Positions 1 through 39,623 of a DNA stretch of 39,623 nt are shown here, in pieces. Every line of letters starts with the position of its first letter. The first letter of the stretch is position 1. Origin of the DNA: Candidatus Saccharimonadota bacterium. Lineage in GTDB: Bacteria; Patescibacteriota; Saccharimonadia; Saccharimonadales; UBA4665. Position numbers and translations under genes: made by a program. The DNA lies in assembly GCA_027314885.1 (NCBI GenBank), contig DAHUZY010000005.1:1-39623 (forward strand). Direction: 5' to 3'. The notes below the pieces were generated by a model. The model searched no databases. It saw nothing but the letters and a program-made list of their open reading frames with translations, and had not been told where the DNA came from.

Positions 1-1167
1 TAGAGCAAACTCTATGGCCTCAGGGCGGTCGTGAACCAGAAACAGGTCCTTATCTCTCGTTTTACCGGACCTCTCTGCACCCAAAGCTACCGGCTCCATC
101 AAGATCTGCCCGTCTACGTCCCGATCGTCTTCTTCTGTCACCACTATCTCGTCGCAGTACTTCCCCGCGATTTCCCCCTGAACAGCACCTTTAGACTCGT
201 CCCTCCTGCCAGGGTTACCAAACAGCACAATCAGCTTGCCTTTTACAATTGGGCGGAAATCTCCGAGTAATTTCTCAAAACTATCGGGAGTATGGGCAAA
301 GTCTACTATGACGTCAAAATCCTGACCTTCTTCAATACGAGTCATTCTGCCTTCTACGCTTTTTAGAGCGGCAATCCCCTGCTCTATCTGCTCTTTTGTC
401 AGACCGAGCGAAATTCCTACACCGACCGCCGCAAGAGAGTTATACACATTAAATTCTCCGGGTAGCTGGCAATTAATCTCATACTCAACCCCCTTATATT
501 GCACCCGGTAGTGTGCGCCGCTCGGTCGCATGCGAATGTGTGCCGCTTTGAGCTCTCCTGAATTTACCCCGTAAAGAAGCGGGTGGGCAATATCGCTCGC
601 AAACCCTGCTGCATTCGGATCCTCGGCATTTATGATGCCGGTCCTTAGTCCTCTTTTATTGCGGTTGGTGAGCTTGAATAATTTACGCTTCGCCGCTACA
701 TATCTCGCAAACGTCCGGTGATAGTCCAGGTGCTCATGGGTCACATTGGTCATAACTGCAATGGAATACGGAATCCCCCATACACGGTTCTGGGCCAATG
801 CATGACTTGTGGTCTCAAGCACAAGCCATTCCACACCCTCTGTGCGCATCTGCTTAATCCGGTCAATCATTTCAGGCACACTGACGTTGGTCATATGGTG
901 TATCTGTGGCTGAATACTACCATTAACTCCGTAGCCAATGGTGCTCATAAGCCCTACCTTATACCCGGCCTCCCTGAGCATGCTATGAACAAGAAATGAA
1001 GTGGTAGTTTTACCATTTGTCCCCGTTACGCCAATTACCTTGAGGTTACGCGCCGGGAAACCGTTGAGGCTGTGGAGAATAACTGCCTCAAGAAGATGTC
1101 CATAGGGCTCTATAACCCAAAATAGGCGTTTGGGGATAAAGGCTTTCACCACTTTCCGGAAGCTCAT
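1..1167 (-). CDS. murE: MurE-type UDP-MurNAc-tripeptide ligase, 3' end beyond window
   Basis: Cytoplasmic Mur ligase that adds the third amino acid of the peptidoglycan stem peptide using ATP. It is missing from the ORF track because it runs off the left edge; I translated 389 codons on the minus strand. Visible are the Mur ligase P-loop VTGTNGKTTT (about residues 48-57), the central-domain stretch TNVTHEHLDYH (about 140-150), and the C-terminal domain start VEGRMTRIEEGQDFDVIVDFAHTP split over the usual linker. The DNP.. motif that chooses diaminopimelate versus lysine lies beyond the edge, so the substrate is unknown. The usual N-terminal domain is reduced to about 45 residues before the P-loop, much shorter than E. 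coli MurE; this shortened form is plausible for the lineage. The start is ATG 1167, with a TATACT -10 box seven bases upstream, so it is probably leaderless. Confidence 0.9.
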   Translation of the reverse strand, partial: MSFRKVVKAFIPKRLFWVIEPYGHLLEAVILHSLNGFPARNLKVIGVTGTNGKTTTSFLVHSMLREAGYKVGLMSTIGYGVNGSIQPQIHHMTNVSVPEMIDRIKQMRTEGVEWLVLETTSHALAQNRVWGIPYSIAVMTNVTHEHLDYHRTFARYVAAKRKLFKLTNRNKRGLRTGIINAEDPNAAGFASDIAHPLLYGVNSGELKAAHIRMRPSGAHYRVQYKGVEYEINCQLPGEFNVYNSLAAVGVGISLGLTKEQIEQGIAALKSVEGRMTRIEEGQDFDVIVDFAHTPDSFEKLLGDFRPIVKGKLIVLFGNPGRRDESKGAVQGEIAGKYCDEIVVTEEDDRDVDGQILMEPVALGAERSGKTRDKDLFLVHDRPEAIEFAL

Positions 1168-1174
1168 TGGTCTA

Positions 1175-1206
1175 AGTATAAAACCGTTTAGGCATTTGCC
1201 AAACGG
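1175..1206 (-). promoter_or_regulatory. murE promoter overlapping an inverted repeat
   Basis: On the minus strand a TATACT -10 (1175-1180) ends seven bases before the murE ATG, and a TTGGCA -35-like hexamer sits 16 bases upstream. The -35 lies in an inverted repeat with arms CCGTTTGGCA and TGCC-AAACGG (1184-1206), followed by TTTTAT. The repeat may be an operator, or the terminator of the upstream LysM-like gene that ends 70 bases away. Confidence 0.5.
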
Positions 1207-1275
1207 AAACTCGTCTCAGTGTCTCTGCATGCTTTCGAGTGAATTAAAATAGAGCCTAGTGGTACGTACTTTTTA

Positions 1276-2640
1276 CTATTGGGGCAATTTTAGCTCGGTG
1301 CCGGCGGGAATGTGTTCGGCACTATCTCCGTAATAGCTATACACGTTCGCATTAAGTCGAGCCATGCGCTTGTCATAGGCTTCAATCTGAGCGTTCGTAG
1401 GTGCTGCATTTCCCCTGCGAATCAGCTCCTGCTTAGATAATGGCCATGGGTTCTGTCCTTCTTTCAATATAGCCTTGTGTAACTTATGTCCGGGGAAGCC
1501 CTCACCATGACGGCCGTGCGGTTGGGTTTGATGCGTAATACCGCCTCCGCTCTTTAGATCAAGATATATGCCTGCGCCTATACCGGCCAGCGCAACTGCA
1601 CCGATTACTCCACTCATGATCTTACGTTTTTTGCCCCGCTCTTCATCGCTGTAATAATTTCTGGCACGTTCCAGGCTAGTTTGAGTCTTCACTGCCACAA
1701 GCAAAGGCACGCTTCTTATGGCCTTTGCGGCCTTGCCCATTAAGCGTTTTACCCGTGCGCGTCTTCCTTCTTCCGATGTGTCTGAGAGTTCTTCGGAACC
1801 GTCGTCTTTCCCAAGCTCTTGAGTCGCAACCTCTTGGTCCTCTTCATCATCACTAACTTCTTGTTTGGAGCCCTCATCTTCAGGTTTTGCCGGTTCTTTA
1901 GCTGCCTCTTCTTCGGTGCCTTCATCAGCAGGTGGCTGCCATGACTTCAACTTATCAATCGATACATACTTAGATAAATATCTTCCGTCTTCTAACGTTT
2001 TTGTAACGATAGCAAATTCACTTCCGTCACTATTATCAGCGTCTTCCATGAAAGCTACTTCCCAATCGTCTTCCATCTCTCCAGAAGAGCGAAGTACACG
2101 AACCTTTGAACCAAGTGCTATGTTTACTTTTCGTGCCTGAATTTTCTCATGCTCTGCTTGTGTATTCTGCTTTGGCTCATCTTTTTCCTTCGCACTATCT
2201 TCCTGAAGCCGAGCCTTTTCCTTATCCTTAATGGACATGACCATGTCCCAAAGTTTTTCACTTTCTTTCTTGACGTCATGCCCTTTATTTCGCCTGCTGA
2301 GCAACTCCTCTTGTTGAGATAATTTTTCTAATATCACATCTGAGATATTCTGTTGCGACGTTTTATCTTGATTGTATTCAGCTTCCCCAAGTTTACGGGC
2401 AAGTGTGGTAACAGTCATTTTTTCGTAATCGTCTGCAGGAGAAGTGTTTTCTATCTCCTGTCTATGAGCGTCAAAAAAGCTATCAGGATTAATATATTGA
2501 CCGTTTGACGGATCATGGGCCTTGCCATCCCCATCCACATAGGGGCGACTATTTAAGTACGCATCCCATTCTTGCTGTGCTTGTCGCAATTCCGGGTTAA
2601 ATGCTTCTTGGACATCAATGTGTGAAGGCTGCTGTTCCAT
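1276..2640 (-). CDS. Membrane-anchored protein with degenerate LysM-like C-terminus
   Basis: 454 residues of unconfirmed function. The N-terminal part (about 1-65) is acidic and contains WDAYLNSRPYVDGDGKAHDP, a motif I associate with conserved Saccharibacteria proteins. A charged helical region follows (about 90-170), then a small SH3-like beta segment starting GSKVRVLRSS (about 175-235), an acidic Glu-rich linker (240-290), a basic stretch and one membrane segment (about 343-365, SGVIGAVALAGIGAGIYL). The outside C-terminal tail of about 90 residues ends IPAGTELKLP, the typical ending of a LysM motif, so cell-wall binding is plausible. The topology would be inside N-terminus, outside C-terminus. 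It has a near-consensus promoter with a roughly 45-base leader, unlike its leaderless neighbours. Confidence 0.65.
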   Translation of the reverse strand: MEQQPSHIDVQEAFNPELRQAQQEWDAYLNSRPYVDGDGKAHDPSNGQYINPDSFFDAHRQEIENTSPADDYEKMTVTTLARKLGEAEYNQDKTSQQNISDVILEKLSQQEELLSRRNKGHDVKKESEKLWDMVMSIKDKEKARLQEDSAKEKDEPKQNTQAEHEKIQARKVNIALGSKVRVLRSSGEMEDDWEVAFMEDADNSDGSEFAIVTKTLEDGRYLSKYVSIDKLKSWQPPADEGTEEEAAKEPAKPEDEGSKQEVSDDEEDQEVATQELGKDDGSEELSDTSEEGRRARVKRLMGKAAKAIRSVPLLVAVKTQTSLERARNYYSDEERGKKRKIMSGVIGAVALAGIGAGIYLDLKSGGGITHQTQPHGRHGEGFPGHKLHKAILKEGQNPWPLSKQELIRRGNAAPTNAQIEAYDKRMARLNANVYSYYGDSAEHIPAGTELKLPQ

Positions 2641-2689
2641 AATTTTCGATATATTTTTTGTTATTTAATTATTGTTGATTACAACACAT

Positions 2690-2718
2690 ACTATAGCAAA
2701 AGAAATATATATTGTCAA
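2690..2718 (-). promoter_or_regulatory. Strong sigma70-type promoter of the LysM-like gene
   Basis: Minus strand TTGACA (2713-2718), 17-base spacer, TATAGT (2690-2695). This is a near-perfect consensus and leaves a leader of about 45 bases before ATG 2640. Confidence 0.8.
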
Positions 2719-2767
2719 CTGTTTTACTTTCATTTTGTTGTTTCTGCAAATAATATGTACTGCTTAA

Positions 2768-2776
2768 TGTTATGCT
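2768..2776 (+). promoter_or_regulatory. Extended -10 promoter of tsaD
   Basis: TG-T-TATGCT (2768-2776) is an extended -10 element ending six bases before ATG 2783. No good -35 is visible. The spacing implies transcription starting at or next to ATG 2783. Confidence 0.6.
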
Positions 2777-2782
2777 ATGGTC

Positions 2783-3841
2783 ATGATACTACTGGGCATA
2801 GAAAGCAGTTGCGACGAAACCGCTGCTGCAGTAGTAGAAAATGGCACGACACTACATAGTTCAGTTGTAGCTTCAAGCCTTGCTCTGCACGCAAGACACG
2901 GGGGTGTTGTGCCAGAGATTGCCGCCCGTAGTCATATAGAGGTCATATTGCCCGTTATCCAGCAAGCACTCGACAATGCCCACTATACTTGGGAGCAGAT
3001 TGATGCAATAGCCGTGACAATGGGGCCCGGTCTGGAAGGAAGCCTTCTCATTGGCGTCATGACTGCCCGCACACTCGCCATCATTCACAACAAATCGTTA
3101 ATAGGTGTTAACCATGTAGAGGCACACGTCTATGCAAACTTTATAAGCAAATCTCTCTTCCCTGGGGTCACCGTAAGCACTAAACCACCAACATTTCCAC
3201 TACTTGCAGTAATTGTCTCTGGTGGACACACCGAACTTGTACTATTTCACAGTCACGGCACCCACCAAGTACTTGGGCAAACTCTCGACGATGCGGTTGG
3301 CGAAGCATTTGACAAGGTTGCTAAGATGCTCGGCCTCCCCTACCCCGGCGGCCCATCTGTTTCAGAAGCAGCCAAACACGGCAATCCCCGGGCCTTTTCG
3401 CTCCCAAAGCCACAGGTTAGTCCCTATGACTTTAGTTTTTCGGGCCTCAAAACGGCTGTTTTAAGACTTGCGCAGGCCCAAGTTGGCGAAGAATACGACT
3501 TTCCTTCTATAAAGCTAGCTGAGCGCCTCTCTGAAGCTCAGAAACGCAACATTGCGGCTAGCTTTGAGCATACAGCAGCTGAAATAATTGTTAGTAAAGC
3601 GAAGAAAGCATTTGATGCCTATCATCCAAAAAGCGTGGTACTCGCTGGTGGCGTTGCAGCCAATAATGAACTGAGGCGACAGCTTATAAGTACTTTTGAT
3701 CTTCCTATTGCCTTCACTGATCCGGTACTCTGTACCGACAATGCTGCCATGGTAGCAAGCCTCGGATACTTTCAGATCGCTGATCAGCAACCCCTGTCAG
3801 ACCCCTTTAGTTTGGTTGTGGCACCCCATCTTTCACTGTAA
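2783..3841 (+). CDS. tsaD: tRNA N6-adenosine threonylcarbamoyltransferase TsaD
   Basis: Transfers the threonylcarbamoyl group to A37 of ANN-decoding tRNAs (t6A), working with TsaB/TsaC/TsaE in the cytoplasm. The ASKHA fold signatures are complete: GIESSCDETAAA at the N-terminus, the metal-binding HVEAH (about residues 111-115), VSGGHTELV (about 146-154), GLPYPGGP, and AGGVAANNELR near the C-terminus. At 352 residues it is full length for the bacterial family. The ORF track starts two codons earlier (ATG 2777), but the -10 box TATGCT ends at 2776, so ATG 2783 fits a leaderless transcript better. It lies divergent to the LysM-like gene and upstream of valS, which has its own promoter. Confidence 0.95.
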   Translation: MILLGIESSCDETAAAVVENGTTLHSSVVASSLALHARHGGVVPEIAARSHIEVILPVIQQALDNAHYTWEQIDAIAVTMGPGLEGSLLIGVMTARTLAIIHNKSLIGVNHVEAHVYANFISKSLFPGVTVSTKPPTFPLLAVIVSGGHTELVLFHSHGTHQVLGQTLDDAVGEAFDKVAKMLGLPYPGGPSVSEAAKHGNPRAFSLPKPQVSPYDFSFSGLKTAVLRLAQAQVGEEYDFPSIKLAERLSEAQKRNIAASFEHTAAEIIVSKAKKAFDAYHPKSVVLAGGVAANNELRRQLISTFDLPIAFTDPVLCTDNAAMVASLGYFQIADQQPLSDPFSLVVAPHLSL

Positions 3842-3856
3842 ACCTCTCGGTTTTTT

Positions 3857-3884
3857 TCAAGAGGTACTCTTGAGCTGATATTAT
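3857..3884 (+). promoter_or_regulatory. valS promoter with palindromic operator-like site
   Basis: An extended -10, TGA-TATTAT (3876-3884), ends seven bases before the GTG start of valS. Directly upstream is a perfect 7-bp palindrome, TCAAGAG-GTA-CTCTTGA (3857-3873), covering most of the spacer. A second inverted repeat, ACCTCT (3842-3847) with AGAGGT (3860-3865), competes with it and encloses a T7 run. The palindrome could be an operator or take part in ending tsaD transcription. Confidence 0.55.
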
Positions 3885-3891
3885 AGTCGTT

Positions 3892-6531
3892 GTGAAGCTA
3901 CCAAAACAGTATGACGCAAAGCAATATGAGACAGATATCTATATGCTCTGGGAGCAAAGTGGTGTATTCACCGCTGACCCAACAAGCTCAAGAGAACATT
4001 ATGCAATCAGTATGCCACCCCCTAACGAAACGGGGACGTTAAGCATTGGGCATGCACTGTTTATCACCCTTCAAGATATACTGGCCAGGCATGCCCGACA
4101 GCAGGGCAAAGACGTGCTCTGGCTGCCCGGTACCGACCACGCCGCACTGCCTGTTAATGCCATCATCGAGAAACAACTGCTCAAAGAAGGCACGACCAAA
4201 CACGCCATTGGGCGCGAAGAGTTCCTGCGCCGGACCCGCGAGTTTGTCGGCAATAGCCGCCAGACCATGCTTGGGCAGATGAGAATGATGGGCGCTAGCG
4301 CTGACTGGACAAGACTGCGCTACACCTTGGATGAGGCGCTGAATCGCTGCGTCAACGAAACTTTCGTCAAGATGTATCATGACGGCCTCATTTATAGAGG
4401 TAATCGGATTGTGAATTGGGACCCAGAACTGGAAACCAATGTTTCTGATGATGAGGTTATGTACGAGGAAGAGCAGGGGACGTTTTATACCTTTCGTTAC
4501 GGGCCCTTCGAGATCGGTACCGCACGTCCGGAGACCAAGTTTGCCGACAAATATGTGGTCATGCATCCGAGCGATAAACGTTACGCCCAGTATAAACACG
4601 GTGATACACTCAAGGTTGAGTGGATTAATGGACCGGTTACTGCGACCGTTATCAAAGATGAGGCTGTTGATCCGAGTTTTGGCACGGGAGTTATGACAAT
4701 TACCCCTTGGCATAGTCTGGTTGACTTCGAGATCGCTGAACGACACGGACTAGACAAAGAACAGATCATTGACCTTCACGGGAACCTGTTGCCGGTAGCA
4801 GGGGAGTTCGCTGGCATGAGTATTGCAGAAGCACGCCCGCGCATCGTCGAGAAGCTCAAAAATAAGGGCTTACTCATTAAGACAGACACCGACTATGTAC
4901 ATCATGTGGCAATTAACGAACGGGGCAGGGGGGTAATTGAACCACAAATCCGTTTACAGTGGTTTGTTGACGTCAATAAGCCTGTCGTTCCCTGGAAAGG
5001 AAAGAAGCAATCTCTTAAAGCGGTATTGCAGCAGGTGGTCAGAGACAAAGAAGTCCAGATAATTCCGCCTCGCTTTGAAAAAATCTATTTTAACTGGATA
5101 GATAATCTGCGCGATTGGTGTATTAGTCGTCAAATCTGGTGGGGACACCGCATTCCTGTTTGGTATCGCACTGACCCAAACGGACAACAGGCAACCTATG
5201 TTGGCATCCAGCCACCAACGGACAGCGGTGAAGGCGAGCACAATTGGAGACAAGACCCAGATACACTTGATACCTGGTTTAGTTCTGCGCTCTGGACTTG
5301 GAGTACCTTAATAGATCCCGAGCTCGCGCTGGATTACAACCTGCCGTTTGAAGAACTCTTGAAAAATAGTCCGGATTTTCAGGCGTATCATCCTACCAAC
5401 GTCATGGAAACCGGATGGGACATTCTCTTTTTCTGGGTTGCCCGCATGATTCTTGCTACTACTTATATGACCGGCCAAATACCCTTTAGAGATGTGTACT
5501 TACATGGCTTGGTACGGGCCGAGGACGGCAAGAAAATGAGCAAGAGCCGTCCAGAGTCCATCATTGAACCCCAAACCGTCATAGACACATATGGCACCGA
5601 CGCGCTCAGAATGGCCCTCATCATGGGAGTCAGCCCAGGCAATGATCAAAGCTGGGGCAGGGGAAAGGTCGAGGCTAACCGAAACTTCTGCAATAAGATT
5701 TGGAATATAGCCCGCTATTGCGAGACGGTGGTTGGTTCCAGCTGGTCAAACGAAAACCCCGTGCCCGCCAGCCCTGCCGATCACTGGATACTTGCTCGGC
5801 TTGCCACTATCCAAAGCGGCATCGGCTCAGACCTCGATAAGTACCGTTTTAGTGAAGCCTACGACAAGCTTTATCACTTCATCTGGAACGACCTGGCTGA
5901 TTGGTACATTGAGGCCAGCAAAACTGATCCGAATAACCAACTACTTTCATATTTACTAAAAGCTATATTAATACTGGCTCATCCGTTTGCTCCCTTTGTC
6001 ACTGAAACTATATGGCAGACATTACCTGCAAGAGACGGCACTCTGGCAAGCCAACCGCTTGTCACTTTGGTTACCGGAGACAAGAAACAGGCGACAGCAT
6101 TTGAGAAAGTCCAGGCAATTGTGGGCGAAGCGCGTTTTATAATGAAGTCGCTTCATGCCCAAAGGCCGTCGCTCTTTTATGCTGACAACCTATTCATGAC
6201 ACATAATGGTGCCGTTATCCAGCACCTGGCACGACTTAACAAGGTAGCCATAGGAGATCCGGATTCAGCTCAAGATAATATCCACCTTACAACGAGTAAA
6301 TTTAATTGCTGGCTTGATATTCCCAAGCATAAGGCACACAGCTATCTTGATAACCTCACAAAAAAACAAGCTACTGAAGCAGCTACAATTAAACAACTCA
6401 AGCAACGTCTCGCCAACGAAGCATATGTGAAAAACGCTCCGGAGCACGTGGTAATGCAGACCAGGGAACAGCTTAAGACAGCCGAGGAAGCTCTTGAGAG
6501 TCTACAGCAAGAAGCTGCCCGCTTTCGCTAA
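3892..6531 (+). CDS. valS: Valyl-tRNA synthetase
   Basis: Class I aminoacyl-tRNA synthetase charging tRNA-Val. 879 residues with a Rossmann core, a CP1 editing domain (about 160-330, with TARPETKFADKYVV and the conserved Asp in WHSLVDFEIAERHG), a KMSKS loop at residues 548-552, an anticodon-binding helical domain, and a C-terminal coiled coil (about 820-879) as in bacterial ValRS. The HIGH motif reads SIGH (residues 51-54; the codon is AGC), so the first histidine is replaced by serine while Gly and the second His are kept. The editing motif is WHSLVD instead of the common AHDPND. I take it as the functional ValRS of a divergent lineage. The start is GTG 3892, probably leaderless. Its stop overlaps that of the convergent HTH-HAD gene by three bases. 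Confidence 0.93.
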   Translation: MKLPKQYDAKQYETDIYMLWEQSGVFTADPTSSREHYAISMPPPNETGTLSIGHALFITLQDILARHARQQGKDVLWLPGTDHAALPVNAIIEKQLLKEGTTKHAIGREEFLRRTREFVGNSRQTMLGQMRMMGASADWTRLRYTLDEALNRCVNETFVKMYHDGLIYRGNRIVNWDPELETNVSDDEVMYEEEQGTFYTFRYGPFEIGTARPETKFADKYVVMHPSDKRYAQYKHGDTLKVEWINGPVTATVIKDEAVDPSFGTGVMTITPWHSLVDFEIAERHGLDKEQIIDLHGNLLPVAGEFAGMSIAEARPRIVEKLKNKGLLIKTDTDYVHHVAINERGRGVIEPQIRLQWFVDVNKPVVPWKGKKQSLKAVLQQVVRDKEVQIIPPRFEKIYFNWIDNLRDWCISRQIWWGHRIPVWYRTDPNGQQATYVGIQPPTDSGEGEHNWRQDPDTLDTWFSSALWTWSTLIDPELALDYNLPFEELLKNSPDFQAYHPTNVMETGWDILFFWVARMILATTYMTGQIPFRDVYLHGLVRAEDGKKMSKSRPESIIEPQTVIDTYGTDALRMALIMGVSPGNDQSWGRGKVEANRNFCNKIWNIARYCETVVGSSWSNENPVPASPADHWILARLATIQSGIGSDLDKYRFSEAYDKLYHFIWNDLADWYIEASKTDPNNQLLSYLLKAILILAHPFAPFVTETIWQTLPARDGTLASQPLVTLVTGDKKQATAFEKVQAIVGEARFIMKSLHAQRPSLFYADNLFMTHNGAVIQHLARLNKVAIGDPDSAQDNIHLTTSKFNCWLDIPKHKAHSYLDNLTKKQATEAATIKQLKQRLANEAYVKNAPEHVVMQTREQLKTAEEALESLQQEAARFR

Positions 6532-7370
6532 TCGCTGAGCGCTTCTGGCTCGAGCGCTTTTTTTACTCGTGCCAGAGACTCGCCAAGACGAGAATCATCA
6601 AACCATAGTACGTGCCAGCCAAGCCTGTTAGCCGCTGCTAGATTTGCATTGTTATCATCAATCAGGAGAATCTCCTCCGGCGAACAGCCTGCCTTTTCTT
6701 CAGCAATCTCATAAATCTTCTTTTCAGGCTTAATCGCGCCCACCACGGAAGAATCGACAATAGCGCTGTAGTGAATAGTCGGCAACTGCCGGCTACGGCG
6801 CATGCTCTCTATAAGGCCTGGCATAGTGTTGGTCAGCAACCCTACTTTATAGTGCTCACTGGCCCACACAAGCAGCTCTTGCATATCGGTAATTGGCTCT
6901 ACGCTATCCAGGTAATAATCCTGCCAGCTTAGTTCTTTTAATCCTACCTGCTTAGCTAATATGGCATTGAACTGCTCTACGCTCATCTCCCCTCGGCAAA
7001 CCTCATCGTTATAACGCCAGAAAGTTGATTCGATAATCTCAATGTCAATTCCGGTCGCGAGCGATAATTTGTCGAAGGCATGTTGCCAAAAATAGATAAG
7101 GCAGCCATTCACATCAAAATATACAAACTTGGCGCCCCCCTTAGTTCTACCGAGTGCATTCGGACTCCTGCCTACTAAATCATCTAAACTGACTCCGAGT
7201 GCAGCTGCAATTGCTTGAACAGTAAAAATAGAAGGGGCTTTGATTGCGCCACGCTCAATTTTAGTTAGAGTAGAGAAGCTTAAGTCAGCTTTGTGACATA
7301 ACTGCTGCTGAGTCAAACCTGCCGTTAAACGGGCTGATTGCAACCGTTTCCCCAACCCTCGCTCATCCAT
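6528..7370 (-). CDS. XRE-family HTH fused to HAD-like hydrolase domain
   Basis: 280 residues. Residues 6-62 are a lambda-repressor-type helix-turn-helix (GLTQQQLCHKADLSFSTLTK). Residues 80-275 are a HAD superfamily domain: motif I FDVNG (D86), motif II LLTNT (T180), motif III Lys in IKPEKK (K214), motif IV LLIDDNNAN (D238, D239), with a helical cap at about 100-165. Motif I has Asn at position 88 where phosphatases carry the second acid, so activity may be weak, altered or only for binding. The architecture suggests a transcription regulator that senses a phosphorylated or other small ligand through its HAD part; this is inference. The start ATG 7370 has an extended -10 (TGATATGAT) six bases upstream. 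Convergent with valS. Confidence 0.8.
   Translation of the reverse strand: MDERGLGKRLQSARLTAGLTQQQLCHKADLSFSTLTKIERGAIKAPSIFTVQAIAAALGVSLDDLVGRSPNALGRTKGGAKFVYFDVNGCLIYFWQHAFDKLSLATGIDIEIIESTFWRYNDEVCRGEMSVEQFNAILAKQVGLKELSWQDYYLDSVEPITDMQELLVWASEHYKVGLLTNTMPGLIESMRRSRQLPTIHYSAIVDSSVVGAIKPEKKIYEIAEEKAGCSPEEILLIDDNNANLAAANRLGWHVLWFDDSRLGESLARVKKALEPEALSD
6538..6564 (+). terminator. Rho-independent terminator of valS
   Basis: AGCGCT (6538-6543), 9-base loop, AGCGCT (6553-6558), merging into a T7 run. It lies seven bases after the valS stop and inside the last codons of the convergent gene. Confidence 0.75.
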
Positions 7371-7376
7371 TGCGGA

Positions 7377-7385
7377 ATCATATCA
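7377..7385 (-). promoter_or_regulatory. Extended -10 of the HTH-HAD gene
   Basis: Minus strand TGA-TATGAT ending six bases before ATG 7370, the same leaderless arrangement as other genes here. A second TATGAT lies five bases upstream. Confidence 0.55.
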
Positions 7386-7418
7386 TAATTAACTTGCTAA
7401 GCAATATTATCCTGGCTT

Positions 7419-7592
7419 TTACAGATGAAAAGTAGTCAAAACGGTCCAGAACACAATTGTACTAAGTATAAAAACAACAGCCACAATAATTGCTACATTT
7501 TGGTTATTCCCATATCCTACGCGGCGACCCAAGCGCGAGTATGCAAAGGCTGCTACACCGGCACCGAAAAAGAGGGAATATAGAAATATCAT
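7419..7592 (-). CDS. Small two-helix membrane protein
   Basis: 57 residues from ATG 7592; the ORF track uses TTG 7610, which directly abuts the HIT stop. Two hydrophobic segments are visible: about residues 2-17 (IFLYSLFFGAGVAAFAY) and 33-53 (NVAIIVAVVFILSTIVFW), separated by a basic glycine-containing loop (RLGRRVGYGN), so a hairpin with both ends outside or both inside. I recognise no family. It follows the HIT gene with no gap and is probably co-transcribed with it. Confidence 0.6.
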   Translation of the reverse strand: MIFLYSLFFGAGVAAFAYSRLGRRVGYGNNQNVAIIVAVVFILSTIVFWTVLTTFHL

Positions 7593-7610
7593 TGCATAGC
7601 TATTGTACAA

Positions 7611-8003
7611 CTAAAACGCAAGCTTCTTGGCCATATCTGCCAAAGCGACATGGTTTGGTTGCTGGTTTTGGTCTGGCACATACAGCGACTCTGCCAAGGT
7701 TGAAAACGGATATACATGTACATGGGCGTGGGGAACATCGATACCAACAACAGAAATACCTACATACGGTGGGCTCAGTACTGTGCGGATTCTGCGTCCG
7801 ACCTTCTGGACAGTTGCCATAACCGCCTGGTAATCTGCTTCGTTGAGGTCCCAGAGGAACTCCACCTGTCTTTTGGGTATAACCAAGGTATGTCCCGATT
7901 GCTTTGGGTGAATGTCTAAAAAGGCAAGTGTCTTTTCATCTTCATACACCTTATGGGCCGGTATTTCCCCTTTGATGATTTTTGTGAAGATGCTGTCATT
8001 CAT
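7611..8003 (-). CDS. HIT-family nucleotide hydrolase/transferase
   Basis: 130 residues, the length of a Hint-type HIT protein. Visible are the N-terminal IFTKIIKGEIPAHKVYEDE block typical of the family, the GHTLVIPKR strand (about 37-45) and the histidine triad HAHVHVYP (His 92, 94, 96). HIT proteins hydrolyse nucleoside phosphoramidates or dinucleoside polyphosphates in the cytoplasm. The segment before the triad is GIDVPHAH rather than the frequent GQ.V.H.H. The ORF track starts at GTG 8009, but the -10 box TATACT at 8010-8015 ends six bases before ATG 8003, so ATG 8003 is chosen. Confidence 0.9.
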   Translation of the reverse strand: MNDSIFTKIIKGEIPAHKVYEDEKTLAFLDIHPKQSGHTLVIPKRQVEFLWDLNEADYQAVMATVQKVGRRIRTVLSPPYVGISVVGIDVPHAHVHVYPFSTLAESLYVPDQNQQPNHVALADMAKKLAF

Positions 8004-8009
8004 ACACAC

Positions 8010-8047
8010 AGTATAGCTTTTTTTAGCAGAGCAGGGCAGAGTACAAT
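8010..8047. promoter_or_regulatory. Divergent leaderless promoter pair (HIT gene / membrane protein)
   Basis: On the minus strand TATACT (8010-8015) ends six bases before the HIT ATG. On the plus strand TACAAT (8042-8047) ends seven bases before ATG 8055. The -35 regions must overlap within the 26 bases between the two boxes, so the two genes may compete for polymerase. Neither -35 is strong. Confidence 0.55.
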
Positions 8048-8054
8048 TAAGGAT

Positions 8055-9194
8055 ATGAGCGGGGCTCGTAAGCTGGCGGCAATCATTTTCTCAGTTGTTC
8101 TCGTGCTCGGTTTGCTCGGTGTTGCATTGGGGTTCAGCATTCGGCCGCTGACACAGCCCAAAACGGTGCAAAGTTGGCTCAGTCAAAGCAACTTATATTC
8201 CCACATAACTGACGTAGTCGCGCAAAAGGCACAGAGAGCCATTTACAGCAACGTTCCTGGCGGAATAGGCATAAGCAGCACAATTATCCAAAAAGCCGCT
8301 TCTGAGGCCTTTCCTGCGTCTTCAGTAGACCATGATGTCCAGAAGTTTATTGCTAGCAATTACGCCTGGCTTGGCGGAGCTGTCCAAAAGCCAACTTTTA
8401 TGATCGACTTATCCAAACAAAAGCAACAGTTTGTTACTTCGATTGCTGAACAGGCTATAGCCACCCATTTTAAGGGGTTGCCTCCGTGCAGCCTGGCCCA
8501 GATGCTGCAGCTTCAGAGCCCCAATCCGCTGCTACTGAGCTGTCTCCCGGCCGGTATTAGCGTTCAGACCGCTACAACATACGCCAGTCAGCAACTGGGT
8601 AATGTCGGCGGATATTTAGATAGCCCGATCATCACCGCAGACTCTGTCAGCACAAAAGGCATCAATAAGGGCGGAGAGCCGTATTATAAAGAGCTCTCTT
8701 TTCTGCCTTCTGCTTATCAATGGGGGAGGCGTCTAATCTGGATCTCCATTGTTTGTATAGCTCTGAGCGTCACTATTTTGCTGCTGGCAACCAGAAAACG
8801 GCGATACGGCATAGGACTGATCGCCGCAGCAACAGCTATGAGCGGGGCATTACTTTTCGTTGCCGGGGCACTGACAGGAAACATCCTCCTTTCAACCCAA
8901 AAGAGACTACTTCAACACATAAGCGACAAGCCCTTCCAGCAGAGCGTTGTCGCATTTTTCCACCTATTTCGCACTGAGCTCAACCACACATATGAGCATT
9001 TTGCAGAGATCTACCTATCTCTAGCTATTGTCTTGTTCATATATCTCCTCGTGGCACATATACGGACAAAGCGGCAAATTAAAACCGCGAGAGGGCCGCT
9101 CAACTCTTCCCAACAGCAATCTTCAGATAGTAATCAGGGTGCATCAAATATCAAACGGCGGCCACCCGCTAAACCACCGAGGCTTATACAGTAG
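8055..9194 (+). CDS. Membrane protein with large extracytoplasmic domain
   Basis: 379 residues, no family recognised. One N-terminal membrane segment (about 8-28, AIIFSVVLVLGLLGVALGF) is followed by an outside domain of about 190 residues containing two cysteines (PCSLAQM and LLSCLP, possibly a disulfide). Three more hydrophobic segments follow at about 226-246, 256-280 and 320-340, then a basic, Ser/Gln/Pro-rich cytoplasmic tail. The track start (7953) would overlap the divergent HIT gene. ATG 8055 is preferred because TACAAT lies seven bases upstream. It ends 22 bases before the 3' end of the convergent tRNA-Ser gene. Confidence 0.7.
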   Translation: MSGARKLAAIIFSVVLVLGLLGVALGFSIRPLTQPKTVQSWLSQSNLYSHITDVVAQKAQRAIYSNVPGGIGISSTIIQKAASEAFPASSVDHDVQKFIASNYAWLGGAVQKPTFMIDLSKQKQQFVTSIAEQAIATHFKGLPPCSLAQMLQLQSPNPLLLSCLPAGISVQTATTYASQQLGNVGGYLDSPIITADSVSTKGINKGGEPYYKELSFLPSAYQWGRRLIWISIVCIALSVTILLLATRKRRYGIGLIAAATAMSGALLFVAGALTGNILLSTQKRLLQHISDKPFQQSVVAFFHLFRTELNHTYEHFAEIYLSLAIVLFIYLLVAHIRTKRQIKTARGPLNSSQQQSSDSNQGASNIKRRPPAKPPRLIQ

Positions 9195-9216
9195 TCTGCA
9201 TGACTGGTCATAAAAC

Positions 9217-9309
9217 TGGCGGAGAGGGAGGGATTCGAACCCTCGCGGGAGATTGCTCCCCCCTATCGATTTAGCAAACCGACCCCTTCAGCCTCTTGGG
9301 TACCTCTCC
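9217..9309 (-). tRNA. tRNA-Ser (anticodon GCT)
   Basis: 93 bases including an encoded CCA. The acceptor GGAGAGG pairs with CCTCTCC, the anticodon loop is TTGCTAA (GCT, codons AGC/AGU), there is a long variable arm (GGGGGGAG..CTCCC) and T-loop GGGTTCGAATCCC. The discriminator is G, as usual for serine tRNAs. Confidence 0.95.
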
Positions 9310-9420
9310 GTAAACAAGCCTACTACAAGACTATAGTATAGCTCATCTAGTTAATTGGCGGAACACTCGGGTCTGGAACTTTCCAGGGTTTTCGCCAGCT
9401 TATTCGCTCCGCCTTTTCAA

Positions 9421-9523
9421 AAAACGGGACACTTTGGCTGGACATGTCCCATTTCTGAAAGCATTATATCTGAAAAATGGCACAAATGGGACACGGGTTG
9501 CCTTAAAAAAGCTGTCCCGTTTT
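9421..9523. repeat. Nested inverted repeats built on GGGACA
   Basis: The outer pair AAAACGGGACA (9421-9431) and TGTCCCGTTTT (9513-9523) is an exact 11-bp inverted repeat. The inner pair TGTCCCATTT (9445-9454) and AAATGGGACA (9484-9493) is an exact 10-bp inverted repeat. GGACATGTCC (9440-9449) is itself a palindrome. The four sites alternate in orientation, which suggests a multi-site protein-binding locus, for example for the recombinase or a repressor, rather than a terminator. Confidence 0.7.
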
Positions 9524-9605
9524 AATAACGTCAACACCTTAAAATGAGACAAATGAGACACTTTAAAAGGGTTTAGCGGATGGCGTAAATTAAACCAAAA
9601 TTAAT

Positions 9606-9634
9606 TTGATTTATCTACAAGCTTATGTTAATAT
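9606..9634 (+). promoter_or_regulatory. Promoter of the 470-residue repeat-domain gene
   Basis: TTGATT (9606-9611), 17-base spacer, TAATAT (9629-9634), six bases to ATG 9641. This is a leaderless arrangement. An overlapping TATAAT (9632-9637) is an alternative -10. Confidence 0.65.
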
Positions 9635-9640
9635 AATGAT

Positions 9641-11053
9641 ATGTCTGAACTTCAGGGACCACCATCTCCTACTCCCGAAGGTCAACCCATAATTGACCAT
9701 GTTCCTGGTTTAAGCCCTGAATCCTTTGCCCAGCTTGGCCGTATCGGTCTGACTGATCTATATCAAGAGAGGTTAAACTTTGATAGCCCAGTAAAACTAT
9801 GGGAAACAGTCCAAGTTAGTAATTATTACGACCTTCAAAATAGGGTTACCTCCAATCCTACCCCGATCCAAGAAGAATTAGATATGGGTTCATATATAGA
9901 AGAGGTTGAGCCACAGTCTCGATTCGCTGTCTTACAGATGAGAGAAAAAGGATATAACGTAAATCGTGCAGGGTTTTCTTCCGATCCAGAACGTATAACC
10001 CAGAGGCTAGATCTAGACAAACCCCTTACTCCAGACGTTGTAGAAACACTTCAAAAGGAGGGGTTTGAACTAGGCACGGCGTATTTATATGATACGGACA
10101 ACCCAGATAGAGGTACATGGCAGGGTGAATGGGCAGGCAGTATTGTTTTTCGACCTGAAAATCCTACCGATTTATTTTCTATTACGCAAAGATGGGATAA
10201 ATTAGCAAGCCTTTTGCCAGATCTTGGCTCGCCTGCACCACCCGCAAATTATGGCAACGCTGTTAAGTTCCGTGAGGCTGCTGAAGCAGGAACGCTGCTT
10301 GACTACTACATGCCTAATGGACAATTTGACCCAGTAGGCACAAAGTACAGCAGAGCTAGAGACCCCTTTGCCGATAGTGAACTACTTCTTTCGGAAGACC
10401 CCGTTTTTGCTATGCGAGAACTGGTATTTATTGACCAATACCATGAATTAAAAGATAGGCTAGCAAAAAACCCTGAGCCCTCGGACGAAGAAGTTAGTAT
10501 GGGTGTTTACGTGGAGGAACTAGAGCCCCAAATTCGCGATGCCGTGTTGGAACTGAGGAGAAAAGGCTACAACACGGGTTCTTCTGGGTTTTGGGGGTAT
10601 GACCATGCTGGTCAAGCAATGGACATTGCTACACCTATTGACGACAAAACTAAAGCCAGACTAGCAGAGCATATGGTAGATGTAACAGATATGGGAATAC
10701 GCTTTAACCCTGATAACCCAAGCAATGTTGATGAAATTAAGAAGACGTGGGACTTGATAGCCAATATTTTGCCAGACCTAGGCAGGCATGCTGAGCCAGC
10801 CGAAAATATGGGCGCAGAAATCTTTAGGTATGCCACAAAACATAAAATGTACGATTTTTATCTTAAGGATTGGCTATATCAACATGGGGCTTTCAGCAGC
10901 AACGATCCATTGGGAATGACGTTGATACATGAAGGATTTAGTTTTGGCAAAGACGTTTATGCCCCTCAGCGAGAAGCAGAAGCTCGGCATAGACAGGTGG
11001 TCAGGCGCATATACCAAGAATATATGAAAGAGCCACAAACGAAGCTAATATAG
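9641..11053 (+). CDS. Protein with two copies of an unknown KGYNT/SSGF domain
   Basis: 470 residues, function unknown. It consists mainly of two diverged copies of a domain of about 150-190 residues (about 60-235 and 265-415). Each has the order NP.P..EE..MG.Y.EE.EPQ.R.AV...R.KGYN....GF, a variable stretch, FRP(E)NP or FNPDNP, then a WD..A..LPDLG..A.P helix-turn segment. The same domain occurs once in the next gene. There is no signal peptide or membrane segment, so it should be cytoplasmic; the composition is acidic. The gene is the first of three same-strand genes leading to a serine recombinase, and the trio may form one mobile unit. I recall similar hypothetical proteins in other CPR genomes but know of no function. 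Confidence 0.75.
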   Translation: MSELQGPPSPTPEGQPIIDHVPGLSPESFAQLGRIGLTDLYQERLNFDSPVKLWETVQVSNYYDLQNRVTSNPTPIQEELDMGSYIEEVEPQSRFAVLQMREKGYNVNRAGFSSDPERITQRLDLDKPLTPDVVETLQKEGFELGTAYLYDTDNPDRGTWQGEWAGSIVFRPENPTDLFSITQRWDKLASLLPDLGSPAPPANYGNAVKFREAAEAGTLLDYYMPNGQFDPVGTKYSRARDPFADSELLLSEDPVFAMRELVFIDQYHELKDRLAKNPEPSDEEVSMGVYVEELEPQIRDAVLELRRKGYNTGSSGFWGYDHAGQAMDIATPIDDKTKARLAEHMVDVTDMGIRFNPDNPSNVDEIKKTWDLIANILPDLGRHAEPAENMGAEIFRYATKHKMYDFYLKDWLYQHGAFSSNDPLGMTLIHEGFSFGKDVYAPQREAEARHRQVVRRIYQEYMKEPQTKLI

Positions 11054-11065
11054 CCCAGCATAATC

Positions 11066-11094
11066 TTGACCTAATTACATAAATGTGCTATCAT
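11066..11094 (+). promoter_or_regulatory. Promoter of the second repeat-domain gene
   Basis: TTGACC (11066-11071), 17-base spacer, TATCAT (11089-11094). The start ATG 11128 is about 27 bases from the predicted transcription start, with no clear Shine-Dalgarno sequence. Confidence 0.65.
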
Positions 11095-11127
11095 GAATAT
11101 AGTTAGCTAAAATAAAAAGCACTAAAA

Positions 11128-12483
11128 ATGAGCGAACAACTAGCCCCACCCGCTGCAGCACCACAAGGATTACCGCCTGGAATGGAGGCATTACCTCCTG
11201 GGTCTATGATGAACGCCCTACCTGAGCATGGTATCAATTTACCTGAACATGGTGTAGGGCTACCAGAACATGGCGTGGATCTGCCTGAATATGGAGTAGC
11301 TGAAATACCAGGGAGTAGCATGGGCAATGAAGCCAGCCTTAATTCAATCGCTCCTGGATATGAGCAGATGGCTATGCAGTGTGAAACGCCTGGTCAGCTA
11401 AGAGATGGTTTGTATCAGGGTATGTATTCTGAACTTCAAGATAGAGTCGCTAGCAACCCCACGCCAACTAACGAAGAACTGCGAATGGGGGCATACAAAG
11501 AAGAAATTGAGCCTCAGGCCCGTGATGCGGTAATGAACATGCGGGACAAAGGCTACAACACGAGCTCCTCTGGGTTTGGAGACCCCGCTGATGGCTATGA
11601 AACCCAACAACTAACATTGCGCACCCTGCTAACAAGTGAATCCGAAACCGCATTAAGGCAACAGGGTTTTTCGGTAGAAAACATTTCAGTCAAGCAGGGC
11701 AATACTGAAAGTAATCTTACAAACATTACCTTTCGGCCAAACAATCCTATGGATTTAGGTGAAATGAAGTCACGCTGGGATCAGCTGGCAGGTATGCTTC
11801 CCGATCGAGGCGAACCCGCACCTCCCGCTACTCATGGTAGCGCTGAAAGTTTTAGACAAGCAGCAAGGTCAAACACATTAAATGATTATGTGCAGAACTG
11901 GGAGTATAAACCAACCCAAGCCCAGAACGGGCTTAACCAGGAAGGTGCTTTCGGTACTAAAAACACAGCTCCTGAAGTAAAACCAACGGAAGATATGGGC
12001 AAACGCGAAGATGTAGGTACACATAGAGAGGCTCAGCCAGATCGCCCGAATTCGCTTCGAGAAAAAATACAATCAAGGGTAGAAAAAGAAGTCGAGGGCT
12101 TGATAACAAAAATAGGAGATAAAGCAGTTGAAGCTGTCATAAAAGCTGAGCTGGGTGAAGCGGGTATAGTGATGGAGCTAGCAAAGTTAGATGGTGAATC
12201 TAAGCAAGCTGGCCGTGTAGATGACCCTGCTAAGGCAGAAGTAATGGCCCATGCTTCTAAAGCTCAAGAGGAAGAGTTAGTGAAAGCTAATTCTGCGGCC
12301 GAAGAGGCTTCTAGACACATTGGCGTAAATGATGGCTGGCGTTCAGGCCGCTATATGACAGCAGAGAGCGAGCATCATTTTCAGCAACAAAGGGCTGAAA
12401 GAGCAAGGCAGGCTGCCGACCAGCTAGCCCAGGAAGCTGGTGAAACTTTTGAAAAAATGAAAAAGCTTGGTGAATCATCTTAA
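11128..12483 (+). CDS. Protein with LPEHG repeats, one KGYNT/SSGF domain and helical tail
   Basis: 451 residues, function unknown. Residues 1-70 are Pro/Gly/Met-rich and hold four tandem units of the type LPEHGV(G/D). Residues of about 90-255 are a third copy of the domain found twice in the upstream gene (NPTPTNEELRMGAYKEEIEP, KGYNTSSSGF, FRPNNP, WDQLAGMLPDRGEPAPPA). Residues of about 270-451 are highly charged, Ala/Glu/Lys-rich and predicted helical, partly coiled coil. No catalytic motif or membrane segment is seen. It has its own promoter 13 bases after the upstream stop. The N-terminal repeats suggest a flexible or binding segment; the shared domain suggests a common ligand with its neighbour. 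Confidence 0.75.
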   Translation: MSEQLAPPAAAPQGLPPGMEALPPGSMMNALPEHGINLPEHGVGLPEHGVDLPEYGVAEIPGSSMGNEASLNSIAPGYEQMAMQCETPGQLRDGLYQGMYSELQDRVASNPTPTNEELRMGAYKEEIEPQARDAVMNMRDKGYNTSSSGFGDPADGYETQQLTLRTLLTSESETALRQQGFSVENISVKQGNTESNLTNITFRPNNPMDLGEMKSRWDQLAGMLPDRGEPAPPATHGSAESFRQAARSNTLNDYVQNWEYKPTQAQNGLNQEGAFGTKNTAPEVKPTEDMGKREDVGTHREAQPDRPNSLREKIQSRVEKEVEGLITKIGDKAVEAVIKAELGEAGIVMELAKLDGESKQAGRVDDPAKAEVMAHASKAQEEELVKANSAAEEASRHIGVNDGWRSGRYMTAESEHHFQQQRAERARQAADQLAQEAGETFEKMKKLGESS

Positions 12484-12546
12484 TTCTCTAACAGATAGCT
12501 AAAATCTCCTAGACTTCCTACCCCATTGCGGTACCTTGTCCTTACT

Positions 12547-13911
12547 ATGCCGCCATCAGACCAACTGACCAATACCGCACCATACTTATTGCCAGAGGAA
12601 CAAGATGGCAAACCAATTCATACAGCCAATACTAAAATTATAAAAGTCGACTATTGTCTCTATGCTCGTAAATCCAGCGAGGATGATGAGCGGCAAGCGT
12701 TATCAATCGATTCCCAGACTAAAGAGATGACCCTGCAGGCTCAAGCCCAAAGCCTTAGCATAACGGACATCCGCAAAGAGAGTCATTCGGCCAAGATATC
12801 AGGTCGCAGGCCGGTATTTGAGCAAATGATTTCTGACGTCCGAACGGGGTTATTCAACGGAATTCTCAGCTGGGCTCCAGATAGGTTAAGCAGAAATGCC
12901 GGTGATTTAGGCGTTTTAGTAGATTTAATGGACCAGGGTAAACTAGTTGAGATACGAACTCACGGCCAAATATTCACTAATTCACCAAACGATAAGTTCC
13001 TTCTGATGATCTTATGCTCCCAGGCCAAACTTGAGAACGATAATCGGGGCATAAATGTAAAACGAGGTATGAAAACGAAGTGCGAGCTTGGCTTTAGGCC
13101 GAATATGACCCCGCTCGGTTATTTAAATGACCATTACTCCGGTAAGGGGCAAAAGAAGGTCTTTGTAGATAAAAAGCGAGCACCCATTATTAAACAAGCC
13201 TTTGAAAAAGTAGCAGATGGAGCTAGCGGCCGTGAAGCATACGACTTTATGAGATTAGCTGGCTTTAAAACAAAATCTGGTAAGGAATTTACAGTAAGCG
13301 GTGTCTATCGCATGCTTAATAACCCTTACTACTGCGGGATCTTTGAATTTCCAGTTGGTAGTGGTAAGTGGTATAAGGGCTCGTATAAACCAATTATTAC
13401 TAAAGAACTATTCGCTGCAGTTCAGCAGAAAATGACAGTAGCCCCTAAGAGCAAGCCGGGCACCAAACAATTCGACTATATCAAGCTCTTTAAGTGTGGT
13501 CGTTGCGGTTCTGGCATCACTGCCCAGGATAAGTACAAAAAACATAAGAAAACTGGGCTCACCGCCAGATATGTTTACTATCACTGTACACAAGGCAGAG
13601 ACTTTTATTGTCCAGAGCCATATATCCGTGAAGAAAAGCTAGTTGAATCCCTACTGGGGCTGCTGAGCGGGCTCACAATTGAACAAATTGAAAGCCAAGA
13701 AGCTTTACATAACGAATTGGATAAATTTAGAAGATTATCCTCTGCAGTACTAGGCTACAGCGGTAGCGCGGAACAGCAGTCGGAGATCAACTTGCATAAC
13801 TTTGCTAAATACATCTTGACAGAAGGCACAACAGCAGAAAAACGAGCCTTAGTCTCCTGCATACAAGCCACGATCTATCTTAGAAATAAAGAGTTATTTG
13901 TAGAGCTTTAG
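12547..13911 (+). CDS. Serine recombinase (resolvase, recombinase and zinc-ribbon domains)
   Basis: 454 residues from ATG 12547; the track start TTG 12526 is also possible, and neither has a clear ribosome-binding site. The catalytic domain begins YARKSSEDDERQ, with nucleophile Ser probably S43 of YARKS, followed by SGRRPVFEQM and SWAPDRLSRNAGD carrying the conserved arginines. A recombinase domain follows (about 190-290, ending MLNNPYYCGIFEFP), then a zinc ribbon with FKCGRCGSG (about 319) and a later paired Cys in YYHCTQ..DFYC. The C-terminal coiled part is short, so the protein is smaller than phage large serine integrases. It should catalyse site-specific integration, excision or inversion. 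It lies between two tRNA-Ser genes at the end of the putative element. Confidence 0.9.
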   Translation: MPPSDQLTNTAPYLLPEEQDGKPIHTANTKIIKVDYCLYARKSSEDDERQALSIDSQTKEMTLQAQAQSLSITDIRKESHSAKISGRRPVFEQMISDVRTGLFNGILSWAPDRLSRNAGDLGVLVDLMDQGKLVEIRTHGQIFTNSPNDKFLLMILCSQAKLENDNRGINVKRGMKTKCELGFRPNMTPLGYLNDHYSGKGQKKVFVDKKRAPIIKQAFEKVADGASGREAYDFMRLAGFKTKSGKEFTVSGVYRMLNNPYYCGIFEFPVGSGKWYKGSYKPIITKELFAAVQQKMTVAPKSKPGTKQFDYIKLFKCGRCGSGITAQDKYKKHKKTGLTARYVYYHCTQGRDFYCPEPYIREEKLVESLLGLLSGLTIEQIESQEALHNELDKFRRLSSAVLGYSGSAEQQSEINLHNFAKYILTEGTTAEKRALVSCIQATIYLRNKELFVEL

Positions 13912-13968
13912 CCCCCGCCTAAGGCTGGTTTGAGATTTATTCAGTTAGGGATTTAACAAGCAGGTACG

Positions 13969-14125
13969 AAAAGTTCCAAAGTTACGAGCTTTTCAGGGTT
14001 AATTGCGCAGTTCCACACCGAAGTGGGGTCGGATCAAAACTGAGCCCGTGAGACAAAATTGAGACTTCTGAAGGACTTTTCACACCTCTTTCATTGTCTT
14101 TGACCTCTGTAAAAAGTTCCAAAGT
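13969..14125 (+). repeat. Direct repeat AAAAGTTCCAAAGT flanking recombinase-proximal non-coding DNA
   Basis: The same 14 bases occur at 13969-13982 and 14112-14125, the second copy ending six bases before the tRNA-Ser(TGA) 3' end. The interval is non-coding and contains GTGAGACAAAATTGAGAC (14049-14066), similar to the ATGAGACAAATGAGAC copy at 9544-9559, and TTTCAGGGTT (13991-14000), similar to 9381-9390. These are candidates for recombination sites but none is proven. Confidence 0.5.
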
Positions 14126-14130
14126 CTATC

Positions 14131-14220
14131 TGGCGGAGAGAGTGGGATTCGAACCCACGGTACCGTTGCCGGTACGGCACTTTTCAAGAGTGCTACCTTC
14201 AACCACTCGGTCATCTCTCC
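14131..14220 (-). tRNA. tRNA-Ser (anticodon TGA)
   Basis: 90 bases with encoded CCA. Acceptor GGAGAGA/TCTCTCC, anticodon arm CACTCTTGAAAAGTG with anticodon TGA, long variable arm GTACCGGCAACGGTAC, T-arm GTGGGTTCGAATCCCAC, discriminator G. A TATAAT box preceded by TG (extended -10, minus strand 14231-14239) lies just upstream. Confidence 0.95.
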
Positions 14221-14251
14221 AATGCAGAAAATTATAGCATAGGGGATGTAC

Positions 14252-14280
14252 TTGAATGGTATAGCATACCATTCTATACT
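14252..14280 (+). promoter_or_regulatory. Promoter with palindromic operator upstream of the nuclease-like gene
   Basis: TTGAAT (14252-14257), 17-base spacer, TATACT (14275-14280), nine bases to ATG 14290. The spacer carries an exact palindrome, AATGGTAT-AGC-ATACCATT (14255-14273), which would place a dimeric repressor over the promoter. The same palindrome lies about 20 bases upstream of the divergent tRNA-Ser -10 box. Confidence 0.65.
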
Positions 14281-14289
14281 TTACCTTGC

Positions 14290-14658
14290 ATGAAAAATAC
14301 GCAGCATAAGGCCGAAATTGCCGTCGCACAGGCCATAGCAACTTTCACCAAACTTGGTTATGGCGTTGCCCTTCCTCTCACGGAATCCGCTGCGTACGAC
14401 ATACTACTAGATGATGGACTGAAGATATATAGGTTGCAAGTTCGTTACAGTAAGGAACGTGACGTAGAGCTAAGAAAAATCCGCTCTAATGCAAGTGGCT
14501 ATATAGTAAAAAAGGTGAAGGCTCAGTCTTATGACTGGCTATATATATTTAGGCCGACGGGAGAAGAATATTTAATAAAGAAATGCTTAATAAATAGAAG
14601 GGCAATCAGACCGCTGGAAAAGCACCGGATAAACTCAACCGTAAAACATGAAGCCTAA
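14290..14658 (+). CDS. Small PD-(D/E)XK nuclease-like protein
   Basis: 122 residues. The pattern resembles the group I intron endonuclease-like PD-(D/E)XK family: an N-terminal helix with Glu (KAEIAVAQAIATF), GYGVALPLTE, YDILLDDG with the first acidic residue, then RLQVRYSKE, where the second metal-ligand position is Gln and the usual Lys is Arg. The later YDWLYIFRPTGEEYLI matches the region where such proteins have a terminal strand pair. The Q-x-R version of the E-x-K motif leaves catalysis uncertain. Members are found as stand-alone mobile nucleases. The gene stands alone, next to a tRNA, with its own palindromic operator. Confidence 0.6.
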   Translation: MKNTQHKAEIAVAQAIATFTKLGYGVALPLTESAAYDILLDDGLKIYRLQVRYSKERDVELRKIRSNASGYIVKKVKAQSYDWLYIFRPTGEEYLIKKCLINRRAIRPLEKHRINSTVKHEA

Positions 14659-14659
14659 A

Positions 14660-14697
14660 AATCTTAACGAGACCGAGCGTGCACAGCGTTAAATTTT
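14660..14697 (+). terminator. Terminator-like hairpin after the nuclease-like gene
   Basis: AAAATCTTAACG pairs with CGTTAAATTTT around a 17-base loop (TTAACG 14664-14669, CGTTAA 14687-14692), ending in TTTT. It begins just after the stop codon. The long loop lowers confidence. Confidence 0.45.
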
Positions 14698-14841
14698 ATC
14701 CATACTGACTTTGTTTGAGTGCACCGCTTAGAGCTGCAAGTGCCTATCATCTAACGGGCGATCATGCCTCGACCTCGTCTATCCACTCAATTAAGGGGCA
14801 GCTTTAATGAGCCACGGGCGATAGAGTACAATAAAGCTATC

Positions 14842-15465
14842 ATGGACGAAGTACCTGGGGGCCAGCAACAGCCCGATAAGACAAGCGAGACCGGTTCTGC
14901 CATAACCGCAGAAGCCCCACAAGCCCCGCCACCTCAATCGGTTGCCTCGGCTCCTGAAGGAGAAAAGTCATTTTTTAAGCCCGACTCCACGTCCCAGCCC
15001 TCAGACAACGAGCGTCTCTCCTGGTCTACCTCAGAGTTTCATGAGCATGAGAAAACAGCCAGTTGGTATCTAAAGCTGGCGCTGGCAACCGTTATAATTG
15101 CTGCGGCATTCTATTTCCTGACCAGAAGCCTGCTCACTCCGGTAGTAATTGTAATAAGCGGGCTCGTAATCGGTATTCTCGGGCAAAAAAAACCAAGCCA
15201 GCGCGAATACGACCTAAGCAATCAAGGTATTCGTATTGGCCATAAACTCTACCTATACGATGAGTTTCGGCTATTTATTGTTACCCCCTCATCTGCCTTG
15301 CCCGAGGTGACACTTGTCCCCGCAAAACGCTTTCAGTTACCCGTCAGCCTTCGCTACACGCCCGAGCTTGAGGACAAGGTGATCAGCAAACTTTCGGATT
15401 ATCTACCATTCGAAGAGCGCCGACCAGACCTAGTTGACAGCTTGATGCAACGAATTAAATTTTAG
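14842..15465 (+). CDS. Membrane protein with C-terminal PH-like domain
   Basis: 207 residues from ATG 14842; the track start ATG 14764 lies upstream of a TACAAT box (14827-14832) that suggests the later start. The N-terminal 65 residues are polar and Pro/Gln/Ser-rich. WSTSEFHEHEKTASWYLKLALA leads into two adjacent membrane segments (about 85-103 and 106-124), then a soluble domain of about 80 residues beginning REYDLSNQGIRIGHKLYLYDEF, a beta-rich pattern like bacterial PH domains. I recognise it as a conserved CPR membrane protein of unknown function. Convergent with the 40-residue gene, 14 bases apart. Confidence 0.75.
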   Translation: MDEVPGGQQQPDKTSETGSAITAEAPQAPPPQSVASAPEGEKSFFKPDSTSQPSDNERLSWSTSEFHEHEKTASWYLKLALATVIIAAAFYFLTRSLLTPVVIVISGLVIGILGQKKPSQREYDLSNQGIRIGHKLYLYDEFRLFIVTPSSALPEVTLVPAKRFQLPVSLRYTPELEDKVISKLSDYLPFEERRPDLVDSLMQRIKF

Positions 15466-15479
15466 TCTATTCCCATATA

Positions 15480-15602
15480 CTAATGGGTCTGTTCCTTGCG
15501 ATTAAGTTTGCGCTCCATGCGATGCAAGAACTCTTGTTTTGCTTGTTTGCGATCCCATTTTTCAAAATCTGACATAAGTGCTTCTGCTTCTTCTATAGAC
15601 AT
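15480..15602 (-). CDS. 40-residue charged protein, not in ORF track
   Basis: ATG 15602 to TAG 15480. An AAAAGGAGA Shine-Dalgarno sequence lies seven bases upstream, which supports real translation and is unusual among the leaderless genes here. The protein starts MSIEEAEALMSDFEKWDRKQ and is strongly helical and highly charged (many Lys/Arg/Glu), with no Cys, signal or membrane segment. No family is recognised. It could be a small regulator or a nucleic-acid-binding peptide; this is guesswork. Confidence 0.6.
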   Translation of the reverse strand: MSIEEAEALMSDFEKWDRKQAKQEFLHRMERKLNRKEQTH

Positions 15603-15690
15603 ACTTGGTTCTCCTTTTACCCGTAGTCAATATTATTAAGCGTGAGCCTAAAAGCCAGCTGTAAACTTTCTCACTAATTGACTAGAATAA

Positions 15691-16608
15691 ATGGCGATGG
15701 GTAGTATCAAAAAGTTCGCTCGGACTGTAGACCGCTATCAGCAAAAGCATAAACATGCCGCAATTATTTACGCTGTCATAAAGAAATATGGGGAAGACAG
15801 CGCTGGCAACCAGGCGGCACTTACTACGTATTATGGCTTCTTGGCACTCTTCCCTCTGTTGATGGTAGCAACCACGCTGACTAATACCCTACTGATTGGT
15901 CACCCGCAGTTGCAGACTACGGTACTGAACAGCATAACGAGTTATTTCCCTTTACTCGGCAGTGGGCTAGCACATCACGTGCATGCTCTTAGGAAAAGTG
16001 GCGTAGCGCTTTTTGTTGGCTTACTCTTCACGCTCTATGGAGCCCGTGGTGTGACAAACGCTTTTATGAGCAGTGTGCAGCACATCTGGCATGTTCCTGA
16101 AGACATTCGCCAGGGATTCCCTAAATCTTATCTTAAGAGTCTGCTCTTATTGATTATTGGCGGTCTCGGTTTTATTGTTGCGGCCATGCTGGCCGGTCTG
16201 GCAGCTTCAGCCGGGCATAGTATTTGGTCTCGCATTCTCTCTCTTGCAATCAATATCTTGATACTTTATTTGCTTTTTGCCCTACTGATCAATCTCAGCT
16301 TGCCCAAACGTATTCCGCTAAGAGATGTAAGGGTAGGGGCGAGATTTGCCGCAATCGGTATTGTTATTCTGCAACTACTCGGAGGGTATTTATTGGTTAG
16401 TGAGTTGAAGAATCTCAGTGCGCTATACAGTTATTTCGCTATACCCCTTGGGCTGCTTTTTTGGATCTATTTACAGACACAGGTACTGTTCTACGCCATA
16501 GAGCTTTCCTCAGTTACTGCTAAAAAATTATGGCCTCGTAGTCTAGACGCCCAGTCACCTACGTCCATCGATAAAAAGATTATGAGAGAGCAGCAAGTTG
16601 AATTTTAA
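15691..16608 (+). CDS. YihY/BrkB family membrane protein
   Basis: 305 residues (303 if ATG 15697 is used; the TAGAAT -10 ends two bases before the first ATG and eight before the second, which favours the second). The family signature is clear: an amphipathic N-terminus, ALTTYYGFLALFPLLMVATTL (about 35-55), then six hydrophobic segments up to about residue 285 and GVALFVGLLFTLYGARG in the middle. YihY/BrkB proteins are inner-membrane proteins, sometimes annotated wrongly as RNase BN, with no settled function. The stop overlaps that of the convergent 93-residue gene by four bases. Confidence 0.92.
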   Translation: MAMGSIKKFARTVDRYQQKHKHAAIIYAVIKKYGEDSAGNQAALTTYYGFLALFPLLMVATTLTNTLLIGHPQLQTTVLNSITSYFPLLGSGLAHHVHALRKSGVALFVGLLFTLYGARGVTNAFMSSVQHIWHVPEDIRQGFPKSYLKSLLLLIIGGLGFIVAAMLAGLAASAGHSIWSRILSLAINILILYLLFALLINLSLPKRIPLRDVRVGARFAAIGIVILQLLGGYLLVSELKNLSALYSYFAIPLGLLFWIYLQTQVLFYAIELSSVTAKKLWPRSLDAQSPTSIDKKIMREQQVEF

Positions 16609-16886
16609 GCAGCTGCTCTTGAAGGAAACGCTTCGCCTTCAGATTCCCCCGCACGAGGATAATATTCAAGCCTGACCAACCCGCTCAATGGCACCTGGCT
16701 GCCATTTAATTCTCGTTGTTGGTCATGTGCTTCCTGAGATTCAGTTCCAGCAGTTACATTCGCGTCACCTGTTGGCAGTGGACTCTCTGCTGCACGCATA
16801 GTCTGCAATACCGCATTGAACAAGCTAGAGTCGCGTAACGACTCCATGCGATTCGTTCTGCCAGCTTCTACTCCTGGGGTTTTCAT
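16605..16886 (-). CDS. Hypothetical 93-residue polar protein
   Basis: No family recognised. The sequence is polar, without cysteine, signal or membrane segment, rich in Glu/Ala/Gly/Ser. The N-terminal half (ESLRDSSLFNAVLQTMRAAE) can form a helix; the C-terminal half contains a possible strand, LSGLVRLEYYPRAG. Start ATG 16886 follows GGGAAAC, with a TACTAT box nine bases upstream. It overlaps the BrkB stop. It may be real because it has a start context and a clean reading frame, but it could also be spurious. Confidence 0.5.
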   Translation of the reverse strand: MKTPGVEAGRTNRMESLRDSSLFNAVLQTMRAAESPLPTGDANVTAGTESQEAHDQQRELNGSQVPLSGLVRLEYYPRAGESEGEAFPSRAAA

Positions 16887-16970
16887 AGTTTCCCTATAGT
16901 ACAGAAAGGGGGCCGACGGCTCTGTGAAATTTGTTACATCTTTCCACAGGTACTGTATGTGTTAGTGCTC

Positions 16971-17360
16971 TTATTTAATTTCTGGGTAGCGATCGGGATG
17001 AGCACGATAATATGTCACCCACGGGTCGTTATCGTTGATCTCTACATAATCAATATATAGACCCTCTCTAAATGCACCGTTTTTATCTCGTTTTGCGTAT
17101 TGTGCGTTCTCGACGTCTTTATCCGTAAGATGGCACTGTTCTTTGAGGTCATCCAGGGCTTGCTGCACATCAGCAATTTCGTTTGCGCGGTCCTGGGTAG
17201 GAGCATCAGCAATTTCTTGAGCCTCCTCAATTATTTTCTCGACCAGCGCTTGAATATGTTCCGGCTCTTGAAGCCTTTTGTAGTGCGGTTTGGCTCCAGC
17301 CGCTAATTGCTGTGCAACGATTTTGTCTCTCACCAGCTTTTTAAATACAAACTTCGCCAT
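16971..17360 (-). CDS. MazG-like NTP pyrophosphohydrolase (COG4997 type)
   Basis: 129 residues. The N-terminal KLVRDKIVAQQLAAGAKPHYK is typical of the phosphoribosyl-ATP pyrophosphohydrolase-like house-cleaning family. The all-alpha MazG metal-binding pattern is present: KIIEEAQEI (EExxE, about 43-51) and NEIADV (ExxD, about 60-65). Such enzymes split non-canonical NTPs to NMP and pyrophosphate in the cytoplasm. The extra C-terminal part FREGLYIDYVEINDNDPWV is also seen in this family. ATG 17360 has TATAGT six bases upstream, so it is leaderless. The upstream GT-C gene's stop codon TGA directly precedes and partly overlaps that -10 box. Confidence 0.85.
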   Translation of the reverse strand: MAKFVFKKLVRDKIVAQQLAAGAKPHYKRLQEPEHIQALVEKIIEEAQEIADAPTQDRANEIADVQQALDDLKEQCHLTDKDVENAQYAKRDKNGAFREGLYIDYVEINDNDPWVTYYRAHPDRYPEIK

Positions 17361-17366
17361 ACACGC

Positions 17367-17372
17367 ACTATA
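17367..17372 (-). promoter_or_regulatory. -10 box of the MazG-like gene, next to the upstream stop codon
   Basis: Minus strand TATAGT with exactly six bases to the ATG. It directly follows the TGA stop (17375-17373) of the upstream gene, so transcription from the upstream gene would run across it. Confidence 0.55.
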
Positions 17373-19085
17373 TCACTTCTGATTAACCGAGCGTGTGCTC
17401 ACGGGGCATAGCTGAGTTCCTGCTGCGAAGATAAGATACTTTGCTTGTTTGCATTGCAGCGGATGGTTTACGACAATCATGTGTACATGGTGCACCGTAA
17501 GCTCGGTGTAAGCTGGATAAAATGTACTTGAATACACATCATATGTTTTGTGTGATGCCTCCAGTGATGAGAGCTGTGAATCTATACGCTGAAAGGCACT
17601 CTCTTTGATGGCAAAGGAAGGTATCATGTCGAAATAAAAGTTGGTAAGTACGAGAGCTATTAGTGCCACCAGTAGCGTTCTGTCATAGATGTTCTTCTTT
17701 TTGATCAGACTTAATGCGACCATAATGACTACTGGTAGTAAATACAGTTGACTGTTATATCGTGCGTAGTTCGGTATCGGCCATACAAAAGCATCTAGTA
17801 TTATTGCAACCACTCCGAGATGCACCCACCACATCCGTATTGCCGTGGATCGTTTTTTGCTTCGAAGTATTAAGTATAGGTAGCCGGCGATGGATATTAT
17901 GAATATCCCGCTATAAAGTACGCCGTATCCGCCCACTAACTTTGCGGTGCTCTGCGATTCAATAAGCAACTCACGTAGCGAGAACGTCAATGGCGCCTTA
18001 AGCCTGGCATAGGCATACGGAGCGCTACTATTACTAATTTCGCTTGATGAAAATATGCCATAGAAAAATAACTCGAGTTTTGAATCGTGTCTAATATTGG
18101 CAGGCACCCCTGTTTCTCGAAACGAACGGGTAAAGCCGCTCTCATTATAGGGAAAGGTTATTGCATGGAATTGCGTGACGTTAGTTACCAGCGGATTAAA
18201 TAGCAATAAAAGGGCAGCCAGCAGGAGACCGGCGACCATGACATAAAGATACTTTGCGTAATACAGCTTCAGACGCCAGAAAGAATAAATGCCTAACCCA
18301 ACCAGAAAGAGGGCAAAATATAAATTGCTGAACTTAGAACCCGCCAAAAGCAGCCCAGCGCCAAACAAGCATCCTACGTACAGCGAGATATGTTTTTTCT
18401 TATTAATTTGGATGATAGACGCTAAGGCTATGAGGAGGCAATCATAACCGAAACTATCTTCCATTGTGGAGAATATCTGGGCCAAAAACAGGGGAGTCAG
18501 CACAGCGCATAAGGCAATACTTACAGCTAGTTTTTGTTTAATACCCAGTGATAACAAACTTGCGCTCACAAATACAAAAGCAATAAAAGCAAAGATAAGA
18601 TTTATTAAGGTAGCCGAGTCGATATTATTGGCAACTTTATAAATGCTTGCATCAATTGCCCAAAGCACTTTTGGATTACCTTCTGCGAGCTGCCTGCTAC
18701 CGATTTGCGGGGTCCTCAAAGGGAATGTCGGATGATATATAGGATTCCAATTGTCCGCTAAAGCCATTATTGCCGGCTCATGATAATATAGCCCGTCATA
18801 ATTGGTGTCGTACGTTCGGCCAAACAAATTTGTACCCCCCAGAAATATGAGCGGTGTAGCTACCGCAAATAGAGCCAGCACTAGCAAATGAGATTTAGCG
18901 GGGTATTTAATTATTATGGTTATTGTCAAAGCAAGGACGTAGCTTAAAAATGCCACAACTAGTGTCCAGCTGTTAACAGATACGTGCAGCCAAAAGGAAA
19001 GAAAGATAAATAAAGCAAGAAAGACAATAAACAGAAATAGAAACTGACAGAACAGGAGGAGATACTTTATTTTAGAATTTATCAC
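17373..19085 (-). CDS. GT-C-like polytopic membrane glycosyltransferase
   Basis: 570 residues from GTG 19085. The ORF-track version (613 residues) begins inside the tRNA-Ser gene and is wrong at its N-terminus (VGSNPTLSAN is tRNA sequence). About twelve hydrophobic segments run from residue 8 to about 500. The first outside loop has YDTNYDGLYYHEPAIM, fitting the acidic catalytic loop of GT-C enzymes that use polyprenyl-phosphate sugars. The C-terminal 75 residues are soluble and probably outside. The acceptor is unknown; cell-surface polymers or proteins are likely. It begins 23 bases after the tRNA 3' end with no evident promoter, so it may be co-transcribed with the tRNA. Confidence 0.75.
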   Translation of the reverse strand: MINSKIKYLLLFCQFLFLFIVFLALFIFLSFWLHVSVNSWTLVVAFLSYVLALTITIIIKYPAKSHLLVLALFAVATPLIFLGGTNLFGRTYDTNYDGLYYHEPAIMALADNWNPIYHPTFPLRTPQIGSRQLAEGNPKVLWAIDASIYKVANNIDSATLINLIFAFIAFVFVSASLLSLGIKQKLAVSIALCAVLTPLFLAQIFSTMEDSFGYDCLLIALASIIQINKKKHISLYVGCLFGAGLLLAGSKFSNLYFALFLVGLGIYSFWRLKLYYAKYLYVMVAGLLLAALLLLFNPLVTNVTQFHAITFPYNESGFTRSFRETGVPANIRHDSKLELFFYGIFSSSEISNSSAPYAYARLKAPLTFSLRELLIESQSTAKLVGGYGVLYSGIFIISIAGYLYLILRSKKRSTAIRMWWVHLGVVAIILDAFVWPIPNYARYNSQLYLLPVVIMVALSLIKKKNIYDRTLLVALIALVLTNFYFDMIPSFAIKESAFQRIDSQLSSLEASHKTYDVYSSTFYPAYTELTVHHVHMIVVNHPLQCKQAKYLIFAAGTQLCPVSTRSVNQK

Positions 19086-19108
19086 GCTGTTGGGTGCTTT
19101 GTTTAGAT

Positions 19109-19198
19109 TGGCGGAGAGAGTGGGATTCGAACCCACGGTACAGTTGCCTGTACACTGCTTTTCGAGAGCAGCACCTTCAACCACTCGGTCATCTCTCC
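19109..19198 (-). tRNA. tRNA-Ser (anticodon CGA)
   Basis: 90 bases with encoded CCA. Acceptor GGAGAGA/TCTCTCC, anticodon arm CTGCTCTCGAAAAGCAG with anticodon CGA, long variable arm GTACAGGCAACTGTAC, T-arm GTGGGTTCGAATCCCAC. It is very similar to the TGA isoacceptor at 14131-14220. Confidence 0.95.
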
Positions 19199-19339
19199 TT
19201 AGATAAGGCTGCATATGGAGTATATCCTTCCGGGCGCCATAATACTACTTTCGGTGTTGGACTCGGCAGCGACCCAAATGAACTAGAGTAATATCAAATA
19301 CTATGCTAAAATTACCTCTGTTTAACTTCCGCTCTGTAT

Positions 19340-19416
19340 GCGCGTGTAGCTCAGCTGGATAGAGCGTTGGCTTGCGGAGCCAAAGGTCGTAGGTTCGAAT
19401 CCTGCCACGCGTACCA
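19340..19416 (+). tRNA. tRNA-Arg (anticodon GCG)
   Basis: 77 bases with CCA encoded. D-stem GCTC/GAGC, anticodon stem TTGGC/GCCAA around loop TTGCGGA (positions 34-36 GCG), T-arm GTAGG-TTCGAAT-CCTGC, acceptor GCGCGTG/CACGCGT with a G1-U72 pair, discriminator A. Most bacteria read CGU/CGC with an ACG anticodon edited to inosine; GCG here would read CGC and CGU without editing. An extended -10 (TGC-TAAAAT) lies about 25-30 bases upstream. Confidence 0.93.
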
Positions 19417-19425
19417 AAATAGTAA

Positions 19426-19455
19426 TTGACGTCCTGGTATAACTTTTGTTATACT
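19426..19455 (+). promoter_or_regulatory. MazEF promoter with palindromic operator
   Basis: TTGACG (19426-19431), 18-base spacer, TATACT (19450-19455), seven bases to ATG 19463. The exact palindrome GTATAAC-TTTT-GTTATAC (19437-19454) covers the -10, as expected for autorepression by the antitoxin. Confidence 0.75.
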
Positions 19456-19462
19456 TCCTTGT

Positions 19463-19699
19463 ATGAAAACTGCTGTTTCTATTCCAGATAATGTATACAC
19501 TTCGGCTGAAAAGCTTGCAAGACGATTAGGCAAATCACGCAGCCAGCTCTACTCTCAAGCCATAAGTAGCTACTTATCTAAACACCAAAAAGAAGGCTTA
19601 ACAGCAAAATTGAATGAGGTCTACTCTGATGGCGATTCAAAGGTTGATCCCTTGCTTATAAATCTGCAAACTCGTTCTCTGTCAAAGGAAGAGTGGTGA
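19463..19699 (+). CDS. MazE/RHH-type antitoxin
   Basis: 78 residues. The N-terminal MKTAVSIPDNVYTSAEKLARRLGKSRSQLYSQAI matches a ribbon-helix-helix DNA-binding domain (strand 3-7, helices 12-21 and 26-37). The C-terminal 35 residues are acidic and would wrap the toxin, ending LSKEEW. It should bind the palindrome over its own promoter. The start ATG is leaderless. The stop overlaps the toxin start, the standard coupling for such modules. Confidence 0.85.
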   Translation: MKTAVSIPDNVYTSAEKLARRLGKSRSQLYSQAISSYLSKHQKEGLTAKLNEVYSDGDSKVDPLLINLQTRSLSKEEW

Positions 19700-20034
19700 A
19701 ACGTGGCCAGATATGGTGGGCGGAATTACCAGAACCTACCGCTTCAGAGCCAGGTTATAAGCGACCAGTAATTGTTGTGCAAGCGGACGAGTTTAATAAT
19801 AGTCTCATTAACACAGTAATAGTAGTAGCAATAACTTCTAATTTGAGGCTTGCCGATGCGCCTGGCAATTTGTATATCCCAAAGTCAAAAACTGGACTAG
19901 GAAAAGATTCGGTTGCTAATGTATCCCAGGTAGTTACTCTCGACAAGAGTTTCTTAAAGGAACAGATCAGTCAGCTTGATAGAGTAACTATTCAGCAGCT
20001 AGATGAAGGATTACAACTAGTCCTATCTTTATAA
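19693..20034 (+). CDS. MazF/PemK-family toxin
   Basis: 113 residues. The family marks are VKRGQIWWAELPEPTASEPGYKRPVIVVQ at the start (RG.IWWA.L....G....RPV.VVQ), VVVAITSNLRLADAPGNLYI in the middle, and SVANVSQVVTLDKSFL with the conserved Ser/Thr and Gln. MazF-type toxins cut mRNA at short sequences. It starts at GTG 19693 or GTG 19696, overlapping the antitoxin stop. The length is normal, so the toxin looks intact. Confidence 0.9.
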   Translation: MVKRGQIWWAELPEPTASEPGYKRPVIVVQADEFNNSLINTVIVVAITSNLRLADAPGNLYIPKSKTGLGKDSVANVSQVVTLDKSFLKEQISQLDRVTIQQLDEGLQLVLSL

Positions 20035-20041
20035 AACGATG

Positions 20042-20070
20042 CGGTTCGAATCCTGTCAGGTCAATTCTCA
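20042..20070 (+). repeat. tRNA 3'-end-like fragment, direct repeat copy 1
   Basis: 29 bases starting CGGTTCGAATCCTGTCAGG, shared with 21117-21145 with one mismatch (25 bases exact). It looks like a T-loop plus acceptor 3' strand, but the upstream half of the tRNA is absent and the T-stem does not pair (ATGCGG versus CCTGT), so it is not a tRNA gene. It lies eight bases after the MazF stop. Confidence 0.7.
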
Positions 20071-20113
20071 AAATTTACAACAATTCTCTCCAAGGTATTA
20101 AAAATCGTGGCTA

Positions 20114-20153
20114 TTGACATATGTTACACTTTTGGCGTACACTAAAAGTGTAA
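20114..20153 (+). promoter_or_regulatory. Promoter/operator of the first Phd-PIN module
   Basis: TTGACA (20114-20119), 18-base spacer, TACACT (20138-20143). The exact 10-bp inverted repeat TTACACTTTT (20124-20133) / AAAAGTGTAA (20144-20153) brackets the -10 box. Unlike the other modules it has a leader, with AAAGGA seven bases before ATG 20170. Confidence 0.8.
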
Positions 20154-20169
20154 GTTAAAGGACAAGACC

Positions 20170-20442
20170 ATGACAACTACTACAGCTAAAAAATTAAGGG
20201 ACAATCTTAGTGAATACCTCGATAGATTACAAAGGGGTGAGGAAATTGTCATCATACGCCACTCAGAAATTATTGGCGTTCTCAAGCCTGCACAAAACTT
20301 ACATACCAATAATGGCTCTGCTTTGGCAGCAATGTTTAACCGAAACAAAGACTTTTTCAGTAGCAATAAAGGTAAAGTAAACGCATCAATACCTACCGAG
20401 GAACTGTACCATCACTCCCTGAACGAGTCGTATCAGCAATGA
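20170..20442 (+). CDS. Phd/YefM-family antitoxin
   Basis: 90 residues. MTTTTAKKLRDNLSEYLDRLQRGEEIVIIRHSEIIGVLKP is the Phd/YefM fold (DNA-binding dimer, residues 1-50), and the Asn/Ser-rich C-terminal 40 residues should mask the toxin. The stop overlaps the toxin start (ATGA). A strong palindrome upstream suggests autoregulation. Confidence 0.85.
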   Translation: MTTTTAKKLRDNLSEYLDRLQRGEEIVIIRHSEIIGVLKPAQNLHTNNGSALAAMFNRNKDFFSSNKGKVNASIPTEELYHHSLNESYQQ

Positions 20443-20819
20443 ATCGCACACTGGTAGACGCAAATGTTTTACTTGAAATTCTATTTTCCCGCAAGCTTTT
20501 AGATGTATGCCAGAAATTGCTGAGCGACCCAGCAAAAGAGTATGCGATTAGCGCATTGACTCTTCATATTATTTGGTACATGGCTGAAAGGTACAAATTA
20601 TCACCTGAGCATATAAACGATGTGCTATCGGTACTTATAGTCTTACCCTTAAGTTATCAAGCTATTAAACTTGCTAATAAGCGCTATGATAATAAAGATT
20701 TTGAAGACTGCTTACAGGCAGCTTGTGCAGAGGAAAACGACTGCCAAGAAATAATCACTATTGACAGGCATTTTCAAGAATATAGCCATACATTATTGTC
20801 GGTTACTATTGTTGAGTAG
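20439..20819 (+). CDS. PIN-domain (VapC-like) toxin
   Basis: 126 residues. The PIN catalytic pattern is present: LVDANVLLEILF (first Asp, residue 6), an acidic residue near ALTLHIIWYMAERY (Glu about 51), DNKDFEDCLQ (Asp about 88-92) and the terminal IITIDRHF (Asp about 107). PIN toxins are metal-dependent ribonucleases, often cutting tRNA or rRNA. The second subfamily acid position (usually S.....E) is shifted, so a divergent subgroup is likely. Coupled to the preceding antitoxin by a 4-base overlap. Confidence 0.85.
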   Translation: MNRTLVDANVLLEILFSRKLLDVCQKLLSDPAKEYAISALTLHIIWYMAERYKLSPEHINDVLSVLIVLPLSYQAIKLANKRYDNKDFEDCLQAACAEENDCQEIITIDRHFQEYSHTLLSVTIVE

Positions 20820-20906
20820 TTTTTACTGTGTTTTACTCAGCGCCCAAACCTAATTGATTAAGTAGCCATAACTTTACATTCGCATCCTATAATCACTGTA
20901 TATATT

Positions 20907-21030
20907 GGTTCTAATCCAGCACGGTAGTTACTGTGCTGGACTTGACGAGGGGTGACACTTCAAATGTTTCGTGCCAGCGGAGCAACTCACTCTTAAGGCG
21001 GTTCCAAGCGGAAACAGGAAGTTGCACCAT
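20907..21030 (+). repeat. Palindromic island repeat, copy A
   Basis: 124 bases; member of a three-copy family (A, B, C), all in plus orientation. The ends pair imperfectly (GGTTCTAATCC with GGAAGTTGCACC) and copy A has an internal exact stem, CCAGCAC...GTGCTGG. A core segment CGGTTCCAAGC is shared by all copies. It lies 87 bases after the PIN toxin stop. The opening GGTTCTAATCC resembles a tRNA T-arm. Confidence 0.85.
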
Positions 21031-21116
21031 CAAGACTTTTTCAAAAATCATCTCTGTTTACAAAGATCTAAAAAATTGACGATTCTGACCAACAAAGAAC
21101 ATTTACTTCTTAAAAC

Positions 21117-21145
21117 CGGCTCGAATCCTGTCAGGTCAATTCTCA
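21117..21145 (+). repeat. tRNA 3'-end-like fragment, direct repeat copy 2
   Basis: Matches 20042-20070 at 28 of 29 positions. The two copies flank a 1.05-kb segment holding the first Phd-PIN module and repeat A, as direct repeats flank integrated cassettes. The 86 bases between repeat A and this copy, and the 110 bases after it, show no gene. Confidence 0.7.
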
Positions 21146-21255
21146 GGGTGTAATTGTTTAAGCTGCTAACTGCAGACTAGTAACTGAGGGTCGATTAAGA
21201 TTAATTTTATTGGCGATTTTATATAAAGCAATTCACCCCTGTTTGTTTACAAAAG

Positions 21256-21291
21256 TGTCAACTTGACAACTTCTATTCAGTTTGCTAATAT
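21256..21291 (+). promoter_or_regulatory. Promoter/operator of the second Phd-PIN module
   Basis: TTGACA (21263-21268), 17-base spacer, TAATAT (21286-21291), seven bases to ATG 21299. The palindrome TGTCAA-C-TTGACA (21256-21268) includes the -35. This promoter rules out the track start at 21263, which lies inside it. Confidence 0.8.
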
Positions 21292-21298
21292 AGTTTAT

Positions 21299-21541
21299 AT
21301 GAAAACAATGACTACCGCAGATTTCAAAGCCAACTTTTCATCCGTTGTAGATGAGCTTAAGCATGGAAATAAAGTTGTAATTACTTATGGTCGCAAAAAA
21401 GCACCGTTAGCGACAATTATTCCGCAAAGCCAACTAGAAAAGCCAGACCACTCTGTAAAGATAGGCGACCTAAAGTCTCAAGGCTGGACATATGCGTTAA
21501 ACGGCTTTGAAATAACAGAAGAAGAGCTTATTAATTCGTGA
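21299..21541 (+). CDS. Phd/YefM-family antitoxin
   Basis: 80 residues from leaderless ATG 21299. MKTMTTADFKANFSSVVDELKHGNKVVITYGRKKAPLATIIP is the Phd/YefM DNA-binding unit; the C-terminal part has IGDLKSQGW followed by the acidic EITEEELI. It overlaps the toxin start (GTGA). It is distinct in sequence from the antitoxin at 20170, so the two modules are not simple duplicates. Confidence 0.85.
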   Translation: MKTMTTADFKANFSSVVDELKHGNKVVITYGRKKAPLATIIPQSQLEKPDHSVKIGDLKSQGWTYALNGFEITEEELINS

Positions 21542-21936
21542 ATTATCTACTGGATACTCATATTCTGCTTTGGCTTAGACTAAGCCCTGAGAAGTTGAGT
21601 CCGGAACACAAAAAAATCATTGAGTCATCTGAAAATGAAAAGTTTGTTAGTTCTATAACCCAATGGGAGATTAGCTTAAAATATGCTATAGGTAAGTTAG
21701 AACTTGGCAGCCACACTCCAGACGAATTCCTGGCCGGAATATATAAAATTGGGCTAAAGGATATCACGCCCTCTTCCGAACAATGGTCCACCTATTACTT
21801 ACTGCCCAAGATAAAAGATCACAGAGACCCTTTTGACAGGATGATCATTTGGCTCGCTATGCAGAGCGGCATGACCTTACTCTCTAGAGATAACAAGTTT
21901 GGTGAATATAAACCTCATGGGCTTAGCGTAATTTAG
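21538..21936 (+). CDS. PIN-domain toxin (Sll0205-like subgroup)
   Basis: 132 residues. LLDTHILLWL (Asp 6), SSITQWEISLKYAIGKLEL with the conserved Glu (about 46), DHRDPFDRMIIWLA (Asp about 98-102) and LLSRDNKF (Asp about 120) give the complete PIN acid set. The DTHxLLW start and DPFDR motif are typical of the PIN subgroup paired with Phd antitoxins. The start is GTG 21538. Confidence 0.9.
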   Translation: MNYLLDTHILLWLRLSPEKLSPEHKKIIESSENEKFVSSITQWEISLKYAIGKLELGSHTPDEFLAGIYKIGLKDITPSSEQWSTYYLLPKIKDHRDPFDRMIIWLAMQSGMTLLSRDNKFGEYKPHGLSVI

Positions 21937-21941
21937 TTTTT

Positions 21942-22064
21942 GGTTCTAATTCAGCCCGGTAGTTCTTGTACTAGACTCGGCAGAGGTGATACTTCAAAAG
22001 TTTCATGCCACCGCAATAGTTCACTCTTGAGACGGTTCCAAGCCGAAACCGGAAGGAGTACCAT
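21942..22064 (+). repeat. Palindromic island repeat, copy B
   Basis: 123 bases, beginning five bases after the preceding PIN toxin stop. By hand alignment it differs from copy C at about 16 of 122 positions and more from copy A. The ends pair (GGTTCTAATTC with GGAAGGAGTACC) and the centre can form GATACTT-caaa-AGTTTC. The track ORF at 21940 runs over it and is not counted as a gene. Confidence 0.85.
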
Positions 22065-22119
22065 ATTTGTTACAGACTCATACTTTCTACCTAAACAGAT
22101 TGCTTGTTATACTTTGCTT

Positions 22120-22191
22120 ATGAGAAAAACAAAAACTACTGTCTCTGGTGTTGAAGCCTTATTTGTAGCAGCTTTCTTCTATGCAGGCTAA
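22120..22191 (+). CDS. Candidate leaderless micro-ORF (23 residues)
   Basis: ATG 22120 has TATACT (22108-22113) exactly six bases upstream, the arrangement seen for verified-looking genes here. The peptide starts MRKTKTTVSGVEALF and ends in a short hydrophobic run, FVAAFFYAG: a basic head plus a hydrophobic tail. It could be a membrane-active peptide, the remnant of a lost antitoxin, or chance. It lies between repeat B and a strong hairpin. Confidence 0.35.
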   Translation: MRKTKTTVSGVEALFVAAFFYAG

Positions 22192-22193
22192 TG

Positions 22194-22234
22194 CAGTAGT
22201 TAGGTATATGTCCCCGATGTGGGGACAACTACTG
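22194..22234 (-). terminator. Nested hairpin at the end of the minus-strand PIN toxin gene
   Basis: Outer exact stem CAGTAGTT (22194-22201) / AACTACTG (22227-22234), inner exact stem GTCCCC (22210-22215) / GGGGAC (22221-22226), with an eight-base bulge on one side only. It overlaps the toxin stop codon. There is no T-run on either side, so it may block exonucleases or act as a structured site rather than an intrinsic terminator. Confidence 0.55.
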
Positions 22235-22621
22235 AAGCTGTTTAAAACAATCCTTGACGGTCAAAATCTTTATATCTTCATAAGTTTTCTGAGCTAGTAG
22301 TGGTTTATCACCAGTTACGATGGCGTCGGCCTGACCTTTTACCGCTGTTTCAAGTACTCGGTTATCTGGTTCGTCCGCCAGAATATGTAAGAATGGCTCG
22401 AAGTAGGAAACTTCGCCCTCGCCTAGCAGTTGTTGAAGTAGCTTTAGACTTTCTGGCTGTACGCCAAACTTATTTTCTAAGACACGCTGGATTTCGGCAA
22501 TAATGTAAGGTGACAATATAAGGTCATGTCTGCCACTCAGAGCAGCTAGGACTAGTTGTTCGGGCAAGCCATCAAAAAGAAGCGCAGATATAATGACATT
22601 GGTATCGACTACCAGACGCAT
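22229..22621 (-). CDS. PIN-domain toxin (COG1569-like)
   Basis: 130 residues. VVDTNVIISALLFDGLPEQLVLAAL at the start (Asp 5), SPYIIAEIQRVLENKFG (Glu about 43), EPDNRVLETAVKGQADAIVTGDKPLL (Asp about 84, Asp about 95-100) and the terminal IKILTVKDC match the COG1569-type PIN toxins. Ribonuclease activity is expected. The gene is on the opposite strand to the other modules. Its ATG overlaps the antitoxin stop (TAATG). Confidence 0.9.
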   Translation of the reverse strand: MRLVVDTNVIISALLFDGLPEQLVLAALSGRHDLILSPYIIAEIQRVLENKFGVQPESLKLLQQLLGEGEVSYFEPFLHILADEPDNRVLETAVKGQADAIVTGDKPLLAQKTYEDIKILTVKDCFKQLQ

Positions 22622-22857
22622 TATTTACTTCGCTCAGTTCGAACGATCTCCGCCACCTCGGCTTCCGTGTATACCTTACCTTTGTACTGATTACGCACCT
22701 GCTTGGTCAGACTATCCCAGCGCTCCATAACGGCCAGTTGCTTGCGCACGGCTTGGCGGACAAAATCACTGCGGCTACTGCCTTGCTGCTTCGACTGAGC
22801 ATCAATCCGCTCAACAAGCTGCTTAGGCATTGAAATATTGAATGTTTGAGACTTCAT
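22621..22857 (-). CDS. Ribbon-helix-helix (CopG-type) antitoxin
   Basis: 78 residues from ATG 22857. TFNISMPKQLVERIDAQSKQQGSSRSDFVRQAV is a canonical RHH domain (strand 4-9, helices 12-23 and 28-40), followed by a charged tail for toxin binding. The track start (22923) lies within the iteron region upstream of the promoter; TACAAT ends exactly six bases before ATG 22857. Confidence 0.87.
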   Translation of the reverse strand: MKSQTFNISMPKQLVERIDAQSKQQGSSRSDFVRQAVRKQLAVMERWDSLTKQVRNQYKGKVYTEAEVAEIVRTERSK

Positions 22858-22863
22858 ACAAAC

Positions 22864-22892
22864 ATTGTATGGATTTACTGACAGATTGTCAA
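22864..22892 (-). promoter_or_regulatory. Consensus promoter of the RHH-PIN module
   Basis: Minus strand TTGACA (22887-22892), 17-base spacer, TACAAT (22864-22869), six bases to ATG. The iterons begin immediately upstream of the -35. Confidence 0.8.
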
Positions 22893-22950
22893 TCCTGTTA
22901 CTGCACATCCTGTTACTGCACATCCTGTTACTGCACTCTGTTACTGCAAT
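22892..22950 (-). repeat. 15-bp iterons upstream of the RHH-PIN promoter
   Basis: Three exact tandem copies of ATCCTGTTACTGCAC (22892-22906, 22907-22921, 22922-22936) and a fourth shortened copy, TCTGTTACTGCAAT (22937-22950). The spacing of about one and a half helical turns and the position next to the -35 suggest cooperative binding by the RHH antitoxin. No spacers are present, so this is not a CRISPR. Confidence 0.8.
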
Positions 22951-22981
22951 CCATATTCGCCTATAACATATTTGGCCGTTA

Positions 22982-23103
22982 GGTTCTAATCCAGCCCGGT
23001 AGTTATTGCGCTAGACTTGGCAGAGGCTATACTTTAAGCGTTTCGTGCCACCGTAATAGTTCGTTTTTGAGGCGGTTCCAAGCCGAAACCGGAAGGAGTA
23101 CCA
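22982..23103 (+). repeat. Palindromic island repeat, copy C
   Basis: 122 bases, about 1,040 bases after the start of copy B, which in turn is 1,035 after copy A. It shares an uninterrupted 3' segment (GGTTCCAAGCCGAAACCGG and on to GTACCA) with copy B. It is followed by about 185 bases with no gene before the AbrB-type antitoxin. Confidence 0.85.
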
Positions 23104-23252
23104 ATTCCTTGTTTCAGCCATGTCTTTAATACATCTTTTAGACTGGATCTTGGTTATCTTTAGCTCTTTCAGAGCACGCTCTAACTAACAGGTTTATGTT
23201 TGTTCTGTTTCGTTAAACTACTAGGTAATGAAGTATCTATTTGTACTACCTA

Positions 23253-23281
23253 TTGCATTTAGTAATGGATTTTGCTACAGT
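23253..23281 (+). promoter_or_regulatory. Promoter of the AbrB-PIN module
   Basis: TTGCAT (23253-23258), 17-base spacer, TACAGT (23276-23281), seven bases to ATG 23289, again a leaderless arrangement. Confidence 0.65.
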
Positions 23282-23288
23282 AATGAAT

Positions 23289-23537
23289 ATGAAAACTACA
23301 CTTACCATTACCCGCAAGGGCCAAACTACAATACCAGCTCCTGTGCGCCATAAGATGGGATTAAATAATAGCGGTGGAATTTTACAGATGAGCTTCAATG
23401 AGAAGAAGGGTGAGCTTGTGATATCAAAGTTTACCAATATAGATGAGCTGAGCAAAAAGTTAAGTGGATATATTAAGCCTGGGGTAAAGCCTCTCGTTGA
23501 TGCAGATGCATTTTACCAAGCAAACAGGTCTATATAA
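23289..23537 (+). CDS. AbrB/SpoVT-type antitoxin
   Basis: 82 residues. TLTITRKGQTTIPAPVRHKMGLNNSGGILQM is a clear AbrB swapped-hairpin DNA-binding domain (KGQ.TIP..VR..LG). The C-terminal 35 residues, with EKKGELVISKF and a helix, should bind the toxin. ATG 23289 is chosen from the promoter; ATG 23283 is two codons upstream in frame. The track start at 23241 lies inside the promoter region. Confidence 0.85.
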   Translation: MKTTLTITRKGQTTIPAPVRHKMGLNNSGGILQMSFNEKKGELVISKFTNIDELSKKLSGYIKPGVKPLVDADAFYQANRSI

Positions 23538-23538
23538 G

Positions 23539-23943
23539 ATGAAATATGCAGGCTCTCTAGATACAAACGTCTTACTACGCTTATTGCTTAATGATATAGC
23601 TGAGCAGCACACTGCTACAAAAAGACTATTAGGCCAAGCCCCTAATCAATTTGCTGTTGCCGATACAGCGATAGTTGAATTGGTATTTGCACTTAACCGA
23701 TACTATGGATTTAGTCGCTCACAGACCGCAGAAGCAGTAGAAGGCCTCATGAGCTTAAAGGAAATAAACTGTAACAGGGCTCTTTTTGAACGAGCTATAC
23801 CTTTTTATGTTACGCATACTGGTTTATCATTCGAGGATTGCTGTTTATCTGTATATACGCAGCTCAATGATGCTGAACCCTTATGGACATTTGATAAAAA
23901 ATTAGCTAATCAAGCTCTTAACTCAAAGTTGGTTGTAGCGTAG
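23539..23943 (+). CDS. PIN-domain toxin
   Basis: 134 residues from ATG 23539, one base after the antitoxin stop; the longer track start overlaps the antitoxin. SLDTNVLLRLLLND (Asp 7), ADTAIVELVFALNRYYG (Glu about 46), LSFEDCCLSVY (Glu/Asp about 99-100) and PLWTFDKKLA (Asp about 119) give the PIN acid pattern. The AbrB-PIN pairing is a well-known VapBC arrangement. Confidence 0.88.
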   Translation: MKYAGSLDTNVLLRLLLNDIAEQHTATKRLLGQAPNQFAVADTAIVELVFALNRYYGFSRSQTAEAVEGLMSLKEINCNRALFERAIPFYVTHTGLSFEDCCLSVYTQLNDAEPLWTFDKKLANQALNSKLVVA

Positions 23944-23957
23944 CCCTCCATTATAGA

Positions 23958-23991
23958 GTTTTTGACTTCTGGGACTACGGTGTACCAGATA
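23958..23991 (+). repeat. Short diverged repeat D1 after the AbrB-PIN module
   Basis: Matches 25805-25838 at 26 of 34 positions by hand (GTTT.TGACTTCT.G.ACTACG.TGT). Both copies follow a stop codon by 15-35 bases at the end of a transcription unit. The nature is unknown. Confidence 0.45.
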
Positions 23992-24063
23992 CAATTTTGG
24001 TTTCTAACAATCTGTAAGGTTTATTTTGGTATTTACTGTATTTTGCTACTTGTTTTTACTTAA

Positions 24064-24210
24064 CAGATAGGAATTTCATCGACATTTTATATATTTGCCA
24101 GAGGGCAACACATCTACTTGCTACATGGTTTCCTTAAAAAGAGACAGGCAACCCCTAAGAAAGAACTAAGTATAGCTATAGAGCGTAAGAAAGAACTGGA
24201 AAGACTATAG
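24064..24210 (+). pseudogene. C-terminal remnant of a HigB/RelE-like toxin (Gp49 type)
   Basis: An in-frame stretch of 48 codons with no start codon, absent from the ORF track. It reads TFYIFARGQHIYLLHGFLKK followed by RQATPKKELSIAIERKKELERL. The run F..GxxIYLLHGF.KK.Q.TPK.E...A..R..E is the hallmark C-terminal half of HigB-type toxins. The N-terminal half (about 50-60 residues) is missing; a stop lies directly upstream in the frame. It precedes an intact HigA-like gene in the usual toxin-first order, so the module has lost its toxin. Confidence 0.7.
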
Positions 24211-24217
24211 ATTGGTC

Positions 24218-24247
24218 TTGATATAATTATTGCATATATGCTATAAT
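24218..24247 (+). promoter_or_regulatory. Own promoter of the HigA-like gene
   Basis: TTGATA (24218-24223), 18-base spacer, TATAAT (24242-24247), six bases to ATG 24254. The palindrome GCATATATGC lies in the spacer and may be the HigA operator. This promoter lets the antitoxin be made without the toxin. Confidence 0.75.
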
Positions 24248-24253
24248 TTAGTC

Positions 24254-24526
24254 ATGAAGAGTTTCAAAGAATACAAGAAACAGGCACTTAGAGACCCTGG
24301 GTTAAAAAAGGCTTATGATGATTTAGAGCCAGAATACAGGTTGGCTAGTAGTCTTATTGAAGCACGTCTTAATAAAAACTTAACTCAAGAAGAATTAGCT
24401 AAAAAAGCCGGTGTTACACAGAATACTATCACAAGACTAGAGAGTGGCGTTAATAACCCTACATTCGCTACCGTTAATCGTGTTGCAAACGCATTAGGAA
24501 AAGAACTAAAGTTAGTTAGTAGTTAA
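24254..24526 (+). CDS. HigA-like XRE antitoxin
   Basis: 90 residues from leaderless ATG 24254; the track start at 24230 lies inside the promoter. The N-terminal FKEYKKQALRDPGLKKAYDDLEPEY is the toxin-contacting extension seen in HigA proteins of Gp49-type modules. Residues of about 40-85 are a helix-turn-helix (NLTQEELAKKAGVTQNTITRLESG). It is intact although its toxin partner is truncated, so it may now act as a stand-alone regulator or cross-antitoxin. Confidence 0.85.
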   Translation: MKSFKEYKKQALRDPGLKKAYDDLEPEYRLASSLIEARLNKNLTQEELAKKAGVTQNTITRLESGVNNPTFATVNRVANALGKELKLVSS

Positions 24527-24567
24527 TAAAAAGACCTCGCGAGAACTTGCGTCCAAACGGGGTGCAG

Positions 24568-24606
24568 TACATTAATCATACCAAAGTTAACAATTTAGTT
24601 AATGTA
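24568..24606. repeat. Inverted repeat TACATTAA / TTAATGTA
   Basis: An exact 8-bp inverted repeat (24568-24575, 24599-24606) with a 23-base AT-rich loop, between the HigA stop and the convergent SDR remnant. No T-run; it may form a weak bidirectional terminator. Confidence 0.4.
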
Positions 24607-24635
24607 TTCTGTGGTAATCGTAATAATTCGTTAGG

Positions 24636-25043
24636 TTATAACCGTTTATCTCTTAACCAGTAATGAGTATGGGTTAGGCTGAATCCACCGTCAACAACTA
24701 CTGTTTCACCGGTAATAAATCTGGCTTTATCTGATACCAAGAATTCTACCACTTCACCGATATCTAATGGTTGCTGATTTACCCCGAGAGGTACAAGGTT
24801 GTTCGGCTCAGGATTTTCTGAGTCCACAACTATACCTGGAGCAACTGCATTGACCTTAATCCCATATTTAGCAAGCTCTAATGCCGATTCTTTAACAAAC
24901 ATTTCTATTCCGGCCTTGGACACAGAGTACATTGGGTGAGTTCTTACTACCTTACTGTGGGTAGAAGAAATAAAGACTATATTGCCCTTAAGTTTGTTTT
25001 GAACCCAATCTTTAGCAAACAATGAAGTTAAGTAAAATCTCAT
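24636..25043 (-). pseudogene. Truncated short-chain dehydrogenase (C-terminal half)
   Basis: 135 residues from ATG 25043. It contains GNIVFISSTHSK, the catalytic YSVSKAG motif (Tyr and Lys), IKVNAVAPGIV and ITGETVVVDGGF, which together are the C-terminal half of a classical SDR of about 250 residues. The N-terminal Rossmann part with TGxxxGIG and the NNAG motif is absent, and the 248 bases upstream do not encode it. Without a cofactor-binding half it should be inactive, so I call it a gene remnant. Confidence 0.75.
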
Positions 25044-25061
25044 TCGTTATTGACGTAACGT

Positions 25062-25128
25062 AAACCCCTCAGCTCATCTGCTCATACCGGTAGACACGTG
25101 TTTGAACAGATACGGACTGAGGGTTTTT
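25062..25128 (+). terminator. Long-loop hairpin ending in a T-run
   Basis: AAACCCCTCAG (25062-25072) pairs with CTGAGGGTTT (25117-25126) with a single bulged C, and T5 follows. The loop is 44 bases. It could be the terminator of a small RNA or the remains of a lost gene's end. The region up to 25291 has no gene but also holds the 12-bp palindrome CAGTAATTACTG (25198-25209). Confidence 0.4.
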
Positions 25129-25257
25129 GCGTACATAACCTCGTCATAGATTGACCCCACTGACTGGGAGGGAGCCACAGTCTGTTAAAGAAGAAAACAG
25201 TAATTACTGCCTCCTAAGATGCAAATGGTAGACTCCCATGCCAGTCTTTATTGTAGT

Positions 25258-25283
25258 CCTCTAGTGTATTAGGGGACTAGAGG
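25258..25283 (+). repeat. Inverted repeat CCTCTAG / CTAGAGG before the membrane protein gene
   Basis: Exact 7-bp arms (25258-25264, 25277-25283) around a 12-base loop, ending nine bases before the ATG and overlapping the AGGTAGGAT that may be its ribosome-binding site. It could hide the start site in the mRNA. Confidence 0.4.
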
Positions 25284-25291
25284 TAGGATAT

Positions 25292-25771
25292 ATGAGACTA
25301 AAATTAATTCGAATCCCGCTAGTATTAATCTTTCATACAATAACTGTTTATTCTGTTAAAGTATTGCTTATGTTAGTATACGTACCTTTCATTTTGTTAT
25401 TTATAGTTGTTCTAATTGCGATTGGCGTATTTGGCAGAAAGCTACTGGCGAAACATAGTAACAAAGGACAGCTTAAAGTTGCAACAACAATAGGGACTCT
25501 AGCCGAAATTCTGCTATTTGTATTTGGAGTTATGGGAGCTGATTACATTCATCAATCCCAAAACGTTGGCGCTGGCTGTCCATCTCATTATCCCTATATA
25601 ACAGCAGTAGTAATTACTGGAATAATCGGCTTTTTTTCTTTCTTGTTTGCCACCTATCAGAGTTTCGCTTGGAACAAGAAAAATAGTTTTGTTTTTTTAA
25701 TAGCTACTATAACTTTATTGGTAACTACAATAATAACTTTGTTTTACGCTAGCTTTTGTCTAACGTGGTAA
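25292..25771 (+). CDS. Four-helix membrane protein of unknown function
   Basis: 159 residues with hydrophobic segments at about 5-20, 24-47, 64-84, 98-120 and 130-155, joined by short basic loops (GRKLLAKHSNKGQ). AGCPSHYPYITAV in the middle has a single Cys. No family recognised. The codon composition is AT-rich like the toxin-antitoxin island, suggesting it belongs to that acquired segment. AGGAT lies close upstream of ATG. Confidence 0.6.
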   Translation: MRLKLIRIPLVLIFHTITVYSVKVLLMLVYVPFILLFIVVLIAIGVFGRKLLAKHSNKGQLKVATTIGTLAEILLFVFGVMGADYIHQSQNVGAGCPSHYPYITAVVITGIIGFFSFLFATYQSFAWNKKNSFVFLIATITLLVTTIITLFYASFCLTW

Positions 25772-25804
25772 CGGAGTAGCACTAAATGAATTACTCATTA
25801 TTGC

Positions 25805-25838
25805 GTTTCTGACTTCTCGTACTACGCTGTGCTGAATA
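25805..25838 (+). repeat. Short diverged repeat D2
   Basis: Second copy of the D1 sequence (23958-23991), 34 bases after the membrane protein stop. It marks the right end of the AT-rich island. Confidence 0.45.
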
Positions 25839-25866
25839 TAGTTACATTGACAGCTGAGGAACGTAA

Positions 25867-27102
25867 TTATAAAAGAAGAGACATGAGTAAGTAGAAATTG
25901 AGCACGCCCGAGGCAATAAGAGTAAACTTCATGCCAGTTGAAAGTCTTCGGTGATTCTTGAAGTACACCAGCATAAATAAGACGAAAAGTTCAGGCAAAA
26001 AATCTAGCGTATATCTGGAGCCAAGCTGTATCATGCCCAAACCAAAAAAGGCAAACACAAACAGAGCACACACAACTGCAGTTAAAAGAAGGTGTCGCGC
26101 CCGCCGGTCAAACGAAGACCACTTGTTGAAGAAAAGTGCAAGCAGGTATGGCGAGGTGATGAAAATACTCATGCCGTAGATATTGTTCTTTATAAAAGGA
26201 AACTTCAACGTCCAAGAGCCGCTATTGACCAACACGGGAGTGGGTGCTCGCAATAGTGCGCTGTAGAGACCAGCTGGTATGTGCGCTAGGCTAAATAACC
26301 CGTAATCTCTCGATGCAATTGCAGACGGATAGAGCAATTGGTACATGTACCCTCCATTTAGGGGATTGTGGAAGCGCAAGAAGTTATATAGACCGAGAAA
26401 AGCGCCTGCGGCAATCACCGGCAGACAAAGTTCAGCGAGTTTTTTCAGTTTATGTCCCTTTATAACCACTTTGCCTCTCCAAAGTTCTAGCAAGAAGAAA
26501 AGCAATAATACAGCAGCCGTACCTCTTGTCATTAGCAAAAGACCACAAATTATCCCGAGGAGCCACCAACGCCTGCTACCTCTGAAATACTCATAGAGAC
26601 CTGCAAACAGCAACAAGGTGGTTAACACTTGCGCAAAGAACCAGCTGCTGGACACTGAGGAGACGCCGATAAAAACACTGCCCAGGCAGAACCCAAACAT
26701 TAAGAACAGGCTATCCTCTTTAGAAAAACCAATCTTGCGGGCAAGTCTGAATACAAAGAAAGCTACGCCGAGGATCAGAAGCCAGGTGAGATAGCCTTGC
26801 CAAAAGAAATAGTGAAAGGCCTCAAATACCGCCATGAAAGGAGTAATTAATATGGCTGGAAGTGGCCCCTCGTCCCAATAGATTTTTCCGTGATAAAGCA
26901 CCGGATCCTGGCCCAGACCCCCGATCCATTGGCGAAAATTAAGCTGCCCATGCAGGAACGATTGAGCAAGTAAAGAAAATTGCTGGCTACCTTCCAGCGA
27001 AAAACTCAGCACAATAATCCACAGCAACAAAAGTACGGGCACAATGAATATAAGGACCTCCCGATAAAGACCCCTAAGTAGTTTTTCCTTTATTTTATCC
27101 AC
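25867..27102 (-). CDS. GT-C-like polytopic membrane protein
   Basis: 411 residues from GTG 27102, with about ten hydrophobic segments. The first outside loop (about 40-85: LAQSFLHGQLNFRQW, GKIYWDEGPLPAIL) fits the pattern of GT-C glycosyltransferase-like CPR proteins with an acidic WDEGP motif near the catalytic site. A later TRGTAAVLLL and GSRYTLDFLPELFVLFMLV (about 365-385) match the C-terminal half of such proteins. Donor and acceptor are unknown. TATAGT lies nine bases upstream of the GTG. Confidence 0.7.
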   Translation of the reverse strand: MDKIKEKLLRGLYREVLIFIVPVLLLLWIIVLSFSLEGSQQFSLLAQSFLHGQLNFRQWIGGLGQDPVLYHGKIYWDEGPLPAILITPFMAVFEAFHYFFWQGYLTWLLILGVAFFVFRLARKIGFSKEDSLFLMFGFCLGSVFIGVSSVSSSWFFAQVLTTLLLFAGLYEYFRGSRRWWLLGIICGLLLMTRGTAAVLLLFFLLELWRGKVVIKGHKLKKLAELCLPVIAAGAFLGLYNFLRFHNPLNGGYMYQLLYPSAIASRDYGLFSLAHIPAGLYSALLRAPTPVLVNSGSWTLKFPFIKNNIYGMSIFITSPYLLALFFNKWSSFDRRARHLLLTAVVCALFVFAFFGLGMIQLGSRYTLDFLPELFVLFMLVYFKNHRRLSTGMKFTLIASGVLNFYLLMSLLL

Positions 27103-27189
27103 TAAGTAAGTACTATACGGTCTGTGTATTAAAATTAATAGTCTCCCATTTTGTTGTGATTAATGTGTTGTAAATATGTAAATCATGCA

Positions 27190-27219
27190 TTGCACAAGAT
27201 TCAATTGCTAAGCTATACT
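27190..27219 (+). promoter_or_regulatory. hsp20 promoter
   Basis: TTGCAC (27190-27195), 18-base spacer, TATACT (27214-27219). It gives a leader of nearly 80 bases, the longest in the window. Confidence 0.65.
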
Positions 27220-27244
27220 GCTACTAACATAAAAATGCAAGGCG

Positions 27245-27297
27245 TTCATCCATAAAGTTAGGATGAAGGTTACATAAAAACCAACTAACTTGGAGGG
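27245..27297 (+). promoter_or_regulatory. Structured hsp20 leader, possible RNA thermometer
   Basis: Two stems are visible in the leader: an exact TTCATCC (27245-27251) / GGATGAA (27261-27267) hairpin, and a weaker CCAA-CTAAC-TTGG stem (27281-27293) that covers the first bases of the GGAGGG ribosome-binding site. A weak stem at the ribosome-binding site fits heat-controlled translation; this is inference. Confidence 0.45.
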
Positions 27298-27303
27298 ATA
27301 CTT

Positions 27304-27783
27304 ATGGCGCGACGCAATAACGATGACGATCTACTGTTAGAAGAAGACGAGCTTACTGCTGCTTTTCTGGGCGACGACACAACGATACCTGCTGAGGAAT
27401 CAGCTCAAAGCCCTGCTGCACCAGCAGAAGACGAATGGGATGACGAAGAGAATATTGTGCCCGGGCAATTAGCAGTTGATGTATACGAAACTAAGGAAAA
27501 GCTGATTGTAAAAGCCCGTACTGCCGGTGTCAATAAGAATGACCTTGACGTGAGCATCTCTGATAACCAGCTGACAATACGCGGCACGCTAACTTCTGGT
27601 GCTGAAGATGGGGTAGAGAACTACTTCTTGCAAGAATGTTATTGGGGCGAATTCTCCCGCACCATAGCTTTGCCGGTACCGGTCAAAGAAGAGGAGATTG
27701 AGGCCGTATTAAAAGATGGTGTACTTACTATTAGCTTCGGCAAGGTCCAGCAGGATACGGTCAAGAAAATCCAGGTCATGTAG
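27304..27783 (+). CDS. Hsp20 / alpha-crystallin small heat shock protein
   Basis: 159 residues. The N-terminal 50 residues are acidic and disordered. Residues of about 55-150 are the alpha-crystallin domain: LAVDVYETKEKLIVKARTAGV, DLDVSISDNQLTIRG, YFLQECYWGEFSRTIALP and the closing KDGVLTISFGK. It is an ATP-independent holdase keeping unfolded proteins soluble. The C-terminal IxI motif is only weakly present (KKIQVM). A strong Shine-Dalgarno sequence GGAGGG lies six bases before the ATG. It ends in its own terminator. Confidence 0.92.
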   Translation: MARRNNDDDLLLEEDELTAAFLGDDTTIPAEESAQSPAAPAEDEWDDEENIVPGQLAVDVYETKEKLIVKARTAGVNKNDLDVSISDNQLTIRGTLTSGAEDGVENYFLQECYWGEFSRTIALPVPVKEEEIEAVLKDGVLTISFGKVQQDTVKKIQVM

Positions 27784-27786
27784 ACA

Positions 27787-27815
27787 GAGAAGCAATTACC
27801 CGCTTCTCCCTTATT
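27787..27815 (+). terminator. Terminator of hsp20
   Basis: GAGAAGC (27787-27793), 8-base loop, GCTTCTC (27802-27808), then CCTTATTTAT. The stem is exact; the T-run is interrupted. Confidence 0.6.
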
Positions 27816-27831
27816 TATAACGGGGTTTTCT

Positions 27832-28076
27832 CTTCACTAGCTACCCGAGTTGATAGTATTCGTTTGGTTTAAGACAAAGTGAATAATGAGTTGGGCAAGT
27901 GCCACTACAATAAGTCCAATGATAGCGTAGAGAAGGGTCTTCTTCGCATTACCAACCCCTTCACTCGCGCCACCTGAGGTTATGTAGCGGAAACCTCCGT
28001 AGATGATCATGATGACGGAGATGGCACCGACTACTATAGAGAAGATGTTGACTACCTGCTTGGCAAGCTTTGTGAT
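27832..28076 (-). repeat. 245-bp exact duplicate, copy 1 (pilin gene 3' segment)
   Basis: Base-by-base comparison shows identity with 28358-28602, including the stop codon and five bases beyond it. The identity stops sharply at both ends. Confidence 0.9.
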
Positions 28077-28271
28077 GGAACTCGTTCCCACGTTAGTACT
28101 ACTACAAGAAACCGGCCCAGAGCTACCCAGATTAGCGCCCTGCGCCACGCTATTTGCAGTAGTTGACGAACAACTAGAAGCATACACCGCTGCCGGGACT
28201 GCTATAGGAGCTAGTAAAGTAAGTAACGCTACAAGACCAAGAGCATGACTTTTAAGCTTATTGATTATCAT
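27837..28271 (-). CDS. VirB2/TrbC-like pilin (copy 7, distal)
   Basis: 144 residues from ATG 28271 (track start GTG 28283). An N-terminal signal or membrane segment (ALGLVALLTLLAPIAVPAAVYA), a Ser/Cys-rich loop with three cysteines, then two membrane helices around YGGFRYITSGG, the hallmark of this pilin-like family. The last 80 codons are identical in DNA to the neighbouring gene while the N-terminal part differs. It is last in the seven-gene minus-strand array. Confidence 0.8.
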   Translation of the reverse strand: MIINKLKSHALGLVALLTLLAPIAVPAAVYASSCSSTTANSVAQGANLGSSGPVSCSSTNVGTSSITKLAKQVVNIFSIVVGAISVIMIIYGGFRYITSGGASEGVGNAKKTLLYAIIGLIVVALAQLIIHFVLNQTNTINSGS

Positions 28272-28357
28272 GGCTGCGTGCACCTCTCTTTTTGTTAGCC
28301 TTCATCACTATTAACTTATACTACAAGCATTAGCGAGAAGCAAGCACCGTTGTCATG

Positions 28358-28602
28358 CTTCACTAGCTACCCGAGTTGATAGTATTCGTTTGGTTTAAGA
28401 CAAAGTGAATAATGAGTTGGGCAAGTGCCACTACAATAAGTCCAATGATAGCGTAGAGAAGGGTCTTCTTCGCATTACCAACCCCTTCACTCGCGCCACC
28501 TGAGGTTATGTAGCGGAAACCTCCGTAGATGATCATGATGACGGAGATGGCACCGACTACTATAGAGAAGATGTTGACTACCTGCTTGGCAAGCTTTGTG
28601 AT
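28358..28602 (-). repeat. 245-bp exact duplicate, copy 2 (pilin gene 3' segment)
   Basis: See copy 1 at 27832-28076; offset 526 bases. Perfect identity including silent positions points to a recent duplication or gene conversion. Confidence 0.9.
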
Positions 28603-28830
28603 AGCCTTATTACCCACATTCTTTTTACCACAATTAACTACATGGTTTGTGCTACCCAAGTTCGCACCTGTTTGCAAGCCACTCGTTGTGGCGCCGGTGC
28701 AATCTTTGACGGCGTAGACCGTCATGGGAACCAGTACTGGTGCAAGTAACGTTAATATTGTGACGATACTCAGTAAGTAGGGTCTAATTTGCACAAAGCG
28801 GGTCTCTGGTTTCTTGTATATACGTATCAT
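28363..28830 (-). CDS. VirB2/TrbC-like pilin (copy 6)
   Basis: 155 residues. The basic N-terminus MIRIYKKPETRFVQIR precedes a signal or membrane segment (about 18-39), then a loop with two cysteines (KDCTGATTSG, VVNCGKKNVG) and the two-helix pilin core with YGGFRYITSGG. Its ATG overlaps the upstream stop by one base (TAATG). The core is identical to the next gene, so the two proteins differ only in their N-terminal halves. Confidence 0.82.
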   Translation of the reverse strand: MIRIYKKPETRFVQIRPYLLSIVTILTLLAPVLVPMTVYAVKDCTGATTSGLQTGANLGSTNHVVNCGKKNVGNKAITKLAKQVVNIFSIVVGAISVIMIIYGGFRYITSGGASEGVGNAKKTLLYAIIGLIVVALAQLIIHFVLNQTNTINSGS

Positions 28831-29270
28831 TATTTCTTCTTATGGTGCTTTGGCGGTGGTGGCGGATTCACCACCTGATTTGCATTATATAACACAAAAT
28901 GCACAAATAGTTGGGCAAGGGCAGCTATAGCAACCCCGATCAGCGCATAGACAAGCGCATTCTTGGCGCTGGATACTTTATTGGAATCCCCGCCCGATGT
29001 TATATACCGCATTCCACTTACAACGATCATGATTACTGCCGCTGCGCCGGCTATGATACTTAAAATATCCACCGCCGCGCTGAGGGCGTCAGTGACCCCA
29101 TGGCCACTACAACCCACACCAGTCTGGCCAACACCTTGCAGCACCTGCCCCTGGGAGCAATTTACAGAACCGTTCTGGCAGTTTGTGGTGCAACTAACCG
29201 CCAGAGCTAAACCAGATTGAGCAAAGAAGAAAGTAATCGAAACAACGAGGGCCAGGAAAATCTTTTTCAT
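28830..29270 (-). CDS. VirB2/TrbC-like pilin with Pro/His-rich tail (copy 5)
   Basis: 146 residues. Signal-like N-terminus KKIFLALVVSITFFFAQSGLALAV, four cysteines in the following loop (CTTNC, NCSQ, VGCSG), core helices around VSGMRYITSGGDSNK, and a distinctive tail NPPPPPKHHKKK that may contact other subunits or the wall. It overlaps the upstream gene by four bases (ATGA). Confidence 0.82.
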   Translation of the reverse strand: MKKIFLALVVSITFFFAQSGLALAVSCTTNCQNGSVNCSQGQVLQGVGQTGVGCSGHGVTDALSAAVDILSIIAGAAAVIMIVVSGMRYITSGGDSNKVSSAKNALVYALIGVAIAALAQLFVHFVLYNANQVVNPPPPPKHHKKK

Positions 29271-29689
29271 AATTTACCTACTACAAAGTTTATCAGGCTA
29301 CGGGCTAATACAATAACCGCTATACCAATTAGTGCAGCAATTATGGTGCGCTTTGAGCCCTTTGCTTTCTCCGCATCACCCCCGGAAGTAATATAGCCAA
29401 CTCCGCTAACAACAATGAGAAGTACGGCTGCCCCGCCTGCAATCCATGCAATAAGGTTAGTGATGTTCTCGATGAGACCACCGTTGCCATATATATTTGA
29501 GGGATTTTTATTGTCTGTACAGATTGCTGAGTTAGAGGCGTTTTTACAGATAGGACCACTGTTCGTTAGAACGTCTACTCCAAAGCCTGTTGTAGAAAGC
29601 GCAAATACCGGCTGGGCCATTGTTAAAGATCCGCATAGTACTATCAAAATGCTCACGAACCAGCGTTTAATAAGTAGTTGAATCTTCAT
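29267..29689 (-). CDS. VirB2/TrbC-like pilin (copy 4)
   Basis: 140 residues. Signal-like segment (about 12-30), a loop with two cysteines (GPICKNASNSAICTD), then helices around VSGVGYITSGGDAEKAKGSK. Translationally coupled to copy 5 through ATGA. Confidence 0.82.
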   Translation of the reverse strand: MKIQLLIKRWFVSILIVLCGSLTMAQPVFALSTTGFGVDVLTNSGPICKNASNSAICTDNKNPSNIYGNGGLIENITNLIAWIAGGAAVLLIVVSGVGYITSGGDAEKAKGSKRTIIAALIGIAVIVLARSLINFVVGKL

Positions 29690-29692
29690 AGA

Positions 29693-29992
29693 CTATAAGT
29701 ACCCTGCCGCAAAACCGATAATAGCCTCGGCTGTAATGGCTATCGTTAAACCAACCAACGCATAGATAATGCCGTCTCTAGCCTGCTTCATTCTATCCGG
29801 ACTTCCCCCAGAAATAACGTAACGTAACCCTGAAAGAACTATCATGAGAAGCGCTATGGCACCTATGATCCCAAAGGCGACACTGAGGATTGTTTCAATA
29901 GCATTGCTGCTTGCCGGCGCTTTGGGTAAATTACTCGGTGGATGTATGGCTAGCGACATTGCCATGCGTGATATAAGTACTGTAATGTCCAT
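29693..29992 (-). CDS. VirB2/TrbC-like pilin, short form (copy 3)
   Basis: 99 residues. There is no long signal peptide; a short amphipathic N-terminus precedes the two helices around LSGLRYVISGGSPDRMKQA. It ends three bases before the next gene starts. The lack of a cleavable signal suggests insertion as a simple helical hairpin. Confidence 0.78.
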   Translation of the reverse strand: MDITVLISRMAMSLAIHPPSNLPKAPASSNAIETILSVAFGIIGAIALLMIVLSGLRYVISGGSPDRMKQARDGIIYALVGLTIAITAEAIIGFAAGYL

Positions 29993-29995
29993 AGT

Positions 29996-30421
29996 CTAGG
30001 CCCCTGATAGTTTACTGCCAATTAAGCTGACGATGCTTATGGCTGCTATAGAAATTGCGAGTCCAATAAGAGCGTCAGTGATGGTGTTCTGGGCTTTTGA
30101 GGTTTTATCTGGAGAACCTTGGCTCGCTACATACTGAATGGCCCCGTATATTACAAATCCCAGAGCCACTAACCCAGCTATGCGCAATAGATCGTCAACA
30201 ACAGCTATAAGGATATACATTATATCAGCCGGATGCCCGTTTTGGGGTAACAAAGTGAAGTTAACAATGCTGCAAGTCTTCGCGTTAAAATCATGGGTTG
30301 GTAAATACTTATACCAGGGTTCAAGTCCAAAAAATGAATGACTTGCACAATGGGAACCTGGCGGCGGATATATGGCAAATCGAGACAATAGTGAGCTTAG
30401 CATCTTAGTGGAATAGTCCAT
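29996..30421 (-). CDS. VirB2/TrbC-like pilin (copy 2)
   Basis: 141 residues. The N-terminal 60 residues are polar with two cysteines (GSHCASHSFFG, AKTCSIVNF) and no signal peptide, followed by two helices around YGAIQYVASQGSPDKTSKAQ. It overlaps the upstream gene by 17 bases. Confidence 0.78.
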   Translation of the reverse strand: MDYSTKMLSSLLSRFAIYPPPGSHCASHSFFGLEPWYKYLPTHDFNAKTCSIVNFTLLPQNGHPADIMYILIAVVDDLLRIAGLVALGFVIYGAIQYVASQGSPDKTSKAQNTITDALIGLAISIAAISIVSLIGSKLSGA

Positions 30422-30764
30422 TAGGTATCAAAAACTGCAAGAACGCATATAGGAAAAAGTAGGCTACGAGCGCCATTAAAGTATTGACTATTCTCGCCCG
30501 GGCCTTACCTGATTTCTGCGGGTCTCCTTCAGAAGTAGCGTGCATAATACCGGCTGATATGAGAGAAATAACTGCTACTATGCCCACAAGTCCGGACAAT
30601 AATGTCAGGGTTGGTTGAATATACTTTGCAATAAGATTACAACCATTTATATTACAGGTCGTTGATGTATAAACATACGGAAGGTGGTGTGTCGTTAGTA
30701 ATGCCGCCGAAAACACATACGGTACTTTTTGGCTTGTGCTTGTTTGTTTGACTTTCCATGTCAT
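30405..30764 (-). CDS. VirB2/TrbC-like pilin (copy 1, promoter-proximal)
   Basis: 119 residues. The N-terminal 50 residues include TTCNINGCN, followed by helices around SAGIMHATSEGDPQKSGKA, a degenerate form of the family motif. It is first in the array and is read from the promoter at 30778-30806. Confidence 0.78.
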   Translation of the reverse strand: MTWKVKQTSTSQKVPYVFSAALLTTHHLPYVYTSTTCNINGCNLIAKYIQPTLTLLSGLVGIVAVISLISAGIMHATSEGDPQKSGKARARIVNTLMALVAYFFLYAFLQFLIPNGLFH

Positions 30765-30777
30765 GATGTTTTCTATA

Positions 30778-30844
30778 ACTATATTGCTTTCGCTTAATCA
30801 TATCAAGTGACTTGTCTTTTAGGTCCTTAGACTTGTGTTATAGT
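30778..30844. promoter_or_regulatory. Divergent promoters of the secretion locus
   Basis: Minus strand: TTGATA (30801-30806), 17-base spacer, TATAGT (30778-30783), driving the pilin array. Plus strand: extended -10 TGT-TATAGT (30836-30844), driving the VirB6-like gene with a leader of about 20 bases. One shared 108-base region can thus balance pilin and channel synthesis. Confidence 0.7.
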
Positions 30845-30871
30845 GATTAAGGTAATAGATAGAAGATAAAA

Positions 30872-33800
30872 ATGAAGCGTGGGCTAATTGCAATAGGTTT
30901 TATATCGCTCCTTCTTGCGAGTATTGTTTTCCCATTATTCAATATCAGCACCCATAAGGTCGGTGCTTCTTCTAGTTATCCGTTCAGCTTCAAGAATCAA
31001 GCAACTATTAGTGGAAATGTTGGTATGAGTGGCATAGGTAATGTAACCTTTGTTGATAAAAATGTTTATAACAACATTAAATACGTCTACACCCCAACCT
31101 CAAATACTGTATGCAAGCCCCCCAGTGTCTCTGGCCAGCAATATGGCATTACTTTAACCAACTCACCGAATTTCTCCAAGACAACCATTAAAGCGACTGT
31201 TGACATAGGTGTTCAGATTGGTCAAAACTGTACCCCTATCAGCCTTGTTTCGCCGGAGTATATTAACAATCCGGTTGATTCAACTACTGGGATACGAGCA
31301 GCTGAAATAAATTTTACATGGAATGGTAGTACTATTTCCACGCTTTATGGAGAGCAGGACAACGTTAATAGTTGGATAAGCGGAGATTCGGGCTCTATAG
31401 ATAGCTGGCAATCTGAACGTAATGCGCCAGGTGTTTATTCTGCCAGAACTTCAAACAACGGGTCCTGTGGCTCTTACAGTGCGGTGCTTCTAGGGAAAGG
31501 CAGTACACACCGCGGAACTCAATACTGGTTTGCCCCTAGTGGAACAACTGGTGTTGGCCCCACAAAACCCGCAAGTTCAGTTCCTGCTCTGGCGCCAGCG
31601 TACAATTCTGGCTCAGGTTGCTTGATAGTGACAGGCTCAACAACTCATATAGGTATAGGGGGCAGCCAAGGCGCACCTGCACCAGGAGGCGGTGGAGGCG
31701 GTTCCGGTCCTTCTTTAAGCTGCACTTTTGGGCTTAATATTAGCACCGGCAGCGCTGGCAGTTTTTTTGGGAGCATACTTAACGACGTTAATCCCTTGAA
31801 TTGGTTGTTGTGTGGATTAATAGACGGAATGAGTACAATCGTTCAGACGCTTGACGGTCAAATTAACAGCTGGCTCGTTATAGGCACTGGCGGCAGCACT
31901 AGTACAGATAATCCGAATACCGTCTTTTCTGACAACGGTAAGTGTGGTCAAACATTCACGACTAGTAACGGCACCGAGTCTGCCTGCTATGCGTATCACC
32001 AGGCTTTTAGCAAGCTGGCTGATTTGGCGCTTGGTCTTTTAGTTATAGTGACATTAATTGTCATACTTGCCCAGATTATAGGAAGCGATATATTGGACGC
32101 GTACACCATACGCAAGATGTTGCCCAGAGTGATTGCCGGTGCCATAATCTTGACTCTTCTTTGGCCTATTTTGCAGTTCTTCGTCACGCTAAGCAACGAT
32201 CTGGGATACGGAATTGGTTCCTTGTTATGGGGCCCTTTTAAGGGCCTAACTAACCATATTAATATATTTAATGACAGCTTTGGGTCTTCAATTTTGCAAG
32301 GCGTCGTAGAATCGCTTACGATAGGCGCCTTGGGCTTTATGGGCCTACTCACATTCTTTGGCATCGCTGCGCTAGCTGTCTTTGTCGCATTTGTGACACT
32401 CGTTTTTAGGCAACTTATTGTTATCCTCTTCATAATTTTTGCACCGGTGGCAATTCTAGCTTTTATACTGCCCATGCAATCTGCTCAGAGATTATATAAA
32501 TTCTGGTCAGACAATCTTATTAAAATGTTACTCATGTTCCCCATGATCGTCGGGATAATCGAAATAGGTCACATTTTTTCAGCGATCACGGACAATGCGG
32601 CAGGTGGGGGAGGAGGGCACCCTACCTTTATTATGATGATTATTTCTTTAATTGCATACTTTGGTCCGTACTTTGCGATACCAGCTACGTTCAAGTTCTC
32701 GGGTAGCATCATGAGTGGGGTGGGTAATCTCGTGAATTCTCAGGCTGCTCCACTAAGAGGAGCTCTTAGCAAGGCGCGTCAGAATAGGACGGCCCAAAAC
32801 TTGGCCAATCTGAAAAATGGTACACGATATAAAGGTGTTTCTTATTTGCCCTTCACTCAACGAGCCGCCCAAAGATTCGGCACCGTAACCAGAGGAGCTA
32901 GTACTGGCATGCGGGGGCACTTCGGTCTTCCGACAACTACAGGTAAGGCTGCACGGGCTCAGATTGAGGAAGTTGCCGCTGACGAAGCGATGAAAGACCA
33001 CAACATGGCTGCTCATAGAGGGGACGATAACTTCCTACGCGCACAGGTTGCAGGCAGTGCCGATAGAGCAAGAGCGGCAATTATTCAACACATGACTGAG
33101 CAAGCTCGTGAAAAGGGGGAACTCGGCGAGAACGAAAGTCTTACCGGCAAGAAGCTTGCTGAAGCCCAAGCTGAAGCAAATCGAGCTGTCTCGGTAGTAA
33201 ATGCATCTGGCGGCTTCAGCACCCCAAGAAGAATTGCTGCTTTTAAGATGATTGCTGCCGGCGGAACAGGAATACGGGACTTAGAAGACATGACAGACCT
33301 TGCAGTAACCGCAGCTCATGGCGACGGCCACCTATCTGGCATGTTGATGGCCCAAGGCGTAGGCGCTAATCCTGGTCGCTTTGACCTTAACCCAGGCAGT
33401 GGCGACGCCTTTAAGTTGGGCCACGAGGCTGCCGAGAAAGGCATCAACGACGAAGACGTCCAGCTTCAGATCGCAAGGTCTAAGATTAAGGCCGCAGGCA
33501 GTCAAAGCATGTACCAGATAAAAAACTCTGCCAAAGGTGCTGCTATTAAGGGCGTACACAGAGATATGGTCAAAGCCCTTAGCGATAACCGCCTCTCGTC
33601 TCAAGAGAGACTTGATGCGTATAGATTCTTAAGGCGCTACCAAATGTCTGGGAGCCTTGGGGGGCAAACGGCCGAGAATTATGCAAAAGAGGGGCTAAGC
33701 TCCTTGAGTGATGAGCTTGCCGATAGTGGTGGCATTCAAGACGTTGCAGCTTCAGCGATTCGTAACTTTGCGGCCGACCCAAATAATAAATATTCTATCT

Positions 33801-33904
33801 CCCAAATTGATACAGAACTAGATAGAGAAAGAAGATTGACAGAAGATCAAATAAACGCACAGCAGCAAGGGGGAGCACCGTCTGGAGAAGAGGGTGAGGG
33901 TTAA
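30872..33904 (+). CDS. VirB6/TrbL-like type IV secretion membrane protein
   Basis: 1010 residues. An N-terminal signal or anchor (about 5-24) is followed by an outside domain to about residue 270 and a Gly-rich linker. The polytopic core (about 300-625) holds around seven membrane segments, including LGLLVIVTLIVILAQIIG, VIAGAIILTLLWPILQFFV, LIVILFIIFAPVAILAFILP and FPMIVGIIEIGHIFSAI. The C-terminal soluble domain of about 380 residues is charged and probably inside. VirB6/TrbL proteins form the inner-membrane channel platform. The pattern matches the long CPR version. It is followed by PrgI, TraC-domain and VirB4 genes on the same strand. Confidence 0.82.
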   Translation: MKRGLIAIGFISLLLASIVFPLFNISTHKVGASSSYPFSFKNQATISGNVGMSGIGNVTFVDKNVYNNIKYVYTPTSNTVCKPPSVSGQQYGITLTNSPNFSKTTIKATVDIGVQIGQNCTPISLVSPEYINNPVDSTTGIRAAEINFTWNGSTISTLYGEQDNVNSWISGDSGSIDSWQSERNAPGVYSARTSNNGSCGSYSAVLLGKGSTHRGTQYWFAPSGTTGVGPTKPASSVPALAPAYNSGSGCLIVTGSTTHIGIGGSQGAPAPGGGGGGSGPSLSCTFGLNISTGSAGSFFGSILNDVNPLNWLLCGLIDGMSTIVQTLDGQINSWLVIGTGGSTSTDNPNTVFSDNGKCGQTFTTSNGTESACYAYHQAFSKLADLALGLLVIVTLIVILAQIIGSDILDAYTIRKMLPRVIAGAIILTLLWPILQFFVTLSNDLGYGIGSLLWGPFKGLTNHINIFNDSFGSSILQGVVESLTIGALGFMGLLTFFGIAALAVFVAFVTLVFRQLIVILFIIFAPVAILAFILPMQSAQRLYKFWSDNLIKMLLMFPMIVGIIEIGHIFSAITDNAAGGGGGHPTFIMMIISLIAYFGPYFAIPATFKFSGSIMSGVGNLVNSQAAPLRGALSKARQNRTAQNLANLKNGTRYKGVSYLPFTQRAAQRFGTVTRGASTGMRGHFGLPTTTGKAARAQIEEVAADEAMKDHNMAAHRGDDNFLRAQVAGSADRARAAIIQHMTEQAREKGELGENESLTGKKLAEAQAEANRAVSVVNASGGFSTPRRIAAFKMIAAGGTGIRDLEDMTDLAVTAAHGDGHLSGMLMAQGVGANPGRFDLNPGSGDAFKLGHEAAEKGINDEDVQLQIARSKIKAAGSQSMYQIKNSAKGAAIKGVHRDMVKALSDNRLSSQERLDAYRFLRRYQMSGSLGGQTAENYAKEGLSSLSDELADSGGIQDVAASAIRNFAADPNNKYSISQIDTELDRERRLTEDQINAQQQGGAPSGEEGEG

Positions 33905-33967
33905 ACGGCACATAAGACGTTCTCTTAAAATACTTGCGCCCCTATCTCTGATATAATTTAAGGCATA

Positions 33968-34987
33968 ATGGCAACATATAAACTCATACAGGATATTGAA
34001 GCCGAAGACAAGATCCTTGGACCCCTTACTTTCCGCCAGTTTGTCTTTGCGCTAGTCGCCGCCTTTTTGGGCTACCTCTGCTTTATATCCATTGCAAACC
34101 ATCTATGGCCTTTGCTTGTTCTATTCTTTCCGCCATTTTTGCTGACTGTTTTTTTTGCGTTTCCTTTTGGTCGCGATCAGCCTACAGAAGTTTGGGCGCT
34201 GGCAATCATGCGGTTTTGGTTTAAGCCGCATAAACGCATCTGGGACCAAAGTGGTCTTAAAGAACTTGTTACGATAACAGCTCCGAAAAAAATCGAGCAC
34301 ACCTATACTGACGGCTTAAGTCAAACAGAGGTACAGAGCAGGCTAAAAGCACTTGCCAACACCCTCGATACTCGTGGGTGGGCCATAAAAAATCCTAACC
34401 TCGCAAGCTATGTTGCCAATCCTCTCGCTGTAAATAGTTCTGAGCGGCTTTTTGACATCGCTGCCGTGCCTACTTCTGTGCAGGATACAGGGTTGCGGCC
34501 AAGCGACGATATGCTTGACGAGGAACACAACCCCGTAGCCCAACAGTTCGACAACATGATAAATCGCTCCGCTGAACAGCGCAGAACACAACTCATCAGT
34601 GAGCTAAACTCCTCGGGCCCCCAGCCGGCTGCTCCAACTTTGCCAACCACAAACTGGTTTATCGGTAGTAGCGCCCCGGGCCAGGCCCAAGCAGCTGCCC
34701 CCATCACACCCGTTGCTCCAGATGATGCCGCATTGTCTGCCCAGATACACGCCAATGCCGCCCTAGGACATTCAAGCTACGGTAATCTTCGTACCCTCAA
34801 ACCGCAAGATAACCGCTCGCAAACCCCCATGCAGCCCACGTCTCAGACAAGCTTAACCACTGTGACAACACCTTCACACCCTGCTATACTAGCCTTGGCA
34901 ACCAATAATGACCTTAATGTTTCAACGATTGCTCGTGAAGCAAAAAAGGCTACAGGCGAGGAAGAGGTTGTTATTTCACTTCACTAG
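33968..34987 (+). CDS. PrgI family (VirB3-like) protein with long tail
   Basis: 339 residues. MATYKLIQDIEAEDKILGPLTFRQFVFALVAAFLGYL and a second helix (LWPLLVLFFPPFLLTVFFAFPFG) make the PrgI/VirB3-type hairpin in the first 80 residues, followed by RDQPTEVWALAIMRFWFKPHKRIW. The C-terminal 230 residues are polar, Gln/Ala/Pro-rich and likely disordered in the cytoplasm. VirB3-like proteins work next to VirB4. TATAAT (33952-33957) and TAAGG precede the ATG, so this gene can be transcribed separately. Confidence 0.85.
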   Translation: MATYKLIQDIEAEDKILGPLTFRQFVFALVAAFLGYLCFISIANHLWPLLVLFFPPFLLTVFFAFPFGRDQPTEVWALAIMRFWFKPHKRIWDQSGLKELVTITAPKKIEHTYTDGLSQTEVQSRLKALANTLDTRGWAIKNPNLASYVANPLAVNSSERLFDIAAVPTSVQDTGLRPSDDMLDEEHNPVAQQFDNMINRSAEQRRTQLISELNSSGPQPAAPTLPTTNWFIGSSAPGQAQAAAPITPVAPDDAALSAQIHANAALGHSSYGNLRTLKPQDNRSQTPMQPTSQTSLTTVTTPSHPAILALATNNDLNVSTIAREAKKATGEEEVVISLH

Positions 34988-35020
34988 CCATTAGAACTGC
35001 AACAAACAAGGTGGGCACAC

Positions 35021-36121
35021 ATGAATCCCTCAAATAACACAACAGATCCATCGACTGCCGGGCAAGCCCCGGTTGAGCCCGCATACGACCCCTCTCAAGT
35101 CACTATTGTTAGTGCCGGCGAACCACGCTACGGACTCGCACCGGAACCTATGCAATACGGGGCACCTCCGGACCAGCAACCACAACCACAGCCAGTTATG
35201 ACTCCTCAGCCGGCTGCTCCACCTCCACCACCAGCCATCACCCAGCCACAGCCCCCTTTAACCTATCAGCCTCCTCAGCCCACACCTGCCGCCGTAGCAC
35301 CCAACCCTTTGCCACCGCCAGCTCCTAGTCCAGATGCCCCCGTTGTTGCGTCCAAAACAAATACTGCCGCCAAGGCGGTAACCCTGGCCAAAACCAATCC
35401 GAATAGCACCCAAAACGCTCTCCAAATGGCAGAGGTGCGCGACGGCATAGTCATTATGAATGACGGCTCTTACCGTTCGGTGGTGATGGTTAAAAGCATC
35501 AACTTTGATCTCATGAGTCCCCAGGAGCAGGAAGCAGTTGAGTTCAGCTATCAGGGCTTTTTAAACTCCCTTTTTTTTCCTGTTCAGATATTTATCCGCT
35601 CACGCAAAGTGGATCTACGACCATATCTAGAGAGACTAGACAAAATCCGTTCCGAACACGATAACATGCTCCTCGCCATGCTTATGGAGGACTACATAGC
35701 TTACATGAACGATCTCAGTCAGCAAACCAACATAATGGATAAGAATTTTTATCTGGTTATACCGTTTTTCCCGGTAGTTGAGGTTCAGAAAGTGCTCACG
35801 CAGAATAAGAATTTTTTGTCAGGTGTCACCAAGCTATTTGGTAAAAACGAGCAGCATGTTGTCATCAACGAACAGGATCTTGAAGATGCTAAAACCGAGC
35901 TGCGCAACAGGGTCCAAGCCGTTCTAGCCGGGTTGCAGCAGTGCGGCATTCAGGGGCTCCCACTTGATACACAGGAACTCATTGAGCTCTACTACGATAG
36001 CTACAATCCCGATACAGCTACTCGGCAAAAGCTAAGGGAATTTAATGGCCTAACTGCTGATGTAGTTACAAAAGGGCAGGGCGCCGCTCCGCAGCCGCAC
36101 CTGCAGCGGGAGTTACAGTAA
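35021..36121 (+). CDS. TraC-domain protein, VirB4 partner
   Basis: 366 residues. The first 130 are Pro/Gln-rich and disordered. Residues of about 145-330 (VRDGIVIMNDGSYRSVVMVKSINFDL, then SLFFPVQIFIRSRKVDLRPYL) match the N-terminal domain of TraC/VirB4 ATPases without the ATPase part. It has no Walker motifs. Its stop overlaps the VirB4 start by one base (TAATG), so the two are probably made in fixed ratio and work together. AAGGTGGG upstream serves as ribosome-binding site. Confidence 0.8.
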   Translation: MNPSNNTTDPSTAGQAPVEPAYDPSQVTIVSAGEPRYGLAPEPMQYGAPPDQQPQPQPVMTPQPAAPPPPPAITQPQPPLTYQPPQPTPAAVAPNPLPPPAPSPDAPVVASKTNTAAKAVTLAKTNPNSTQNALQMAEVRDGIVIMNDGSYRSVVMVKSINFDLMSPQEQEAVEFSYQGFLNSLFFPVQIFIRSRKVDLRPYLERLDKIRSEHDNMLLAMLMEDYIAYMNDLSQQTNIMDKNFYLVIPFFPVVEVQKVLTQNKNFLSGVTKLFGKNEQHVVINEQDLEDAKTELRNRVQAVLAGLQQCGIQGLPLDTQELIELYYDSYNPDTATRQKLREFNGLTADVVTKGQGAAPQPHLQRELQ

Positions 36122-38058
36122 TGGCATTTGGTAAGAAGAAGCGACAGGCAGGCGACGACGCATCGGCACAAGCACAAAAGCAACAAGAAGCACAAGAGGT
36201 GCAAGCTGCCTTCCAAAAAGGAATTACCGCGCTTAGGGACTTTATTGCTCCCAGTTCGCTCGAATTCAGCAGCACCCATTTTCAGCTTGGCACCCGTTAT
36301 GCTCGCACCTATTATGTCTATGGCTACCCCCGGCAGGTCTACACAGGTTGGCTGAGTGGTATGGTCAACCTCGATGAAGTTGTTGATATAAGTATGTATG
36401 TGTATCCGGTTGAGAGTCAGGTTGTGTTAGAAAACCTCCGCAAGAAGGTGACACAGCTGGAGGCCGGTATCCAAATTGACGCCGAGAAGGGCCGTGTACG
36501 TGACCCCAGCAAGCAGGCGGCCATACTCGATGCCGAGGAGATGCGTGACAAGCTCCAGGTCGGCGAAGAACGTTTCTTTAGGTTCGGCCTCTACTTTACT
36601 ATCTATGCGGGCAGTATGGATGAGTTAGACTTCATTTCTCACAAAGTCGAGTCCATGCTTGGCCAGCAATTGGTGTACAGCAAACCCGCTTCGTCCCAGC
36701 AAGAACAAGGTTTTAATAGCACCATACCCCAACTCGTTGACCAGCTGCAAATAAGACGTAATATGAGTACCGGCGCACTTAGCACCAGCTTCCCGTTCAC
36801 CAGCGCCGATCTCAGCCAAGATAATGGTATCCTCTACGGCATTAACATGCATAACTCCGGTCTGGTAATCTTTGACCGCTTCTCCCTCGAAAACGGTAAT
36901 TCTGTTGTCTTTGCTAAGTCTGGTGCCGGCAAGAGCTTCTTAGTGAAATTGGAGACCCTAAGAAGCATGATGTTCGGTACTGACATCTTTATTATTGATC
37001 CAGAAAATGAGTATCAGCGCATGTGCGAGGCGGTGGGGGGTGCCTATGTCCGCCTAAGCCTGACCTCCAATACTCGCATTAACCCCTTTGATTTGCCTAA
37101 GGTAGTTGACAGTGAGGAGGCAGATAATGCCCTGCGCTCTAACCTCATTACTCTACACGGCCTCCTGCGACTTATGATGGGTGGCGCTGAAAGCGAGATA
37201 CAGGGCGGCAACCAGTTTATGATGCCTGCCTTAGCGCCGAGCGAAGAGGCCGACCTTGATGCCGCCTTGATCGATACATACGGCAAGGCAGGTATTACCA
37301 ATGACCCGCTCACGCATACCAGCCCGCCGCCAACGATTAATGATCTGTACGACACGCTGCTTCATATGGGCGGCACGGGGCCACAACTTGCCCAGCGCTT
37401 GCGTAAGTATACCAGCGGTACGTTTGCAGGAATCTTTAGTCAGCAGAGCAACATAGACATCAATAACCCTATGGTGGTCTTTAACCTAAGAGATCTTGAG
37501 GATGAGTTACGTCCTGTTGCTATGTACATAGTGCTGAACTATATATGGAACAAGACGAAGACCGATCAAAAACGCCGCATTCTCGTGGTTGATGAGGCCT
37601 GGCAGCTGATGAAATATGAGGACTCAGCGAACTTTTTGTTTAGCCTCGCCAAAAGAGCCCGCAAATACAATCTTGGCATTACCACCGTCACCCAAGACGT
37701 TGAGGACTTCATGGGCTCACGTATGGGCAGAGCTATTGTGGCAAATGCCTCGATGCAGTTTTTGCTCAAACAGTCTCCGACTGCTGTTGATGTGCTGACG
37801 GATGTCTTTAAGCTAACAATTGAAGAGAGGAAGCGCCTGAGCCAGTTTCCTGTCGGTCAAGGGCTATTCTTCGCTGGACAAAACCATGTACACATCCAGG
37901 TCATCGCCAGTCCCACTGAAACCGAGCTCATAACTACTAACCCTGAGCAGGTGCAGGCTATGAACGCAGCTACAGAAACTGGTGGTGAACTTGACCAACC
38001 ACAAGGCACTATTGATCTAAACAACCGTTTGGTCCCCGGTAGTACTAATACCGTATAA
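36121..38058 (+). CDS. virB4: VirB4-family type IV secretion ATPase
   Basis: 645 residues. An N-terminal domain (about 40-240, with YVYGYPRQVYTGWLSGMVNLDE) and a C-terminal ATPase with Walker A AKSGAGKS (residues 265-272), Walker B RRILVVDEAW (Asp 491, Glu 492), and the TQDVEDFMGSRMGRAIVANAS region typical of VirB4/TraC. It powers the export apparatus at the inner face of the membrane. The start is supported by overlap with the upstream stop. The DIFIIDPENEYQRM strand is the usual VirB4 motif after Walker A. Confidence 0.94.
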   Translation: MAFGKKKRQAGDDASAQAQKQQEAQEVQAAFQKGITALRDFIAPSSLEFSSTHFQLGTRYARTYYVYGYPRQVYTGWLSGMVNLDEVVDISMYVYPVESQVVLENLRKKVTQLEAGIQIDAEKGRVRDPSKQAAILDAEEMRDKLQVGEERFFRFGLYFTIYAGSMDELDFISHKVESMLGQQLVYSKPASSQQEQGFNSTIPQLVDQLQIRRNMSTGALSTSFPFTSADLSQDNGILYGINMHNSGLVIFDRFSLENGNSVVFAKSGAGKSFLVKLETLRSMMFGTDIFIIDPENEYQRMCEAVGGAYVRLSLTSNTRINPFDLPKVVDSEEADNALRSNLITLHGLLRLMMGGAESEIQGGNQFMMPALAPSEEADLDAALIDTYGKAGITNDPLTHTSPPPTINDLYDTLLHMGGTGPQLAQRLRKYTSGTFAGIFSQQSNIDINNPMVVFNLRDLEDELRPVAMYIVLNYIWNKTKTDQKRRILVVDEAWQLMKYEDSANFLFSLAKRARKYNLGITTVTQDVEDFMGSRMGRAIVANASMQFLLKQSPTAVDVLTDVFKLTIEERKRLSQFPVGQGLFFAGQNHVHIQVIASPTETELITTNPEQVQAMNAATETGGELDQPQGTIDLNNRLVPGSTNTV

Positions 38059-38089
38059 TTTGTGGTAGATGTCGTAGCTGGAACAAAAA

Positions 38090-39623
38090 ATGGAAAATGA
38101 AGTATATGACAAAGGGGCTGATGAAGAGAACACGAGATCTGGTGGGCCCAGTAGTTTAAACAGCAATCAGGTAGGCCAGTCCGGGGGTGGGGCAACCAGT
38201 CCCTCTACGGGCGGTTATGAGCCCGCCATAGACCATATTCGACAATCAGAGCGTAGTGGAGCAAGTGGTTCAAGTATCCCAAGCCTACCGCCTGGCCAGG
38301 CTCGGCAAGCTTCCCGTGTCCCTACTTCTGAGCTGCGCGCCGCTGAAAATCCCGGGACTAGCAGAAGTGAGTTGCGTAAGGCTGCAAAAATTCCAAACAG
38401 CGATCCTCGGGGCGTCCCTAGTCATGAATATGATGGCGAGGCAAAAAGGATACCTTTTGCAAACGCCCGCGGTTCTCAAAATAGATTCTCTCCCTTTACC
38501 CGTCTTTCTAGAACTATGAAGAAGCGTCTCATCCTTTTGGTGGCTCCAGTTGCAGGCATCTTTGCTATCATTATTGTCTTCCTTTTAATACTGGGTGGCT
38601 CCTTGAAGTTGCCTACTCTCATGCAGAACATCATAGGATATCAGTTCGCTCGGGCGACAAGTCAATTTGCAAGCGACTCCGCTCTAGCGACAGACGAATC
38701 CTTAGCACTTGATGCAACCAGCAAGAGCGTGTTTGGCGCCTTGAAACAGAGGTTCACTACTGGCGTTTCAAATATTAGAGAAAGCACGTGGGGAAAGCTG
38801 GACAATTATCGGCCAGAGAAAGTGCTTCAGACTCTTAGTGAAGATAAAGGGCTAAAATTTAACTATGAAGCCACCCGCATTAGCGGACGACCCGTATTGA
38901 GATCGATTGAGTATGGCGGAAATGTGTATGAGGTCCCCGAGGTTACCGGTATTGCTAAGTGGGTGCCTGGGTTAAATAAGCTTCTTGAGACCAAGAACAA
39001 TACCGCAACCCTTGCTACGAGCGATATCCTTTCGCAAGCCAACAAAGACATGGGGGTAGGTGTCCCAGACATAGTAAGAGGTAGCGTGATGAATAAAATT
39101 ATCAGCCTTGCCGATAGTAGCAGAATTGGACTTATACTAAGAAATTTTAAGGGAATGAACAGTGAAGACGCCCAAACCGAAGCAAGCATACAGATGTACG
39201 ATGCCACCCAAGCGGGTGCAACCATCTCGGACAATGCCGTAACGGGCGAGATAATTAGCGCCGACAGTGCAGTATCAAATGCCACAAAGACTGAAGTACA
39301 AGGTTGGGTACCAACCTGCACTGGTGGTTATTCTGCGGTTGCGTTTTCTAGTTCGGCTGGTTCAGCTACCTGCTCTTCTTCGTCTAGCTCAACAAGCACC
39401 TCTCCAGGCTCAACGCCGGCCACATCAAGCAGCACCAGCGAGCTAGAGCATACTATTTCCACCGGCATTGACCTACCTGCAGAGCAAGCATTGAAAAGTT
39501 CCGTTGGCGGAGGCATATTTAAAACCGCACTAGATTTCGTCGATCCAGTTTATAGCATTGCCACCCCTCTCTGCTTAATTTATGATGGCTCGGTAAAAAA
39601 CTCCCAGCCCTCGATAGATAACC
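38090..39623 (+). CDS. Secretion-locus membrane protein, 3' end beyond window
   Basis: Absent from the ORF track because it runs off the right edge; I read 511 codons. Residues 1-140 are a polar cytoplasmic region rich in Ser/Gly/Arg/Pro, including the repeated TSELRAAENPG / SRSELRKAAKIP. One membrane segment lies at about 146-172 (LILLVAPVAGIFAIIIVFLLILGG split by Pro), followed by a large outside part containing a Ser/Thr-rich linker (about 420-460) with a Cys on each side. Its position 31 bases after virB4 suggests a structural part of the apparatus, perhaps in the VirB8/VirB10 role; no homology supports that beyond topology. Confidence 0.65.
   Translation, partial: MENEVYDKGADEENTRSGGPSSLNSNQVGQSGGGATSPSTGGYEPAIDHIRQSERSGASGSSIPSLPPGQARQASRVPTSELRAAENPGTSRSELRKAAKIPNSDPRGVPSHEYDGEAKRIPFANARGSQNRFSPFTRLSRTMKKRLILLVAPVAGIFAIIIVFLLILGGSLKLPTLMQNIIGYQFARATSQFASDSALATDESLALDATSKSVFGALKQRFTTGVSNIRESTWGKLDNYRPEKVLQTLSEDKGLKFNYEATRISGRPVLRSIEYGGNVYEVPEVTGIAKWVPGLNKLLETKNNTATLATSDILSQANKDMGVGVPDIVRGSVMNKIISLADSSRIGLILRNFKGMNSEDAQTEASIQMYDATQAGATISDNAVTGEIISADSAVSNATKTEVQGWVPTCTGGYSAVAFSSSAGSATCSSSSSSTSTSPGSTPATSSSTSELEHTISTGIDLPAEQALKSSVGGGIFKTALDFVDPVYSIATPLCLIYDGSVKNSQPSIDN

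Follow-up and report, generated by a model that had tools for sequence, protein, structure and literature searches.

A conserved multi-copy DNA array just inside one end of elements inserted at tRNA 3' ends across Patescibacteria

A large family of mobile elements (phages, small islands and apparent satellites), which target tRNA gene 3' ends throughout Patescibacteria, carries a conserved multi-copy DNA signal composed of GNNACA boxes just inside one end. As to its function we favour, at a probability of roughly 55%, a cis-acting protein-docking site beside attP, at the left end of tRNA-targeting serine-recombinase elements, through which recombination and mobilisation would be controlled in trans.

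The array was examined in a 39,623-nucleotide stretch of DNA from a Candidatus Saccharimonadota bacterium (the window), where it extends over positions 9421–9561. Seven boxes make up this region, in the order forward (start at 9421), reverse (9445), forward–forward (9475 and 9484), reverse (9513) and forward–forward (9542 and 9551). Box 0 (AAAACGGGACA, 9421–9431, plus strand) and the inverted box 4 (TGTCCCGTTTT, 9513–9523, minus strand) form an outer inverted repeat that matches in 11 of 11 bases. An inner repeat pairs the inverted box 1 (TGTCCCATTT, 9445–9454, minus strand) with AAATGGGACA at 9484–9493 in 10 of 10 bases (92% over 13 nt when extended), and a 10-bp palindrome, GGACATGTCC, lies at 9440–9449. 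The preliminary description had reported these repeats of 11 and 10 bases, the palindrome and a forward–reverse–forward–reverse order, all of which proved exact in sequence and position, in an array larger than it had noted. It had overlooked the degenerate box AAATGGCACA (9475–9484), which forms a tandem of 9-bp spacing with the box at 9484–9493 (boxes 2–3: AAATGGCACAAATGGGACAC, 9475–9494, plus strand), as well as a second tandem, AAATGAGACAAATGAGACAC (9542–9561; boxes 5–6 taken as AAAATGAGACAAATGAGACAC, 9541–9561, plus strand), beyond the coordinates it gave. The tandem of boxes 2–3 is the part of the array best conserved across Patescibacteria. In relatives, the position of box 1 is kept, an inverted box downstream of the tandem, like box 4, is frequent, and a counterpart of box 0 could be aligned (L142, L135, L139 and L143).

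No other cluster of GNNACA boxes of this kind is present elsewhere in the window, and the 7 matches per 150 bp in the array compare with a maximum of 2 across 300 Markov-simulated windows. The single box AAANGGGACA has eight copies in the whole 0.93-Mb genome, four of them in the array, compared with nine for the reversed control. Elsewhere in the genome the single box is therefore at chance level, and the cluster is unique. Frequent scattered occurrence, which by the preliminary description would have spoken against its reading, is thus not what the genome contains, and the frequency of the single box also eliminates a chromosomal regulon of a host factor.

The array is flanked by tRNA-Ser(GCT) (9217–9309) and the first of three same-strand genes. 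It belongs to an element of about 4.8 kb inserted at the 3' end of tRNA-Ser(TGA) (14131–14220, minus strand), and the distance from the left end of this element to the first box is about 65 bp. The end of this target gene, TGGCGGA at 14131–14137, is the right attachment core, and since the same 7-bp core recurs at 9356–9362, the element spans about 9356–14137. The left core continues into an element arm, ACACTCGGGTCTGGAACTTT, that is kept in relatives (attL, 9356–9382, plus strand); this pattern of core and arm is present in 20 of the 393 genomes of the order. The gap between tRNA-Ser(GCT) and tRNA-Ser(TGA) measures 35 bp in the relative G031 versus 4,821 bp in the window, which is consistent with insertion between the two tRNA genes. 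All three genes of the element lie on the plus strand. Two encode cargo: a 470-residue protein of no known family (9641–11053) and its 451-residue paralogue (11128–12483), which matches it at about 40% identity over part of the length and is seldom present in the family. The third (12526–13911) encodes a 461-residue large serine recombinase of the phage integrase family phrog_95, with Pfam Resolvase, Recombinase and Zn-ribbon domains and with YxRxS, DRxSR and zinc-binding cysteines that are conserved in 17 homologues. It stops 220 bp short of the tRNA-Ser(TGA) 3' end, and the right-end region between them (13912–14130, plus strand), which is conserved in elements with and without recombinase, contains the arm AAAGTTCCA (14113–14121) and no array boxes. 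From these domains and catalytic motifs, and from matching cores at both ends, the window element is predicted to be a large serine recombinase integrative element. With only two cargo genes of no known family beside the recombinase, and with no terminase or structural genes, it does not qualify as a temperate phage. Just beyond the target tRNA, positions 14290–14658 encode a PD-(D/E)XK endonuclease-like protein (PDDEXK_5). Downstream of tRNA-Arg are genes that resemble, as judged from sequence alone, a MazF/PemK-like toxin (19693–20034) and a pair of antitoxin and PIN-domain toxin (20170–20819).

Poor conservation among close strains was the second finding that by the preliminary description would have spoken against its reading; the array is conserved across the phylum Patescibacteria. 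The tandem unit GAGACAAATGAGACAC with its A/G variants (search pattern GRGACAAATGRGACAC) occurs 43 times, in 37 of the 393 genomes of the order, compared with 2 occurrences of the reversed control. An extended 21-mer of the tandem has 109 exact matches in the 85,000 species genomes of GTDB, where we estimate about 0.5 by chance for random sequence. Essentially all of these matches are from Patescibacteria; among the phylum-named matches listed, the one exception is labelled Pacearchaeota. The lineages among the matches listed include Saccharibacteria, Uhrbacteria, Moranbacteria, Nealsonbacteria, Doudnabacteria, Woesebacteria, Berkelbacteria, Dojkabacteria, Peregrinibacteria and others. Two relatives from the order (L034, L035) have a left attachment arm and a box order identical to those of the window. 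Only the inner two letters of the box differ among modules (GAG, GGG, GTT, GCG, GGC, GGA), and the remainder is constant; a matching inverted box in 4 of 12 variant modules versus 1.9 expected is uninformative as to covariation of the box letters. At the left ends of L165, L312, L332, L186 and L192, two to three array modules with differing inner letters are stacked (GTTACA, GCGACA or GGAACA with GAGACA), and some of these modules are preceded by an att-like GGTC..GAACC sequence of their own. They may represent stacked element ends or several specificities within one element.

A survey of 136 array loci defined the position and polarity of the array. In all 39 loci with a downstream tRNA gene, the nearest one is antiparallel and turns its 3' end toward the array, and the genes targeted among the array loci are those for tRNA-Ser, -Gln, -Asn, -Lys, -Arg, -Gly and -Glu. 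Considering the 35 bounded elements whose tRNA end is of the CCA type, the left-end core equals the 3' end of the element's own tRNA in 25, compared with 1 of 884 trials for the cores of other tRNAs. The right ends of the 39 bounded elements contain no array boxes (0/39), and the GAGACA-like letters near 14050 of the window fail the box pattern, so that an array at both ends could be eliminated. Downstream of the tandem, 73 of 135 loci have an inverted box (2.7 expected), with offsets of about 24–29 and 35–39 and none at 30–33 (a non-redundant set was also examined), while upstream inverted boxes cluster at -33/-32 relative to the tandem. The distances from core to tandem also cluster, at 29–31, 40–43, 51–54 and 65 bp, and Rayleigh tests on the GGTC distances were weakly positive for periods of about 10–13 bp. 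These spacings are suggestive of helical phasing, as for proteins on one face of the helix, although the relatedness of the loci weakens this reading. In one locus (L143, genome G099), an array element separates two tRNA-Ser(TGA) genes (740–829 and 2399–2488) at a distance of 1.6 kb from each other. In six others (L197, L180, L192, L206, L213 and L265), whole element ends or recombinases are tandemly repeated at distances of 1.4–9 kb, as expected from repeated insertion at one tRNA.

The commonest gene inside array elements is a recombinase of the same clade as that of the window (35 loci), always oriented from the array toward the tRNA. A search from the recombinase side recovered the tandem (up to 2 mismatches) upstream in 11 of 40 phylum-wide recombinase loci and in none of 40 with the reversed control; many of the 29 loci without a recognisable array in reach have left ends that are truncated, out of range or divergent. 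Near the closest recombinases (L032, L033), no array was found within the flanks examined. The array occurs in prophages, recognised by terminase genes (a ParB-methyltransferase and TerS/TerL module), in recombinase-only islands and in bounded elements without window-clade recombinase. The latter, 1.3–13 kb in size, account for 24 of the 39 tRNA-bounded elements, and the other 15 encode the recombinase, as the window element does. A group at tRNA-Ser without recombinase has both the right end (about 220 bp) and the array-bearing left end in common with the window element. The 25 commonest cargo families of the recombinase-less elements include neither an integrase nor a recombinase family; the varied cargo comprises a CBASS cyclase with a 2TM/Cap15 effector, a TdeIII restriction enzyme, a metal ATPase, NUDIX, cytochrome bd and more. 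The recombinase-less elements are candidate phage satellites. CBASS-like cargo, in which a gene resembling oligonucleotide cyclases lies next to one for a membrane effector of the Cap15 type, was seen in L125, L174, L210 and L223, of which L125 and L223 are tRNA-bounded and without recombinase. Another protein, of 350–480 residues with CxxC pairs and no PHROG match, occurs in 19 loci including prophages (L112, L117, L127, L130, L160, L176 and others), where its gene is often the first after the array and oriented toward it. In the viral contig L259, assembled sequence resembling a right end joins a left end, as in a circle or a tandem insertion.

The recombinase has the domain order of the large serine integrases of phages TP901-1, A118 and SPbeta and detectable homology to them, with only 22–29% identity among the best matches listed from the phage collection. 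To our knowledge, these three systems use short att sites and no accessory arrays. One-sided, asymmetric and apparently phased accessory boxes are a feature of lambda-type attP arm sites with their Xis/IHF complexes; the likeness would be one of working principle only, since arm sites belong to tyrosine integrases and the enzyme of the array elements is a serine recombinase. Satellites of the PICI and P4-like kinds generally have a tyrosine integrase gene of their own. The array elements resemble these satellites in that they are short, share ends with integrase-bearing relatives and carry anti-phage and other cargo (PMC9122126, PMC8628076), and differ in that the majority described above (24/39) encode no window-clade recombinase and that helper dependence is putative here. 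The nearest described precedent is that of the ssrA-specific islands of Dehalococcoides with the serine recombinase DsiB (PMC3146451), which according to the available text of that report likewise carry a serine recombinase, occupy the 3' end of a gene for a tRNA-like RNA, frequently in tandem arrangement, and have varied cargo and a conserved motif adjoining the repeat; some of them lack an integrase of their own. The same text describes a tmRNA target, a CcrB-like integrase with a six-gene module and a 20-bp repeat, and a multi-box array of tandem and inverted copies is not among the features it describes. The window element is not of this type: the targets are tRNA genes, and the DsiB/DsiA/ParB/Mom module genes are absent from it. 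Prophages have been reported in oral Saccharibacteria and Absconditicoccaceae (PMC7739484, PMC13059738); our search of the literature, preprints aside, returned no description of a tRNA/serine-recombinase family or of such an array in Patescibacteria.

How may the array work? It is kept in elements that have nothing else but the att cores in common. Its ligand must therefore be trans-acting, and what the array does should relate to the element as DNA. Its constant position next to the attachment core, always on a single side, speaks for a role in recombination. We therefore consider that the array probably serves as a docking site in the control of insertion and excision. Next to the core, several copies of one protein would assemble on the GNNACA boxes into a phased complex. 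The protein in question may be the recombinase, a directionality factor or a factor of another kind that a helper phage or element provides in trans. The docked complex would set the direction of recombination, that is, integration versus excision, and a ligand supplied in trans would also allow the mobilisation of recombinase-less elements. Against this model, known large serine integrases need only att sites of about 50 bp, and the familiar directionality factors act mainly on the integrase, not on a DNA array. The share of recombinase loci with a recognisable array, 11 of 40, also counts against it. The preliminary description had suggested a control or synaptic site of a recombinase element: membership in such elements is strongly supported, as the end that carries the array is the same in serine-recombinase elements and in apparent satellites with matching ends, and the proposed role is the most likely one from sequence comparison.

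It is unlikely that the array is an origin or packaging signal, either as a set of iterons recognised by a replication initiator or as a site of the pac/cos kind, common to phages of this family and the satellites that exploit them. In its favour, ParB-methyltransferase, TerS and TerL genes identify several array elements as prophages, recombinase-less elements bear defence cargo like phage satellites, and the combination of tandem and inverted boxes, variable in their inner letters, is iteron-like. However, the array stays at the att core at a constrained distance, whereas TerS is 1–12 kb away and variable, no common replication gene was found in array elements, and recombinase-only islands carry the array too.

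Quite improbable as well is an operator array, in which repressor sites would control element genes, possibly with immunity specificity encoded in the inner letters that differ among modules. Multi-copy inverted and direct boxes do look operator-like, and in some elements the recombinase gene starts 29–203 bp downstream of the array. In some Uhrbacteria elements this distance is 30–200 bp, where operator action is conceivable, and the arrangement also counts against docking. Yet the first gene after the array is oriented toward it in 78 of 127 loci (78:49), and these first genes are mostly unrelated. Since array elements also have no cargo gene in common, the array is not the operator of one gene. 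Nor do they share a regulator gene, and the window element consists of two unique cargo genes and a recombinase that is 3 kb from the array.

We regard it as very unlikely that the array insulates the element end at the RNA level, as a hairpin or bidirectional terminator. The RNA fold of the window array does beat shuffled sequences (z -4.75; units of relatives, z -2.3 to -4.5), and ATTTT or GTTTT follows 28 of the 73 inverted boxes. An intrinsic terminator with a short GC-rich stem, a tight loop and a U-run is nevertheless eliminated by loops of about 18–30 nt and by 62 of 135 arrays without an inverted partner; moreover, tandem direct copies are superfluous for a terminator, and the exact sequence is conserved across the phylum beyond what pairing alone demands. 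Covariance models from Rfam gave no match in 9310–9640 at E up to 1, in agreement with the earlier judgement that neither a tRNA nor a terminator explains the array. Finally, chance or a degenerate transposon relic without function is scarcely credible, for although inverted repeats of 10–11 bp are individually unremarkable, the cluster is far above simulations, and the conservation of position, polarity and sequence across many lineages already contradicts this explanation.

Returning to the docking model, we tentatively consider, as a possibility at less than even odds, a phylum-wide system of Patescibacteria in which a serine integrase works at attP with an asymmetric accessory array of the lambda kind, and the apparent satellites, short and mobilised in trans, keep only the att cores and the array. 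From the array it seems that accessory DNA sites adjoining attP may also serve serine integrases. For a recombinase clade without a close relative among the phage records searched, the array elements further yield numerous attP/attB pairs at tRNA genes. The mobilome of Patescibacteria has barely been described so far, and GNNACAAATGNNACAC next to the 3' end of a tRNA gene offers a means of finding and delimiting mobile elements, prophages and apparent satellites throughout the phylum.
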